NCBI GenBank assembly: GCA_022821085.1 | Contig: JAJEEG010000002.1 | Span: 372,001-436,000 of the forward strand | Direction: 5' to 3' | DNA length: 64,000 nt | Source of the DNA: Candidatus Latescibacterota bacterium | Lineage (GTDB): Bacteria > JAAXHH01 | Part shown: piece after piece, positions 1 to 64,000 of the stretch | Position numbering within the stretch: position 1 is the stretch's first letter | Layout: every line of letters starts with the position of its first letter | Notes under the pieces: model-generated | The model's database searches: none | Told to the model about the DNA's origin: nothing | Seen by the model: the letters and a program-made list of their open reading frames with translations, nothing else | Position numbers and translations under genes: made by a program

Positions 1-306
1 GAATTCCGGTTCGGATATGGGCTCGCCGTCGACCTGTATGCGTTCGCGCAGGGAGACGAGGTGGGGCGAGGTGTAGAGGCCCACGCGGTAACCGCTTTCG
101 CGGACGATCGCCGCGACCATGGCCGCTGTGGATCCCTTTCCCTTGGTCCCGGCCACGTGAACTGATTTCCACTGACGTTCGGGATGGCCCAGGGATTCGG
201 TCAGGGCGCTTATGCCCGACAGGTCCATGCGGGCCGGAGCGGCGCCCGGCCGCTGCTCGAAGTCCACGAATCCGTACAGATAGTCCAGCGCTTCATTATA
301 GTTCAT
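1..306 (-). CDS. folC: Dihydrofolate/folylpolyglutamate synthase, N-terminal part (cut by window edge)
   Basis: The 102 visible codons give the start of a FolC/Mur-ligase family enzyme, which adds glutamate to dihydropteroate and to folates in the cytoplasm. The P-loop is seen as HVAGTKGKGSTAAMVAAI around residues 50-67. It is followed by the family motif YTSPHLVSLRERIQVDG. The gene starts at the ATG at 306 and runs off the left edge, so the catalytic C-terminal half is not visible. It lies 25 bp downstream of the ATP-grasp gene on the same strand and probably belongs to the same transcript. No accD, its frequent neighbour, is in view. Confidence 0.9.
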   Translation of the reverse strand, partial: MNYNEALDYLYGFVDFEQRPGAAPARMDLSGISALTESLGHPERQWKSVHVAGTKGKGSTAAMVAAIVRESGYRVGLYTSPHLVSLRERIQVDGEPISEPEF

Positions 307-331
307 GCGGATATCCCGATTCCGGCCGGCG

Positions 332-1498
332 TCATGCGGGCGCCCGGATTCCGGCCAGGGTCTTCGCGTACTCGAAGGGACGGGCTACCGACTGGCGACG
401 TATCGCGCCGTACCGTTGGCGGACCAGGGCAGAGACGTCCTCGCTGCGGGCGATGCGCCTGAACACGTTCCGGCCGGGACGGGCGTTGATCTCGATGATC
501 CACGGCAGTCCGGCCGTGTCCGGCACGATGTCGAGACCCACCTCTCCGATGGGTCCGAGTTCCGCGTCCAGCAGGCGGCAGGCCGCGTAAGACGCCTCCT
601 CGGCACGGCGCAGGATTTCCTTCCTGACCGGCCGGCCGTACAGCCCGTCGAGGACGGTTTCGGCCTCCTCCGAACGGGCGCCGTTACTCAGGTTGGTCGT
701 GGGGCCGCTGGTCTGGCCGACGCGGGCCGCCAGGCCGGTAAGGTCCCACCGGGCCTGCCCGTTCTTCTGCATGAGCAGCCGAAGGTCGAACCTCGGAAAA
801 CGCCTTTTGTCTGCGGGTTCGGCCGATATCCCCTGTTGCACCAGGCAACCCTTGGGTTCCCCGCGCGCTCCGGCGGTCAGCGCCATGATCCGGTCCATGG
901 CCGGTCCGGCGCCCCGTGTCTCATAGGTTGCGTCCAGCGTCCTGATGACCTGGCGTCCCTCCGCGGATCGGACGATTTCCATGACGCCCCTTCCCAGAGA
1001 GCCGACCCTGGGCTTGACGTATACGTGATCGTACCTCGCCAGGAAAGCCCGCAGCGTGTGCGCATCGAGGATCTCGGTATGGGGTAAGACGAGGCCGCCG
1101 CCCACCAGGTGCCGGTGCATCTCCAACTTGTCCACCGCCAGCCGGACGAAGGACACGGGATTCACGAAGGGTAAGCCCGCCCGATCGAAGAAGTCCCGCG
1201 CGCGGTCCGCGGCGGGAGATCCGGCGGGATCCAGCACGGGTGCCCGGTCGTAGATGACCGCCGGCCAGGGTTCGCGGCCGCATTCGACCCACCTTCCGTT
1301 CACGACCGTGGCCGGAGACACCGTCCCTTGTGCGGCATCCACGTCCGCCGCGTCGAACACGACCGCGCGCAGGTCCAGCGCCGCCGCCGCTTCGCAACAC
1401 TCCTCGAAATATCCAGTGGGCGGACCGAAGGGCCGTCCTTGTCCATCGGGCGGCCGGCGGGTCAGTATGCCCACGGTGAACATGGCCATCGGCTTCAT
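332..1498 (-). CDS. YheC/YheD-like ATP-grasp protein
   Basis: The 388-residue product resembles the YheC/YheD ATP-grasp family, known from Bacillus spore coat clusters but also found in non-sporing bacteria. Visible features are an N-terminal segment naming the family (FTVGILTRRPPDGQGRPFGP), the nucleotide-binding strand YVKPRVGSLGRGVMEI, and the metal-binding end IIEINARPGRN with the E-x-N pair. An ATP-grasp enzyme ligates a carboxylate to an amine or thiol; the substrate here is unknown. I chose the ATG at 1498 because it overlaps the kinase stop codon (ATGA), the typical coupled arrangement; a longer frame upstream only reads through the kinase repeat. Confidence 0.75.
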   Translation of the reverse strand: MKPMAMFTVGILTRRPPDGQGRPFGPPTGYFEECCEAAAALDLRAVVFDAADVDAAQGTVSPATVVNGRWVECGREPWPAVIYDRAPVLDPAGSPAADRARDFFDRAGLPFVNPVSFVRLAVDKLEMHRHLVGGGLVLPHTEILDAHTLRAFLARYDHVYVKPRVGSLGRGVMEIVRSAEGRQVIRTLDATYETRGAGPAMDRIMALTAGARGEPKGCLVQQGISAEPADKRRFPRFDLRLLMQKNGQARWDLTGLAARVGQTSGPTTNLSNGARSEEAETVLDGLYGRPVRKEILRRAEEASYAACRLLDAELGPIGEVGLDIVPDTAGLPWIIEINARPGRNVFRRIARSEDVSALVRQRYGAIRRQSVARPFEYAKTLAGIRAPA

Positions 1499-2613
1499 GA
1501 TCTTGCGGGCCGGGTGGACGGCGCGGTGCCGGTGGACGACGCCGGCCGGGTGGACGGTGAGGAGCCGGTGGACGGCGCGGACCTGGCGGTACGGACCGGA
1601 CGGGCCATCTGCTTCACTTCCTCCAGCGTCGACCAGGTCATGTCGCCCCGTTCCGACAGGCACAGTGCGGACAGCGCGGTGCCGTAGGACATCCCGGTAG
1701 ACAGGTCATCGCGCAGCAGGCCGTACAGCAGGCCGGCGTCGAAGGCGTCGCCGGCGCCGAGCCGGTCGACCGGTTCCACCACGTAGGGATCCGTGTAGAG
1801 AAGGCCGGTCTCCGAGGACCAGCCCACGGCCCCGCCCTCGGACAGCGTCAGCACGACGATCTCGTTCCCGAACCGCCCGTGGAGGGCTTCGACGGTTTCC
1901 TCCGGCGCTCCGTCCAGACCGAAGATCAGCGCCGCGTCATCGGACGTCGATACGAGTATGTCGACCTGGTCCAGCAGCGATTCCAGGACGATTCGGGCCT
2001 CCTCGGGCGACCATAGCTTGGCCCGGTAGTTGATGTCGAATGAGGTCCGGTATCCGCCCTCTGCCCGGTTGCCCAGGACCCGGGTAACCGTCTCCATGCA
2101 ATCGGGACTCAGGGAAGCCGTGATGCCGGACGTGTGCACGATCCGGGCGCCGGAACGGAGCGCTTCTTCAACCACCGCGGGCGTCATGCCGGTCGCAGCG
2201 GAACCGGCGCGGTCGTAGACGACCCGACTGCCTCTCGGCGGCGAGCCGGGTTCGAGAAAGAACACACCGGGCCGACCGGGCCAAGTGGCCTGCTCGCCCC
2301 GCCCATCCGACTGCTTGTCCGTGTCGCCCTGCCACGCCACGTGGGACGTGTCCACCCCGTGCTGGGCCAGCCTGGAGGCGATCCACCGCCCGGCGGGATG
2401 ATCGGGGAGGACGGAGACCCAGGCCACGTCGGCGCCCATCCTGGCCAGGGCCGCCCCCATGTTGGATTCGGTGCCCGCCGCGTCGGCCCGCAGGTAATCG
2501 GCCTGTTCCAGCATCTCGCCGTCCACGGGCGAGAACCGGATCATCGTCTCGCCGAAGGTAATGACGTCGTACCGCGGTCGGGAAGGCGCGCCGGAAAGGG
2601 AGGAATATGACAT
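1495..2613 (-). CDS. PfkB-family sugar kinase (2-keto-3-deoxygluconate kinase-like)
   Basis: This 372-residue protein has the ribokinase/PfkB fold: an N-terminal VITFGETMIRFSP strand, a substrate-binding AGTESNMGAALARMGADVAWVS block, and the catalytic signature DRLGAGDAFDAGLLYGLL near residue 280, where the Asp is the expected base. The closest remembered relatives are KdgK-type 2-dehydro-3-deoxygluconokinases, but sugar specificity cannot be fixed from sequence alone. The last 30 residues are a Ser/Thr/Pro-rich hexapeptide repeat encoded by an 18-bp minisatellite; they lie beyond the normal end of the fold. It overlaps the next gene by 4 bp, so the two are probably translationally coupled. 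Confidence 0.8.
   Translation of the reverse strand: MSYSSLSGAPSRPRYDVITFGETMIRFSPVDGEMLEQADYLRADAAGTESNMGAALARMGADVAWVSVLPDHPAGRWIASRLAQHGVDTSHVAWQGDTDKQSDGRGEQATWPGRPGVFFLEPGSPPRGSRVVYDRAGSAATGMTPAVVEEALRSGARIVHTSGITASLSPDCMETVTRVLGNRAEGGYRTSFDINYRAKLWSPEEARIVLESLLDQVDILVSTSDDAALIFGLDGAPEETVEALHGRFGNEIVVLTLSEGGAVGWSSETGLLYTDPYVVEPVDRLGAGDAFDAGLLYGLLRDDLSTGMSYGTALSALCLSERGDMTWSTLEEVKQMARPVRTARSAPSTGSSPSTRPASSTGTAPSTRPARS
1507..1578. repeat. 18-bp tandem repeat (about 4 copies)
   Basis: The block GGTGGACG recurs at 1513, 1531, 1549 and 1567, an exact 18-bp period. On the minus strand it encodes the hexapeptide repeats STGSSP, STRPAS, STGTAP and STRPAR at the C-terminus of the PfkB kinase. 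Copy-number change would lengthen or shorten that tail by six residues without shifting the frame. Confidence 0.85.
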
Positions 2614-2684
2614 GTTCGGGTTAGTTGTGCGGGCGCGACGCTTGTTAGGTATTCGCGGGCGCGGCGCCCAAGGCAGACGGCGCC

Positions 2685-3653
2685 TCAGGCGTAATGACAG
2701 GCCACCCAGTGGCCGCTGTCGTTCTGTTTGAGTTCCGGCTCGTGCTCGGCGCAGTCGGCCTTCGCGATGGGGCAGCGGGGATGGAAACGACAGCCGGAGG
2801 GCGGGTTGACCGGACTGGGCACATCGCCCGTGAGCTGAATGCGCTGCTTCTGGCGCCGCTTGCTGATTTCCGGCACCGCGGAAAGCAGGCTCTGTGTGTA
2901 GGGATGCTGGGCGTTGTTCGTCACCTCGTCGGTCCGTCCCGCCTCGATGAGCTTGCCGAGGTACATGACCCCGATGCGGTCGCTGATGTGGGCGACGACG
3001 GCCAGGTTGTGGGCGATGAACATATAGGTCAGGTTCAGCTCGCTCTGCAGGTCCTGGAGCAGGTTCAGGATCTGGACCTGGATGGACACGTCCAGGGCGG
3101 AAACCGGCTCGTCGCAGATGATCAGGCTCGGGTTCAGCGCGATGGCCCGGGCGATGCCGATCCGCTGCCGCTGGCCGCCGCTGAACTCGTGGGGATAGCG
3201 GTCGACGTAGGCCTCGCCCAGCCCCACCATCTCGAGGAGACTGACCAGCCTCTCCCTTCGTTCCTGCCGGCTGCCCACGCGATGGATGTCGAGGGGCTCC
3301 TGGACGATGTTCCCCACCGTCATGCGCGGGTCCAGCGAGGCGTAGGGGTCCTGGAAGATCATCTGGAGCCGCTTGCGGATGGGCTTCAGGTCATCCTCGG
3401 ACATGTCCGCCAGGTCGTTGCCTTCGAAGAAGACCTTCCCCGCCGTGGGGCGGTACAGCTGCAGCACGGTCAGTCCCAGGGTGGACTTCCCGCAGCCGCT
3501 CTCGCCCACCAGGCCGAAGGTCTCGCCCCGGTTGATGGAAAAGGAAACGCCGTCCAGGGCCCGGACGGTGCCGCCTTCCTCCTTGCGGCCCAGCCCTTCT
3601 TCCAGTTCGAAGTGCTTGACTACGTTGTCCAGTTGCAGCAGAGGCTCGTTCAA
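2685..3653 (-). CDS. Peptide ABC transporter ATP-binding protein, OppF/DppF type
   Basis: This 322-residue ATPase would power import of oligopeptides or dipeptides from the cytoplasmic face of the membrane. It shows Walker A GESGCGKSTLG, the signature SGGQRQRIGIARA, Walker B LIICDEPVSALDV and the H-loop YMFIAHNLAVV. The Opp/Dpp-type C-terminal extension is present with its cysteine cluster (GCRFHPRCPIAKADCAEHEPEL). Translation appears to start at a TTG preceded by GGAGG five bases upstream. It follows the OppD-type gene by 43 bp. No permease or binding protein gene is adjacent. Confidence 0.85.
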   Translation of the reverse strand: MNEPLLQLDNVVKHFELEEGLGRKEEGGTVRALDGVSFSINRGETFGLVGESGCGKSTLGLTVLQLYRPTAGKVFFEGNDLADMSEDDLKPIRKRLQMIFQDPYASLDPRMTVGNIVQEPLDIHRVGSRQERRERLVSLLEMVGLGEAYVDRYPHEFSGGQRQRIGIARAIALNPSLIICDEPVSALDVSIQVQILNLLQDLQSELNLTYMFIAHNLAVVAHISDRIGVMYLGKLIEAGRTDEVTNNAQHPYTQSLLSAVPEISKRRQKQRIQLTGDVPSPVNPPSGCRFHPRCPIAKADCAEHEPELKQNDSGHWVACHYA

Positions 3654-3696
3654 CGCGTCCTCCAGGATGGCTTGCGGCCAGTGTCAGCCGCCCGTG

Positions 3697-4677
3697 TCAA
3701 TACAGCCAGCAGGCGCAGTCGTGCTCCGAGGCCACGTCTTTCAGCACCGGATCTTCCTCGCACCGGTCGAAACGGCTCGGACACCGGGGCGCGAACCGGC
3801 AGCCGTCGGGCAGGCTTATCAGGTTCGGCGGCAGGCCGTCGATGGGCTCCATGCGTTCTTTTACCGTGGGACCCAGCTTGGGCACGGACTGCAGCAGCCC
3901 GTGGGTATAGGGGTGCTTCGGATCGTCGAGCAGCGTATCCACCGGACCCGATTCGATGATCCGGCCGGCGTACATGACGATCACCCGGTCGCACACCTCG
4001 CCCACGACGCCGAGATCGTGGGTGATGATGACGACGGACATATTCAGTTCTTCCTGGAGCTTCATCATCAGTTCCAGGATCTGTGCCTGTATCGTGACGT
4101 CCAGCGCCGTGGTCGGCTCGTCGGCGATGAGCAGTTTCGGGTTGCACGCGATGGCCATGGCGATCATGACGCGCTGCCGCATCCCCCCGCTGAACTGGTG
4201 GGGGTAGTCGTTCAGGCGCTGCTCCGGACTCGGAATGTTGACCATCTGCAGCAGTTCGATGCTGCGGTCGGTGGCCTGCTTCTTGTCGAGTCCGAGATGG
4301 AGCTGAAGCGGTTCCCGAAGCTGCCATCCGATGGTCAGCACCGGGTTGAGCGACGTCATGGGGTCCTGGAACACCATGGAGACGATATTGCCCCGGATCT
4401 CCTGCATTTCGGATTCGGAGATGGTGCGCAGGTCCACCGCCGGTTCGTCGGCGCCGGGCCGGAACAGGATGTTGCCGCTGACGATACGGCCCGGGGGGCT
4501 CGGGATGAGCCGCATGATAGAGAGCACGGTGGCGCTCTTTCCGCAACCGCTCTCCCCCACGATGCCCACCGTTTCTCCTTCCGCCACCTCGAAATTGACG
4601 TTGTCCACGGCCCGTACCGCGCCGCCGCGGGTGAAGAAGTGGGTTGAGAGGTTATCGACCTTCAGTAAGGGTTCCAT
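3697..4677 (-). CDS. Peptide ABC transporter ATP-binding protein, OppD/DppD type
   Basis: This 326-residue ATPase is the partner of the OppF-type protein; the two normally form a heterodimer. Motifs are Walker A GESGCGKSATV, the Q-loop region MVFQDPMTSLNPVL, signature SGGMRQRVMIAMA, Walker B LLIADEPTTALDV and H-loop VVIITHDLGVV. The C-terminal region carries the family cysteines (CRFAPRCPSRFDRCEED). Start is the ATG at 4677. The gene lies 83 bp after the EF-G paralogue on the same strand, where the permeases would normally be expected; they must be encoded elsewhere or be lost. Confidence 0.85.
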   Translation of the reverse strand: MEPLLKVDNLSTHFFTRGGAVRAVDNVNFEVAEGETVGIVGESGCGKSATVLSIMRLIPSPPGRIVSGNILFRPGADEPAVDLRTISESEMQEIRGNIVSMVFQDPMTSLNPVLTIGWQLREPLQLHLGLDKKQATDRSIELLQMVNIPSPEQRLNDYPHQFSGGMRQRVMIAMAIACNPKLLIADEPTTALDVTIQAQILELMMKLQEELNMSVVIITHDLGVVGEVCDRVIVMYAGRIIESGPVDTLLDDPKHPYTHGLLQSVPKLGPTVKERMEPIDGLPPNLISLPDGCRFAPRCPSRFDRCEEDPVLKDVASEHDCACWLY

Positions 4678-4760
4678 TATACACGCTTCCGGGCTGCGGG
4701 CCGGTGGCTCACAGCGCCTGGCCGCGCCGATCCCGGCCGGCCGTTTCCAAGACCTCGCCG

Positions 4761-6845
4761 TTATTCCTCTTCCAGGGCCTTGGACTCTTCGATGACCTTG
4801 GTTTCGATTTCCCTGGGCATTTCCTCGTAGCGGACGAATTTCCGCGCGTGGCTGCCGCGCCCGTGCGTGATGGACCGCAGCACGGTGGAGTACCGGTACA
4901 GTTCGGCCAGGGGCACTTCAGCCCGGACCACCTGGTTGCTCCCCCGGGGCGACATGCCCAGGATGCGGCCGCGCCGGCTGGAAAGATCGCCCATCACGTC
5001 GCCCATGTAGTCCTCGGGGACGACCACGTCCACCTCGTAGATCGGCTCGAGCAGGACGGGACGGGCTTCCATGAAGGCCTTCTTGAACCCCATGGAAGCG
5101 GCGACCTTGAAGGCCATTTCGGAGGAATCGACCGTGTGGAAGGAACCATCGTACAGCGTCGCCTTCAGGTCGACCACCGGGTACTTGGCCATCACGCCTT
5201 CCACCATGGCCTCCTGGATGCCCTTGTCCACGGCCGGAATGAACCGGCTCGGGACGGCGCCGCCCACGATGCCGTTGTCGAATTCGTACCCATCCCCGCG
5301 CTGCCGGGGTTCCACGCGCAGCCAGACGTCGCCGAACTGCCCGCGTCCGCCGCTCTGCCGCTTGAACCGGCCCTGGGCCTCGGACCTGCCCTTGATCGCC
5401 TCCCGGTAGGGGATGCGCGGCTGCACCATTTCGACCTCCACGCCGAAACGGCGGCTCAGGCGCTCGACGATGAGGTCCAGGTGCATTTCGCCGGCCCCGG
5501 CCAGGATCAGCTGCTTGATCTCGCTGTTGTACTGAAAGGTAAAGGAAGGATCTTCCTCGTGCAGGCGGGAAAGTCCGGTGCTGATCTTTTCCTCGTCGTC
5601 CTTGCTCTTCGGCAGGATGGCCACGTTCGCCACGGGCTCGGCAAAGGTGACCCATTCCAGGCCGAAAGACTTCTGCCGCGTACTCAGACCGTCCCCGGTG
5701 TGGGTGTCCTTCAGTTTCACGGTGGCCCCGATCTCACCGGCGCGGATGACGTTCAGTTCATTGCGGGTATGGCCGTTCGTGTGGTAGATCTGGCCGAACC
5801 TTTCCGACGTGTTCTTCGTCGAGTTGTACACGTCTCCGCCGTGCTTGATTTCGCCGGAATAAACGCGGAAATAGGTCAGTTCCCCGATATGGGCCTCGGA
5901 GACCGTCTTGAACACCAGGGCGGCCAGGGGACCGGACGGATCCGGGTCCAGCGAGACTTCCTCGTCTCCGGAAGCGGAAACCGTCACCGGCGGGCGGTCC
6001 GCCGGAGAAGCCATGTACGCGGCCGCCGCGTCCATCACGCCGGAGACCCCGATGTTTGCAGAGGCGCACGTCGCCAGCACGGGGAAGATGGCGCCGTCCC
6101 TCACGCCCTTGCGCAACCCTTCCAGGAGTTGCTCATCGGTCAACGCGCCTTCTTCGAAATAAACCTCGAGCAATTCGTCGTCGGATTCCGCCACGGTTTC
6201 TACCAGTTTTTCCCGGTGTTCTTCCGCCTGGTCGGCGAGGTCTCCCGGGATCTCGGAACGCTTGCCCTTGCCGTCGCCGCCCTCGAAAGTCACCGCTTTC
6301 ATGGCGACCAGGTCGACGACGCCCGAGAATCCTTCTCCCTCGCCGATCGGAATCTGGACGGGAACGGCCTGCGTGCCGAACCGTTCCTGCAGGCGGCCCA
6401 GCGCGTCGTAGAAGTCGGCGTGTTCCTTGTCCAACAGGTTGACGACCACCATGCGGGGCAGGCCGTACTGGTCCGCGTATTCCCAGGCGCGCTCCGTCTC
6501 CACCTCGATGCCTTCGATGGCCTTGACCACGATGGCCACGTTGTCCGTGACGCGCATCGCGCAGTGCACTTCGCTGGTGAAATCGGAATAGCCCGGGGTG
6601 TCGAGAACATTGAGGTCGTGGTCGTTCCACTCGCAGTACAGCGGCGTCAGGTTCATGGAAATGCGGTGTTCGATCTCTTCCTCGCGGTAATCCGACACCG
6701 TGTTGCCGTCGTCCACGCTGCCCAGCCGGGTCGTGGCGCCGGCGTTGAAGAGCATGGCTTCCGCCAGGGAGGTCTTGCCGCTCCCCCCGTGGCCCGCGAG
6801 GCAAATGTTTCTGATTTTTTCGATGTTATATTCCTTCACGAACAC
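4761..6845 (-). CDS. Elongation factor G paralogue (FusA2/EF-G2 type)
   Basis: This 694-residue protein has the full EF-G domain order: GTPase (about 1-280), domain II, III, IV and V (elongation factor G C-terminal near 590-680). It belongs to the divergent EF-G2 group rather than the canonical translocase. The P-loop is GHGGSGKTSL instead of AHIDAGKT. The G3 motif is DTPGYSDF, with Tyr where canonical EF-G has the catalytic His. The G4 motif reads NLLD instead of NKxD. Family members are thought to act on ribosomes, but their role is unsettled. A GTG start at 6845 follows a purine-rich GAGGAGGGG. A candidate promoter lies at 6931-6960. Confidence 0.85.
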   Translation of the reverse strand: MFVKEYNIEKIRNICLAGHGGSGKTSLAEAMLFNAGATTRLGSVDDGNTVSDYREEEIEHRISMNLTPLYCEWNDHDLNVLDTPGYSDFTSEVHCAMRVTDNVAIVVKAIEGIEVETERAWEYADQYGLPRMVVVNLLDKEHADFYDALGRLQERFGTQAVPVQIPIGEGEGFSGVVDLVAMKAVTFEGGDGKGKRSEIPGDLADQAEEHREKLVETVAESDDELLEVYFEEGALTDEQLLEGLRKGVRDGAIFPVLATCASANIGVSGVMDAAAAYMASPADRPPVTVSASGDEEVSLDPDPSGPLAALVFKTVSEAHIGELTYFRVYSGEIKHGGDVYNSTKNTSERFGQIYHTNGHTRNELNVIRAGEIGATVKLKDTHTGDGLSTRQKSFGLEWVTFAEPVANVAILPKSKDDEEKISTGLSRLHEEDPSFTFQYNSEIKQLILAGAGEMHLDLIVERLSRRFGVEVEMVQPRIPYREAIKGRSEAQGRFKRQSGGRGQFGDVWLRVEPRQRGDGYEFDNGIVGGAVPSRFIPAVDKGIQEAMVEGVMAKYPVVDLKATLYDGSFHTVDSSEMAFKVAASMGFKKAFMEARPVLLEPIYEVDVVVPEDYMGDVMGDLSSRRGRILGMSPRGSNQVVRAEVPLAELYRYSTVLRSITHGRGSHARKFVRYEEMPREIETKVIEESKALEEE

Positions 6846-6930
6846 CCCTCCTCTTCGGGATTGCTTCGGGACTGCTTCCGGCCGCTTCGAGTTCAGATTT
6901 TAATTTGTGCAGACTTCAGGGAAAAACATT

Positions 6931-6960
6931 AATATGATTGTGTCCGCCTTCCGCTGTCAA
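6931..6960 (-). promoter_or_regulatory. Candidate promoter of the EF-G paralogue gene
   Basis: On the minus strand TTGACA (6960-6955) is followed after 18 bp by CATATT (6936-6931). The hexamers match the sigma-70-type consensus at 6/6 and 4/6 positions. The site lies about 85 bp upstream of the GTG start. No experimental evidence. Confidence 0.5.
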
Positions 6961-7038
6961 GTCTTTCGGATGGGCCGGTCAGGGACGACCGTACCCGCCG
7001 TAGCCCGGGTGCCTGGCGCCCGAATGAGGGACGCTTCG

Positions 7039-8202
7039 ATGCGAACAAAATCAAACCGGTCTATTGTGGAGATCGTCCGGGAGTACGGAAGACAGTACGA
7101 AGAGGACGCGAGCAGGGCCGACCGCCGTGTCCTGGAAAGCAGCAGGGCCCTGCTGTACGATGAAATCGAAGCATCATCCTGGGATGCCAGGGTCGTTCAC
7201 AGCGGACACGAGCTGTTTCACCGGCTGGGCGACAAGGAAGCGATCGTCGATCTCCTGAATCGATACCTTGCCGCGCCGTCATTGGACGTGTCGGAAGAGA
7301 ACTGGGCCAGGTGGAATCTGACGGACAACCTGGCGATGCTGCGCCGGTGCGAAGAGGCCGTCGATACGCAGAAGGCGTATTTGGACTGGGGCCGACGAAT
7401 GCTGCCCTCCCCGGGCTGGCGGCTTCCGGCGGAATGGCCTTTCGATTTCGGGCACGATTGGAGGCCGTATAGAAAGGAAGTGCTCGCGGACGAGTGCCTG
7501 CTGTTCAGGATCATGTATGACGGGACCCAGGCCCGATGCTGGATCGAGGTTTCCCGATCGGATGAATGGCTTGATATCTATAGAACGCTGATCGGCGAAG
7601 TGCCTCCGACCGACCATAACCGCGTGGAAAGACGTTATCTGATCCGCACGGCCTGCGCTGTGCTGAATAACTCCGGCAGGCCGGCCGAGGCGCTTGAAGA
7701 AGCCGGCGAGCTGGACCGCCTCGCCCAGGAGCATAGGCACTGGGAGGAGGCCGCGGAAACCGCCTTTGACGCAAGGGCCGCTGAAATCGAGGCCTATCGC
7801 ATGCTGGATGATATGCCCGGGTTGCGGCGGGCCGCGCAAACCGTCACTTCCGGCCTGGAGCGGCAGTACGAGCGCCTTGCGGATTTGAAGAAGGACGAAG
7901 TAAGGGCGCTGTGGGGCCTGTACCATAATACGGCCGCGCCGATCTACCGCGCCCGGCAGTACGATCTGGCGATACCGCTGTTCAGTCGGGCGATCGAGCT
8001 GGGCATCCCCTCGAATCACGCTTACCTGTGGCTTGCCGCGTCGATCTGGGCGACCGAAAGGGATAGAACCCGGGTACTGTCCCTGCTCAACCAGGGCGTC
8101 GCGTACTCCCGCTTCGGGAGGCACGGTACCGCCGCGGAGTTCGAGGACGTCATGGACGATCCCGAATTCCAAGCCGCATTGTCGGGGTCGCAGCCCAAAT
8201 AG
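7039..8202 (+). CDS. Hypothetical TPR-like protein
   Basis: I do not recognise this 387-residue protein. It is soluble, with no signal peptide or membrane segment. It is rich in Ala, Arg, Glu and Leu, and reads as paired helices; the stretch YDLAIPLFSRAIELGI and the following AYLWLAASIW look like degenerate tetratricopeptide repeats. I chose the ATG at 7039 because GAGGG lies eight bases before it; an in-frame ATG at 7024 and earlier ones lack this. The gene is convergent with the rRNA operon, and the rRNA terminator hairpin begins immediately after its stop codon. A scaffold or binding role is possible but unproven. Confidence 0.65.
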   Translation: MRTKSNRSIVEIVREYGRQYEEDASRADRRVLESSRALLYDEIEASSWDARVVHSGHELFHRLGDKEAIVDLLNRYLAAPSLDVSEENWARWNLTDNLAMLRRCEEAVDTQKAYLDWGRRMLPSPGWRLPAEWPFDFGHDWRPYRKEVLADECLLFRIMYDGTQARCWIEVSRSDEWLDIYRTLIGEVPPTDHNRVERRYLIRTACAVLNNSGRPAEALEEAGELDRLAQEHRHWEEAAETAFDARAAEIEAYRMLDDMPGLRRAAQTVTSGLERQYERLADLKKDEVRALWGLYHNTAAPIYRARQYDLAIPLFSRAIELGIPSNHAYLWLAASIWATERDRTRVLSLLNQGVAYSRFGRHGTAAEFEDVMDDPEFQAALSGSQPK

Positions 8203-8233
8203 AAAAGGCGCCCGAAATGAATCGAGCGCCTTC
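8203..8233 (-). terminator. Intrinsic terminator of the rRNA operon
   Basis: The 7-bp arms AAGGCGC (8205-8211) and GCGCCTT (8226-8232) enclose a 14-base loop that can pair further (CGA/TCG). Read on the minus strand, the stem is followed by a short run of T. It is placed just after the 5S gene and abuts the stop codon of the convergent gene. Confidence 0.8.
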
Positions 8234-8240
8234 TCAGCAT

Positions 8241-8358
8241 CCCCCGGCAGCGTCCTACTCTCCCACAAGGTCACCCAAGCAGTACCATCGGCGCAAGAGG
8301 GCTTAACTACTCTGTTCGGAATGGGAAGAGGTGTTTCCCCTCCGCTATCGCCACCGGA
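8241..8358 (-). rRNA. rrf: 5S ribosomal RNA
   Basis: The minus strand begins TCCGGTGGCGATAGCGGAGG and ends GGACGCTGCCGGGGGA, the usual bacterial 5S ends, which pair to form helix I. The conserved loop sequence reading CCCATTCCGAACAGAG and the GGGAGAGTAGGACG end are clear. It is the last gene of the rRNA operon, about 55 bp after 23S. Ends are estimated to within a few bases. Confidence 0.93.
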
Positions 8359-8412
8359 AGAAATGGGTTGCAATTACAAGGAATGAGGAAACGACGTCGT
8401 AGCAAAGGAGCG

Positions 8413-11481
<3,069 letters not shown>

Positions 11482-11542
11482 ACAAAGGCTACTGTGCTTG
11501 AGTGCTCCGATGTACAACGCCGTTCCCGTCATTCCTATGTAA

Positions 11543-11555
11543 TTGTCAAAGAGCG
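11543..11555 (-). promoter_or_regulatory. boxA-like antitermination element in the 16S-23S spacer
   Basis: On the minus strand the spacer reads CGCTCTTTGACAA between tRNA-Ala and 23S. This closely resembles the boxA element (TGCTCTTTAACA) bound by NusB/S10, and matches the element in the 16S leader at 13496-13508. Confidence 0.6.
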
Positions 11556-11585
11556 GGCACCGTCATGATGCGGACCGCGCCCCAG

Positions 11586-11658
11586 TGGAGATAACCGGGA
11601 TCGAACCGGTGACCTCCGGCTTGCAAAGCCGGCGCTCTCCCAGCTGAGCTATATCCCC
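11586..11658 (-). tRNA. tRNA-Ala (anticodon TGC)
   Basis: The minus strand folds into a cloverleaf with acceptor arms GGGGATA and TATCTCC, a D-arm AGCTCAGCTGGGAGAGC, the anticodon loop CTTTGCAAG (TGC) and the T-arm GGTTCGATCC. The CCA end is not encoded. It sits in the 16S-23S spacer after tRNA-Ile. Confidence 0.95.
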
Positions 11659-11675
11659 AGCTTCCGGCTTTCGGA

Positions 11676-11752
<77 letters not shown>

Positions 11753-11839
11753 CCTGATGCTACAGGCCCCCCACTTCAAAAACATGACAGCGTGCACGCC
11801 ACAGCGCCGGACAAGTCGACCTCGAGTTACGAGAACTCT

Positions 11840-13401
<1,562 letters not shown>

Positions 13402-13495
13402 AGAAAAGTCCAATCTGGAATTGCATCTGTATGAACTCCCCGGACGGATCCGAAGAGTCCTTGCCAGACGACTTAAGGACATGCACGCTGCCATG

Positions 13496-13508
13496 TTTTC
13501 AAAGAGCG
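13496..13508 (-). promoter_or_regulatory. boxA-like antitermination element in the 16S leader
   Basis: On the minus strand CGCTCTTTGAAAA lies about 25 bp after the rRNA promoter -10 hexamer and about 95 bp before 16S. It resembles boxA and is nearly identical to the spacer copy at 11543-11555. Confidence 0.6.
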
Positions 13509-13529
13509 TAATCTTACCGCAACCCGCGC

Positions 13530-13558
13530 AAGATACACAGCCGGGCAAATGAAGTCAA
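13530..13558 (-). promoter_or_regulatory. rRNA operon promoter
   Basis: On the minus strand TTGACT (13558-13553) and TATCTT (13535-13530) are separated by 17 bp. The upstream side (13559-13580) is A+T-rich, as expected of an UP element. It sits about 130 bp ahead of 16S. The rest of the interval up to lipA (13581-13694) holds a degenerate CCGATGCG-type 9-15 bp repeat and no gene. Confidence 0.75.
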
Positions 13559-13694
13559 CAGGTTTCTTTATTTTTAATTCCTGTTGACCAAACACCCGTT
13601 GAACAAACGATTTCGGGGGCCGATTCGTTGCCCGATGCGGAACCCGATGCGATGCCCGATTCGATGCCCGATGCGGCGGCTTCAAATGGCCGGA

Positions 13695-14720
13695 TCAGGG
13701 GGCCGAATCTATGGTCAGCAGATCGTTGCCGTTTACGTCCGGGGTCGCGCCGCCCGCACGCCCGTTCGAAGGGTGCGCGCCATTCCCATTTGCGGACTGT
13801 CCGCCTTGACCGTTTCCGTTTTCCGAGACCGCGCCGCCCGCACGCCCGCCTCCCACGCTGTCCGCCTGATCGGCCGCGTGGTAGGAGCTGCGGACCAGGG
13901 GGCCGGACTCCACGTGGGGGATGCCGTACGCCTCGCCCGCCTGCTTGAACCGGGCGAACTCGTCCGGATGGTAGTGCTTGCGCACCGGCAGATGCTTCTT
14001 CGTCGGCTGCAGGTACTGCCCCACCGTCAGGATGTCACAGTGCACCGCGGCCACGTCGCGCATCAGGGCATGGACGGCTTCGTCGGTCTCGCCGAGCCCC
14101 ACCATGATGCCCGTCTTGGTCTTCGCGCCCCGGGCTTTCGCGCGCTCGAGCAGTTCCAGCGACTGGTCGTACCGCGCCTGGGGCCGCACCGTCCGGTACA
14201 GGTCCGGCACCGTCTCCAGGTTGTGGTTCAGCAGGTCGGGACGGGCGTCGAGCACGGTCTGCAGCGCCGATTCCGAACCCTTGAAATCCGGGATGAGCAC
14301 CTCCACGCCCACGCCCGGGCACCGGCGGCGGATGGCCCGGATCGTCTCGGCGAAGATCGGCGCGCCGCCGTCGACCCGCTCGTCCCTGTTCACCGACGTG
14401 ATCACGGCGAACCGCAGGCCCAGCTTCTCCACGGCCCCGGCCACGCGCTCGGGCTCGTCCCAGTCCAGCCCCTGGTCCGGCCGGCCCGTCTTGACGGCGC
14501 AGAACCCGCAGCTTCGCGTGCAGATATCGCCCAGGATCATGAAGGTGGCGGTGCGCTGCTCCCAGCATTCCCAGATGTTGGGGCACTGGGCGCTCTCGCA
14601 GATGGTGTGGAGGCGGTTGTCCCCCACCAGCCGCTTCAGTTCCTGGAAATTCGGCCCTTGCTTCAGGCGCACCTTGAGCCACGGGGGCTTGGGCACGTGG
14701 GATGTAGTCGATTCGCTCAT
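13695..14720 (-). CDS. lipA: Lipoyl synthase
   Basis: LipA is a radical-SAM enzyme that inserts two sulfurs into protein-bound octanoyl groups to make lipoate. The auxiliary cluster cysteines are seen in [12 protein letters not shown] (near residues 43-54), the SAM cluster in CTRSCGFC, and the C-terminal RSSYHA serine motif. The ATG at 14720 (MSESTTSH) is the likely start, since the frame upstream of it is not LipA-like. After RSSYHAADQ there is a tail of about 50 residues rich in Gly, Asn and Ala that the family does not need. No lipB is adjacent. Confidence 0.92.
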
Positions 14721-14859
14721 AGCACTACAGGAACAAAAAGCGACCCTCCGGCGCCGTGAACCGTCGTTCCGCGCCGAAGCGGCCGCCATGGATGTCTGGT
14801 ACTTGACTTGCGCTTCGTTATCCGGGTTACGGTCGAGGCCCGACCGGTTGTTTCGAGCC

Positions 14860-15354
14860 TCATCCAGGCTTCATTTCGGGCGCGCCGTCGTCCCCCGGCG
14901 AAATGACCACGGCCTCCTCGTCGAGGTGTCCCGCGATGGTCTTCGACAGGTCGTTCAGGTCGGTCCGGCAGAAGCCTGTGTTACTGTCGAGTATGCCGCC
15001 GCCCTCATCCATGAGGAACCAGGTCGGCACGTTCGTCAGGCCGAAGTCCGAGGAAGCCCAGTGGGTCGTGTCGTACACGTTCGGAAAGGACGCGCCGTGC
15101 TCGTCCATGAACGCCTGCGTCTCTTCCGGCGTGTCCTGCGAGACGCCCAGTACCCGGAATCCCCCGTTCCCACCGTAGGCCTGGTGGATCTTATCGAAAT
15201 AGGGGGCGCTGAACTTGCAGGTCCCGCAGCCCACCTTGTAGAAGACCGCCAGCATCCAGCCGCCGTTCGCCTGATCGGCCAGTGACGTCGAATTGCCGTC
15301 CGCGTCTTCCAGCGCGACTTCCGGGGCCGCGACCCCGGCTTCCAGAAACGCCAT
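14860..15354 (-). CDS. Peroxiredoxin/TlpA-like redoxin
   Basis: This 164-residue cytoplasmic protein has a thioredoxin fold of the AhpC/TSA-redoxin group. The active-site segment is [17 protein letters not shown], giving a CxxC pair near residues 43-46. The cis-Pro loop is seen in [14 protein letters not shown]. It could reduce peroxides or disulfides. A GGGAG ribosome-binding site precedes the ATG at 15354, and a near-consensus promoter lies at 15440-15467. lipA follows 139 bp downstream on the same strand, so the two may share a transcript. Confidence 0.8.
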
Positions 15355-15439
15355 GGATTACTCCCGTATGGGTTGAGATTTGAATGACGCCAGATCCAAT
15401 CCATGCTTCGATTATATATATGTATTACATCTAATATTG

Positions 15440-15467
15440 AATATAGGGGATATGGGGCCGGTGTCAA
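15440..15467 (-). promoter_or_regulatory. Promoter of the redoxin gene
   Basis: On the minus strand TTGACA (15467-15462) and TATATT (15445-15440) are 16 bp apart, 85 bp upstream of the redoxin start. The same hexamer pair occurs ahead of lysW and the TPR peptidase gene. Confidence 0.7.
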
Positions 15468-15685
15468 TGATTCGGTGGTGCGGGGCAGCAAGCGACCATA
15501 CCACGAGATCGAAGACATATCGCACTATGAAAAAGGTCATTTCTAAGGACGTTTAGGGACTTCCCTGGGCGGTTTTACAGAATCAATTGATTCCAATTTG
15601 ATTAACTTGGGTTCTGAAGCATCTAAACTATCAGAGGGTTAAGTCTCTCACTGAGTAATCGACACCTGCCAGGGGGTTCTCCTCG
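15468..15685. other. Intergenic region, no gene seen
   Basis: Together with the promoter and leader of the redoxin gene this fills the 331 bp between the redoxin and the first metallopeptidase. It is A+T-rich compared with its surroundings and marks the left edge of a lower-GC stretch that runs to about 19.6 kb. An AGGGGG ribosome-binding site lies at 15671-15676 for the next gene. I see no convincing promoter, terminator or repeat. Confidence 0.5.
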
Positions 15686-16576
15686 ATGATTAGCGATCCC
15701 GACAAAGTCCGGTTGGTAACTTCCGATATCGATCATTTCTGGCTGGCGTACGACCTGGCGGAAGGCAGGACTACGGAAGAAAAAAGAAACATCTTCGAAT
15801 CGGAATACTTGGCAAAGGGCAGTATCGGTTTAAAGGATTTCATCGACGCCAGAATCGAAAGCGCAGAGGGATTGGTCGAGGTAATCGAAGCCCGGCCGAG
15901 GTTTTACGCTTCAATAAGAGAAAGCTCGAACCGCGTGTTGGATTTAACCGATCAGATCCGCGGGTATATGCACAACTGGAAGCAACTGTACGACAAGGCG
16001 GTATTTCCGGACGTGTACTTTCTGATAGGTAAAATGACTTCTGGAGGAACTACATCGAGCAACGGACTTCTGATCGGGACCGAGATTTCCTGTCGAACGG
16101 ACAATCTTCCCAAGGACGAACTGACTGAGTGGTATCTTGAAGTCCTCAGACCTGTAGAAGACATTCCATACATTGTTATTCACGAACTTATACACACACA
16201 ACAGGCCTATGACTATGGAGAAAACACACTACTGGGTCAGTCTATTAACGAAGGCGCCGCCGATTTTCTTGGAGAGTTGGCAACCGGAAAACACATAAAC
16301 CCTCATTTGCATGCGTATGGAGAAGCGCACGAGACTGAATTATGGGAATCGTTCTCGAGTGAAATGTTACAGACCGACTTCAGCAACTGGCTCTACAACG
16401 GAGGCAATTCCACAGGGGCAAGACCGGCTGATCTTGGATATTACATAGGTTACAAAATATGTGAAGCTTACTATGGGAAGGCAGCCGATAAGAAGGCGGC
16501 TATAGAAGATATTTTGGCCATAAAGGACGGCCCCGACTCGCTACGTTTTTTAAAGGAAAGCGGTTACGGTCATTGA
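15686..16576 (+). CDS. Predicted zinc metallopeptidase (GldB/DUF2268-like)
   Basis: This 296-residue protein has no signal peptide or membrane segment. The zinc-site motif HELIH is at about residues 166-170 and is followed about 20 residues later by NEGAADFLGEL, whose Glu is the expected third ligand of a gluzincin. The overall plan resembles GldB/DUF2268-type predicted peptidases; the substrate is unknown. An AGGGGG box lies nine bases before the ATG. The next gene is also a predicted metallopeptidase and may be co-transcribed. Base composition is lower in GC than in the flanking genes. Confidence 0.65.
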   Translation: MISDPDKVRLVTSDIDHFWLAYDLAEGRTTEEKRNIFESEYLAKGSIGLKDFIDARIESAEGLVEVIEARPRFYASIRESSNRVLDLTDQIRGYMHNWKQLYDKAVFPDVYFLIGKMTSGGTTSSNGLLIGTEISCRTDNLPKDELTEWYLEVLRPVEDIPYIVIHELIHTQQAYDYGENTLLGQSINEGAADFLGELATGKHINPHLHAYGEAHETELWESFSSEMLQTDFSNWLYNGGNSTGARPADLGYYIGYKICEAYYGKAADKKAAIEDILAIKDGPDSLRFLKESGYGH

Positions 16577-16641
16577 ACGATTACCGCATCCCCGATCGAG
16601 ATACACCGGCTCCTTCGTCCCCTAGAAACGGAGAAATGGTG

Positions 16642-17640
16642 ATGGCCAGGTTGAACATTAACGTAGATCCCAGAATCGAACTTGTCATCACCATAAAGTT
16701 GCTGTGTGACTATGAGGGACTAACCAGGTACGACGTGGCGTATTCCCAATGCATGCGGGATTACTTTTTGCCATTCAAAACGCATGATGCAGCCAAACTG
16801 TTTAAGAAAATCACAGAGCATGGCACTTACTCGGACGCCTATCTGGGTCCGGTGTTGTCGCTTTCGAACCCGCCGGAACTTACGCCTCTATTCCCCTTCG
16901 AAAACCACGAATACTACATTCGAGCATTTCAAGACGAAACCCGGTTTCGAACGTTCTACGAACTACTGAGTGATTTCGCGATCCAATCAGACTTCGGCAC
17001 TTTTTTCGAAAGCCAAACCGCATACTTCCAATCCTTGGTCGACGAAGTTGCTAAAACGCTGGACAGTAAGAATTTGATCGACGTCCTGGAACTATACTAC
17101 GGAATGCGACATCGGGACTACAATCTGGTTCTAAGTCCCTTGTTTCAACACGGTGGAATCGGGCCTCGAGTTCGAAACCCTGATAGCAGGCTGTCCATAT
17201 TCAGCGTAATCGGACCGGTTGGATCGGTTGATGGTATCCCGATGTTCGGAACTAGAGATGAATTGCTGGAACTCATCTGGCATGAGTTCGGCCATTCGTT
17301 CGTAAATCCCGTTACTGAACGACATCGCTCCGACATTAGGAAGTATGCTCCGTTGTTAGATCCAATTCTGGAGAAAATGGCACAGGCAGGTGGTTACGGA
17401 GATTGGGAGATCTGCCTTAACGAACATTTGATCCGTGCCATTACATCTCGATTGTTTCACCGCGAATGGGGTCCGAAACACGGTGATCGATTACTCGTGC
17501 GGGATATAGAAAAGGGATTTCGCTACCTCCCTGCCCTTTTACGCGCACTTGAGGATTTCGAGCAACATCAAATTCGAAACACGACCTTCGAAGATTACTA
17601 TCCTGCATTGCTGAAGTCTTTTGATACATATCTCGAATAA
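16642..17640 (+). CDS. DUF4932-like predicted zinc metallopeptidase
   Basis: The 332-residue product begins with a VDPRIELVITIKLL segment typical of DUF4932 proteins and has HEFGHSFVNP at about residues 214-223, a probable zinc-binding HExxH. ENHEYYIRAF and DWEICLNEHLIRAI are further conserved-looking blocks, the latter a possible third-ligand region. No secretion signal is visible. I chose the ATG at 16642, seven bases after GGAGAA; a longer frame back to a TTG at 16573 overlaps the previous stop and is less likely. Function is unknown; the context with another HExxH protein and a sigma factor suggests a shared pathway. Confidence 0.6.
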   Translation: MARLNINVDPRIELVITIKLLCDYEGLTRYDVAYSQCMRDYFLPFKTHDAAKLFKKITEHGTYSDAYLGPVLSLSNPPELTPLFPFENHEYYIRAFQDETRFRTFYELLSDFAIQSDFGTFFESQTAYFQSLVDEVAKTLDSKNLIDVLELYYGMRHRDYNLVLSPLFQHGGIGPRVRNPDSRLSIFSVIGPVGSVDGIPMFGTRDELLELIWHEFGHSFVNPVTERHRSDIRKYAPLLDPILEKMAQAGGYGDWEICLNEHLIRAITSRLFHREWGPKHGDRLLVRDIEKGFRYLPALLRALEDFEQHQIRNTTFEDYYPALLKSFDTYLE

Positions 17641-17673
17641 CCGTCCGTATTCAGAACTCGATATGATTCGAAT

Positions 17674-19545
17674 ATGTCGACACTCATAGACAACGACACC
17701 TATAATGTCCAGCTTTGCCTGGAAGGAAACGCGAACGCCTTCGAACCATTGGTCCGGCGATATCAGAATGCTGCTTTCGCCGTGGCTTTGGGTTACCTCC
17801 GGGATCGGGCAGATGCCGAGGACGTGGTGCAGGACGCCTTTATCTCGGCCTATTGTAAATTGTCGCAACTGAAGGACCCGGCTGTTTTCGGAAGTTGGTT
17901 TCACCGAATCGTAGTCAACCGTTGCAAGGAGTGGGTCCGCCGAAGCAGAATCGGTCGTCAAGTCCGTGTTGATGCGGATTCCGGAGGATTACACGATGAA
18001 TTCGCTATCTCGGATCGTATCCATCGCAAATACATCGAGCGTCTTGAAATCTGGGACGAAGTCGAGCTACTCCCAGAACACTATCGCCAAGTCGTCACGT
18101 TGTACTATTACACCGGTTTCTCTCTGAAAGAAATCGCCGCCTTCCTGGAGATCCCCGAATCGACTGCGAGGGGACGGCTCTACCAGTCACGGATCCGTCT
18201 TAGAAAAGCACTGTCGCCCCTGGAAAAGGAGACCATCGTCATGAGCCGGATTGATGTAACCGCGGAAGTTCAGGATGTAGTCTGCAAGCTCGCCAAAGAA
18301 GACTTCGAAGAAACGATCGACATGGGCGAAGTAGAAAACATCGTCCTTTATTGCGGAGTCAGTACTGAGGTGGAGATCGTCCGGACCAAAGGAGAGCAAT
18401 TGATTGTCAGAGGGTCGAAAATCGGACTTGGATATACCGAAGAAGAGGCGGATCACAACCTTGGAGGGTTTTCCGTAACCCACGATACTGTCGATGATTT
18501 CTATAAATCCGGTCCCCATGAAGGTGAGCTTTTTGTGGGTGTAGATTCAAGCGGCAACAAAAACGCTGCCATGACCAAACGGATCAGTGACCACTGGAAA
18601 CGGGACTTGATGAACGACTGGATGCTGGACGAAGTATGTAACGGAGTCAGGTTGGTTGATCTCTATCCGGACCTGAAGTCCGATATCGATGCGTTTCCTC
18701 CGCTGCCAAAGCGAGCGCGAGCTAGCTTGAGCAAATCAATACGGATTTCGGTTCACACGATGGAAGTACAGCCGATTCATGTACCGAACTCCGCCATGAA
18801 GGGAAACATCAAGGACGTTTTCCAGGTTTACTGGTCCGACGACTCCAAGGTCTTCGGACCGGCCTCGTACTGTCATGTTTCCATTGAGGTCCCGGCCGGG
18901 AAGAACATTTCGGTGTTCAGGGCAAAGCGAGTCAACGCGGAGGGTTTGAAGGGTTCCTTGATGGTATATGCCTGCCATTCATGCCAGATAGCTGATATCG
19001 CGAAGGATGTGTACCTGTTCAACAGCATGTTTTCGGATATAAATGAAGTTGGTGGTATGTTCTGTCAGCGCATGTACGAATATGGCGGCGCGAGCTACGA
19101 TGAGGGAATGATACGTAATATGGATGTGTGGGAAGGTAAACTCTCCAACGTAAAGGGTGGTGTGGATATCGATGTCGGCCGTTTCGTACTGGATGCTCAG
19201 GACTTGGAAGGCGACGTATCCATTTACAATCGATTCGGCACAACCCGCTTGTACCAGTCATCCAGGGAATCCGGTACCCGGTGTAACCTCAGGACCGTTG
19301 CAGGTGAGACAAAGCTGGTTCTGGATGAAAGACTCGCGAAGAAGGTCAGCCTGGTGATGTATACGCGCTGTGGCGTCTTGAAATTGGGTCAGGCGAAGGA
19401 CGAGATGCGGCTGTATTCGACGTATAACGACGGGCATCGCATTACGGCTGGAACCACATACGATACAACCCAAGCGGACTACCTGCTACTTGCAGAAAGT
19501 GGCACAGCCGAAGTCGAGTTGTTAAACGGCTCCGACTCGAAGTGA
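17674..19545 (+). CDS. ECF sigma factor fused to a large C-terminal domain
   Basis: Residues 1-188 are an ordinary ECF sigma factor: region 2 with YLRDRADAEDVVQDAFISAY and region 4 with LPEHYRQVVTLYYYTGFSLKEIAAFLEIPESTARGRL. Such factors direct RNA polymerase to stress or surface-response promoters. Residues 190-623 are an added domain of about 430 residues with no membrane segment. Its second half has repeating short strands (GDVSIYNRFGTTRLYQ, AGETKLVLDER, YTRCGVLKLGQ) like a DUF4097-type beta-helix. At the junction there is an in-frame ATG (18241) with AAGGAG nine bases upstream, so a separate C-terminal product could also be made. No anti-sigma gene is adjacent, so the extension may control the sigma domain itself. 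Confidence 0.75.
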   Translation: MSTLIDNDTYNVQLCLEGNANAFEPLVRRYQNAAFAVALGYLRDRADAEDVVQDAFISAYCKLSQLKDPAVFGSWFHRIVVNRCKEWVRRSRIGRQVRVDADSGGLHDEFAISDRIHRKYIERLEIWDEVELLPEHYRQVVTLYYYTGFSLKEIAAFLEIPESTARGRLYQSRIRLRKALSPLEKETIVMSRIDVTAEVQDVVCKLAKEDFEETIDMGEVENIVLYCGVSTEVEIVRTKGEQLIVRGSKIGLGYTEEEADHNLGGFSVTHDTVDDFYKSGPHEGELFVGVDSSGNKNAAMTKRISDHWKRDLMNDWMLDEVCNGVRLVDLYPDLKSDIDAFPPLPKRARASLSKSIRISVHTMEVQPIHVPNSAMKGNIKDVFQVYWSDDSKVFGPASYCHVSIEVPAGKNISVFRAKRVNAEGLKGSLMVYACHSCQIADIAKDVYLFNSMFSDINEVGGMFCQRMYEYGGASYDEGMIRNMDVWEGKLSNVKGGVDIDVGRFVLDAQDLEGDVSIYNRFGTTRLYQSSRESGTRCNLRTVAGETKLVLDERLAKKVSLVMYTRCGVLKLGQAKDEMRLYSTYNDGHRITAGTTYDTTQADYLLLAESGTAEVELLNGSDSK

Positions 19546-19606
19546 CGAAGAACGGCAAACCCCGTTGATTTGACCTCAAAGCAATCCCCGAGATACAACC
19601 GACGCG

Positions 19607-20650
19607 TCACTCCTCTACAACCGTCTCCTCGCCTGGGGATGAGGGCCTTTGCCTGAACATAAATGGCATCACCGTGCGAAACTTTACGCGGGCTCCGTCA
19701 TGTACTGCCGGCGTAAAGACCATTTTTCGAGCTTCGTTCAGTATCAAAGAGTCCACCTCGGCGCGACCCGTCGATCTTTCGACGACTGCCGCCACCACGT
19801 TGCCATTAGTACCTACGACGAGATGAACGAAACCATCGCCATGGAAATTGAGATCGACGGCTTCGGTGGGGAGTTCGGGGAAATACAAAATCTCACCTAG
19901 CGTGTCCACCGTGTTGGGACGGTAAATCCCGTCTCTTTCGTCTGCCAACCGATCGGCCTCCTGTTCCGACTGAACAGCCTGGCCCGGTTGACCTCCCTCC
20001 TGATCCGGCAGGTCGGCCGGCACCAATCGGACGGTCATGTCCGGCTGGACGGCCGATTCCATTCGCCTTACCATCTGCGTAATTTCTGAGATTTGCCCCT
20101 CAACCGTTGGGGTGTCGGACCCGATGGGTGACAGGTGCATCACGTTGCCGACCTCATCGATCAGCACGATTTGGGGTGAATTCGGTAGATCAAACGGTGA
20201 ATCGACGACCAGGTACACCGGAAAGTTCAACCTGTATTTCTCCACGATCGGCGTGATCTCCTCGGCCGACTGAGCCTGGAGTACGCCGATAACCGGGACA
20301 TTGTCACCGATCATCGATCCAAATGAAGACATCATGTCGAGGGCACCCGGAAAATGCCGCGACGCGAAAAACAAGAGGAGCTGGTGCCCATCGCCGAGAC
20401 CCGGCAATGTTGCTGGTTGGCCGTGCTGATCGAGCGCGCTAAAGGGGGCAATAAACGGCGTGCCGAATATGGTTTGCGCCTGTAGCACGCGGATTTCCAC
20501 CTGCGCATTGTACAGACTGTTCTGCGCATTCTGAAGTTCCTGCACTTGCTGGTCGTTGAGCCAGAGGAGGGCGATGCTCAACGCGGCGAGGGCCGCGACG
20601 GCGACGTAAAGGTACAGCCGAGTGTTCGTGCGGGAGTCGGGTGTGGACAT
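19607..20650 (-). CDS. Membrane-anchored redoxin-like/TonB C-terminal fusion protein
   Basis: The 347-residue protein starts with one membrane anchor (about residues 12-31, LYLYVAVAALAALSIALLWL), then a short coiled coil. A thioredoxin-like domain follows, where the active site reads FFASRHFPGAL: no cysteines remain, so it cannot be a disulfide reductase. The C-terminus (about 265-330) resembles the TonB C-terminal domain (VVGTNGNVVAAVVERSTGRAEVDSLILNEARKMVFTPA). The protein would sit in the inner membrane facing the periplasm. No exbBD or receptor gene is near. A role in binding or relaying rather than energy transfer is possible. Confidence 0.65.
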   Translation of the reverse strand: MSTPDSRTNTRLYLYVAVAALAALSIALLWLNDQQVQELQNAQNSLYNAQVEIRVLQAQTIFGTPFIAPFSALDQHGQPATLPGLGDGHQLLLFFASRHFPGALDMMSSFGSMIGDNVPVIGVLQAQSAEEITPIVEKYRLNFPVYLVVDSPFDLPNSPQIVLIDEVGNVMHLSPIGSDTPTVEGQISEITQMVRRMESAVQPDMTVRLVPADLPDQEGGQPGQAVQSEQEADRLADERDGIYRPNTVDTLGEILYFPELPTEAVDLNFHGDGFVHLVVGTNGNVVAAVVERSTGRAEVDSLILNEARKMVFTPAVHDGARVKFRTVMPFMFRQRPSSPGEETVVEE

Positions 20651-20731
20651 GTCGCAGTTTCCTCAGTTAGGGACAATATCCCGGCCAAGGACAATAACAT
20701 TGGGAACAATGAATGTTGTATCGGGATAACT

Positions 20732-20760
20732 ATGGTATAGGGATGCAAACGTCCCGTCAA
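20732..20760 (-). promoter_or_regulatory. Candidate promoter of the redoxin-like/TonB gene
   Basis: On the minus strand TTGACG (20760-20755) and TACCAT (20737-20732) are 17 bp apart, about 80 bp upstream of the start. The remainder of the 272-bp divergent spacer (20651-20922) shows nothing else I can support. Confidence 0.4.
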
Positions 20761-20922
20761 CTGAACGGGTTCCCACATGCATCGGCATCGACGAATATAC
20801 TTACGCCCCACGCTTAGTCTGTAAACTTCCTGACAAATCCGCATTCCCCACGAGATTCCCCCACGTAAACACGACCATTCCTGTATAGCACCGAATCACA
20901 CACCCGGTCACAGGAAGGCGTC

Positions 20923-21627
20923 GTGCGTCATTCCATTCATTCCCCATCCCTGATCTCCATCGAAGACCTGCATAAGTCCTTCCCGATGGGAGACGGCCGC
21001 ATTCCCGCGCTCCGGGGCGTATCCGCCACCATCAACCGTGGCGAATACGTGGCCGTGATGGGCCGGTCGGGATCCGGAAAATCCACCCTGATGAACATCC
21101 TGGGGTGCCTGGACACGCCCACGGCGGGCAGGTACGCCCTCGACGGCAGGTCCGTTGGAGACCTCACGGACGATGAGCAGGCCTTCATCCGAAACCGGAT
21201 GATCGGGTTCGTGTTTCAGGCCTTCAACCTGCTCCCGAGAATGGACGCGCTGCACAACGTGGAACTGCCGCTCCTCTACCGCGGCCTGGACAGCAGTGAA
21301 CGGCGTTGGCGTGCCATGGAAGCCATGGAAGCGGTGGGCGTGAGCGACCGCGCCCGCCACAGGCCCAACGAGATGTCGGGCGGGCAGCGCCAGCGCGTGG
21401 CCATCGCCCGCGCGCTGGTCGGCGAGCCGTCCATCATACTGGCGGACGAGCCCACGGGAAACCTGGACAGCGGGACCGGAGAGGAAATCATGGCGATATT
21501 CGACCGGTTGAACCGGGAAGGACATACGATCGTACTGGTGACGCACGAAGCGCATGTCGCCAGTCATTGCAGGAGGATCATCCGACTGCGCGATGGTGTG
21601 ATTGAGGAGGACCGTCCGATTGTGTAA
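20923..21627 (+). CDS. ABC transporter ATP-binding protein, LolD/MacB type
   Basis: This 234-residue ATPase belongs to the MacB/LolD/FtsE group, which drives lipoprotein release, efflux or cell-envelope remodelling. Motifs are Walker [20 protein letters not shown]-loop [12 protein letters not shown], signature [15 protein letters not shown], Walker [14 protein letters not shown] and H-loop [10 protein letters not shown]. The start is a GTG with AGGAAGG four bases ahead. The FtsX-like permease that normally partners it is not adjacent; the following genes encode tiny membrane proteins and ComEC. Confidence 0.85.
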
Positions 21628-21693
21628 CAAACAAATCCACGAAGATCGAGAACATCAAACTGGAAGTTCCGTATGACTTCATAAGGAGATGAC

Positions 21694-21942
21694 ATGGACG
21701 CCACAAACGTCATAAGCAATGTGGTTGTAATCGGGATTCTGCTCTTCGTGTGGCGCAGCCTCGACATGCGGATATCTCAACTCGATATGCGTCTGAGCGA
21801 CCGAATCGATCACCTTGATGAGCGGGTCTCGCAGATCGAGGAACGGATAGCGCACCTGGGCGAGCGCGTATCTCGGATAGAAGGGCTGATTGAGGCCTTC
21901 GTCCGGAAAAGCAACCCCTTTGAATCGGAAAAGAAGAACTGA
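21694..21942 (+). CDS. Small membrane-anchored coiled-coil protein
   Basis: This 82-residue protein has one N-terminal membrane segment (about residues 5-20, VISNVVVIGILLFVWR) followed by an amphipathic helix with repeating units (LDMRISQ, LDMRLSD, LDERVSQ, IEERIAH, LGERVSR). A good ribosome-binding site, AAGGAGATGAC, precedes the ATG. I do not know its function. It resembles the next gene in plan, so the two may interact or oligomerise; they form a short same-strand run between the ABC ATPase and comEC. Confidence 0.65.
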   Translation: MDATNVISNVVVIGILLFVWRSLDMRISQLDMRLSDRIDHLDERVSQIEERIAHLGERVSRIEGLIEAFVRKSNPFESEKKN

Positions 21943-22002
21943 TTGGAGGAGACGCATACCACTTCTAAAACGATATCCACGATCAAATCTTGAAATCATG
22001 AA

Positions 22003-22296
22003 ATGAGTATCATGGAAAACGCACATGTCTGGCTTCAACCCCTGATCCTTTTGACCGCCTTCATCTTCTTCTGGCGCGAGGCGAAGGGAAGCCGGCAGGA
22101 ACTGAAGCAGGATATCCGGGAAGAACTCAATAAGATCGACGCGAGATTCAACCGGTTCGAGGATAACATATCGGAACGTTTTGGCGAGGTGGACGCAAGG
22201 TTTGATCGTTTAGTAGATCATATCCGGGAAGATGCCGGGAAAGTGGATGCTCGTTTCGACCGGCTCGAGCGCATTTTGCTTGAACGCCAGAAATAG
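22003..22296 (+). CDS. Small membrane-anchored coiled-coil protein
   Basis: This 97-residue protein has an N-terminal hydrophobic segment (WLQPLILLTAFIFFW) and then repeats of 11 residues built on DARFxRxxDxI (for example DARFNRFEDNI and DARFDRLVDHI). Such 11-mer repeats form long straight or right-handed coiled coils. It is a structural counterpart of the preceding gene. The start could also be the ATG at 22012, since neither start has a clear ribosome-binding site. It ends six bases before comEC, suggesting joint transcription. Confidence 0.6.
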   Translation: MSIMENAHVWLQPLILLTAFIFFWREAKGSRQELKQDIREELNKIDARFNRFEDNISERFGEVDARFDRLVDHIREDAGKVDARFDRLERILLERQK

Positions 22297-22302
22297 CCCA
22301 TC

Positions 22303-24846
22303 ATGCAACGTCCGGCCCTGTTCATCGCGGTGTGCATTGTCATCGGGATTCTGATGGGACACCGCGTCGACGTATCACCCGTCCATTTCGCGCTGGGTGC
22401 AACGGCAGCCATCGCGACGGGTTGCGCGGTCTACCGGACTCGTGGGAACGACACTTTTGCCCTCCGCTACTGCATGGCCCTGGGTCTCGTGTTTGCCGGC
22501 GCCTTCTGGTACGCGGTGCAGGTGCGGATCGTGCCCGCGAACGATATCCGGCGATTCTGCGACCAGCGACAGCGGCATGTGCTGACCGGGACGATCGTCC
22601 GCTCGCCCGATGCGAGAGATCGTTTCACCCTGGTCACGGTGGACGTGGACGCCATCTCGCTGGCGGGCACCGGGCGGACATCGAGGGAATCGCGGACCCG
22701 ATCGGGTTCGGGTGGCATGGCGTCGGCCGCAGGAGGGACGCCCGCCACGGGTCGAAAGGCGCCGGCAACGGGGTGCCTGCAGGTCCGCCTGACCAGCGGC
22801 ATCGAGCCCGGCCGGTACGGCGACCGCATCCTCGTATCGGGACGCCTGCGCAGCCCTCAACCCGCCCGGAACCCCGGCGGGTTCGACGCGCGGACCTACT
22901 ACGCGAGCAGGGGAGTCCACGCGCTGATGAGCGTGCGCGATGAGGCGGGCTATCGCGTGACGCGGCGCAACACGTCATTCACCTGGCAGACGGGGGTCAT
23001 CGACCCGCTGCGCAACAGCATCGACCGGTCCATCGACCGGACCATGCGGGGCGATTCAGCCGCTCTGCTTAAAGGCATCCTGCTGGGCGAGCGGCGGCAG
23101 CTGCCCGAGGACCTGCTCGACACCTTCAGGACGATCGGCCTGGCCCATATCCTGGCCGTATCCGGACTGCACGTCGGCCTGATCACCCTGGTGATCCATA
23201 CGCTGCTGTTCGTCCTGAGGCTTCCGCGGAACATCGTCGTCGCCGGCACGCTGGGCATCCTGGTGCTCTACGCCTTCATCACCAACCTGACGCCGTCGGT
23301 CATCCGGGCCACGATCATGGCGGCATTGTTCCTGGCGGGCCGCCAGCTGGACCGGCAGACCGACACCGTCAACATCCTGGCCGTGGCGGCCATCGTCATA
23401 CTGCTGATCTGGCCATCGGCCCTGTTCGACCTGAGCTTCCAGCTATCCTTCCTGGCGACCTACGCCATCATCACAGGTTATCCCAGAATGAAGGAACTGC
23501 TCCCCGAAAGGATTTCACGGTCGGAAAAATGGTGGGCCCGTTGGCTGCGGGACGGGTTGCTGGTCTCGGTCGCGGCGCAACTGGGCGCGCTGCCCGTGGT
23601 GGCGGGTACGTTCTACCAGGTTTCCTGGATGTCGGCGGTGGCGAATCTGTTCATCGGGCCGCTGGTGTTCCTGAATACGACCTTCGGCGTGCTCACCGCC
23701 CTGACCGGACCCCTGGCCATCGAAATCGCCCGGCTTTTCAGCGCCGCCAACACGCTGGTCCTGTTCGCCATGATCCATCTCTCGAAGGCCTTCTCCGGCG
23801 CGCCGTCCGCGCTGGTTGAGGTGCCGGCGCCTTCCACGCTCTTCTTTGCTTCCTTCTACGGCGCGGCCCTGTTGCTGCTCTGGAAACCGGGTGGACCCCG
23901 CGGGCGGCGGACGCGGCAGGGACTACTGGCCCTTTGCCTTCTGCTCTTCTGTTACAACCTGGTGCCCGACCGGTCACTGCGGATCACCGTCCTCGACGTC
24001 GGACAGGGGGACGCCATCTTCATTGCCTGTCCCAACGGACGCACCCTCCTGGTCGACGGCGGCGCCCGCTCGCCCTTTTTTGACGCAGGTGCCCGCGTCA
24101 TCGTGCCCTTCATGCGTGCCAAGGGATATCGCCGCGTGGATACGATCATCGTCACGCATCCCGACCTGGACCACTACGGCGGACTCCGGGCCGTGGTGGA
24201 GTCCGTCGAAGTGGGCGAGGTCCTTTCGAGCGGCGTCGGTTCGGACTCCCGCTCTTACCAGGCCTGGCGCGAGGCCATCGACCGGCGCGGCATCCCGTAC
24301 CGCACGGTCGTGAAGGGGGACACCCTGGCGGCGCTGGGCGGCGTGCGCGGCCTGTTTCTCCATCCGGATCCCCTGTTCCTGACAGGCACGGCGAGGACCA
24401 ACACCAACGAGGTGTCTGTGGTCCTGCGCCTGACCTTTGGCGCGTTCAGCATGCTGCTGACGGGCGACATCGAGGAAAAAGGCGAGGCCGCGACCGTCCG
24501 CCGGCCGTCCTCCCTGAAAAGCACGGTGCTCAAATCGCCCCATCACGGGAGCAGGACGTCGAGCGGGACGGCCTTCCTGAACGCCGTCGACCCGGAGGCG
24601 GTGGCCGTTTCCGCCGGCAGGTTCAACAACTTCGGCCATCCTTCGCCCGAGGTCATCGAACGGTACAGCCGGCAGGGAGCGGAGGTATTTCGAACGGACG
24701 AGGGCGGCGCGGTCATGATCCGCAGCAGCGGCCGGTCCTGGGATATGGCGTACTTTGCACCGCCAGAACCCCTCGGTCCCACACCCGGCCAGGTGATGGA
24801 TGGGTTTCTCTTGACAGGAAAATCCCCTCGGTCTATATTCCGATAG
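22303..24846 (+). CDS. comEC: ComEC/Rec2 DNA uptake channel
   Basis: This 847-residue protein is the inner-membrane channel that takes single-stranded DNA into the cytoplasm during natural transformation. An N-terminal soluble DUF4131-like part (about 20-220) contains the OB-fold region. The competence core with many membrane segments follows (about 225-560, beginning ALLKGILLGERRQLPEDLL and LAHILAVSGLHVGL). A metallo-beta-lactamase domain ends the protein (LDVGQGDAIFIACPNG, THPDLDHYGGL, LKSPHHGSRTS), with its metal-binding HxDxD. The length is typical. No comEA or comF is in the window. Confidence 0.9.
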   Translation: MQRPALFIAVCIVIGILMGHRVDVSPVHFALGATAAIATGCAVYRTRGNDTFALRYCMALGLVFAGAFWYAVQVRIVPANDIRRFCDQRQRHVLTGTIVRSPDARDRFTLVTVDVDAISLAGTGRTSRESRTRSGSGGMASAAGGTPATGRKAPATGCLQVRLTSGIEPGRYGDRILVSGRLRSPQPARNPGGFDARTYYASRGVHALMSVRDEAGYRVTRRNTSFTWQTGVIDPLRNSIDRSIDRTMRGDSAALLKGILLGERRQLPEDLLDTFRTIGLAHILAVSGLHVGLITLVIHTLLFVLRLPRNIVVAGTLGILVLYAFITNLTPSVIRATIMAALFLAGRQLDRQTDTVNILAVAAIVILLIWPSALFDLSFQLSFLATYAIITGYPRMKELLPERISRSEKWWARWLRDGLLVSVAAQLGALPVVAGTFYQVSWMSAVANLFIGPLVFLNTTFGVLTALTGPLAIEIARLFSAANTLVLFAMIHLSKAFSGAPSALVEVPAPSTLFFASFYGAALLLLWKPGGPRGRRTRQGLLALCLLLFCYNLVPDRSLRITVLDVGQGDAIFIACPNGRTLLVDGGARSPFFDAGARVIVPFMRAKGYRRVDTIIVTHPDLDHYGGLRAVVESVEVGEVLSSGVGSDSRSYQAWREAIDRRGIPYRTVVKGDTLAALGGVRGLFLHPDPLFLTGTARTNTNEVSVVLRLTFGAFSMLLTGDIEEKGEAATVRRPSSLKSTVLKSPHHGSRTSSGTAFLNAVDPEAVAVSAGRFNNFGHPSPEVIERYSRQGAEVFRTDEGGAVMIRSSGRSWDMAYFAPPEPLGPTPGQVMDGFLLTGKSPRSIFR
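24811..24839 (+). promoter_or_regulatory. Promoter of the TPR metallopeptidase gene
   Basis: TTGACA (24811-24816) and TATATT (24834-24839) are separated by 17 bp. The site lies inside the last codons of comEC, 65 bp before the next start codon. Confidence 0.75.
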
Positions 24847-24903
24847 CTCAACATAAGTCGTTATCAAACATATATTTAACACCCTGTTCTTCCCCGGTCC
24901 AAT

Positions 24904-27639
24904 ATGATCAGAACCGCTTCTTTGCTCATGGTGTTTCTGCTGCTCTCCGCGGCAGAAATCCCTCCTCCTGCAAACGCCCAGGGCGGAGCCGCCCAGGACG
25001 GTGCCTTCGAACAAGCGATCGAGGAAGGCAGTGAGGCACGCCAGCTCTACGTGGACCGGATCGAAGCACTCCAGGCGGAGGTTTCGAGGCAGAACGCCCG
25101 CCTGCGCAACGCCGGGACCGGCAATTCGGAGGAGCAGGCGCGGCGCAACGAGACGGTCCTGGCGCTGGCGCGGCTTCACGCGTCCATCGGACAGTATGAG
25201 CAGGCCGTCGAACTCCTGAAGAGCGCGGTGGACCAGGCGGGCGCGACGGACCAAGCAAGCGCAACAGGAGCTGCGGGCGCGACGACCGACGTGGCCGACA
25301 CCAACGAAATGCGTGCGTTGCTCGGTAGGCTTCTCCAGCGCCAGGGGCGGTATGACGAAGCGGAGTCCGTACTGGCCGCCGCCCGGTCTCGCCAGGGCGG
25401 GCCGGCGCTGGCCACCGTTCGGCTCGCGGAGGTGTATTTCACGACGGGCAGGACCGAGGAGGGTCTAGAGCTGTGTCGCGAAGTCCTGAGGGACACGGGT
25501 ACGCAAGGGCCGCCGAACGCACCGAAGCTGATGGCCGCGGGGCTCGCCGCTCGGTACCTGGAGCTTTCTCACGAGGCCAACGCCTTTCTGGCCGCGGCGA
25601 CCCGTGTCGACAGCGAGCATCTCGATGCCTACGTGGCGTGGGGACGCCTCTTCCTCGACAAGCACAACCGCGCCGAGGCGACCGGTATCTTCGAAGACGC
25701 GCTGAAAATCGACCCCGGATATCCAACGGCGCTGATCGGCCTGGCCGAAGCCCTTGCGGAGAAACAGCCGCTGCCGGCGGAGGCCGTGGCACGGAAGGCG
25801 CTCGCGATCAACCCCTCGCTCATGGAGGGACGCCATTTTCTCGCGGGTCTCCACCTTACGGACGAGGCCTATGATGATGCGATCGGCCAGCTGGACCAGG
25901 CTCTGGAGATCAACCCGGAATCACCCGGAACCCATGCCCTCCTGGCGGCCGCTTACCACGGACAGGGCCGCCAGGCCGAATTCGAAGCCGCCCGGCGGCG
26001 CGTCCTGGACATCAACCCTTCCTATGGCCGGCTGTACGAAATCATCGCCAGCCACCTCACGCGGCGCTACCGGTTCCGGGAGTCCGTGGAGATGGGCCGC
26101 CGGGCGATCGAGACCGACCCCGCGCTCTGGTCGGCCTATGCCGGGCTGGGGATCAGCCTGACCCGGGTCGGCGAGATGGCGGAAGCCCGCAGGATGCTGG
26201 AACAGGCCTTCGACCGGGACCCCTTCGACACCCGGACCTACAACACGCTGGAACTCCTCGACTCCTTCGAGGATTTCGAGACCCGGGAAAGCGGCCCTTT
26301 TATACTGAAGATCCACCGGGACGAAGACGCCGTGTACGGAAAGCTGGCCCTCGATCTGCTCGAAGAAGCCCACCGGACGATCGCGCCGCGGTACGGATTC
26401 ACGCCTGGTGGACACGTGCACGTCGAAATGCTACCGGACAACGATGACTTCATGGTGCGCATCGCCGGCGTGCCGGGAACGGGCGGCCTGCTGGGGGTCT
26501 GCTTCGGCGAGGTGGTGGTGGCGAATTCGCCCAGGGCCCGTCCGAAGGGGACGTTCAACTGGGGGCAGACGCTCTGGCACGAGTACGTCCACGTTACCCA
26601 TCTGCAGCAGACGCGCAACCGCATCCCCCGCTGGCTGGCGGAAGGCATCGCCGTCTACGAAACGCGTCGCGCCCGGCCGGAATGGGACATGGATCTGGAA
26701 GCGGAATTCGTGGAAGCGGCGGTCCAGGGCGAATTGCTCCCCGTCAGCGAACTGAACCGGGGCTTCACCCGGCCGAAGTCACGGGGCCAGGTCGTCCTGT
26801 CCTACTACCAGGCCTCAATCGTCGTGGAATACATCGTGGACACCTTCGGATTCGAGACGGTCCGGCGCATGCTGGACCTGTACAACCGGAATCACACCAC
26901 CGCCGAAGTCGTTCGCGAAGTAACGGGCCGATCCATGGAAGACTTCGACCGGGCTTTCACGGATTATACCGAAGAGCGGATCGCCGCGCTCAGCCGCGTC
27001 CTGCGATTCAAGCCGCCGCGCGACGAGAAGCCGTCCATGGCCGAACTGGAGGCGATGGCGACCGATCACCCCGAGAGTTTCTACGCCCACCTGATGCTGG
27101 GCCAGGTGTTGCACGGGCAGAAACGGTACGAAGAAGCCATCGCACCGCTTGAACGCGCCCGGACCCTCTTCGCACATTACACCCATGCCGGCAATCCCCA
27201 CGTGTTGCTGGCGGAAATCTACCTCGAACAGGGGAACACGGAGGCCGCGATGGAGGTCCTCGAGGCGCTCACCGCCGTCGACGAGGACGACATCGCGTCC
27301 TGCACGACGCTGGCCGGGCTTTACGCCGGGGAAGGCCGGCGCGGGGACGCCCTCCGCATCCTGGAACGGGCGGTCATGATCGATCCCTTCGACGCCGAGG
27401 TCCGCAAGATGCGCGGCGGTTTGTACGAACGGGACGGAAGGCCGGACCTGGCCGTGCCGGAGTTCGAAGCCGTGCTGGCGGTCGAAACCACCGACCGGGT
27501 GCAGGCGCAGTACGACCTGGCCCGCGCTTACCTGGCGGCGGGAAGGAAGGACGACGCCAGGAAGGCCGCGCTGAAGGCCCTGGAGGCCGCGCCTGGCTTC
27601 GAAGCCGCCCAGGAGATCCTGCTCCGGTCGCTGGAATGA
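24904..27639 (+). CDS. Secreted TPR-repeat metallopeptidase (peptidase MA-like)
   Basis: The 911-residue protein begins with a signal peptide ending near ANAQGG (about residue 28). A long array of tetratricopeptide repeats fills residues 60-460. Then comes a peptidase-MA-like domain with LWHEYVHVTHLQQ; HEYVH is at about 559-563 and is followed by WLAEGIAVYE, which supplies a third zinc ligand. A second TPR block closes the protein (about 700-905). It is probably periplasmic or surface-located. The substrate is unknown. It has its own promoter within comEC. Confidence 0.75.
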   Translation: MIRTASLLMVFLLLSAAEIPPPANAQGGAAQDGAFEQAIEEGSEARQLYVDRIEALQAEVSRQNARLRNAGTGNSEEQARRNETVLALARLHASIGQYEQAVELLKSAVDQAGATDQASATGAAGATTDVADTNEMRALLGRLLQRQGRYDEAESVLAAARSRQGGPALATVRLAEVYFTTGRTEEGLELCREVLRDTGTQGPPNAPKLMAAGLAARYLELSHEANAFLAAATRVDSEHLDAYVAWGRLFLDKHNRAEATGIFEDALKIDPGYPTALIGLAEALAEKQPLPAEAVARKALAINPSLMEGRHFLAGLHLTDEAYDDAIGQLDQALEINPESPGTHALLAAAYHGQGRQAEFEAARRRVLDINPSYGRLYEIIASHLTRRYRFRESVEMGRRAIETDPALWSAYAGLGISLTRVGEMAEARRMLEQAFDRDPFDTRTYNTLELLDSFEDFETRESGPFILKIHRDEDAVYGKLALDLLEEAHRTIAPRYGFTPGGHVHVEMLPDNDDFMVRIAGVPGTGGLLGVCFGEVVVANSPRARPKGTFNWGQTLWHEYVHVTHLQQTRNRIPRWLAEGIAVYETRRARPEWDMDLEAEFVEAAVQGELLPVSELNRGFTRPKSRGQVVLSYYQASIVVEYIVDTFGFETVRRMLDLYNRNHTTAEVVREVTGRSMEDFDRAFTDYTEERIAALSRVLRFKPPRDEKPSMAELEAMATDHPESFYAHLMLGQVLHGQKRYEEAIAPLERARTLFAHYTHAGNPHVLLAEIYLEQGNTEAAMEVLEALTAVDEDDIASCTTLAGLYAGEGRRGDALRILERAVMIDPFDAEVRKMRGGLYERDGRPDLAVPEFEAVLAVETTDRVQAQYDLARAYLAAGRKDDARKAALKALEAAPGFEAAQEILLRSLE

Positions 27640-27797
27640 GCGCACGGGCCTGCCCCGCCTCGCCCGGCCAGCCAGCATAGGCCAGCGCCCGGTCCACCGG
27701 CACCCGCCGCACTCGGCCCGCCTGCACCCGGCCCGCCAACACCCATCACACTCGTACGATCGGCACCCGGCCCGCCCGTTTCGTCCCGGTTTTAACG

Positions 27798-27826
27798 TTG
27801 CGATTCGGACCTTCTCACTTTATATT
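27798..27826 (+). promoter_or_regulatory. Promoter of carB
   Basis: TTGCGA (27798-27803) and TATATT (27821-27826) lie 17 bp apart, about 80 bp ahead of the carB start. The upstream part of the gap (27640-27780) is a C-rich degenerate repeat of CGGCACCCGGCCCGCC-like units with no gene. Confidence 0.65.
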
Positions 27827-27905
27827 CAAGCGGTTTGCGCCAACGGAACGCTTGTGATGCGCGGACGTCTCTCCGCGACCGCCGACCGCCTCTTAGAGAG
27901 TCATC

Positions 27906-30900
27906 TTGCCGAAACGCACCGACATCGAGTCCATCCTGATCATCGGCTCCGGGCCGATCGTAATCGGACAGGCCTGCGAGTTCGACTATTCCGGCACCCA
28001 GGCCTGCAGGGCGCTCCGGGAAGAAGGCTACCGGGTCGTGCTGATCAACAGCAATCCGGCCACGATCATGACGGATCCGGACATGGCGGACCGGACCTAC
28101 GTCGAACCCATCACCGCGGAGTACGTGGAAAAGGTCATCCGGCGCGAGCGCCCCGACGTGCTGCTGCCCACGCTCGGAGGACAGACCGCCCTGAACGTCG
28201 CCGTCGAGCTCGCCGAGTCGGGCACGCTGGATCGTTACGGGGTCGAACTCATTGGCGCCAAGCTGGAAGCGATCAAGATGGCGGAGGACCGGGAGCTTTT
28301 CCAAAAGGCCATGGAACGCATCGGCCTGGAGGTACCCCGGGGCGGCTTCGCGCGGACCGTCGAAGAGGCCTGGGAACTGGTGAAGAATACGGGCTTTCCC
28401 GCCATCATCCGGCCGGCCTTCACCCTGGGCGGCGCGGGCGGGAGCATCGCGCGCAGCGAGTCGGAATACGCCGAGGCCGTCGAATGGGGGCTGTCCACCA
28501 GTCCCATCACCGAGGTGCTGATCGAGGAATCCGTCATCGGCTGGAAGGAATACGAACTCGAGGTCATGCGCGACCTGGCCGACAATGTGGTCATCATCTG
28601 CTCCATCGAGAATTTCGACCCCATGGGCGTACACACCGGCGACAGCATCACGGTCGCGCCCGCCCAGACCCTCACGGACAAGGAATACCAGGCGCTCCGG
28701 AACGCATCGATCAAGGTGATCCGGGAAATCGGCGTGGAGACGGGGGGATCGAATATCCAGTTCGCCGTCAGCCCGGAAGACGGCCGCATCCTGGCCATCG
28801 AGATGAACCCCCGCGTGTCCCGCAGTTCGGCCCTTGCTTCCAAGGCCACGGGATTCCCCATCGCCAAGATCGCCGCGAAACTGGCCGTCGGATACACGCT
28901 GGACGAGATCCCGAACGATATTACCCGGGAAACCCCGGCGTCCTTCGAGCCCACGATTGACTACGTGGTGGTGAAGATCCCGCGGTGGGCCTTCGAGAAA
29001 TTCCCCAACGCCGATACCCAGCTTGGCACGCAGATGAAGTCGGTGGGCGAGACCATGGCCATCGGCCGGACCTTCAAGGAAGCGGTCCAGAAAGGGCTCA
29101 GGGGCCTGGAGATCGACCGCCACGGACTCGGCGCCGACGGGAAGGACGCGGTGGACGCCGGCGCCCTGGCCGCGGGCCGGAACGCTGGACAGGCGGACGA
29201 CCAGGCCGACGGCATGCTGGACGACCTCAGGGAGCAAATGACCCGGCCGACGGCGGAGCGCATCTTCCAGATCAAGACCGCTCTCCAGCTCGGCATGCCC
29301 ATCGAAGAGATCTACGCGTTGACCGGCGTCGATCCCTGGTTCCTGCACAACCTGCGGGACATCGTCGAGCTCGAGGGCGAAATCGGCGCGCACCGGAACG
29401 GGTCCATGCCCCGGAACCTGTTGCACAGGGCCAAGCAGGCCGGTTTCTCCGACGTGCAGATCGCCCACCTGACCGGCAGCGACGAGCGGTCGGTCCGCTC
29501 CCGGCGCATCGAGGCGCGCGTGGACGCCGTATTCAAGACCGTGGACACCTGTGCGGCCGAGTTCGAGGCCATGACGCCCTACTACTATTCGACCTACGAG
29601 ACCGAGAACGAGACCCGGCCCAAGACGCGGGAGACGATCATGATCCTGGGCGGCGGACCGAACCGCATCGGCCAGGGGATCGAGTTCGACTACTGCTGCG
29701 TGCAGGCGGTGATGGCGCTGAAGGAGGACGGGTACGAGACCATCATGGTCAACAGCAACCCGGAAACCGTGAGCACGGATTACGACATCTCGGACCGATT
29801 GTTCTTCGAGCCCCTCACCTTCGAAGACGTGATGAACATCGTCGAAACGGAAAAGCCGGACGGCGTGATCGTCCAGTTCGGCGGGCAGACGCCCCTCAAG
29901 CTGGCCCTGTCGCTCGAACGTGCGGGCGTGCCCATCATCGGCACCTCGCCGGACAGCATCGACCTGGCCGAGGACCGCAAGCGGTTCGGCGCCCTGACGA
30001 AGGCGCTCGGCATCCCCCATCCGCCCCACGGGACGGTCTTCTCCTTCGAGGAGGCCCTGGAGGTGGCGAGCGAGATCGGATACCCCGTGCTGGTGCGGCC
30101 TTCCTACGTCCTCGGCGGCCGCAACATGGCCCTGGTCTACGACGACGACTCCCTGCAGAACTACATGCGGACCGCCGTCCACGTGTCCCCCGAGCATCCC
30201 ATCCTCATCGACAAGTTCCTCGAGGACGCCTTCGAATACGACGTGGACGCCGTCTCCGACGGGACGGACGTCGTCCTGGGCGGGATCATGGAACACATCG
30301 AGGAAGCGGGCATCCATTCCGGGGACAGCGCCTGCGTGCTGCCGCCCTACATGGTCAAGCCCATGCATATCGACACCATGCGGAACTACACCCACGCCCT
30401 CGCGAGAAGCCTCAAGGTCGTCGGCCTGATCAACGTGCAGTACGCCATCAAGAACGACGTCGTATACGTGCTGGAAGTCAATCCGCGCGCCTCGCGGACG
30501 ATACCCTTCGTCTCCAAGGCCATTGGCGTGCCGCTGGCCCAGCTCGCGGCGCGGGTCATGGTGGGGAAGACGCTGCGCGATCTCGGCTTCACCGAGGAAA
30601 TCATCCCGCCCTACGCCTCGGTGAAGGAGGTCGTGCTGCCCTTCGTGAAATTCGCCGGTTCGGACAGCCTGCTCGGACCCGAAATGAAGTCGACCGGCGA
30701 GGTCATGGGCATCTACGAGGAACCGGGCATCGCCTTCGCCAAGGGGCAGAGCGCGGCGGGCGGCTCCCTGCCCCTGTCCGGCACCGTCCTGGTCAGCGTC
30801 AACGCCTTCGACCACGAGAACGTCGTCGACATCGCCCGGGAGCTCGATGGGCTGGGCTTCACGATCATGGCGACGAGCGGTACCGGCCGCACGCTGGAGG

Positions 30901-31199
30901 ACGCCGGACTGGAGGTGGTCCGGGTCAACAAGGTCTGGGAGGGCGAACCGCACATCGTGGACCACATCCGCAGAAGCGACATCCAACTCATCATCAACAC
31001 GCCGCTGGGCAAGAGCGCGCGGGACGACGACTACATGATCCGGCGCGCCGCCATCGAGGCGAACATCCCGTGCATCACCACGCTCTCGGCGGCCTGGTCC
31101 GCGGTCAAGGCCATCCAGGCGCTCAAGAACGAGGGCCGCGAGATCTCGGTGAAGAGCCTGCAGGAATGGCATGAGACGCTTAAAGAAGCGAGGGTTTAG
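27906..31199 (+). CDS. carB: Carbamoyl-phosphate synthase large subunit
   Basis: CarB makes carbamoyl phosphate for arginine and pyrimidines, using ammonia from the CarA glutaminase. The 1097 residues contain two ATP-grasp halves: the first starts [25 protein letters not shown], the second [20 protein letters not shown] near residue 578. The C-terminal MGS-like allosteric domain is present. The start is a TTG giving the family N-terminus [10 protein letters not shown], with AGAGAG just upstream. The linker after the first half holds an extra Ala/Gly/Asp-rich stretch of about 30 residues. carA is not adjacent. argJ follows three bases later. Confidence 0.95.
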
Positions 31200-31202
31200 A
31201 CC

Positions 31203-32414
31203 ATGCAGACGGTAGACGGCGGCGTACTGGCGCCGAAGGGGTTCACAGTCAATACGGCGAGTTGCGGCATCAACAGTCCCAAAGGCAGCCGCAAGGACCT
31301 GGTGGTGATCGACGCGGGCGGGACCGCCTCCGCGGCAGGCGTGTTCACCACGAACCGGGTGCAGGCCGCGCCGGTAGTCCTTTCCAAAGACCATTTGCAG
31401 ACCGGCATGGCGCGGGCCGTCGTGGTCAACAGCGGCAACGCCAACGCGTGCAACGGGGAACCCGGCATGGCGGACGCCCGGGAGATGGCCGCCCTGGTGG
31501 CCGAGGGGCTGTCCGTGCCCGCGAGCGAGATCCTCGTCGCTTCCACCGGGGTCATCGGCCGGCCCCTGCCCATGGACGTGATCCGCGAAGGCATCCGGGA
31601 AGCGCTTGAGCGGCAGGCGCTGGGACCGGACCCGGACGCCGCCGAGTCGATCATGACGACCGACACGGTGCCCAAGACCTGCGCGGTGCGGTGCGATCTG
31701 GACAGCAAGTCCGCGGTGGTCGGCGGGATCGCCAAGGGCGCGGGCATGATCTGTCCGTACATGGCCACGATGATCGGCGTGGTCACGACGGACGCCGCCA
31801 TCGCGCCGGGGGCCCTCCAGGCGGCCCTGCGCCGGGCCGTCGGCAAGTCCTTCAACTGCATCACCGTCGACGGCGACATGAGCACGAACGACACGGTATT
31901 CGTCCTGGCGAATGGCGCCGCGGGTAACCCGGAAATCACCCGGCCGGAAGGGGACGCCTACGAGCGGTTCGCCGAGGCGCTGGAGCACGTCTGCACCGAC
32001 CTGGCGAAGAAGATCGCCCGGGACGGCGAAGGCGCGACCAAACTCGTGGAGATCCGTGTGCGGGGCGCCCGTTCGGACGAGGACGCCCGGACGATCGGCA
32101 TGAGCGTGGCAAACTCCGCCCTCGTGAAGACAGCCATCTACGGCCACGATCCCAACTGGGGCAGGATCCTCTGCGCCGTCGGGTACGCGGACGCCGAATC
32201 GGATCCGGACACGATCGATCTGCTTCTCTGCGGCCACCAGCTGACGCGCGACGGCCAGGGGCTTCCTCTCGACGAGCCGACCATGAGAAAAGCCTTGTCC
32301 GCCAGTGAGATCCCCGTCGAGATCGACCTCAGGCTGGGCGACGGCGCGGCCACGGTATGGACCTGCGACATGTCCCACGAATACGTGACCGTGAACGCGG
32401 AATACACGACCTGA
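31203..32414 (+). CDS. argJ: Bifunctional glutamate N-acetyltransferase/ornithine acetyltransferase
   Basis: ArgJ recycles the acetyl group in the acetylated arginine pathway, moving it from N-acetylornithine to glutamate. The 403-residue protein has the self-cleavage region KGAGMICPYMATMIGVVTTDA, in which the Thr of MATM becomes the nucleophile of the beta chain. The family C-terminus with YVTVNAEYTT is seen. Since ArgJ implies an acetylated arginine route, the LysW operon at 53.8-61.4 kb probably serves lysine. It follows carB by three bases, and the two are presumably one arginine transcript. Confidence 0.93.
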   Translation: MQTVDGGVLAPKGFTVNTASCGINSPKGSRKDLVVIDAGGTASAAGVFTTNRVQAAPVVLSKDHLQTGMARAVVVNSGNANACNGEPGMADAREMAALVAEGLSVPASEILVASTGVIGRPLPMDVIREGIREALERQALGPDPDAAESIMTTDTVPKTCAVRCDLDSKSAVVGGIAKGAGMICPYMATMIGVVTTDAAIAPGALQAALRRAVGKSFNCITVDGDMSTNDTVFVLANGAAGNPEITRPEGDAYERFAEALEHVCTDLAKKIARDGEGATKLVEIRVRGARSDEDARTIGMSVANSALVKTAIYGHDPNWGRILCAVGYADAESDPDTIDLLLCGHQLTRDGQGLPLDEPTMRKALSASEIPVEIDLRLGDGAATVWTCDMSHEYVTVNAEYTT

Positions 32415-32451
32415 AACACGTTCGGTTCCACGGACGACGAGGACGACGACT

Positions 32452-34122
32452 ATGAAGCCACGATATATACAAGGTTCATTGGCGGGCGGCATCACGCAGC
32501 GCACGGACGTCACCGTTCCACGGACGGCCGCTACCAGGGTCGGCGCGATCTTTTCCGCCGCGCGGTGCACGGTCTTCACTGCCGTGCTCTGGGGAATGGC
32601 CCTCTATGGCGTGACTTCCGCTTCCCCGGCCGCCGCCCAGCCGGAGGCCGTGTCGATCACGGAGGACCCCGGGCCTGCGCCGGTCGCGGAGCTTGCGGAA
32701 AGACGGGCCCGGATCCTCGACGGCATGGGCAGCGGGATCATGATCCTGTTCGGGGCGGAACCCAAGGTATTCAGCAACGACGTGAACTATCCCTACCGGC
32801 AGGAAAGCAACCTCTTCTACCTGACCGGCATCAGCCAGCCCGGCGCCACGCTCGTGCTGCTGCCCGGAAACCGAAGCCAGAAGGAGATCCTCTTCCTACC
32901 CAGGCGCGACCCCGCGCGGGAAATCTGGACCGGACACATGATCGGGGTGGAAGAAGCCCGCCGCCGGACCGGGATCGCCCATGTATGGCCGATTGAAGAA
33001 TTCGATGCCTTCTTGGAGGCCGTCCTCCACGGATCGGCCTATGGAAAACGTCCCTCCGATGACACAGGGGACTACCGGGCCATCGGCGAATCCATAGAGA
33101 ACGGAACGCCCGTGGCCGTCTGGCTCCTGGCCGACGCCAGTTCCAGGTACGGCAGCCGGTATCCCCGGGCCCTCCGGTTCGCCTCAGAGGCCGACCGATT
33201 TCCCTCCGTCCAGGTACGGCTGGCGTCCGGCCTGTTCCGGGACCTGCGCGTCGTCAAATCGGACTGGGAGCTGCAGCGGCTGCAGCGCGCCGTCGACATC
33301 ACCCGCCTGGCGCAGCGCGCCATCATGCGCAGGGCGAGCGGTCCAGGCGGTCCGGGCGGACCAGGCGGTCCAGGCGGACCAGGCGAGCCGCTGAACGAAT
33401 CCATACTCGACGGCATCATCCTTTCCATCTATCGCGCGCACGGCGCGCACTGGGGATTCCCGTCCATCGTGGCCTCGGGGCCGAACGCCACGACCCTGCA
33501 CTACGAGGAAAACAACCGGGAGATCGCAAGCGGCGAACTCGTCCTGGCCGATATCGGCGCGGCCGTTGGTTACTACACGGCCGACGTCACGCGGACGTTC
33601 CCGGTCGGCGGAGTCTTCTCTGAAGCACAGCGCGAAGTGTACGAAATCGTCCTCGACGCCCATGCCCGGGGCGTCGCCGCCGTCCGGCCGGGCATGACCA
33701 TGCGCAGGGTGCACGAAGTGGCGCGGAAGGTGATCGCGGACGGGCTCCTGAAACTGGGACTGATCACGAGTACATCGGGAAACCAGTACCGCATGTGGTA
33801 CATGCACGGCACGAGCCACTGGATCGGGCTGGACGTCCATGACGTGGGCGGAAGGGACATGCCCTTCAGGCCGGGCATGGTGATCACGGTGGAACCGGGC
33901 ATCTACGTCCGGGAGGACACGCTGGAGAATCTGGACGACACCCCGCGGAACCGGTCGCTGATCGAGGCGATTCTTCCCGCCTTCGAACGGTACCGGAATA
34001 TCGGGGTGCGTATCGAAGACGACGTGCTGGTGACCGAAGACGGACACCGGGTCATGTCGGAAGGCACGCCCCGGTCGATCGAGGACATCGAAGCCTTCAT
34101 GGCGAAACCCGCCGGCAGGTAG
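32452..34122 (+). CDS. Secreted Xaa-Pro aminopeptidase (M24, PepP-like)
   Basis: This 556-residue protein is a member of the aminopeptidase P family, which removes the first residue before proline. A hydrophobic segment and a likely cleavage site after SPAAAQPEA (about residue 64) suggest export. The N-terminal domain shows RQESNLFYLTGISQPGA; the M24 metal site is built from ADIGAAVGYYTADVTRTFP (two Asp), TSHWIGLDVHD (His) and ITVEPGIYV plus RIEDDVLV (two Glu). Between the two domains lies a short Gly-Pro-Gly tract coded by five 9-bp repeats. It resembles other AMP_N/M24 enzymes of envelope-rich bacteria. Confidence 0.85.
   Translation: MKPRYIQGSLAGGITQRTDVTVPRTAATRVGAIFSAARCTVFTAVLWGMALYGVTSASPAAAQPEAVSITEDPGPAPVAELAERRARILDGMGSGIMILFGAEPKVFSNDVNYPYRQESNLFYLTGISQPGATLVLLPGNRSQKEILFLPRRDPAREIWTGHMIGVEEARRRTGIAHVWPIEEFDAFLEAVLHGSAYGKRPSDDTGDYRAIGESIENGTPVAVWLLADASSRYGSRYPRALRFASEADRFPSVQVRLASGLFRDLRVVKSDWELQRLQRAVDITRLAQRAIMRRASGPGGPGGPGGPGGPGEPLNESILDGIILSIYRAHGAHWGFPSIVASGPNATTLHYEENNREIASGELVLADIGAAVGYYTADVTRTFPVGGVFSEAQREVYEIVLDAHARGVAAVRPGMTMRRVHEVARKVIADGLLKLGLITSTSGNQYRMWYMHGTSHWIGLDVHDVGGRDMPFRPGMVITVEPGIYVREDTLENLDDTPRNRSLIEAILPAFERYRNIGVRIEDDVLVTEDGHRVMSEGTPRSIEDIEAFMAKPAGR
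33340..33384. repeat. 9-bp tandem repeat (5 copies) coding Gly-Pro-Gly
   Basis: Five in-frame copies of GGTCCAGGC or a one- or two-base variant encode a collagen-like (Gly-Pro-Gly)5 tract inside the Xaa-Pro aminopeptidase, between its N-terminal and catalytic domains. Slippage would change the linker by whole triplets. Confidence 0.9.
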
Positions 34123-34187
34123 GCGCCTTCCGGCAGGTAAGCACCTTCCTGCAGGAAGGCCCTACCGCGGGCTTCCGGGATGAATTC

Positions 34188-35465
34188 ATGACAGCGGACC
34201 GAATGCTCACCGTGGAGGAAGCCCAGGAGATCGTGCTGGATTCGGTCTCCGTCTCGGGCACCGAGCGCGTTCCGCTGGCCGAGAGCCAGGACCGGGTGCT
34301 CGCCGAAGACGTGGCGCCGAGGTTCGACGTGCCGCCCCACGATAACTCCTCCGTCGACGGCTATGCCGTAAGGGCAGCGGATACTTCTGGTGCATCCGAG
34401 GACGCCCCCTGCCGCCTCGAGGTCCTCGAGGAGATTCCCGCGGGCGCCGTTCCCGCCGCGCATGTGGATCCCGGCAAATCTTCGCGCATCATGACCGGCG
34501 CCTTCCTCCCCGGAGGCGCGGACGCCGTCGTCATGGTGGAGAACACCAGGCAGAACGCGGAAGACGTAGAGATCCTGAAGGCGGTAGAGCCGGGCCAGAA
34601 CGTACGCTACCGGGGGGAAGACGTAAAACAGGGCCAACGGGTGCTTTTCGCCGGCACCGAAATCGGTCCCGGCGAGATCGGCCTCCTGGCGGCCTTCCAG
34701 CGATCACAGGTCGCGGTGCGCAGGCGCCCGGCCGTGGCCATCCTCTCCACGGGCGACGAGGTCGTCGAGATCGACGAGCGGCTCGTACCCGGAAAGATCG
34801 TCAACAGCAACAGCTATTCCCTGGCCGCGCTCGTGCGGGAAAATAATGGCCGGCCGGTCAACCTGGGCATCGCCCGGGACAGCGAGGCGGAGATCGCGAA
34901 TGCCATCCGGTCGGCGCTGAGCGCGGATATCGTCCTTTCCACCGGCGGCGTTTCCGTGGGCGATTACGACTACGTTAAAAAAGTGCTGGAAGACCTCGGC
35001 GCGGACATGAAATTCTGGCGGGTGAAGATGAAGCCGGGCAAGCCCCTCGCCTACGGGCTGCTGCAGGGAAAGCCATTCTTCGGCCTGCCGGGCAATCCCG
35101 TTTCATGCATGGTCTCCTTCCTCCTCTTCGCACGGCCCGCCATGCGGAAGATGATGGGCTACGGCCCCCATGACTGGCGCCTGCCCACGGTCCAGGCAGA
35201 ACTCGAAAACGATCTGACGGCCGGCGGCGACCGGCGCCACTATCTGCGCGCCAGGATCACCTCTACCGGCGGCCGGTTCTACGCCTCGACCGTCGCGGGC
35301 CAGGGGTCCGGCATGCTCAGCTCCATGACCGGGACCAACGGTCTCGTCGTCGTGGAAACGGGCGTAACCTCGGTGCCCCGAGGTTCCGAGGTCCAGGTGC
35401 TGCTGATGGGCGCGCCCGGACACGACGCGACCGGACAGGGCGCGGCCGGACAGGATGTACCGTGA
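34188..35465 (+). CDS. moeA: Molybdopterin molybdotransferase (first copy)
   Basis: MoeA inserts molybdate into adenylated molybdopterin. The 425-residue protein shows DVPPHDNSSVDGYAVRAADT at the N-terminus, the MoCF-binding fold with VLSTGGVSVGDYDYVKKVL, and GLPGNPVSCMVSFLLFARPA, all family signatures. The length is normal apart from a short Gly/Ala tail. A second moeA follows directly and the two are translationally close. No moaA, mogA or molybdoenzyme is visible in the window. Confidence 0.92.
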   Translation: MTADRMLTVEEAQEIVLDSVSVSGTERVPLAESQDRVLAEDVAPRFDVPPHDNSSVDGYAVRAADTSGASEDAPCRLEVLEEIPAGAVPAAHVDPGKSSRIMTGAFLPGGADAVVMVENTRQNAEDVEILKAVEPGQNVRYRGEDVKQGQRVLFAGTEIGPGEIGLLAAFQRSQVAVRRRPAVAILSTGDEVVEIDERLVPGKIVNSNSYSLAALVRENNGRPVNLGIARDSEAEIANAIRSALSADIVLSTGGVSVGDYDYVKKVLEDLGADMKFWRVKMKPGKPLAYGLLQGKPFFGLPGNPVSCMVSFLLFARPAMRKMMGYGPHDWRLPTVQAELENDLTAGGDRRHYLRARITSTGGRFYASTVAGQGSGMLSSMTGTNGLVVVETGVTSVPRGSEVQVLLMGAPGHDATGQGAAGQDVP

Positions 35466-35475
35466 GGAACGCGCG

Positions 35476-36717
35476 ATGATTTCCGTTATCGAAGCCCGGG
35501 ACGCCATTCTGGACCGGATCCGGCCAATCGGCGTGGAACGCGTCGATATTGCCTCGGCGCGCGGCCGGGTACTGGCCGAGGACGTCCACGCCACGAGGAA
35601 CCAGCCGCCCTGGGACAATTCGGCCATGGATGGCTACGCGGTGCGGGCCGCGGATACGGTTCCCCCATCGCTGGATGCCCCGGCGGAACTGGAGATCGTC
35701 GAAGACCTTCCCGCCGGATATGTGGCCAAACGCTCCGTCGGGCCGGGACAGGCGATCCACATCATGACGGGGGCGCCGGTGCCCGACGGTGCGGATACCA
35801 TCGTCCGGGCCGAACGCGCGCTAAGGGTCGATGAGCGCCGCGTGCGCATACTCCAGGCCGTGGAATCCGGAACAGACCTCCGCCGGGCCGGCGAAGACAT
35901 CCGCGAAGGGGACCTCATCATCCCGGCCGGCATGCTGATCCGGCCGGCCGAGGTCGGCCTGCTGGCCTCGACCAACCGCTCCCACGTGTCGGTCTACCGC
36001 CGGCCGAGGGTGGCCGTGCTGTCCACCGGCGACGAGATCGTCGACGTGGACGAACCCCTCGAGGACGGCAAGATCGTGGACAGTAACGGATACGCCCTTT
36101 CCGCGCTGGTGTCGGACGCCGGCGGCATACCCCTGCGGCTGGGCATCATTCCCGATACGCAGGAAGCGCTCGAGGAAGCGCTGCGTGACGGACTCCTGGC
36201 GGACGCGGTCATCACCTCGGGCGGGGTTTCGGTGGGAGAATACGACTACGTCAAGGCCGCCCTCGAAGCCGTCGGCACCTCCATGGCCTTCTGGAAGGTG
36301 TCCATGACACCCGGACGCCCCCTCGCCTTCGGACACATCGACGACACCATCGTGTTCGGCCTGCCCGGCAATCCGGTGGCTTCCATGGTTACCTTCGAGC
36401 TCTTCATGCGTCCCGCCCTGCTCAAGATGCAGGGGTATACCCGCATCTATCGCCCCACGATCAAGGCCCGCCTCCTGGAAGACCTTACGAAATCGCTCGG
36501 GCGCAAACAGTTCATTCGCGTGACCCTCCAGAAGCGGGGTGACCAGTACTTCGCGTCGCGTACCGGCGCGCAGGGCTCCGGCATTCTGAGATCCATGTCC
36601 ATCGCCGACGGGTTGGCCGTAAGTCATGAAGACCAGGAAATCATGCGGGCCGGCCAGGATATCGAGGTCATGTTGCTCGGGGGTTACAGCGCGCTTTCCC
36701 CTGATCGTAACTATTGA
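35476..36717 (+). CDS. moeA: Molybdopterin molybdotransferase (second copy)
   Basis: This 413-residue MoeA paralogue has NQPPWDNSAMDGYAVRAADT, ITSGGVSVGEYDYVKAAL and GLPGNPVASMVTFELFMRPA. I chose the ATG at 35476, six bases after a TGAGGAA box that overlaps the stop of the first copy; an ATG at 35455 lies inside that gene. Paired MoeA proteins in other organisms can divide molybdenum and tungsten between them; that is a possibility here, not shown. It is convergent with rsmG. Confidence 0.92.
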   Translation: MISVIEARDAILDRIRPIGVERVDIASARGRVLAEDVHATRNQPPWDNSAMDGYAVRAADTVPPSLDAPAELEIVEDLPAGYVAKRSVGPGQAIHIMTGAPVPDGADTIVRAERALRVDERRVRILQAVESGTDLRRAGEDIREGDLIIPAGMLIRPAEVGLLASTNRSHVSVYRRPRVAVLSTGDEIVDVDEPLEDGKIVDSNGYALSALVSDAGGIPLRLGIIPDTQEALEEALRDGLLADAVITSGGVSVGEYDYVKAALEAVGTSMAFWKVSMTPGRPLAFGHIDDTIVFGLPGNPVASMVTFELFMRPALLKMQGYTRIYRPTIKARLLEDLTKSLGRKQFIRVTLQKRGDQYFASRTGAQGSGILRSMSIADGLAVSHEDQEIMRAGQDIEVMLLGGYSALSPDRNY

Positions 36718-36883
36718 TAATTACACGGGTTACGTTGTTACTTAATGGGCTTCACAACCGTGTATATTATTATGTATATCCGTTTTTCTTCCGCGTTGGC
36801 AGATCAGGGAGGGGGTAGTCTGTTTCATCGGTGGGATTCTTGCCATCTGTCGTGCATTTTTTGCTATGTCGCATCGTCTTGAA

Positions 36884-37552
36884 TCACGAGCCTTTCTTCA
36901 CGCACTTCCTCATTATCACCAGGGTGGGTGAGTCGTTGACCCCTTCTTCGTAAGGAACGGTGGCTACCCATTCCATGCGCTGCGTATCCATGACGGGCGC
37001 AGCCGATTCGATCTCTCCTTCCGGATCAGGCCCCTTGTAGCAGATCAACTTCCCTCCAGTTTTCAAGAGAGGTCCGCTCCATTCCACGAGCCGGCCGATA
37101 GAACCAACCGCTCGCGCTACTGCACCATCAAACTTTGATTCCGGCAACTTCTCCGACAACCGTTCTATCCTTGCATTGCAGACGCTCAGATTGTCCAGTG
37201 ACAGCGCGCGTTTTACCATCCGCAGGAATGTGCACTTCTTCTGATTTGACTCGACCGCCACAAAGTTTGTTCCAGGGAGGAAGACGGCGAGGGGAATACC
37301 GGGGAAACCGCCGCCGCTTCCGATATCTACGATCACTCCGTCCCTGGGCAGGACACCCTTCAGTGCGGGCATGAGCGAATCAAGAAAATGTCGCGTCGGA
37401 ATACGTTCCAGGTCGTTGGCGGATGTGATTTGGAGCGTGCGGTTTAAACGGCGGATTTCGTACAAGTACCGCTCGAATGCCCCGATATTACGGGCGTCAA
37501 GCCGCTGGCCGAGTTTCTCCATACCATGGACGAAATGCTCGATGGAGTCCAT
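36884..37552 (-). CDS. rsmG: 16S rRNA (guanine-527-N7) methyltransferase
   Basis: RsmG methylates G527 of 16S rRNA with S-adenosylmethionine. The 222-residue protein has the SAM-binding loop VIVDIGSGGGFPGIPLA and the following FVAVESNQKK acidic residue. It is the last gene of the rpmH-to-rsmG run, directly behind mnmG. parA and parB, which commonly come next, are absent here; the 166 bp to the convergent moeA contain an imperfect ACACGG/CCGTGT inverted repeat (about 36727-36768). Confidence 0.93.
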   Translation of the reverse strand: MDSIEHFVHGMEKLGQRLDARNIGAFERYLYEIRRLNRTLQITSANDLERIPTRHFLDSLMPALKGVLPRDGVIVDIGSGGGFPGIPLAVFLPGTNFVAVESNQKKCTFLRMVKRALSLDNLSVCNARIERLSEKLPESKFDGAVARAVGSIGRLVEWSGPLLKTGGKLICYKGPDPEGEIESAAPVMDTQRMEWVATVPYEEGVNDSPTLVIMRKCVKKGS

Positions 37553-37553
37553 G

Positions 37554-39491
37554 TCATGTCTTGGAATGTTCCACGTGGAACATCCGGTTTTCGGCGCTGG
37601 ATTTTTCTGAGCGTTGCTTGGCCGAGACGCGTTCGAGATGCACCACGAGAATGGACAGATCGGCGGGTGTCACACCAGGGATTCGCGAAGCCTGTCCCAC
37701 ATTCGCCGGCCGGACGCTGGCCAGCTTTTCACGTGCTTCGTGAGACATGGCCGTGATGGATACATAATCGAATTCCCCGGGAATCGAACGGGACTCCCAG
37801 GTCCGCATGCGTGCGATCTCCTTGTGCTGGCGCTCGAGGTAACCGGCGTATTTGACCGCGGTCTGTATCTGGGCGATGACAGACGGTTCGTGGTCCATGG
37901 GATCCGGGTCTACGGTATAGAGGTCGGAATATTGTATCTCGGGGCGGGACAGCAGCTTGTGCAGGGACACGGGCTCCGATACCGGTGTCGAGGACCTGGT
38001 CTTCAATATCGGGTTTATCCTTACGGGGGCCACGTATTCCTTCTTCAACCGATCCGATTCCGCTTCAACCAGCCGGCGCCGGCTTACCGTGGCCTCGTGG
38101 CGTTCTCGTGTAATCACACCGATCTTGAAGGCGCGGTCCGACAGGCGAATATCCGCGTTGTCGTGCCGCAACAGCAGGCGGTATTCCGCACGCGAAGTAA
38201 ACATCCGGTAAGGTTCGTCCGCGCCCTTCGTGATGAGATCGTCGACCATCACGCCGATATAGGCCTCGCCCCGGTCGAGGGTGAACGCCGGCCGATTACT
38301 GACCTTCAGCGCGGCATTGATGCCGGCCAGGATGCCCTGTGCCGCGGCCTCCTCATAGCCCGTCGTGCCGTTGATCTGTCCCGCGAGGAACAGCCCGTCG
38401 ACCTGGCGCGTCTCCAGGGATCGAGTCAGGTTTTCGGGCGGTATGAAATCATATTCTACGGCGTATCCGAACTGTAGGATCTCTGCGTCTTCCAGTCCCT
38501 TCATCGTGTGCAGCGCGCGGTCCTGCACCGGCTCCGGCAGACTGGTGGAGAAGCCATTTACGTATACCTCGTCGGTATTCCACCCCTCGGGTTCCAGGAT
38601 GATCTGGTGACTGTCCCGGTCCGGGAACCGCACGATCTTGTCCTCGACAGACGGGCAGTACCTGGGACCACGGCCGGTGATCCGGCCGGAGTACATGGGC
38701 GACTGGTCCAGGGCGGAACGGATGATGTCGTGGGTCCGGGCGTTCGTGAAGGTCAGATAGCAGGGCAGTTGCTCGTCGGCCGGTGACAGCCTTTCCTGGG
38801 AGAAATGCTCGGGGAACTCATCGCCCGCAATGATCTCCAACTCACTGTAATCTATGGATTTACCATCTACTCTGGGCGGCGTGCCGGTTTTCAGCCGGCC
38901 GATATCGAACCCAAGGTTCCGCAGAGAATCGGACAGCTCCGTGGCCGCCCTTTCTCCGAGACGGCCTCCGGGAGAATTGCTCTCGCCCCGATGCATGACG
39001 CCGTTCAGAAAAGTGCCCGATGCCACGACCACGGCACGGCAGGACAGGGCGCGTCCATCGATTGTCCGGATGCCCGTCACGCGCCGCTGGTCCACGTCCA
39101 GGCTTGCGACCTCGCCTTCCACCACCGTCAGGTTCGGCGTTTCCGCGATGACCCGCTGCATGTAATCCCGGTATGCCACGCGGTCATTCTGAGATCTCAG
39201 GGACTGTACCGCCGGGCCCTTGCGCGTGTTCAGCATCCTGACCTGCACGGCCGTCGCGTCCGCGGCCTTGCCCATCTCCCCGCCGAGCGCGTCGACCTCC
39301 CGCACGAGCTGGCCCTTGCCCAGGCCGCCGATGGACGGGTTGCAGGACATCTGCCCGATTTTCGATGCGTCGAGGGTGACGAGCGCCGTTTCCACACCCA
39401 TTCTCGCCGAAGCCAGGGCGGCTTCGCATCCGGCGTGGCCGCCGCCGATGACGAGGACTTCAACCGATGTCAGCCGTTCTTTTTCAACCAT
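37554..39491 (-). CDS. mnmG: tRNA uridine-5-carboxymethylaminomethyl modification enzyme, FAD subunit
   Basis: MnmG works with MnmE to add the carboxymethylaminomethyl group to U34 of certain tRNAs. The 645-residue protein starts with the FAD-binding [21 protein letters not shown] and contains [12 protein letters not shown] and [11 protein letters not shown] family signatures. Its last residues MFHVEHSKT are read from a parS palindrome (37567-37582), a feature seen in MnmG or neighbouring genes of several bacteria. mnmE lies 27 bp upstream with a second parS in between. Confidence 0.95.
37567..37582. promoter_or_regulatory. parS site (ParB-binding palindrome)
   Basis: TGTTCCACGTGGAACA is a perfect 16-bp palindrome and matches the broadly conserved parS consensus bound by ParB (Spo0J). 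It lies in the last codons of mnmG. An identical copy is at 39503-39518. It would seed ParB loading for origin segregation. Confidence 0.9.
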
Positions 39492-39502
39492 TGCCTCGTC
39501 CC

Positions 39503-39518
39503 TGTTCCACGTGGAACA
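39503..39518. promoter_or_regulatory. parS site (ParB-binding palindrome)
   Basis: This second perfect copy of TGTTCCACGTGGAACA lies in the short gap between mnmE and mnmG, about 1.9 kb from the first and about 6 kb from oriC. Its last base abuts the mnmE stop codon. Confidence 0.9.
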
Positions 39519-40901
39519 TCACTTCCCGATGCAGAACCTGGAGAACACATGGTCCAGCACCGCATCGCCGATTTCCTTTCCAACGAGTACGCCCAGCCGG
39601 TGCACGCATTCCCTCAGGTCGACGGCGGCCATTTCGGCGCCGAGCCCTTCTTCCAGAACCCCGATGCCCCGGTCAAGACTCGTTTTGGCCTGGTCGAGCA
39701 ATTCGCTCTGACGGGCATTGACGACGAGTCCCGACTCGAAACCGGCGGGATCGAACCGCGCGGTCTCGAGAATCGCTTCCTGGAGGTTTTCCAGGCCCTC
39801 TCCGTGCTTTGCCGAGGTCCGGATCCACCGGCCGCCCGCCGTCAATTCCATGTACGCATCCGGATCGTAAGCATCCAGGTCGCACTTGTTGAATATAAAC
39901 ACGGCGGTCCGGCCGGACAACATCTTCACCAGTTGCCGGTCGTCATCGTCCGGCGGGATCGAGGCGTCGAAGACGGCGAGGGGGATATCGGCCTGTTCCA
40001 GTTCCGTGCGCGACCGGATAACGCCCTGCTGTTCCACCCGGTCCGACGTCTTCCGGATGCCGGCCGTATCCACAAAGACGACGGGCACGCCCCGGATGTC
40101 GATGCTTTCCTCGATGGTGTCCCGCGTCGTCCCTGATTCCGGATGCACGATCGCGCGGTCCCGCCCCGTCAGCATGTTGAGCAGGCTGGACTTCCCCACG
40201 TTCGGCTTGCCGAGCAACGCGACCCGGACCCCGTCCCTCAGTACGCGCGTTTCGTGAGAAGACTTGATGAGGCAGCCCAGCGCCTCCTGGACGGGCCGGA
40301 GCTGGTCCAGGAAGGTCGACGGCGTCATATCGGGGATGCCCTCCTCGGTAAAATCCAGCGTAACTTCAATATATGCAATTATTTGTATTATTTTAATCCT
40401 GAATTCGTCGATCTGTTTCGAGCAAGTTCCGTTCAACTGCCTGAGGGCCGCCCGGGCGCAGGCATCGGTCCGCGCCCGGATCAGTTCGCCCACCGCTTCC
40501 GCCTGAAGCAGGTCGATCCTCCCGTTGAGAAAGGCGCGCTTGGTAAACTCCCCCGGCTCCGCCAGCCGGGCGCCCGACCGGATCAGGACGTCCAGGATCA
40601 TCCCGCCCGGGACCATGCCGCCGTGGCCGCTGAACTCGATCAGGTCCTCCCGGGTATAGGTTCGGGGCGACCGGAATACGGACATGAGCACCTCATCCAC
40701 CCGCTCGCCGCTCCGGGGATCAACGACGTGGCCGTGATGAATGGTGTGCGTCCCGCACGCGGAAGGTTGGCTGGCGCCGCTGAAAATCCGGTCGGCAATG
40801 GCGAAAGTTTCGGGACCGCTCATGCGCACCACGCACAGTCCGCCCTCGCCGGGCGGCGTGCCGATCGCGGCAATGGTATCGTTCGGGGCCTGCGAGGTCA
40901 T
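39519..40901 (-). CDS. mnmE: tRNA modification GTPase
   Basis: MnmE is the GTPase partner of MnmG in U34 tRNA modification. The 460-residue protein has the N-terminal formyl-THF-binding domain (TIAAIGTPPGEGGLCVVRMSG), a central helical domain and an inserted GTPase domain with GKPNVGKSSLLN, DTAGIRKT and FNKCD. The C-terminal CIGK with its cysteine is intact. The central stretch SKQIDEFRIKIIQIIAYIEVTLDFTEEGI is normal for the family. The gene is 46 bp from yidC. Confidence 0.95.
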   Translation of the reverse strand: MTSQAPNDTIAAIGTPPGEGGLCVVRMSGPETFAIADRIFSGASQPSACGTHTIHHGHVVDPRSGERVDEVLMSVFRSPRTYTREDLIEFSGHGGMVPGGMILDVLIRSGARLAEPGEFTKRAFLNGRIDLLQAEAVGELIRARTDACARAALRQLNGTCSKQIDEFRIKIIQIIAYIEVTLDFTEEGIPDMTPSTFLDQLRPVQEALGCLIKSSHETRVLRDGVRVALLGKPNVGKSSLLNMLTGRDRAIVHPESGTTRDTIEESIDIRGVPVVFVDTAGIRKTSDRVEQQGVIRSRTELEQADIPLAVFDASIPPDDDDRQLVKMLSGRTAVFIFNKCDLDAYDPDAYMELTAGGRWIRTSAKHGEGLENLQEAILETARFDPAGFESGLVVNARQSELLDQAKTSLDRGIGVLEEGLGAEMAAVDLRECVHRLGVLVGKEIGDAVLDHVFSRFCIGK

Positions 40902-40946
40902 GGGGTTAACGAGGCCTGTTGCCGCACCCGGTGCCCTGCGGGTGCG

Positions 40947-42731
40947 TCATTTGGCGGGTTGAACGGGGAAGAACCGGTTTTGAAAGGCCTGCTGCACGAT
41001 GGTCAGCACGTTGATCATGGTCCAGTACAGGATCAGTCCGGAAGGCAGGTTCATCATGATGAAGAACAGCACCGCGGGCATGATGTAGACGAACATGGCC
41101 TGCCGGGGATCCTTCATCGTCATCTTGGACTGGATCAGCATCGTGGCCGCCATGAGGACGGGAAGCACGTAATACGGGTCCCGGAGGGACAGGTCCTGGA
41201 TCCACCCGATGAACGGCGCGTCCCGCAGTTCGATCGTACTGCTGAAGATGGTGTAGAGCGCGATGAGGATCGGCATCTGCAGCAACAGCGGCAGGCAGCC
41301 GCCCAGCGGGTTCACCCCCGCGTCCCGGTACAGTTTCATCATCTCCTGGTTCAGCTTGGTCGAGTCGTTCTTGTGCTTCTCCTTGAGCGATTCCATTTTC
41401 GGCTGAAGGGCGGCCATGCCCTGCGTGGCCTTCATGCTCTTGTGGGTCAGGGGAAAGAGCAGGATCTTCACGATGATGGACAGCACGATGATCACGACAC
41501 CGTAATTGGTGATGAACTGGTGCAGCCAGACCAGGGAAATGAGCGTGATCCTGCTGATCGGCTGTATGATCGTCCATCCGAGATCGACGGCGCCTTCGAG
41601 TCCGTATCCGTATCGCTCCAGCGTATCGTAATGGACCGGGCCGAGATAGAGGAGGAAGTTGTCCACCAGGGGCGATGCGAGTCCCATCGACAGTTCCGCG
41701 GCGATCTGCCGGTCGTCGTATTGGGCGCGCTGCACGGGCCGGCCGTTCAGCCGGTATCCCCTGGCCTTCCGGTCCACCGGCACCATGGCGGTGAAGAAAT
41801 ACTTACTTCGCACGCCGACCCAGTGGGTCTCTCCCGTGGTCTCGGGCCGCGGATCTTCGAACTCGGTCCCCAGGTCTTCATCGATCACCGTGTCGTTGAG
41901 CGAGGCGAATCCCCTGAAGGCGTACAGATCCTGGTCCCAATCCCGCTCCGTCACGTTAATCCCGCCGCCCCACCGGAGATAGTACTTGCTGCCCAGGGCC
42001 AGGTCCTGCCCGCCGTCGATCCTCACCTGGAGATCCACGGCGTAATCGTCCCGGTTGATCACGAAGGCCTTGGTGATGGTCAGGCCTCCCGGCGCATCGG
42101 CCGTCAGCGTCACGGATCCCGAGGACTGTCCGGGACCCAGCACGACCGCGTCACGGTCCGCGGCGAAACGCAGGGCGCGGGTGCTGCGGGGCCCCCGCTC
42201 CGTGGTGAGCACGATGTCGGGGCCGGCCTCCCGATCGGGGGGGACGAGTTCCACTTCTTCCCCGCCGATTCCCCTGTAATCCTTGAGTTTCCAGCTGGTT
42301 ATCACACCGCCCATCGTATTGATCACACCCCGGAAGTACGCGTTTTCGACGACGATTTCACGGGGCGCCGGCGCGCCTTCGGCAGGAGGGAGAAACAACA
42401 CGCGCTCGGAACGGTCCCAGCTGTCCGCGGCCAGGTCCTGCCGGGGGCGTTCTTCGGTACGGGGAGGCGGCGCCCGCCCGGGCTCCGTTACGGCGGCGTC
42501 CGGCGGCGCGTCGAAAGTCTGTTGCGCGTCGTAGGACGGTACGGCGGTCGCGCCGGGAGGGTAGGCGTCCGCGGGATCGTCTCCGGCCGCGAAATCCCCC
42601 GGCTGCTCCTGCGGAACCGTCCGGTCGATCTGGGCGGGACGCTGGGGCGCGTACATGGGGTATATAATGTAGTAGTAACCTATCCAGGTCAGGATGATCA
42701 GTCCGAATGCGCCGAGTACCCGTTTTTCCAT
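40947..42731 (-). CDS. yidC: Membrane protein insertase
   Basis: YidC inserts and folds inner-membrane proteins, alone or with SecYEG. The 594-residue protein has the Gram-negative layout: an N-terminal membrane segment (VLGAFGLIILTWIGYYYIIY), a large periplasmic beta-domain (about 60-330) and the conserved five-helix core beginning near WLHQFITNYGVVIIVLSIIV. The hydrophilic-groove Arg region is expected around LFPLTHKSMKATQGM. The periplasmic domain supports an organism with an outer membrane. Confidence 0.93.
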   Translation of the reverse strand: MEKRVLGAFGLIILTWIGYYYIIYPMYAPQRPAQIDRTVPQEQPGDFAAGDDPADAYPPGATAVPSYDAQQTFDAPPDAAVTEPGRAPPPRTEERPRQDLAADSWDRSERVLFLPPAEGAPAPREIVVENAYFRGVINTMGGVITSWKLKDYRGIGGEEVELVPPDREAGPDIVLTTERGPRSTRALRFAADRDAVVLGPGQSSGSVTLTADAPGGLTITKAFVINRDDYAVDLQVRIDGGQDLALGSKYYLRWGGGINVTERDWDQDLYAFRGFASLNDTVIDEDLGTEFEDPRPETTGETHWVGVRSKYFFTAMVPVDRKARGYRLNGRPVQRAQYDDRQIAAELSMGLASPLVDNFLLYLGPVHYDTLERYGYGLEGAVDLGWTIIQPISRITLISLVWLHQFITNYGVVIIVLSIIVKILLFPLTHKSMKATQGMAALQPKMESLKEKHKNDSTKLNQEMMKLYRDAGVNPLGGCLPLLLQMPILIALYTIFSSTIELRDAPFIGWIQDLSLRDPYYVLPVLMAATMLIQSKMTMKDPRQAMFVYIMPAVLFFIMMNLPSGLILYWTMINVLTIVQQAFQNRFFPVQPAK

Positions 42732-42770
42732 GGTTGTTGTGATTCCGGGGTTTCAAGCCGTGGCATGCGG

Positions 42771-43088
42771 CTAATCGTTTGGTCCGCCATGTGCGCCAGG
42801 GGCGCCGGCTCCGGCGGGTCCGACTGTTCCGCCCGTTCCGCCCGATCCGGCCGTCCGCTCCACCGGATCGTAACCGCCGGGGTGGAAGGGATGGCACCGC
42901 AGCAGCCGCCACGCGGCCATGCGGGTCCCGGCGAACAGGCCCTTGCGTTCCAGCGCTTCGATGGCGTAATTCGAACAGGTGGGGGTAAACCTGCAGCTTG
43001 GCGGTAGGAGCGGGGAGATCGCGAGCCGATAGCCGCGGACGCCCCAGACGAGCGCGGTCGTGATTGCCGTGGTCAGCCGTTTCCACAT
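42771..43088 (-). CDS. yidD: Membrane protein insertion efficiency factor
   Basis: YidD is a small membrane-associated helper of YidC. The 105-residue product contains the family core [29 protein letters not shown] and FHPGGYDPV, with three conserved cysteines or nearby residues. The tail after DPVERT is a Gly/Ala-rich extension of about 25 residues. I chose the ATG at 43088 (MWKRL), which overlaps the end of rnpA by 16 bp; the frame continues upstream but is antisense-like there. Confidence 0.85.
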
Positions 43089-43444
43089 AAGCGTGTCACC
43101 GCGGTACGGTAGAGGGACAGGAACTCTTCGTTCATCTGGCGGTAGGTCCATTCCCGGCCGGGACTGCGGGCAATCAGCACCAGGTGCACCCCCCTCTTCA
43201 GGCGGCTCCTGTTCAACCGGTAGATTTCCCGCATTCTCCGGCGGACCAGGTTACGCTTGACCGCACCGCCGTAGTGCCTGGTCACGATGAAACCGACCCG
43301 GCGCTCGAGCCGGTCCGGACACGCGGCCACGGACAGGGTCATCGAACGTCCTCGGACGGTCAGTCCGCATTTCCTGACCCGTTCGAACTCCCACCGGTGC
43401 CTCATGCGTTCGTCGTGGGGAAAACGTAGGGAACCGGCGGCCAT
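43073..43444 (-). CDS. rnpA: Ribonuclease P protein component
   Basis: RnpA binds the RNase P RNA and helps it cleave the 5' leader from pre-tRNAs. The 123-residue basic protein has the family signature [20 protein letters not shown] and an N-terminus, [19 protein letters not shown], like other RnpA proteins. It lies 32 bp after rpmH and overlaps yidD, the usual order. Confidence 0.92.
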
Positions 43445-43476
43445 GGTGCATCGGTCCTGCTGCGTTCGGGCGGCGC

Positions 43477-43611
43477 CTAAACGGCAACGCGTACCCTTCC
43501 CTTGGCCCGTCGGCGGTTCAGAATCAACCGTCCCGCTCTGGTGCTCATCCTTCGACGAAACCCGTGCCTGCGGTGCCGCTTGAGATTACTCGGCTGAAAG
43601 GTCCGCTTCAT
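43477..43611 (-). CDS. rpmH: 50S ribosomal protein L34
   Basis: The 44-residue protein reads [18 protein letters not shown] at its start and [12 protein letters not shown] at its end, the invariant L34 pattern of short basic segments. It heads the rpmH-rnpA-yidD-yidC-mnmE-mnmG-rsmG transcript, directly after a near-consensus promoter, and is divergent from dnaA. Confidence 0.97.
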
Positions 43612-43660
43612 CGTTTACTCCCGTTTTTTCTTCCTGTTTTCGCAAAAACAATAGCCCTCC

Positions 43661-43689
43661 ATATTACCCCTGGAACGCGATTAAGTCAA
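43661..43689 (-). promoter_or_regulatory. rpmH operon promoter
   Basis: On the minus strand TTGACT (43689-43684) and TAATAT (43666-43661) are separated by 17 bp, 50 bp before the rpmH start codon. An inverted repeat CCCCTGGAA/TTCCAGGGG spans the -35 region (about 43667-43713), which could be an operator or chance. Confidence 0.75.
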
Positions 43690-43736
43690 GTTGTTTTTGG
43701 TCATTCCAGGGGAGCAAATCTTTTCGAGATATTCTC

Positions 43737-43765
43737 TTGACAGCACCCCACTCACCATACATACT
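43737..43765 (+). promoter_or_regulatory. Candidate dnaA promoter
   Basis: TTGACA (43737-43742) is followed after 17 bp by CATACT (43760-43765). The leader to dnaA would be about 180 bases. No perfect DnaA box is seen in this 343-bp rpmH-dnaA gap, so autorepression by DnaA at this site is not obvious. Confidence 0.5.
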
Positions 43766-43954
43766 AAAATGAAGATACTACCCGCAACGCTTCCGCCTGC
43801 CGTGGATTTGTTGTCGCATCTAATACCACCTTAAATGCAGTAATTACAACAATTTAGCATGTTACATGCGAGCGTACGAGTATGTTTTCGGACCGGAAAG
43901 CCACCGGTCCGTTCACAGGCGTTCCATTCCCTTCGGACCACAAGGTAATACGCA

Positions 43955-45379
<1,425 letters not shown>

Positions 45380-46075
45380 CCCGCCTGCCGTCCAGCAACA
45401 CGCACCACGCCGACATATTCCCCCAACGATGTGGATAACCATCAACTTATCCACATTTTGTCAACAAATCACACCTGTCGTAACTCCCGCTCCATCATGA
45501 AGTTGCATATTGTATAAACACCATTTCCACACCTATCCACCGAGGATAATGCACCGGGGTGTGGAAAGGTCGCCTGACACGGTCTGAAAAGGGAGTGTTT
45601 CGGCCTCGAACGGGTTCGGATACGTCCGTTTACGCGCCGACAGATATCTTGCGCGTTTCCAGGCTGGAGATGATGTGGATAACCCGGGGGATAATGGGAT
45701 GGGATGTGTTGATGATTTGTGCATAACCCGGCGTTTTGTCCGTCTTCGGTTTCTAGTGTGTGGATTATGTGGATAAACAACTGTTTAGTTGCCTGTTTCT
45801 CCACATCTTTGTTTTTACTCAAGTGATTGAATTTATTGTAGGTTATTATCCTATATGCGTGTTTATGCACATATCCACATTCCTTATTAGTATTATTCCT
45901 TTCTAATACATAAAGACTATAAAACTAAGTATACACAATATATTGTACGTTTCTCAGAGCCTTACTGCGACGTTATACAATATAGGGTAGTTTTACCTCA
46001 CAAAACCCTTGCGCTGTCCCGAGCGTAATCTATATTATATTCAATAGTTTTAAGAGGTTACTGTACAATCAACCT
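45380..46075. other. Replication origin oriC (dnaA-dnaN interval)
   Basis: This gene-free interval holds four perfect DnaA boxes (TTATCCACA or its complement) at 45430-45438, 45447-45455, 45674-45682 and 45768-45776. Close variants occur at 45759-45767 (immediately abutting the previous one), 45797-45805 and 45871-45879. From about 45820 to 46060 the sequence is strongly A+T-rich, in contrast to the GC-rich genes, and is the likely unwinding element; TTAGTATTATT at about 45886 could be a DnaA-trio-like stretch. The location between dnaA and dnaN is standard for many bacteria. Confidence 0.9.
46009..46036 (+). promoter_or_regulatory. Candidate dnaN promoter
   Basis: TTGCGC (46009-46014) and TATATT (46031-46036) lie 16 bp apart at the right end of the origin region, about 120 bp before the dnaN start. 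Confidence 0.5.
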
Positions 46076-46096
46076 CCCAGGTTCATTCTGTACAGT
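46060..46096 (+). promoter_or_regulatory. Two-tier inverted repeat in the dnaN leader
   Basis: ACTGTACA (46060-46067) is repeated inverted as TGTACAGT (46089-46096). Inside, AACCT (46071-46075) pairs with AGGTT (46079-46083) around a CCC loop. In RNA it would form a hairpin 60 bases before the dnaN start; in DNA it could be an operator. It is not the SOS box, whose spacing differs. Confidence 0.6.
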
Positions 46097-46155
46097 GCGG
46101 ATCCGACGAGGTAACCGGCGAAGAACGCCCTGAAGACTGCCCAAAGGAGTACCCT

Positions 46156-47286
46156 GTGAAAATCACCATTCCATCCAGTTCCACCCTGATGAGCGGCATA
46201 CAGACCGTTCTGAACGTCGTCCCGCCGAAGACCACCCTGCCCATCCTGTCCAACATGCTGCTGGAGACGGAAGACGGCCACCTGACCATCGGGGCCACCG
46301 ACCTGGACATATTCATCATGACGAAGATCCCCGCCCAGATATCGGGAGAGGGGTCGATCACGGTGCCCGGGAGGAAATTCGCGGAAATGGTGCGCGAGCT
46401 GCCCGACGCACCCGTGGATATCGAGGTGGACGGGGTCAAGGTGATCATCCGGTGTGACCGGGGGGTATTCCGCCTGGTGGGCATCAGCAAGGACGAGTAC
46501 CCGGCGCTGCCGGACGTGAAGTCCGAACAGACCATAGAGCTTCCGTCGTCATCGCTGCAGCGGCTGATCCGGAAGACGGTGTACGCCGTATCGAAGGACG
46601 AGATCCACCCGAGTCTCTGGGGCGCGTTCCTCCGCATAGGCCGCGGCGCCGTCCGGATGGTGGCCACCGACGGGCACCGGCTGGCCAAGACGACGCTCCC
46701 CTGCGATGTTTCCGATGCGGCCACGGAGGGGATCATCGTGCCGCCCAAGGCGCTGAACAACCTCTCGCGCCTCATCGGGGAATCGGATTCGCCATCCCGG
46801 ATCACCATCGGCGAGAACCACGTCCTGTTCGAACTGGAGAACGCCCGGTTGTTCGCCAGGCTGATCGAAGCGACCTATCCGGACTACGAACGGGTGATTC
46901 CCACGGGGAACGACAAGGTGGTCAAGGTAAACCGCGAGGAGCTCGAGAGCGCCGTCCGCCGCGTGTCCGTGCTTTCCAACCCCTCCACCCGCCAGATACG
47001 GTATTCCTTCCGGCCGGGTTTTGTCGAATTGAGTTCCTTCAGCCACGATATCGGCGGCGAGGCCCGGGAAGAAGTGCCGGCCGAATACGAAGGCGAAGTC
47101 ATGGACACGACCTACGATTTCCGCTACCTGCTCGACGTCGTTGAGCGGATCGAGAGCGAAGAGGTGGTTTTCAAACTGGATACGCCGGTCAGCGCGGGGA
47201 TCATCACCCCGTCCCGGGAAGAAGCGGAGGGCGAGGACTACGAGTGCCTGATCATGCCCTTCAGGACGACCGAGGCGGAAAGCTAA
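46156..47286 (+). CDS. dnaN: DNA polymerase III sliding clamp (beta subunit)
   Basis: DnaN is the ring clamp that tethers the replicase to DNA. The 376-residue protein has the three-domain beta-clamp plan with PKTTLPILSNMLLETEDGHLTI in domain 1 and the C-terminal EDYECLIMPFRT that ends clamp proteins with the MPMR-like pocket residues. It starts at a GTG preceded by AAAGGAG. recF follows two bases after its stop. Confidence 0.95.
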   Translation: MKITIPSSSTLMSGIQTVLNVVPPKTTLPILSNMLLETEDGHLTIGATDLDIFIMTKIPAQISGEGSITVPGRKFAEMVRELPDAPVDIEVDGVKVIIRCDRGVFRLVGISKDEYPALPDVKSEQTIELPSSSLQRLIRKTVYAVSKDEIHPSLWGAFLRIGRGAVRMVATDGHRLAKTTLPCDVSDAATEGIIVPPKALNNLSRLIGESDSPSRITIGENHVLFELENARLFARLIEATYPDYERVIPTGNDKVVKVNREELESAVRRVSVLSNPSTRQIRYSFRPGFVELSSFSHDIGGEAREEVPAEYEGEVMDTTYDFRYLLDVVERIESEEVVFKLDTPVSAGIITPSREEAEGEDYECLIMPFRTTEAES

Positions 47287-47287
47287 G

Positions 47288-48389
47288 GTGCACCTTCAAG
47301 GGCTGTCCCTCAGTCATTTCAGGAATTACGCATCCCTGTCGCTGGCCTGTGATTTGCAAACGAACGTTTTCATCGGATCGAACGGACAAGGAAAAACCAA
47401 CCTGCTGGAAGCGGTTTACTACCTGTGCGTGGCCCGGTCCTGCCGCGAGGCACAGGACCGGGATCTCGTGCGCATGGGTGCGGACCATTTCCTGATACAG
47501 GGGCAGGGCCGGTCCGCGGAGGGCAGGGAGGTCGAGGTACAGATCAGGTACGCCCGCCCGGCGGGAAAGAAGGTCTTTGTAAACGAATCGCCCCAGCGGA
47601 ACCTCTCGGACCTGTATGGTATCCTGGCGGCCGTCGTGATCTCCCCGGACGACCGGAGGCTGGTCCAGGGCTCGCCGGGCTCGCGCCGGCGGTTCCTCGA
47701 CATCGCGATCTCGCAGTCCAACGCGGCGTATCTTTCCGCCCTGCAGGAATACAGGCGGGTGGTCCGGCAACGGAACGAGGCGCTGCGCGCGCACCAGGAG
47801 CGGCCGGGGAAGATGGAGGGCCTGGAGGTCTGGAACGCCCCGCTGGTCGCGCTGGGCAGCCGGATCATGAGAAAGCGGGTGGAGGTCGTCGAGGACCTGA
47901 AGGAAGAAGCCAGCCGCATTCACGCCGCCGTCAGCGACGACAGCGAGTGCCTCGAGATCGCCTATGCGCCGTCCTTCGAATACGAGACCCTTGCCGATAT
48001 CGAGCAGGCCTTCGAGGAGGCGCTGGACCGGGCCGCGCCGCGGGAGAGGGCGCGGTGCATGACGGAAGTGGGACCCCACCGGGACGACCTGGCCATCCGG
48101 ATGAACGGGGTCTCGCTGCAGGCGTTCGGGTCGCAAGGACAGCACAAGACGGCGGCGACGGCCCTCAAGCTGGCGGAAGCCCGCTTTCTGTGGCACCGGC
48201 TGCAGGCCCCGCCCCTGCTGCTCCTGGATGACATATTCGCGGAGATCGACGCCGCCAGGACGGGCCGCCTGATGGAAATGGTACCCGCCTACGGCCAGAC
48301 CTTCATCACGACGGCCAAGGAAAGCGATATCGGAGACTACCGCCGGGGGATCACCCGGTTCCGCGTCCACGGAGGCGCGGTGACGCCCT

Positions 48390-48397
<8 letters not shown>
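47288..48397 (+). CDS. recF: DNA replication and repair protein RecF
   Basis: RecF loads RecA at gaps together with RecO and RecR. The 369-residue SMC-like ATPase shows Walker A FIGSNGQGKTNLLEAVYYL, the signature region FGSQGQHKTAATALKLA and Walker B PLLLLDDIFAEIDAARTG. The start is a GTG two bases after dnaN. It overlaps the dciA-like gene by 8 bp, consistent with a single dnaN-recF-dciA-gyrB-gyrA transcript. Confidence 0.95.
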
Positions 48398-51151
<2,754 letters not shown>

Positions 51152-51173
51152 TTAACACGTTCAAGGGGAAAGC

Positions 51174-53672
51174 ATGGCGGTAGAACAACACGACAACATC
51201 CAGCCGATCTTCATCGAAGACGAGATGAAGAGTTCCTATCTCGACTTCTCCATGAGCGTGAACCTGTCCCGGGCGATCCCGGACGTCCGCGACGGGTTCA
51301 AGCCGTCCCAGCGGCGCATTCTCGTGGCGATGCGCGACCTGAACCTGACGCCGGGCCGTCCCACGCGGAAGTGCGCCAAGATCGTCGGCCAGACGATCGG
51401 GGACTACCATCCCCACGGCGACCTGGCCGTGTACGATACCCTCGCGCGGATGGCCCAGCCCTTCAGCATGCGCTACCCCATGGTCTTCGGCCAGGGCAAT
51501 TTCGGATCCATCGACGGCGATCCGCCGGGCGCCATGCGGTACACCGAATCGCGGATGTCCCGCCTGGCCATCGAGATGATGGAGGACATCGACAAGAACA
51601 CGGTCGATTTCATGCCCAACTACGACGAGTCGAAAGACGAGCCGACGGTGCTGCCGGGCAAGTTCCCGAACCTGCTCTGCAACGGGTCGCTCGGCATCGG
51701 CGTGGGCATGGCCTCCAACCTGCCGTCCCATAATCTCAGCGAAGTGGTGGACGGGATCGTGGCGGTGATCGACCACCCGGAAATCACGATCGGGGAGATC
51801 GCCGCGCACATCCAGGGACCGGATTTCGCCACCGGCGCCATCATCTACGGCCGCAACGCGATCAACGAGTATTTCCACACCGGCCGCGGGAAGATCAAGG
51901 TGCGCGCCCGCACGACGATCGAGGTGCACGAGCAGAGCGAGAAGGAAACCATCGTCGTCACGGAGATCCCCTACAAGGTCAACAAGTCCAGCCTGATCGA
52001 GAAGATCGCCGACCTCGTCCGCGAGAAGCAGGTGCTCGGCATTACCGACATACGGGACGAATCGGACCGTTCGGGCATGCGCATCGCCATCGACGTGCGG
52101 CGGGACATCCCGGGCAACATCGTGCTCAACCACCTCTTCAAGATGACGCCGCTGGAGACCACCATCGGCGTCACCATGCTGGCGCTCGTGGACGGCCGGC
52201 CCCGGGTCCTGAACATCAAGGAGTGCATCCAGCACTTCATCGACCACCGCCACGAGGTGCTGGTGCGCCGGACCACCTTCGACCTCGAGAAAGCCGAGCA
52301 GCGGGCCCACATCGTGGAAGGCCTGCGCGTCGCGCTGGACAACGTGGACCGCGTGATCGAAGTTATCCGCGGATCGCATACCGGCGAGGAGGCCATGGAG
52401 GTCCTGGGAGAGGAGTTCGGACTGTCCCGCGCCCAGGTCGAGGCGATCCTGGACATGCGGCTGCAGCGCCTGACCGGGCTGGAAAGAGACAAGCTCGAGG
52501 AAGAGTACGAAGAGCTGGTCGCGCGTATCGCCGATTTCCGGGACATCCTCTCGCGCCTGGAACGCCGGATGCAGATCATCAAGGACGAGATGATCGACCT
52601 GAAGGAGCGCTACGGCGACGAGCGGCGGACCGAGCTGATCGACATCGAGGGCGATCTCAGCATCGAGGACCTGATCGCCGATGAGGAAATGGTCATCACC
52701 ATATCCCACGCCGGCTACGTCAAGCGCCTGCCCATGGACACCTACCGCAGCCAGAACCGCGGCGGCAAGGGGATCACCGGCATGAAAACCCGGGAAGAGG
52801 ATTTCGTGGAGCACCTCTTTTCCGCCTCGACCCACTCCTACATCCTGTTCTTCACGAACCGCGGCAAGTGCTACTGGCTCAAGGTGTGGGAGATCCCCGA
52901 AGCCGGCCGCACCGCCCGCGGAAAGGCCGTTGTCAACCTGCTGCAGCTCGATCAGGGAGAGAGCATCGCGGCCTTCCTGCCCATCAGGACCTTCGACGAC
53001 GAGCACCATATCCTGATGGTGACGCGGGGAGGCCTGGTGAAGAAAACCGTCCTCTCGGCTTACGGGAATCCCCGGCGGAACGGCATCGTGGCGCTGAACA
53101 TCCTCGAGGGCGACGCCCTCATCGAGGCCCTGTTGACCGACGGCGACAACGACATCGTCATCGCCAGCCGGAACGGCCAGGCCGTCCGCTTTCACGAGAG
53201 CGACGTCCGGACGATGGGCCGCGGCGCCCAGGGGGTGCGGGGCATACGCCTCGGCGAAGGCGACCGGGTCGTGGGCATGCTGGCGTCGGGGCGGGACACC
53301 ACGCTGCTCTCCGTGACGGAGAACGGATACGGAAAGCGCACGGACATCGAGAACTACCGGCTGACCCGCCGCCACAGCAAGGGCGTGAGCAACATACGCA
53401 CCAGTGAGCGCAACGGCCCCGTCGTGTCGATTCACGCGGTCTCCGACGAAGACGAGCTGATGATCATTACCACGAACGGCCTCATCATCCGCCTGCCGGT
53501 CCGCGACCTGCGCCCCATCGGCCGGAACACCCAGGGCGTCCGCCTCATCAACCTGGGCGAGGGGGACCGGGTGATCGATGTTTCCAGGATTACGCCGAGC
53601 GGCGAAGAGGACGATCCGGAGTCCTCCGAAACGGCCGAATCACCCGGATCCGACGGCGACGGGGAGGGTTGA
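51174..53672 (+). CDS. gyrA: DNA gyrase subunit A
   Basis: GyrA cleaves and rejoins DNA through its catalytic Tyr, seen in AMRYTESRMS near residue 124. The 832-residue protein has the breakage-reunion domain and six-bladed C-terminal beta-pinwheel, with the gyrase-specific GyrA box-like QNRGGKG at about residue 527, which distinguishes it from ParC. In the quinolone pocket the sequence is HPHGDLAVYD: Leu84 stands where E. coli has Ser83, while the Asp87 equivalent is kept. A short acidic tail ends the protein. AAGGGGAAAG precedes the ATG. Confidence 0.96.
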   Translation: MAVEQHDNIQPIFIEDEMKSSYLDFSMSVNLSRAIPDVRDGFKPSQRRILVAMRDLNLTPGRPTRKCAKIVGQTIGDYHPHGDLAVYDTLARMAQPFSMRYPMVFGQGNFGSIDGDPPGAMRYTESRMSRLAIEMMEDIDKNTVDFMPNYDESKDEPTVLPGKFPNLLCNGSLGIGVGMASNLPSHNLSEVVDGIVAVIDHPEITIGEIAAHIQGPDFATGAIIYGRNAINEYFHTGRGKIKVRARTTIEVHEQSEKETIVVTEIPYKVNKSSLIEKIADLVREKQVLGITDIRDESDRSGMRIAIDVRRDIPGNIVLNHLFKMTPLETTIGVTMLALVDGRPRVLNIKECIQHFIDHRHEVLVRRTTFDLEKAEQRAHIVEGLRVALDNVDRVIEVIRGSHTGEEAMEVLGEEFGLSRAQVEAILDMRLQRLTGLERDKLEEEYEELVARIADFRDILSRLERRMQIIKDEMIDLKERYGDERRTELIDIEGDLSIEDLIADEEMVITISHAGYVKRLPMDTYRSQNRGGKGITGMKTREEDFVEHLFSASTHSYILFFTNRGKCYWLKVWEIPEAGRTARGKAVVNLLQLDQGESIAAFLPIRTFDDEHHILMVTRGGLVKKTVLSAYGNPRRNGIVALNILEGDALIEALLTDGDNDIVIASRNGQAVRFHESDVRTMGRGAQGVRGIRLGEGDRVVGMLASGRDTTLLSVTENGYGKRTDIENYRLTRRHSKGVSNIRTSERNGPVVSIHAVSDEDELMIITTNGLIIRLPVRDLRPIGRNTQGVRLINLGEGDRVIDVSRITPSGEEDDPESSETAESPGSDGDGEG

Positions 53673-53682
53673 AAAAAAGCGC

Positions 53683-53710
53683 TTGACACCTTAAGCGCGC
53701 ACCCTATATT
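53683..53710 (+). promoter_or_regulatory. Promoter of the lysW operon
   Basis: TTGACA (53683-53688) and TATATT (53705-53710) are 16 bp apart, just after gyrA. The leader to lysW is about 97 bases and can form several small hairpins (for example GGGT/ACCC near 53744-53757 and TGGAA/TTCCA near 53760-53778). I cannot match it to a known riboswitch. Confidence 0.8.
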
Positions 53711-53807
53711 GCGTCCGTTCTACAGGAGGAAAGGCCTTCCCCGAAGGGTGAAAGGACCCTGGAAAACGATTCGTTCCAAGGCTGCATTTGTGTAAAGCGG
53801 GGGTACT

Positions 53808-53975
53808 ATGAGCGGGATATGCCCGGAATGTGGCGCCGAGATCACCTTGGACTATGATGTCGTGGTAGGCGAAATCATAACGTGCCCGGAGTGCGGCGCG
53901 GAACTGGAAGTGGTCAGCGTCGACCCACTGGAGTTCGCGCTGGCACCGGAAGAAGAGGAAGACTGGGGAGAATAA
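53808..53975 (+). CDS. lysW: Lysine biosynthesis amino-carrier protein LysW
   Basis: LysW is a tiny acidic carrier whose C-terminal glutamate is linked to the amino group of alpha-aminoadipate, protecting it while the side chain is turned into lysine. The 55-residue protein has two zinc-ribbon pairs, CPECG at residues 5-9 and CPECG at residues 27-31, and ends in EEEDWGE, the family carrier tail with terminal Glu. It is the first gene behind a strong promoter and is separated from the enzymes by a leader reading frame and terminator, which would let the carrier be made in excess. Confidence 0.95.
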
Positions 53976-54018
53976 GCCGCGGACGAAGGGCGGTTTCGAA
54001 AACACTCGGGAAACCACG

Positions 54019-54096
54019 ATGAGCAAACGAATGAAACATAAACATGGTAAACATGATTGTGATTTGAGTTCGTCCGCTCATCGGGCCCCACGGTAA
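54019..54096 (+). CDS. Putative Lys/His-rich leader peptide
   Basis: A 25-codon frame starts [12 protein letters not shown] and ends at TAA (54094-54096). Its first 12 codons contain four Lys (all AAA) and three His (all CAT), in an A-rich island inside GC-rich DNA. It lies between lysW and the lysine-enzyme genes, and is followed by a hairpin that includes its stop codon and by a strong terminator. These are the parts of ribosome-mediated attenuation, as known for his and thr leaders. The initiation signal is weak (GGGAAA at 54008-54013), so translation itself is an inference. Confidence 0.6.
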
Positions 54097-54120
54097 TCCT
54101 GCGAAAGGGATTACGGGGCC
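54084..54120 (+). promoter_or_regulatory. Leader hairpin overlapping the leader-peptide stop codon
   Basis: GGCCCC (54084-54089) pairs with GGGGCC (54115-54120) and GTAATCC (54093-54099) pairs with GGATTAC (54108-54114), with an 8-base loop and a 3-base bulge. A ribosome at the TAA at 54094 would prevent this hairpin from forming. Just downstream, GGAACA (54124-54129) can pair with TGTTCC (54141-54146), or CACGG (54120-54124) with CCGTG (54138-54142); either would compete with the terminator below. Confidence 0.6.
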
Positions 54121-54134
54121 ACGGGAACAGTTGG

Positions 54135-54182
54135 GAGCCGTGTTCCTCTTCGATTGAGCGAAGAGGCCGGCTCTTTTTTTTT
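54135..54182 (+). terminator. Intrinsic terminator/attenuator between lysW and lysX
   Basis: GAGCCG (54135-54140) pairs with CGGCTC (54168-54173), and CCTCTTCG (54145-54152) with CGAAGAGG (54159-54166) around a 6-base loop. Nine T follow (54174-54182). It stands ahead of six lysine-pathway genes and hisS with no second promoter in view, so it is more likely conditional or leaky than absolute. Confidence 0.85.
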
Positions 54183-54210
54183 GCACGCGGGGCAAGGGGA
54201 CGCGGGATCT

Positions 54211-55065
54211 ATGGAATTGGGCATCGTGCTGTCGCGTATCAGGAAGGACGAGAAGCGGTTGATCGCCGAGGCGGGCCGCCGCGGAATCGACGTGAAGACG
54301 ATCGACAACACGCGGCTGGTCTTCGAACTCGAACGGCGCCACATGGACCTGGACGTGGTCCTGGAGCGCTGTATCGATCACCATCGCGCCGTATACGCGC
54401 TGACCGTCTTCGACCACTGGGGCATTCCGACGGTGAACCGCCAATCGGTGGTGGAGACCTACGGCAACCGGCTGCTGACGACCCTGGCCCTGCGGAAGCA
54501 CGGGGTGCCGGTACCGGAAGTGCGCGTGGCATATACGCCGGCCTCCGCACTGGAAGCCATGGAGGACATGGGGTACCCGGTCGTCCTCCGGCCCGTGGAG
54601 GGTCCCGAGGGCCAGCTCGTTTCCCGTATCGGGGACAAGTATACGGCGGCGACGGTCCTGGAGCACAAGCGCATCCTCGGCGCCTATCACCACTCCATTT
54701 TCTTCATGCAAAAGCACATCGATACGCCCGGACACGACATCAGGGCCTACGTGGTCGGCGACGAGACGGTGGCCGCCGTATCGGTGCTGACCCACCACTG
54801 GATCGGGACGATCACCGCCGGCGGCCTGATGAAGCAGGAGCCCGTTACGGAGGAACTGAACGACCTGGCGGTGGGCGCCGTCCGTGCGATCGGCGGCGGT
54901 ATCGCGGTGGTGGACATGGTCCGAACGAAGGATGCCTGGTTCGTGCAGGAGATGGGCCCGCCGTCCGGGCTTTCGGACGCTTCGGACGCCACGGGAGTCA
55001 ACATACCGGGGAAGATCATGGACTACGTGGCGAACGCGGTGGCGCAGGGGGGACGAAACTCGTGA
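54211..55065 (+). CDS. LysX-like ATP-grasp protein, degenerate active site
   Basis: The 284-residue product aligns along its full length with LysX, the ligase that joins LysW to alpha-aminoadipate. However, most ligand residues seen in the next gene are changed: GNK to [14 protein letters not shown] to [23 protein letters not shown] to [21 protein letters not shown] to WIGTITAGG, and the metal-binding NEVNYTMEF to QEMGPPSGL. It may be an inactive regulatory partner of the true LysX or an enzyme with another substrate. I chose the ATG at 54211, ten bases after AGGGGA; an earlier ATG lies inside the terminator. Confidence 0.8.
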
Positions 55066-55901
55066 AGATCGGCATGCTGCTGTCCATCGTTTCCACGGAG
55101 CAGAAGATGCTCTTCGAGGCCGCCGCGAAGCGGGGCATCGTCTTCGACCGGCTGGACGACCGGCGCATCGTCTTCGACCTGGAAAACCACCGGTACGACC
55201 ACGACGTCATCCTCGAGCGGTGCATCAACCACTCCAGGGCCCTCAACTCGCTGAAGATGCTCAACGCCGGCGGCATCCGAACCGTCAACTCCTACGAGGT
55301 CGCCCGCGTGTGCGGGAACAAGTTCCTGACGACCATGGCGTTGGTGGACCATGGAGTGCCGACGCCGAAGGCCCGTGTCGCGTTCACGGCCGAGTCGGCG
55401 CTGGAGGAAATGGAATCCATGGGCTATCCCGTCGTGCTCAAGCCGCCCATCGGTTCGTGGGGGCGCCTCATCGCGCGGGTCAACGACCGTCATGCCGCGG
55501 AAGCGGTGCTCGAGCACAAGGAGACGCTGGGTTCCTACCAGCATTCGGTGATCTACATGCAGGAGTACGTCGAAAAACCCGGGCGGGACATCCGATCCTT
55601 CGTGGTAGACGGCGAGACCATCTGCGCCGTCTACCGGTACTCGGACCATTGGAAAACCAATACCGCCCTGGGCGGCACGACGGCCGACTGTCCCGTGGAG
55701 GGAGACGTGGGCACGCTTTCCGCCCGCGCGGCGGAAGCGGTGGGCGGCGGCGTGGTGGCCGTCGACCTGCTGGAATCGCCGGACGGTATCCTGGTCAACG
55801 AGGTCAACTACACCATGGAATTCCGGAACAGCATCAAGCCGACGGGGGTGGACATTCCCGGCCGAATCATCGACTATCTGGTAAAGGTGGCCCAATCATG
55901 A
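55062..55901 (+). CDS. lysX: Alpha-aminoadipate-LysW ligase
   Basis: LysX uses ATP to couple alpha-aminoadipate to the C-terminal Glu of LysW, the first carrier-bound step. The 279-residue ATP-grasp protein keeps all family residues: [55 protein letters not shown] and the metal-binding [12 protein letters not shown]. It starts at a GTG that overlaps the previous stop (GTGA) and ends by overlapping lysY (ATGA), so the trio is translationally coupled. An ArgX-like glutamate specificity cannot be excluded from sequence alone, but the separate argJ argues for lysine. Confidence 0.88.
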
Positions 55902-56941
55902 TCAAGGTGTCTATCGCCGGCGCTTCCGGATACGGCGGAGGGGAACTGCTCCGCCTGCTCCTGTTCCACCCGGAAATCGAAATCGCACAGGTGACGTCGG
56001 AATCGCTCGCCGGCAAGCCCGTCGGCCGGTCCCATCCAAACCTGCGGCGGGTCACGGACCTCAAGTTCAGCGCCATGGCCGACCTCGAGCCCTGCGACGT
56101 CCTGTGCCTGTGCCTGCCCCACGGGGAGGCGATGAAGAACTGGGACGCCTTTTCCGGCCTGTCGGCCCGCGTCATCGACCTGAGCGCGGACTTCCGGCTG
56201 CGCGATCCGGCGGACTATCCGGCCTGGTACGGACATGCCCATGCCCATCCCGATGTCCTCGGCCGGTTCGTGTACGGCCTGGCCGAGCTCTACCGGGACG
56301 AGATCCGGGACGCCGAATGCGTCGCGTGCACCGGGTGCCTGGCCGCCACGGCGATCCTGTCGCTGGCGCCCCTCGTCAGGGCCGGCGCCGTCGACCCCTC
56401 CCGGCTGTTCATGGAGGGGAAGATCGGTTCCTCCGCGGCGGGAAACCGGGCCGACCGGTCCACCCACCACCCGGACCGAAGCGGGGCCGTGCGTTCCTTC
56501 AAGCCCACGGGACATCGCCACACGGCGGAGATCGTGCAGGAACTTACCTTCGGTGGGCAGATGCCGGAGGTCCATTTCTCGGCGACGGCCATCGAGCTGG
56601 TGCGCGGCATCCTCATGACGACCCATGCTTTCGTGAACGACGGCCTGACCGAAAGAGACCTCTGGGGCATCTACCGGGAGGCCTATGGCCGGGAACCCTT
56701 CATCCGCATCATCAAGGAACGCCAGGGCGTGTTCCGGTATCCCGACCCGAAGTTTCTCGCGGGCACCAACTTCTGCGACATCGGGTTCGAGCGCGACGAT
56801 CACAGCGACCGGGTCGTGGTCATGGGTGCGCTGGACAACCTGGTCAAGGGCGCGGCCGGACAGGCCGTGCAGGCCCTCAACATCATGCATGGGTGGGACG
56901 AGCGGACGGGGCTGGAATTCCCGGGCCTACACCCGGTCTAG
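55898..56941 (+). CDS. lysY: LysW-aminoadipyl phosphate reductase (ArgC/LysY family)
   Basis: LysY reduces the LysW-bound aminoadipyl phosphate to the semialdehyde with NADPH. The 347-residue protein starts with the nucleotide-binding [22 protein letters not shown] and has the catalytic cysteine in [29 protein letters not shown] and [18 protein letters not shown] near the end are family signatures. The ATG at 55898 overlaps the lysX stop by 4 bp. It is an ArgC homologue; context makes the LysW-linked role the likely one. Confidence 0.9.
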
Positions 56942-56961
56942 CACCCGGTACAGGACGCATT

Positions 56962-58223
<1,262 letters not shown>

Positions 58224-58227
<4 letters not shown>

Positions 58228-59021
58228 TCGTGGTGAAGACGGGCGGAAGCCGGGGCATCAACCTGGATTACGTCCTGGAAGACATCGCCCGGCAGACCGA
58301 ACAACTGGTGCTGGTGCACGGCGCGTCCGACGAGTTGAACCGGATATCCGAGCAACTGGGCAAGCCGCCCCGCATGGTCACGTCGCCGTCGGGATACACG
58401 AGCCGGGTCACCGATCAGGAAACCCTGGACATCTTCACCATGGTGTACTGCGGTAAGCGCAATACCCGCATCGTCGAGAAACTGCAGCAATTGGGCGTCA
58501 ACGCCGTCGGCCTGAGCGGCGTGGACGGACGGCTGCTCGAAGGCCGCCGGAAGCCCAATATCCGCATCGTGGAGGACGGCCGGACGAAGATCCTGCGGGA
58601 CGACTACACCGGCCGGATCGAACGGGCGAACGTGTCGCTCCTGACTACGCTCCTCGACCAGGGTTACCTGCCCGTCATCAGTCCCCCCGCCATCAGCTAC
58701 GAAGGCGAGGTGATCAACATTGACGGGGACCGCGCGGCCGCGGTGATCGCCGACGCCCTCGGCGCGGAACGGCTGGTCATCCTCTCCAACACGCCGGGAT
58801 TCCTGGAGGATGCGGACGACGAGAATACGCTGATCCCCCGGATATCCCGGGACGGAATCGACGAAGCGATCGCGACCCATGCCCGGGACCGCATGAAGAA
58901 GAAGCTGCTCGGCGCGAAGGAGGCGCTGGAGGTCGGCGTGGCCCAGGTGATCCTGGGGGACGGCAGGATACCCGAACCGGTCACGGCGGCCCTGCGGGGC
59001 GCGGGCACGGTGATCGGATAG
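58224..59021 (+). CDS. lysZ: LysW-aminoadipate kinase (ArgB/LysZ family)
   Basis: LysZ phosphorylates the side-chain carboxylate of LysW-bound aminoadipate. The 265-residue amino-acid kinase has VVKTGGSRGINLDYVL at the ATP site, LVLVHGASDELNRIS, and the C-terminal VINIDGDRAAAVIADALGAERLVILSNTPGFL. Its ATG overlaps the hisS stop (ATGA). The last codons and the stop lie at the start of a 33-bp tandem repeat. Confidence 0.9.
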
Positions 59022-59099
59022 CGGCCGCCGGGCGCGTGCGGGATGCTCGGGTAGCGGCCGCGGGGCGCGTGCGGGATGATCGGGTAGCGGCCGCCGGGC
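59011..59099. repeat. 33-bp GC-rich tandem repeat (about 2.7 copies)
   Basis: The block TAGCGGCCGC or a one-base variant recurs at 59019, 59052 and 59085, an exact 33-bp period, with GGGCGCGTGCGGGATG between copies. It begins in the last lysZ codons, includes the lysZ stop and fills most of the lysZ-lysJ gap. The origin of the array is unknown; slippage is likely. Confidence 0.85.
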
Positions 59100-59155
59100 A
59101 GGAACAGGTCGCGGCAAGGCGGATGAACCGGAATGGCAGATTGGAGCAAGGGCAA

Positions 59156-60325
59156 ATGACAGACTACCAGACCATGGAAAACCAGGCGTCGATGGGTATT
59201 CTGCCCAAGCGGGACGTGGTGATCGTCCGGGGCAGCGGCGCGCGCCTCTGGGACAGTACCGGCAAGGAATACATCGATTGCATCGGCGGGATCGGCACGG
59301 CCAACGTAGGCCACTGCCATCCAACCGTGACGGAAGCGGTCGCGCGTCAGGCGGAGCGGCTCGTGATCTGTCCGGACACCTTCTACAACGACCTCCGGGC
59401 GGAACTGGGCACGGCCCTGACCCGGGTCGCCCCGGAAGGGCTGGACCGGCTCTTCCTGTGCAATTCAGGTACGGAAGCGGTGGAGGCGGCGTTTAAGTTC
59501 GCCCGCGTCGCTACCGGACGGACGGGCATCATCGCGGCCCAGCGCGGATTTCACGGACGCACCTTCGGGGCCCTGAGCGCGACCTGGAATCCCAAGTACC
59601 GCGCCCCCTTTGAACCTCTCGTACCCGGTTTCACCCACGTGAAATACAACGATGTCTCCGCCATGGAGGAATCCATCGACGACGAGACGGCCGGGGTGAT
59701 CCTGGAAGTGGTGCAGGGCGAGGGCGGCGTCCGCATCGGCGACGGCGCGTATCTGAACCGCGTGGAAGCCCTGTGCCGGGAACGAGGCGCCCTGTTCATC
59801 GTGGACGAAGTGCAGACCGGGTTCGGGAGGACAGGCGCCCTGTTCGCCTGCGAGCACCATGGCCTGCAGCCGGACATGCTCTGCCTGGCCAAGGCGATGG
59901 CCGGCGGCCTGCCCGTGGGCGCGACGCTTTGCGCCGAAACGGTCCGGGGCGTCCCCGCCATGTCCCACGGCAACACTTTCGGCGGCGGCCCGGTAATCTG
60001 CGCGGCCGGCCTGGCCACGCTTCGCGTGCTGGAGGAGGAAGGACTCGTCGAGAACGCACGGAAGAACGGCGCGTATTTTCGGGATGCCCTCGCGGCGCTG
60101 GACGCGCCCTTTGTCCGGGAGATCAGGGGCATGGGCCTGATCATCGGCGTCGAAATGAAGGGACGGGTCACGCCCATTCTCCGCGGTCTTATGGAGCGAG
60201 GCGTAATGGCGCTGCCCGCGGGCAACACGGTATTGCGCTTCCTTCCGCCCCTGTCGATTTCCAGGGAGGAGATTGACCAGGTCGTAGAGACCGTAGACGC
60301 GGTGCTTGGATCGTTGGAGGCTTAA
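59156..60325 (+). CDS. lysJ: LysW-aminoadipate semialdehyde aminotransferase
   Basis: LysJ transfers an amino group from glutamate to the LysW-bound semialdehyde, giving LysW-lysine. The 389-residue class III PLP enzyme shows IGGIGTANVGHCHP, CNSGTEAVEAAFKFAR, DEVQTGFGRTGALF and the PLP lysine in LCLAKAMAGGLPVGA. I chose the ATG at 59156, where GGAGCAAGG lies upstream, rather than starts further left that would read through the tandem repeat. The stop touches the lysK start. Confidence 0.9.
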   Translation: MTDYQTMENQASMGILPKRDVVIVRGSGARLWDSTGKEYIDCIGGIGTANVGHCHPTVTEAVARQAERLVICPDTFYNDLRAELGTALTRVAPEGLDRLFLCNSGTEAVEAAFKFARVATGRTGIIAAQRGFHGRTFGALSATWNPKYRAPFEPLVPGFTHVKYNDVSAMEESIDDETAGVILEVVQGEGGVRIGDGAYLNRVEALCRERGALFIVDEVQTGFGRTGALFACEHHGLQPDMLCLAKAMAGGLPVGATLCAETVRGVPAMSHGNTFGGGPVICAAGLATLRVLEEEGLVENARKNGAYFRDALAALDAPFVREIRGMGLIIGVEMKGRVTPILRGLMERGVMALPAGNTVLRFLPPLSISREEIDQVVETVDAVLGSLEA

Positions 60326-61378
60326 ATGAGTCGCGACCGCGACGACGTCGCGCTGCTGCGGGGCCTGGTCGAGCGTTACAGTCCTTCCACCCAGGAGGGC
60401 GAGGCCGTCTCCTTCCTGGTGGACGCCATGGACCGGAGAGGGATCCGCGCCTACGTGGACGAGGCCGGGAACGCGGTGGGCGAACTCGGCTCCGGCGAAC
60501 CGCACATCGCCATGGTCGGGCATATCGACACGGTACCCGGCATCGTTCCCATCCGGGAGGAATCGGGCAGGCTTTACGGCCGCGGTACGGTAGACGCCAA
60601 GGGTCCCCTGGCGGCCTTCGCGGCCGCCGCGAGCCGGCTCACGGAAACCACCGGCGGGCGGATCACCGTCGTCGGCGCCGTGGAGGAGGAGTGCCCCACC
60701 TCGAAGGGCGCCCGCCACCTGGTGGACCGCATGCGGCCCGACTGCGTGTTCATCGGCGAACCGAGCGGCTGGGACAGCGTCACCATAGGGTACAAGGGCC
60801 ACGTGGGATTCGACTACCGCCTCGAGCAGCCCAACGCCCATCACGCGGGCGACCACAAGCGCGCCGCCGAAAGGGCGATCGACCTGTACAACGAAATGCA
60901 AGCGCGCGTCGCCGGCCAGGTCACGGAAAGCGAATTCGAGTCTCCCCGGCTCGAGTTGAGACGATTCAATACCAGCGACGAGGGATTGACCGAGGGCGTC
61001 GAAGCTTACTTTTCGGTGCGCGTGCCGCCCGGTTACGACCTGGACGGCCTGATCGGCTTCGTGAAGGCACAGGCGGGCCCGGCGGAAATCGAATGTGACC
61101 AGCGCCTGCCGGGTGTAGTCGCTTCGAAGAACACGGCGCTGATCCGGGCCCTGTTGCGGGGCATCCGCCAGGAAGGCGGCCGGCCGACCTTCAAGAAGAA
61201 GACGGGCACGTCCGACATGTGCATCGTCGGACCGGCCTGGGATTGCCCGATCGCGGCCTACGGACCCGGCGACTCCAGCCTGGACCATACCCCGGACGAG
61301 CACATCGTCCTGGACGAGTACCTGTGCTCCGTCGAAGTGCTGACGACCGCGCTGAAGCAGCTGACCTCAGCCGCTTGA
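60326..61378 (+). CDS. lysK: LysW-lysine hydrolase (M20 family)
   Basis: LysK releases free lysine from the LysW carrier, ending the pathway. The 350-residue zinc peptidase-family protein has the metal ligands in MVGHIDTVPG, GRGTVDAKGP and the catalytic and ligand glutamates in AVEEECPTSKG, followed by FIGEPSGWDSVTIGYKGHVGF. Its ATG follows the lysJ stop directly. This is the last gene of the operon; the next gene is on the opposite strand. Early steps (homocitrate synthase and others) are not in the window. Confidence 0.9.
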   Translation: MSRDRDDVALLRGLVERYSPSTQEGEAVSFLVDAMDRRGIRAYVDEAGNAVGELGSGEPHIAMVGHIDTVPGIVPIREESGRLYGRGTVDAKGPLAAFAAAASRLTETTGGRITVVGAVEEECPTSKGARHLVDRMRPDCVFIGEPSGWDSVTIGYKGHVGFDYRLEQPNAHHAGDHKRAAERAIDLYNEMQARVAGQVTESEFESPRLELRRFNTSDEGLTEGVEAYFSVRVPPGYDLDGLIGFVKAQAGPAEIECDQRLPGVVASKNTALIRALLRGIRQEGGRPTFKKKTGTSDMCIVGPAWDCPIAAYGPGDSSLDHTPDEHIVLDEYLCSVEVLTTALKQLTSAA

Positions 61379-61389
61379 TCGGCCCGGGT

Positions 61390-62181
61390 TCAGTGCGTCA
61401 TCGCGTAGATGGCGTAGTTCACGGCCAACCGGTACGCGATCACGGAATACGCGCGCGGGTACCCGGGATCGGCCGCGTGTTCCCAGCCGTCGCCCAGGTC
61501 CGCGTTCCAGTTCATCAGCACCATGAGCCGGCCGCTGTCGTCGGTTATGCCCCGCAGCCGGTGGCCGTACAACGCGCCGTCCCGCTCGTAGTTGCCCGGT
61601 CTCCACAGGGCCGCGGTACCGGGCACCAGGGGATACTCGTCGAAATCGTAGTAGCAGTGGAATATCGCGTGGCCGGCGGGGACCTCAGCGATGTCCCGTT
61701 CGGGGAACACCCGCTTCATCTGCGATTCCCAGACCGCCCACTGGCGCGAACCGTGGAAATCGTCCACCATCAGGAACCCGCCGCGCAGCAGGTACTCCCG
61801 CAGGGCGTCCACTTCCTCCTGGCTGAACTGCAGGCTTCCGACTTCCAGGATATACAGGAAGGGAATGTCGAACAGATCGGGATCGGTCAGCTCCACGGCC
61901 TGGGGTTCGTTGATCTTGAGGGAGGTCGTGGCCCGCAGGGCGCGGATCACGTTGGCGTCTGCCGACGGGAAATCCACCGACCACCGCCCCCATCCCCATC
62001 CGCGGTAGAATCCGCCGGAGTTCTGGTACACGACCCGGCCGAAGGTGAAGTCATTGCGCAGAAAGAGGTCGTGGCCGGAATCTCCGCTGCCGCGGGCCGT
62101 CCAGAGCGCCACGCCGGCCAGGCAGGCCAGGCTGACCGCAAGGGCTGTTCCGATGCATTTCGAAAAGTGCGCGCGTCTCAT
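61390..62181 (-). CDS. DUF4159 domain protein
   Basis: The 263-residue protein has an N-terminal signal-like hydrophobic segment (about residues 11-27) and then a DUF4159 domain: YILEVGSLQFSQEEVDALREYLLRGGFLMVDDFHGSRQW and HAIFHCYYDFDEYPLVPG are typical. Function is unknown, but such proteins regularly occur beside MoxR ATPases and VWA proteins, as here. It is the downstream end of that minus-strand set, 31 bp after the VWA gene. Confidence 0.8.
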   Translation of the reverse strand: MRRAHFSKCIGTALAVSLACLAGVALWTARGSGDSGHDLFLRNDFTFGRVVYQNSGGFYRGWGWGRWSVDFPSADANVIRALRATTSLKINEPQAVELTDPDLFDIPFLYILEVGSLQFSQEEVDALREYLLRGGFLMVDDFHGSRQWAVWESQMKRVFPERDIAEVPAGHAIFHCYYDFDEYPLVPGTAALWRPGNYERDGALYGHRLRGITDDSGRLMVLMNWNADLGDGWEHAADPGYPRAYSVIAYRLAVNYAIYAMTH

Positions 62182-62212
62182 TTTAAATCCGATCGAGGTC
62201 GATGATCAACCG

Positions 62213-63448
62213 TCACGCCCTGAGGATCAGTTCGCCGACATCCTGGAGCTGGGCCAGGTTCCGGCATTCCAGCACGTGATCGCAGTGCGGGCTGTACCTG
62301 GACATGACGGAATCGTCGGTGTCCCAGTATTGTACGGGCTCGGGGTTCAGCCAGATCGTCTGGTGGACCCTACCCTTGATTTCGCCAAGTACCCAGTCCT
62401 GGGGATCGAACCAGTTGGTCCGCGCGTCGCCCAGGATGACGAGCACCGTGTCCCGTGAGAGGGTCAGCAGGTGTTCGTCGTGGAACTGGTAGAAGGCCCT
62501 GCCGAAATCACTCAGGCCGAAGAAATTCAGCGCGTGATCGTCCTTCATGTGCTCGACGATCTCTTCGAAGGGCCTGCGGTCGAACTCGTCCGTCACCTCG
62601 TTGATCCGGTCCACGAAGAGGAAGCTCCGGGCCCGGCTGAACTGGTTCTGCATTTCGTGGACCAGTTTGATGAAGAACCGGGCGACCTCCCAGACCGATC
62701 CCGACACGTCGCAAAGCACGACCAGTTCGTTCTTCTTGATCTTGCGGTGCCTGTAGATGATGTGAAAGGGCAGGTTGCCCGTTCGGAAACTCCGCTGGAT
62801 CGTCTTCTTGATGTCCACCCGGCCGTGGCGCGACTTCCTGAAACGCAGGGACTTGCGCGTCACCAGGTTCCGGGCGAGTTCCTCCACTGCCTCGTAGAGG
62901 TTCTCGACGTCGCCCGGAGGCAGTTCCTGGTAGAGGTCGACGTCTTCGGCCTGCTGGTTCGGCTGCGTGCCGGGTTCGGTGACCGAATCGGACGCCTGTT
63001 CCCCCACCTGCACGCGGGCGAGCATCCGCTCCAGTTCGCCTTCGAGTTCCTCGGTTTCGTCGCCGTCCGCGGGGTCTCCTTCCCCGTCCCCCGCCACGGC
63101 CTCGCCCTGCTCATCCTGGAAAGGCCGGAAGTCCTGTTCTCCGTCGTCCTGCGCGTCGTCGAGGTCGGGTTGACTGTCGGGCGGCCCTTCGGTTTCCCCG
63201 TAGGGATCGTCCAGTTCCTCCCCGTCCTCGCCCACCTGGACCAGGAAGAACCGTTCGAAGGCCTCGTCGAAGGCGGGGATGTCCTCGCGGGTCTTGACCA
63301 GGGTGGCCCGCAGGGACGCCTTGAAGGCCGGCCGTTCGGTGACCTGCGCGTGCCGAAGGACTTCGGCGGCGTCCAGGGTCTCGGCCATGGATACGCGCAC
63401 GCCGGATTGCCTGAGCAGCCTGGCGAACTCAACCAGCCGCTTGATCAT
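62213..63448 (-). CDS. VWA domain protein (CoxE-like)
   Basis: This 411-residue protein has an N-terminal helical part, a long acidic Asp/Glu-rich linker (about residues 75-150) and a C-terminal von Willebrand A domain with the metal-ion site DVSGSVWEVA. The VILGDARTNW segment is typical of CoxE-like VWA proteins that team with MoxR AAA ATPases to mature or remodel other proteins. It overlaps the MoxR gene by 20 bp. The target is unknown. Confidence 0.85.
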   Translation of the reverse strand: MIKRLVEFARLLRQSGVRVSMAETLDAAEVLRHAQVTERPAFKASLRATLVKTREDIPAFDEAFERFFLVQVGEDGEELDDPYGETEGPPDSQPDLDDAQDDGEQDFRPFQDEQGEAVAGDGEGDPADGDETEELEGELERMLARVQVGEQASDSVTEPGTQPNQQAEDVDLYQELPPGDVENLYEAVEELARNLVTRKSLRFRKSRHGRVDIKKTIQRSFRTGNLPFHIIYRHRKIKKNELVVLCDVSGSVWEVARFFIKLVHEMQNQFSRARSFLFVDRINEVTDEFDRRPFEEIVEHMKDDHALNFFGLSDFGRAFYQFHDEHLLTLSRDTVLVILGDARTNWFDPQDWVLGEIKGRVHQTIWLNPEPVQYWDTDDSVMSRYSPHCDHVLECRNLAQLQDVGELILRA

Positions 63449-64000
63449 GGTAGCCGTCCCGCATGATCCGTTCGATGTCCTCCCGGTCCTTCATCAGGAC
63501 GTTCAGCGTGCTTGAAAGGATGTCGCGCGAGAGGTGCTGCGCGTTCAGGACCACCAGCGCCAGCGCCCAGTCGATCGTTTCGGCGATGCTCGGGGGCTTG
63601 CGCATGTTGAGCGTCCTGATCTTCTGGACGAACCGGACAACCTGGTTGGCCAGTTCCTCGTCGATGCCCGGGGTCTTGCGAAGGACGATCCGGACCTCCT
63701 GATCGAGGGAGGGATAGTTGATGTAAAGATACAGGCACCGGCGCCTGAGCGCCTCGGAAAGCGTCCGGTTGGCGTTGCTCGTCAGCACCACGAGGGGGCG
63801 CCGGGCCGCGGTCAGGGTGCCGAGTTCCGGGATGCTGACCTGGAAATCGCTCAGCACCTCCAGGAGGAAGCTTTCGAATTCATCGTCCGACCGGTCGATC
63901 TCATCGACCAGGAGGACGACGGGTTCCGGCGCGAGAATGGCTTCGAGCAGGGGACGCGGCAGCAGGAAGTTTCGGGAGAAGAATGCGCTGTCCTCCTGGT
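63429..64000 (-). CDS. MoxR-family AAA ATPase, C-terminal part (cut by window edge)
   Basis: About 190 codons are visible, lacking the N-terminal P-loop. The Walker B region VVLLVDEIDRSDDEFESFLLEVLSDFQV, sensor 1 PLVVLTSNANRTLSEALRRRCLYL and the C-terminal lid helices mark a MoxR ATPase, which acts as a chaperone together with a VWA partner. The gene runs off the right edge and overlaps the VWA gene. Confidence 0.88.
   Translation of the reverse strand, partial: QEDSAFFSRNFLLPRPLLEAILAPEPVVLLVDEIDRSDDEFESFLLEVLSDFQVSIPELGTLTAARRPLVVLTSNANRTLSEALRRRCLYLYINYPSLDQEVRIVLRKTPGIDEELANQVVRFVQKIRTLNMRKPPSIAETIDWALALVVLNAQHLSRDILSSTLNVLMKDREDIERIMRDGYHDQAAG

Follow-up and report, generated by a model that had tools for sequence, protein, structure and literature searches.

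The window, that is, the whole 64,000-nucleotide stretch of Candidatus Latescibacterota DNA analysed here, contains two genes for HExxH proteins, one DUF2268/GldB-like and the other DUF4932, which lie 5′ of a gene encoding an ECF sigma factor with a long domain fused to its C-terminus, all on the same strand (Table 1). Pfam searches confirmed this arrangement, which had been proposed in an earlier note made from the letters alone, and the regulator-type character assigned there to the locus is supported as well. The unusual composition could also be verified. Between 15468 and 19560 the GC content is 0.492, as compared with 0.619 for the whole window, and a 4-kb frame slid over 240 positions reaches its two lowest values with starts at 15501 and 15251. 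A/T-ending codons are indeed more frequent than in the neighbouring genes: GC3 amounts to 0.52, 0.52 and 0.60 in the three genes against 0.828 ± 0.058 in the remaining 33 genes of the window that exceed 500 bp, making them the strongest GC3 outliers (z = -5.2, -5.3 and -3.9), and they occupy ranks 1–3 among the codon-usage outliers of the window. The ABC ATPase further downstream, which we take to be of the MacB/LolD type, stands without a permease. In two sister genomes, G001 and G010, the window's TonB_C gene is replaced by a further sigma fusion plus a MacB/FtsX permease, with the ATPase immediately after the permease.

Table 1. Genes and sequence elements at the sigma-fusion locus (window coordinates)
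Feature	Position	Strand	Basis
rRNA operon, beyond lipA at the left border	8242-13401		
Conserved left border: lipA (13695-14720), peroxiredoxin-like gene (14860-15354)	13695..15354	-	synteny
Promoter-like element, degenerate; 55 bp before the DUF2268 start	15596..15630	+	PWM, not significant
DUF2268/GldB-like HExxH predicted zinc peptidase	15686..16576	+	Pfam; HELIH 16181-16195
DUF4932 HExxH predicted peptidase	16636..17640	+	Pfam; HEFGH 17281-17295
ECF sigma factor fused to ~430-aa C-terminal Toastrack-like beta-helix	17674..19545	+	Pfam, alignment, AF2 models, structure comparison
Sigma domain, residues 1-185, region 2 + region 4	17674..18228	+	Pfam, Foldseek
Predicted Toastrack-like beta-helix, residues 221-616	18334..19521	+	VIA structure comparison
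TonB_C protein	19607..20650	-	TonB_C 3.4e-6; AhpC-TSA 0.008, below cut-off
ABC ATPase	20923..21627	+	Pfam ABC_tran 3.2e-33

The N-terminal part of the fusion matches Sigma70_r2 (2.6e-14) and Sigma70_r4_2 (8.1e-12); besides these, only Sigma70_r4 and, just at the cut-off, Sigma70_ECF were obtained from Pfam, UPF0122 remaining below it. The protein has regions 2 and 4 and neither region 3 nor region 1.1, as group 4 (ECF) sigma factors do, it reaches 85.4 bits against the NCBIfam model TIGR02937 (cut-off 42.9), and the Foldseek matches of the sigma domain are AlgU, SigH and sigmaE at about 1e-6. The domain fused to it is conserved, with 95 of 444 C-terminal columns invariant in 13 sequences. PMC8999054 describes ECFs with a C-terminal extension, which the fusion resembles in carrying a conserved domain after regions 2 and 4, in its probable autoregulation and perhaps in lacking an anti-sigma gene nearby, none having been recognised; the extensions listed there are, however, SnoaL, TPR or Cys-rich, whereas that of the window fusion is a predicted beta-helix of ~430 residues with no Pfam match. 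No anti-sigma family of Pfam was detected among the neighbours scanned, a search that divergent anti-sigma factors may escape. As stated in the earlier note, the three window proteins show no hydrophobic N-terminus or membrane segment by Kyte-Doolittle analysis (highest 19-residue means 0.83 for the DUF2268 protein, 1.43 for DUF4932 and 1.03 for the sigma fusion), and none contains a ZAS-type H...C..C motif. The fusion thus differs from the ECF48/52/53 type, in which C-terminal transmembrane segments are combined with a zinc-finger anti-sigma part, since it shows neither feature.

The ~430-residue C-terminus is modelled as a right-handed beta-helix that is closest to Toastrack-like structures. 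Both AF2 models have a low mean pLDDT (54 and 58), with a low-confidence insert in the beta-helix at about residues 255–398, and the fold, which would be right-handed and single-stranded like that of 4QRK and 4OPW, is to be read at that confidence. In VIA comparisons the full model gave Z scores of 13.1 (3lyc), 13.0 (3jx8), 12.6 (4opw) and 11.5 (3pet) over 188–206 residues, the next beta-helix of another kind being at 9.2; we take 3lyc, 3jx8 and 3pet to belong to the same fold family as the Toastrack-type 4QRK and 4OPW. Searched alone, the C-terminus gave Z scores of 11.5–10.5 to 4opw (11.5), 3lyc, 3ljy and 3jx8, and 8.3 to 4qrk, while phage tailspike beta-helices, at 10.2, tie with some of the Toastrack-like entries. 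The best E-values from Foldseek alone were 0.003–0.006; for the C-terminus its best match was 4qrk (E = 6e-3). By sequence, the window C-terminus has no match in Pfam even at E = 10, DUF4097 included, and the DUF4097 HMM gave weak matches in 5 of the 13 fusion members (best E = 0.0055). The predicted fold is that of the Toastrack domains (DUF4097/DUF2154/DUF2807) of Psp/Lia-type envelope stress systems, which PMC11237479 reports in the vicinity of sigma factors and of an ABC ATPase with its permease; unlike those, the window domain shares one chain with an ECF sigma factor. The membrane part of Psp/Lia systems, PspC or LiaI-LiaF, was not recognised in the fusion protein either. No ECF–Toastrack fusion was found in the literature covered, although the supplementary tables of PMC11237479, which lie outside it, may hold one.

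The sigma fusion occupies the same site in at least 10 of the 12 genomes of a Latescibacterota genus, in addition to which G009 has a C-terminal fragment at a contig edge. Its GC3 ranges from 0.56 to 0.64 in the ten genomes (one G004 gene, 0.644). It falls into two old tandem lineages (dN/dS 0.12–0.22), separated by a dS of 1.3–2.3 between the paralogue types, and the window gene is under purifying selection relative to its orthologues in G001, G010 and G004 (dN/dS 0.12–0.13). The peptidases are distributed otherwise. A conserved three-gene unit is not supported, since the complete trio was found in only 3 of the 12 genomes (the window genome G000, G001 and G010), always at the one site, where it is adjacent and co-directional. 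Absence of the block from sister genomes, which the earlier note proposed to check, was seen for the peptidases, six of the ten sigma-fusion genomes yielding neither of them there, and not for the fusion itself. In two of the six, G006 and G008, the contig breaks off immediately ahead of the sigma gene; genome-wide, DUF4932 was found in neither of them, and DUF2268 not at all in G008 and once, elsewhere, in G006.

These observations bear on the possibility that the locus is a recently acquired foreign island with three unrelated cargo genes, whose low GC content reflects the donor. The GC3 deviations and the sporadic occurrence of DUF4932 would fit such an origin, as would the comparison of G000 with G001, which are 0.96–1.00 identical in all 11 of the 300-bp bins covering 16300–19545 and 0.73–0.97 identical on the flanks, where 16 bins outside the rRNA had data. 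This near-identity supports mobility by recombination, and in this respect the reading of the earlier note is borne out. However, a recent arrival of the whole block must be rejected as far as the sigma fusion is concerned: with a fixed site and a GC3 of this order in ten genomes, its composition is no sign of recent arrival, and the paralogue lineages are old. The genus moreover has other low-GC3 genes (L035–L037), the two island borders share no 12-base word, and Pfam revealed no integrase or transposase among the seven window proteins scanned. We therefore regard a foreign island as unlikely. Plasmid carriage and a defence system were discarded, the C-terminus having no tblastn match in PLSDB at E = 1e-3 and the three proteins none in PADLOC at E = 0.01.

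An ECF-type element, TTTTGATCTTT-N13-CGTCnTA, heads the apparent units of 10 of the 13 sigma-fusion genes with no or one mismatch. It was defined from seven sites at the sigma-fusion locus, and the G007 site was picked up by a matrix whose seven training sites did not include it; the search pattern itself was drawn up with the G007 site already known. All nine sites without mismatch in the 12 genomes belong to the sigma-fusion locus, two of them (G003, G008) being near-copies of a training site. Many of the sites with two mismatches are attributable to chance, since the reversed-pattern control gave 21 sites as against 45. A general promoter and terminator scan showed no excess over shuffled sequences. 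In the window, the degenerate element has a PWM score of -7.1, with sites in the same register in G001 (3.8) and G010 (5.3); it is the best of 133 aligned positions, but with P = 0.13 we do not claim it as the window's own promoter. Five sites with up to two mismatches in G000 (three inside genes, one overlapping a start codon and one between genes, the nearest downstream gene being 265 bp away and unrelated) offered no convincing target.

A MacB/FtsX permease adjoins the sigma fusion in 3 of the 10 genomes (G001, G010 and G007), the G007 gene being 45% identical to that of G001 and containing an internal stop. In 3–4 genomes the element also stands 5′ of a homologue of this permease elsewhere in the genome. 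Permease matches in 6 genomes numbered 119 (15–27 per genome); of the 70 upstream regions tested among them, 4 exceeded the 99.9% null, whereas 0.07 would be expected; 46 of the 70 pieces have a start codon at one of four in-frame places near the expected start. The four comprise the G007 island unit, itself a training site of the scoring matrix, and three mutually orthologous sites upstream of the closest homologue of the G001 and G010 island permease; a fourth orthologue, in G003, scores lower. The G001 and G010 island permeases have no element site of their own.

Alternatively, the element could be a promoter of the housekeeping type, whose -10 would be TATACT, TACAAT or the like; its presence at these genes would then be incidental, and the sigma fusion would act on other promoters. 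Indeed, after the CGTC box several sites have TATACT and those of G003, G006 and G008 have TACAAT, and the element is almost confined to the sigma-fusion locus. ECF promoters have the layout GGAACTT-N15-GTCTAA, which the element, TGATCTT-N15-GTC with fixed spacing, resembles. Where the TATACT-like part is lost, the CGTC box is kept; this is the case of the site of the second sigma gene in G001 (CCTTTTCTA) and of the CTAACAGA sites, which stand 5′ of the permease homologue. A housekeeping promoter thus appears distinctly improbable. Another conserved promoter-like set, TTTTGACAATTGGG..., present in five genomes, was dropped on account of its overlap with a start codon. The gene concerned encodes a DUF4097 protein.

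The DUF2268 protein matches PF10026 (8.6e-11) and PF25594 GldB_lipo (1e-9) and shares with the DUF2268/GldB-like proteases HELIH and a conserved EGAADF; against TIGR03514 (GldB) it remains far below the cut-off (12.4 vs 190 bits). Its G001 and G010 orthologues have Sec-like N-termini ending, as judged by eye, in ATASA and SAYA, respectively, each followed by QQ. The window copy has no such signal, lacking the ~150–170 bp that encode it in these two genomes. The claim that any proteolysis would be cytoplasmic consequently fails for DUF2268, the absence of signal peptides being a property of the window proteins and not of these orthologues. The DUF4932 match is near full-length (PF16286, 8e-52, profile positions 2–330 of 332) and includes HEFGH. 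Its start is probably ATG 16636 rather than TTG 16573, since in the G010 orthologue a TAA lies inside the longer form and the 334-aa frame is uninterrupted. Several DUF4932 homologues elsewhere have a signal-like N-terminus (by eye), whereas the window protein does not. By sequence, no relative of solved structure was found for DUF4932 and only two chance-level entries for DUF2268. The genes are under purifying selection where present (dN/dS 0.13–0.19 for four island copies of DUF2268, 0.24–0.29 for DUF4932). DUF2268 occurs at the island site in 4 genomes of the genus and DUF4932 in 3 of the 12; the latter is sporadic more widely (12 of 384 genomes, and 21 of 395 from the phylum to which G348 belongs, presumably Bacteroidota).

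It has been considered that the three genes form a proteolysis-linked unit, in which one or both peptidases would cut the fusion between the sigma domain and the beta-helix and free the former, in the manner of sigma factors that carry a fused anti-sigma domain. PMC8999054 reports proteolytic activation for some ECFs that have a regulatory part fused to them. Besides the adjacency of the trio, the DUF2268 gene of one sister genome, G004, is headed by the same type of promoter as the sigma fusion. Of 37 DUF4932 loci found outside the genus 31 were read, and 5 of these have an ECF sigma gene nearby; in one of the five (L070) a small zf-HC2-like protein (weak, E = 0.0025) is encoded between the sigma gene and DUF4932. 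This association is suggestive only: with 0 of 18 controls it is not significant (Fisher P = 0.14), and of the five loci L070 and L106 are congeners, with L107 from the same phylum. Control pieces outside the Bacteroidota had no sigma genes in 171,250 bases, many of the 22 pieces being short contigs and two also belonging to the 18 controls. An HMM built from the genus copies, which remote relatives may escape, found DUF2268 in none of the 31 loci. In most sigma-fusion genomes neither peptidase was found at the site and DUF4932 is rare in the genus, while the ancestral DUF2268 protein, given the signal-like N-termini of the two orthologues, would not meet a cytoplasmic sigma factor. We accordingly give this mechanism little credence.

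The sigma domain, the beta-helix fold, the fixed site and purifying selection are read from sequence or from models. As to their meaning, we consider it an even chance that the window holds one species' version of a genus-wide, autoregulated ECF sigma locus with built-in Toastrack-like control that serves an ABC permease, the two peptidases being accessory. The fused cytoplasmic beta-helix would take the role of the anti-sigma factor. From the promoter footprints, the sigma factor would recognise TTTTGATCTTT-N13-CGTCnTA, activate its own gene and drive the MacB/FtsX-type permease, whether adjacent or elsewhere in the genome. If it behaves as published for Toastrack domains, the beta-helix might dock to a membrane complex, possibly that same permease, and hold or free the sigma domain according to the state of the envelope. 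The wiring in the window itself has probably been altered, since permease, second sigma fusion, DUF2268 signal peptide and recognisable promoter are all missing there.

It is tempting to speculate, with less confidence, that the locus is a self-contained envelope-stress regulator in which sigma factor and Toastrack sensor-scaffold, united in one polypeptide, replace the pair of ECF and anti-sigma factor. Its regulon would be small and dedicated, consisting of the gene itself and one MacB/FtsX permease, to which some species would add a zinc peptidase that is exported, and the content of the single site would have been reshuffled by recombination and reciprocal loss. We know of no settled account of how Toastrack domains relay membrane signals to transcription; a direct Toastrack–sigma fusion whose promoter and target permease are both predicted would offer a minimal test case, comprising one protein and one promoter. 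It would also provide a testable regulon for a phylum represented here by metagenome-assembled genomes only. Some members of the phylum are reported from sponges (PMC12993501).

Comparison of the sister genomes indicates that the conserved unit at this locus is the sigma fusion, an ECF sigma factor with a C-terminus of about 430 aa, and not the trio that it forms with the DUF2268/GldB-like and DUF4932 genes, which the earlier note had considered a possible signalling unit. The fusion was found in 10 of the 59 genomes searched, all ten within the 12 of the genus, whereas DUF4932 was present in three of the 59 and DUF2268 homologues in six, in four of them at the sigma-fusion site. With a profile of the C-terminus the count in the phylum rose to 11 of 16 genomes, the extra one (G009) through a fragment at a contig edge, and no match was obtained at E 1e-5 in G005 (520 contigs) or in four genomes of other genera. 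In all ten genomes the fusion occupies one site, in the order rRNA, lipA, peroxiredoxin, variable part, ABC ATPase, comEC and carB wherever contigs reach; those of G006 and G008 end <200 bp from the sigma gene. Two old sigma types, A and B, split in the tree, and the window (G000:C2, 372001-436000) holds type A only. The island permease of G001, with two MacB_PCD and two FtsX stretches, is 90% identical to that of G010 and only 45% to that of G007, which has one internal stop. Before comEC there are genes for small coiled-coil proteins, whose N-terminus is hydrophobic as judged by eye; their copy number varies in the genus.

Gene content of the variable part in the ten genomes
Genome	Variable part
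G000 (window)	DUF2268, DUF4932, sigma A, TonB_C gene
G001, G010	DUF2268, DUF4932, sigma A, sigma B, permease
G004	sigma B, DUF2268, sigma A, fragment of TonB_C gene
G007	permease, sigma, TonB_C gene
G002, G003, G006, G008	one sigma, TonB_C gene
G011	single sigma

Coordinates of the features discussed (window positions unless a locus or contig is named)
Feature	Position	Strand
rRNA operon	8242-13401	
Lower-GC stretch	15468-19560	
Start of 4-kb GC minimum	15501	
Bins near-identical in G001	16300-19545	
DUF4932 ATG (most likely)	16636	
Sigma fusion	17674-19545	+
Coiled-coil proteins	21694-22296; L030 7496-8771	
Tandem paralogues	34188-36717	
dnaA-like gene	43955-45379	
Low-GC gap	45380-46155	
dnaN-like gene	46156-47286	
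436-aa gene	L159 1598-2908	-
DUF4097 gene (locus L169)	G000:C1 near 2562578	

The lower-GC island with odd codon usage, as first noticed by eye, was borne out: its GC is 49.2% as compared with 61.9% for the whole window, it holds the minimum among 240 sliding 4-kb windows, and the trio are the top three codon-usage outliers among the window genes compared (GC3 z -5.2, -5.3 and -3.9). The wider GC dip is partly due to the rRNA operon. As to the suggested horizontal acquisition, low GC is an old property of the sigma genes, because their GC3 is 0.56-0.64 in all ten genomes with the fusion; the right part of the block was probably exchanged recently between species. Eleven 300-bp bins are 0.96-1.00 identical between G000 and G001, as compared with 0.73-0.97 in the 16 flanking bins with data (rRNA excluded), and ComEC is 87% identical over 320 G001 residues.

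The two HExxH proteins that had been recognized next to the sigma fusion do carry such motifs, HELIH in the DUF2268/GldB-like protein and HEFGH in the DUF4932 protein. The latter most likely starts at the ATG listed, because its G010 orthologue has a TAA within the match to the longer form, yet a 334-aa open frame without interruption. The ancestral DUF2268 enzyme was probably exported, since the G001 and G010 copies begin with hydrophobic, signal-like N-termini ending in ATASA|QQ or SAYA|QQ (judged by eye and hydropathy); about 150-170 bp of their gene is absent from the window copy, which, like that of G004, has no signal. A dN/dS of 0.13-0.19 among the four island copies, signal-less ones included, reveals purifying selection. 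Second DUF2268 paralogues lie in low-GC clusters near MacB/FtsX permeases (L035-L037), in L037 together with an S66 LD-carboxypeptidase, a beta-lactamase-family gene, a metallo-beta-lactamase-fold gene and NUDIX. By family profile, DUF4932 occurs in 12 of 384 relatives and in 21 of 395 genomes in the phylum of G348, taken to be Bacteroidota. An ECF sigma gene lies near it in 5 of the 31 loci read, out of 37 found outside the genus, versus 0 of 18 control loci (Fisher P 0.14), two of the five (L070 and L106) being congeners; in L072 a sigma gene, a DUF4097 protein and DUF4932 share a single gene run. This association may be regarded as a lead, not a result.

The C-terminus of the window fusion had no Pfam match even at E 10, and DUF4097 (Toastrack) matched 5 of 13 relatives weakly (best E 0.0055). 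AF2 modelling with eight sequences gave a mean pLDDT of 54 at full length and 58 for the C-terminus alone; in the full-length model, the blocks at residues 401-470 and 491-560 averaged 67-91. The structures closest to the full-length model were 3lyc, 3jx8, 4opw and 3pet (Z 13.1-11.5, 188-206 residues, rmsd 3.0-3.3), the next beta-helix of another kind reaching Z 9.2; for the C-terminus alone, 4opw, 3lyc, 3ljy and 3jx8 lead (Z 11.5-10.5), with phage tailspikes at up to Z 10.2 and 4qrk at 8.3. We take 3lyc, 3jx8, 3pet and 3ljy to share the fold family of 4QRK and 4OPW. These two are the Toastrack examples of Ravi et al. (PMC11237479). A beta-helical C-terminus is well supported by the models; that it is a Toastrack is likely, not proven.

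An element, TTTTGATCTTT-N13-CGTCnTA, that is, TGATCTT-N15-GTC, recurs upstream of the sigma units; its layout is ECF-like, resembling GGAACTT-N15-GTCTAA. It heads the units of 10 of the 13 sigma genes, the exceptions being the DUF2268-DUF4932-sigma units of G000, G001 and G010, whose best aligned position resembles a decayed element without reaching significance (P 0.13). All nine perfect sites in the 12 genomes are at the sigma-fusion locus, eight before the fusion and one before the DUF2268-sigma unit of G004, and a site with one mismatch precedes the permease-sigma unit of G007. The G007 site was picked up independently by a matrix built on seven other sites; a pattern allowing two mismatches, written after that search had shown it, returned these ten sites and no others in the 13 stretches read. 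In the 12 whole genomes the pattern has 45 sites versus 21 for the reversed pattern, and none of its five sites in G000 (3.75 Mb; up to two mismatches) had a convincing target. In L169 a promoter-like match overlaps the start codon of a DUF4097 (Toastrack) gene, whose product has by eye a signal-like start; this overlap recurs in four sister genomes.

Further sites, a third group, were found in G010, G007 and G004, each 48-87 bp before another permease of MacB/FtsX type, the closest homologue of the G001/G010 island permease (68-70%). The three sites agree in both boxes but differ in much of the DNA around them. Four of 70 permease upstream regions, taken from 119 matches in six genomes, scored above the 99.9% null, as compared with 0.07 expected: the three third-group orthologues and the G007 island unit, whose site had been among those used to train the matrix applied here; the G003 orthologue has a weaker score. 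A permease is a probable target of the conserved sigma fusion. MacB/FtsX permeases form a large family: at E 1e-40, each of six genus genomes had 15-27 matches, 119 in all. Immediately before the promoter-bearing permease homologue, L159 has a gene of 436 aa that matches no Pfam family.

According to PMC8999054, ECFs with a C-terminal extension and no anti-sigma factor are controlled by that extension via a ligand, a partner or proteolysis; the window fusion would belong to this known kind, as a variant. Toastrack domains have been proposed to act as scaffolds inside the cell, close to the membrane, and occur with sigma factors, or with an ABC ATPase plus permease (PMC11237479). From the combination of the two, a likely mechanism is that the beta-helix would restrain or license the sigma domain to which it is fused, by sensing the state of a membrane complex, and that the fusion would positively autoregulate and act on a permease. 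The modelled fold, the fixed site, the selection and the promoter footprints come from the data presented; binding, sensing and the direction of control are what we infer here. An ECF-Toastrack fusion is possibly unreported in the literature searched on Toastrack/DUF4097 or putative adhesin with sigma factors.

Elsewhere in the window, a gap with a GC of about 0.49-0.50 around it, between genes that we take from their translations to be dnaA and dnaN, is a probable replication origin. Two tandem paralogous genes of 425 and 420 aa, presumably moeA-like, are in tandem in L031 too.

Follow-up and report, generated by a model that had tools for sequence, protein, structure and literature searches.

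The question raised by this locus is whether the spacer between the carrier gene lysW and the ligase and enzyme genes behind it holds a switch for the latter. The window, i.e. the whole stretch of DNA that was analysed (64,000 nucleotides), corresponds to positions 372001-436000 of contig C2 in a genome of 3.75 Mb. Its close public relatives are bins from metagenomes that carry the label Gemmatimonadetes or Candidatus Latescibacterota, and from the isolate names of these relatives we read the bacteria as sponge-associated. The genes are arranged in the order gyrA, promoter, lysW, element-bearing spacer, ligase paralogue, lysX, lysY/argC-like gene, hisS, lysZ, lysJ and lysK (Table 1), and a transcript started at the lysW promoter has to pass an intrinsic terminator, preceded by a conserved leader frame, before it reaches the enzyme genes and hisS. 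The element in the spacer is a real, conserved regulatory element. As judged from sequence comparison and folding, it is probably (probability about 0.62) an internal ribosome-mediated transcription attenuator with lysine and histidine control codons.

A consensus scan of positions 53000-55000 returned a single promoter-like site, the one before lysW, and the TTGACA/TATATT arrangement was found again before lysW in the relatives where the sequence is shown. From the end of the terminator to the start of the first ligase gene (54182-54211), where a promoter would make the terminator irrelevant, the same scan gave no promoter-like site. The order from lysW to lysK was unchanged in all genomes with enough sequence (14/14; the window and 13 relatives), with hisS inside the operon in 14/14 genomes covering that part and gyrA located 5' of it throughout the genus; the contig of G015 stops within lysX and does not cover the later gene order. 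All genes that the earlier note had listed behind the terminator are present, and a second ligase gene (55062-55901) was missing from its list. This gene is likely the true lysX: its product carries the GSWGR motif (the LysW-tail motif; PMC10433800) and an NYTMEFRN stretch, matching NHTMEFKN of a Thermus-like genome. The divergent paralogue in front of it is conserved in 15 genomes of the phylum; GSWGR is replaced by GPEGQ and the NYTMEF signature is lost, including its Asn. It is perhaps a non-catalytic partner of LysX.

Table 1. Features of the lysW operon and of its internal element (positions refer to the window)
Feature	Position	Strand	Evidence
Sigma-70-like promoter, TTGACA-16-TATATT, 5' of lysW	53683-53710	+	promoter consensus scan
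lysW, carrier protein, C-terminal EDWGE	53808-53975	+	TIGR01206, 75.7 bits (cut-off 53.2)
Weak Shine-Dalgarno-like GGGAAA	54008-54013	+	sequence
Hairpin A:B, enclosing codons 1-21; start codon paired with codons 20-21	54017-54083	+	-27.2 kcal/mol, z -6.1
Leader frame, 25 codons and stop TAA; control-codon core K6-H7-K8-H9	54019-54096	+	sequence, relatives
Strand B segment GCUCAUCG, complementary to terminator loop	54076-54083	+	pairing comparison
Hairpin C:D, including the leader stop codon	54084-54120	+	-22.2 kcal/mol
Candidate antiterminator GGAACA/UGUUCC (54124-54129 with 54141-54146), overlapping the terminator 5' arm	54124-54146	+	-8 kcal/mol, z -1.0
Intrinsic terminator: hairpin 54135-54173, then nine T (T54174-T54182)	54135-54182	+	sequence, folding
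Loop of the terminator with the top of its stem, CGAUUGAGC; one bulge in its complementarity to strand B	54151-54159	+	pairing comparison
Divergent LysX paralogue without GSWGR or NYTMEF signature; first gene after terminator	54211-55065	+	241 bits (below cut-off 275.6)
Likely lysX proper, second ligase gene	55062-55901	+	323 bits (over cut-off)
lysY/argC-like reductase	55898-56941	+	TIGR01850, 383.6 bits
hisS, histidyl-tRNA synthetase	56962-58227	+	TIGR00442, 491 bits
lysZ, [LysW]-aminoadipate kinase	58224-59021	+	NF010659, 391 bits (over cut-off)
lysJ-like transaminase	59156-60325	+	NF042418, E 5.8e-138 (below its cut-off); TIGR00707, over cut-off
lysK, [LysW]-lysine hydrolase	60326-61378	+	NF003367, 405 bits (over cut-off)

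In the leader frame, lysine is encoded by AAA at codons 3, 6, 8 and 11 and histidine by CAT at codons 7, 9, 12 and 21, which includes the four AAA and three CAT codons among the first 12 that had been described in the earlier note. With the Lys/His frequency of the neighbouring genes as background, at least seven such residues in codons 2-12 have a probability of about 5e-7. The neighbouring genes use AAA for 34 of 219 lysine and CAT for 43 of 142 histidine codons; the leader core uses these minority codons exclusively. The Shine-Dalgarno-like site reads AGGAAA in most relatives. Each of the 12 genomes of the genus has the core 12-mer AAACATAAACAT exactly once, within the leader, and the element is single-copy in the genome. 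Candidate second copies of the element were short chance matches only; that in G012 lies in a thrS-dominated contig stretch and is no leader. Further occurrences of the 12-mer in G012 and G013 were put down to chance and rejected as not comparable to the leader.

Conservation was assessed in a sample of 16 genomes of the phylum, 15 of which carry a ligase of the LysX family (G014 has no LysX match). All 12 species sampled from the genus carry the element, and so does G013, which belongs to a second genus. An alignment of the spacer from related genomes had been proposed in the earlier note as a check, and frame, Lys/His core, hairpins and terminator (hairpin and T-run) indeed persist in all 13 genomes from the two genera. 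The first 142 columns of this alignment are free of gaps. The frame measures 25 codons in 13/13 genomes, although the second hairpin around its end has been rewritten between species, and codon 26 is TAA (8 genomes), TAG (2) or TGA (3). L012 carries a frame-keeping insertion of 6 bases before the ATG and an additional in-frame ATG six bases upstream. Codons 6-9 are the conserved ones, while codon 11 specifies Lys, Tyr or Asn; the K-H-K-H core is also present in G013, shifted two codons onward in frame. G012 and G015, which represent two further genera, have the terminator alone at this site, with no leader frame. In other lineages, 15 LysX loci were inspected: at most of them lysW adjoins lysX or overlaps with it, and a hairpin lies between them in few. 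Among the genomes examined, a long leader-bearing lysW-lysX spacer is thus special to this group.

The spacer as a whole folds with a z-score of -5.8. The hairpin around the leader stop codon and the terminator with its nine T were present as the earlier note had described them; the stronger hairpin at 54017-54083, for which none of 200 shuffles was as good, was absent from its description. All pairs of this first hairpin are preserved at alignment columns 11-14 and 19-23. In the second genus, two A-C mismatches of the first genus are closed, giving an unbroken stem of 13 pairs that starts from the A of the start codon. In relatives, hairpin C:D is shifted in register and carries a compensatory change. 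Both-sided changes were detected in four pairs of the tested structure, three in the first hairpin (between genera) and one in the terminator, as compared to 1.1 +/- 0.8 in shuffled alignments (0/500 as high). The overall covariation score was not above that of shuffles because most pairs never vary. Within leader codons 1-18, 5 of 18 third positions vary, whereas in the ligase gene next to it the figure is 61%; variation at first and second positions is roughly as in that gene. The low third-position variation argues for selection on the RNA structure beyond the peptide alone, and the leader seems to be constrained by both pairing and codons. Searches against Rfam, including the T-box and lysine riboswitch models, yielded nothing at E values up to 1 except a single sub-threshold match, located elsewhere, to an unrelated family; a T-box and a lysine riboswitch were rejected on the absence of covariance model matches.

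For the proposed attenuator, the following sequence of events is predicted. The leader frame would be translated, and low levels of charged tRNA-Lys or tRNA-His would stall the ribosome at codons 6-9. The stalled ribosome would cover strand A and free strand B, for whose action the capture of the terminator loop would be the best candidate. Termination would then decrease, leading to expression of the ligases, the reductase, hisS, lysZ, lysJ and lysK, and lysW would be made always, whatever the state of the terminator.

This scheme was compared with equilibrium foldings in which a ribosome-sized mask was placed on each codon of the leader and the stability of the terminator was compared, for 13 species. 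With a mask on codons 6-9, strand A is covered and strand B becomes free; on codons 10-12, the mask sits in the loop and the outer stem stays closed. Structurally, a stall at the core is favoured mainly because the conserved codons 6-9 coincide with the mask positions that free strand B. With a ribosome on codons 6-9, the terminator was equally or more stable than with no ribosome in most of the 13 species. The clear exception was L011, in which a ribosome at codons 8-9 changed its stability from -13.7 to -10.1. The competing pairing that the earlier note had expected to disrupt the terminator exists (GGAACA/UGUUCC); it is weak, and in equilibrium folding it forms largely regardless of the ribosome position, so that the folding does not support ribosome-controlled competition at this pairing. 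A classical B:C/D:E relay as in his was unsupported by masked folding in the first genus, and D:E pairing (9/9 pairs) was seen in L013 only. The pairing between strand B and the terminator loop comprises 8/8 pairs in 12/12 genomes of the genus, with three substitutions retaining it as G-U. In the species of the genus that were tested, no or hardly any other segment of the leader pairs better with the loop than strand B does (-9.9 to -12.0 kcal/mol; p from shuffles 0.01-0.11 in the individual species). G013 lacks this pairing. The pairing is a candidate mechanism that fits a stall at the core. It is doubtful whether the full geometry applies, a new one in which a lysine and histidine attenuator behind the carrier gene buries its start codon in the first hairpin and a stall at K-H-K-H frees strand B for capture of the terminator's apical loop, a mimic of strand A.

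The small influence of ribosome position on terminator stability would also be expected if the terminator were constitutive and partly efficient, setting the ratio of the LysW carrier to the enzymes, with a leader frame that senses nothing. L014 and L015, which have no leader frame, retain a terminator between lysW and lysX, and the Thermus-like L135 has a terminator-like hairpin there as well. This explanation is nevertheless unlikely, as it does not account for a 25-codon frame kept with changing stop codons, for its Lys/His core or for the strong hairpin that encloses it.

A ribosome positioned further downstream has a larger effect: mainly at codons 18-25, it made the terminator 3-6 kcal/mol less stable in several species. 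Nascent-peptide arrest near the stop codon, or a protein or metabolite bound to the hairpin, could open C:D and reduce termination, the reverse of classical attenuation. The unusual constraint on the third positions of the leader and the conservation of the peptide past the Lys/His core within the genus (CDLRSSAHR) are in line with such a mechanism. We consider it rather improbable, given that L008, L009 and L010 do not show the effect at codons 18-25, that the second genus shows little of it and has not kept the C-terminal half of the peptide, and that Rfam gave no match. It is very improbable that the frame encodes a small functional histidine-rich peptide, perhaps metal-binding, with the terminator belonging to its gene: KHKHGKHDC may resemble a metal-binding stretch and the neighbouring LysW is itself a CxxC zinc-finger-like protein, but the cysteine and the histidine spacing are lost in the second genus, positions 10, 11, 17, 19, 21 and 25 vary, and a hairpin hides the start codon.

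With regard to what the attenuator would sense, lysine is the presumed product of the operon, since family searches returned no homocitrate synthase in any genome of the genus that would account for alpha-aminoadipate. The earlier note had stated that the operon makes lysine and contains hisS, and the latter part was confirmed. Family searches for DapB had no result in the 12 genomes of the genus or in G013, and true LysA was not found in the 12 genomes of the genus. DapB is present in G012, G014 and G015, all of which are without the leader. Across these few genera, the leader therefore occurs where no route to lysine other than the LysW operon is visible. As a separate observation, the combined lack of DapB, true LysA and homocitrate synthase matches in the genus bears on the supply of both its lysine precursors and its cell-wall diamino acid. 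The histidine codons of the leader fit the presence of hisS in the operon. As their sole reason, hisS was rejected, given that G012 has hisS at this place and no leader. Arginine codons occur in the leader too, so that arginine may be sensed as well. Synthesis of arginine itself seems to follow the acetyl route, apart from the LysW operon: argJ (31203-32414) directly follows carB (the two spanning 27906-32414), and a second argC is located at C1:109702.

The his, thr and trp operons of enterobacteria are controlled by leader-peptide attenuators. They share with the element a short frame rich in codons for amino acids of the pathway, a leader hairpin and, ahead of the enzyme genes, an intrinsic terminator. 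Unlike in these operons, the start of the frame including the start codon lies in the first hairpin and the stop codon in the second, the element is placed behind the first gene, the core alternates between two amino acids, and ribosome-gated competition is a candidate only. Leader-peptide attenuation was reportedly described in J Biol Chem in 2005 for the lysine cluster of Thermus thermophilus, a LysW-type pathway, with the leader upstream of the homocitrate synthase gene and not, as here, between lysW and lysX. The earlier note, which knew of no such switch for a LysW pathway, was therefore probably wrong on this point. Leader-peptide attenuation is a known kind of control, and the element is most likely a case of it in a new phylum and position; we know of no description of it in either. 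In bacilli, histidine-rich leader peptides precede hisS* and hisZ (PMC2965389). A histidine-codon leader before a gene of the histidyl-tRNA synthetase family is common to both cases; in bacilli, the histidine codons lie directly upstream (PMC2965389), whereas here hisS comes fourth among the genes behind the terminator and lysine alternates with histidine. The three-hairpin attenuator of ilvBNC in Corynebacterium glutamicum, whose terminator and antiterminator were tested by mutation (PMC11857589), likewise combines a leader peptide with terminator and antiterminator hairpins that overlap and a further hairpin in front of them; it differs in the amino acids and the gene position.

If the attenuator reading is true, leader-peptide attenuation would extend to an uncultured phylum, and a single two-codon sensor would couple lysine synthesis to the supply of histidyl-tRNA synthetase. 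The carrier of a carrier-protein pathway would be constantly on while its enzymes are switched, and the locus would offer a testable sequence-level case of attenuation within an operon instead of ahead of it.

Hairpins between the two genes were also observed elsewhere. In L135, the terminator-like hairpin (GGGGAAGGCGATAGGCCTTCCCCTTTT) lies at 1441-1500 on the reverse complement, and no leader frame was seen. Outside the phylum, lysW of L123 (G070) is followed by a hairpin with a T-run and then by a second LysX-type ligase.
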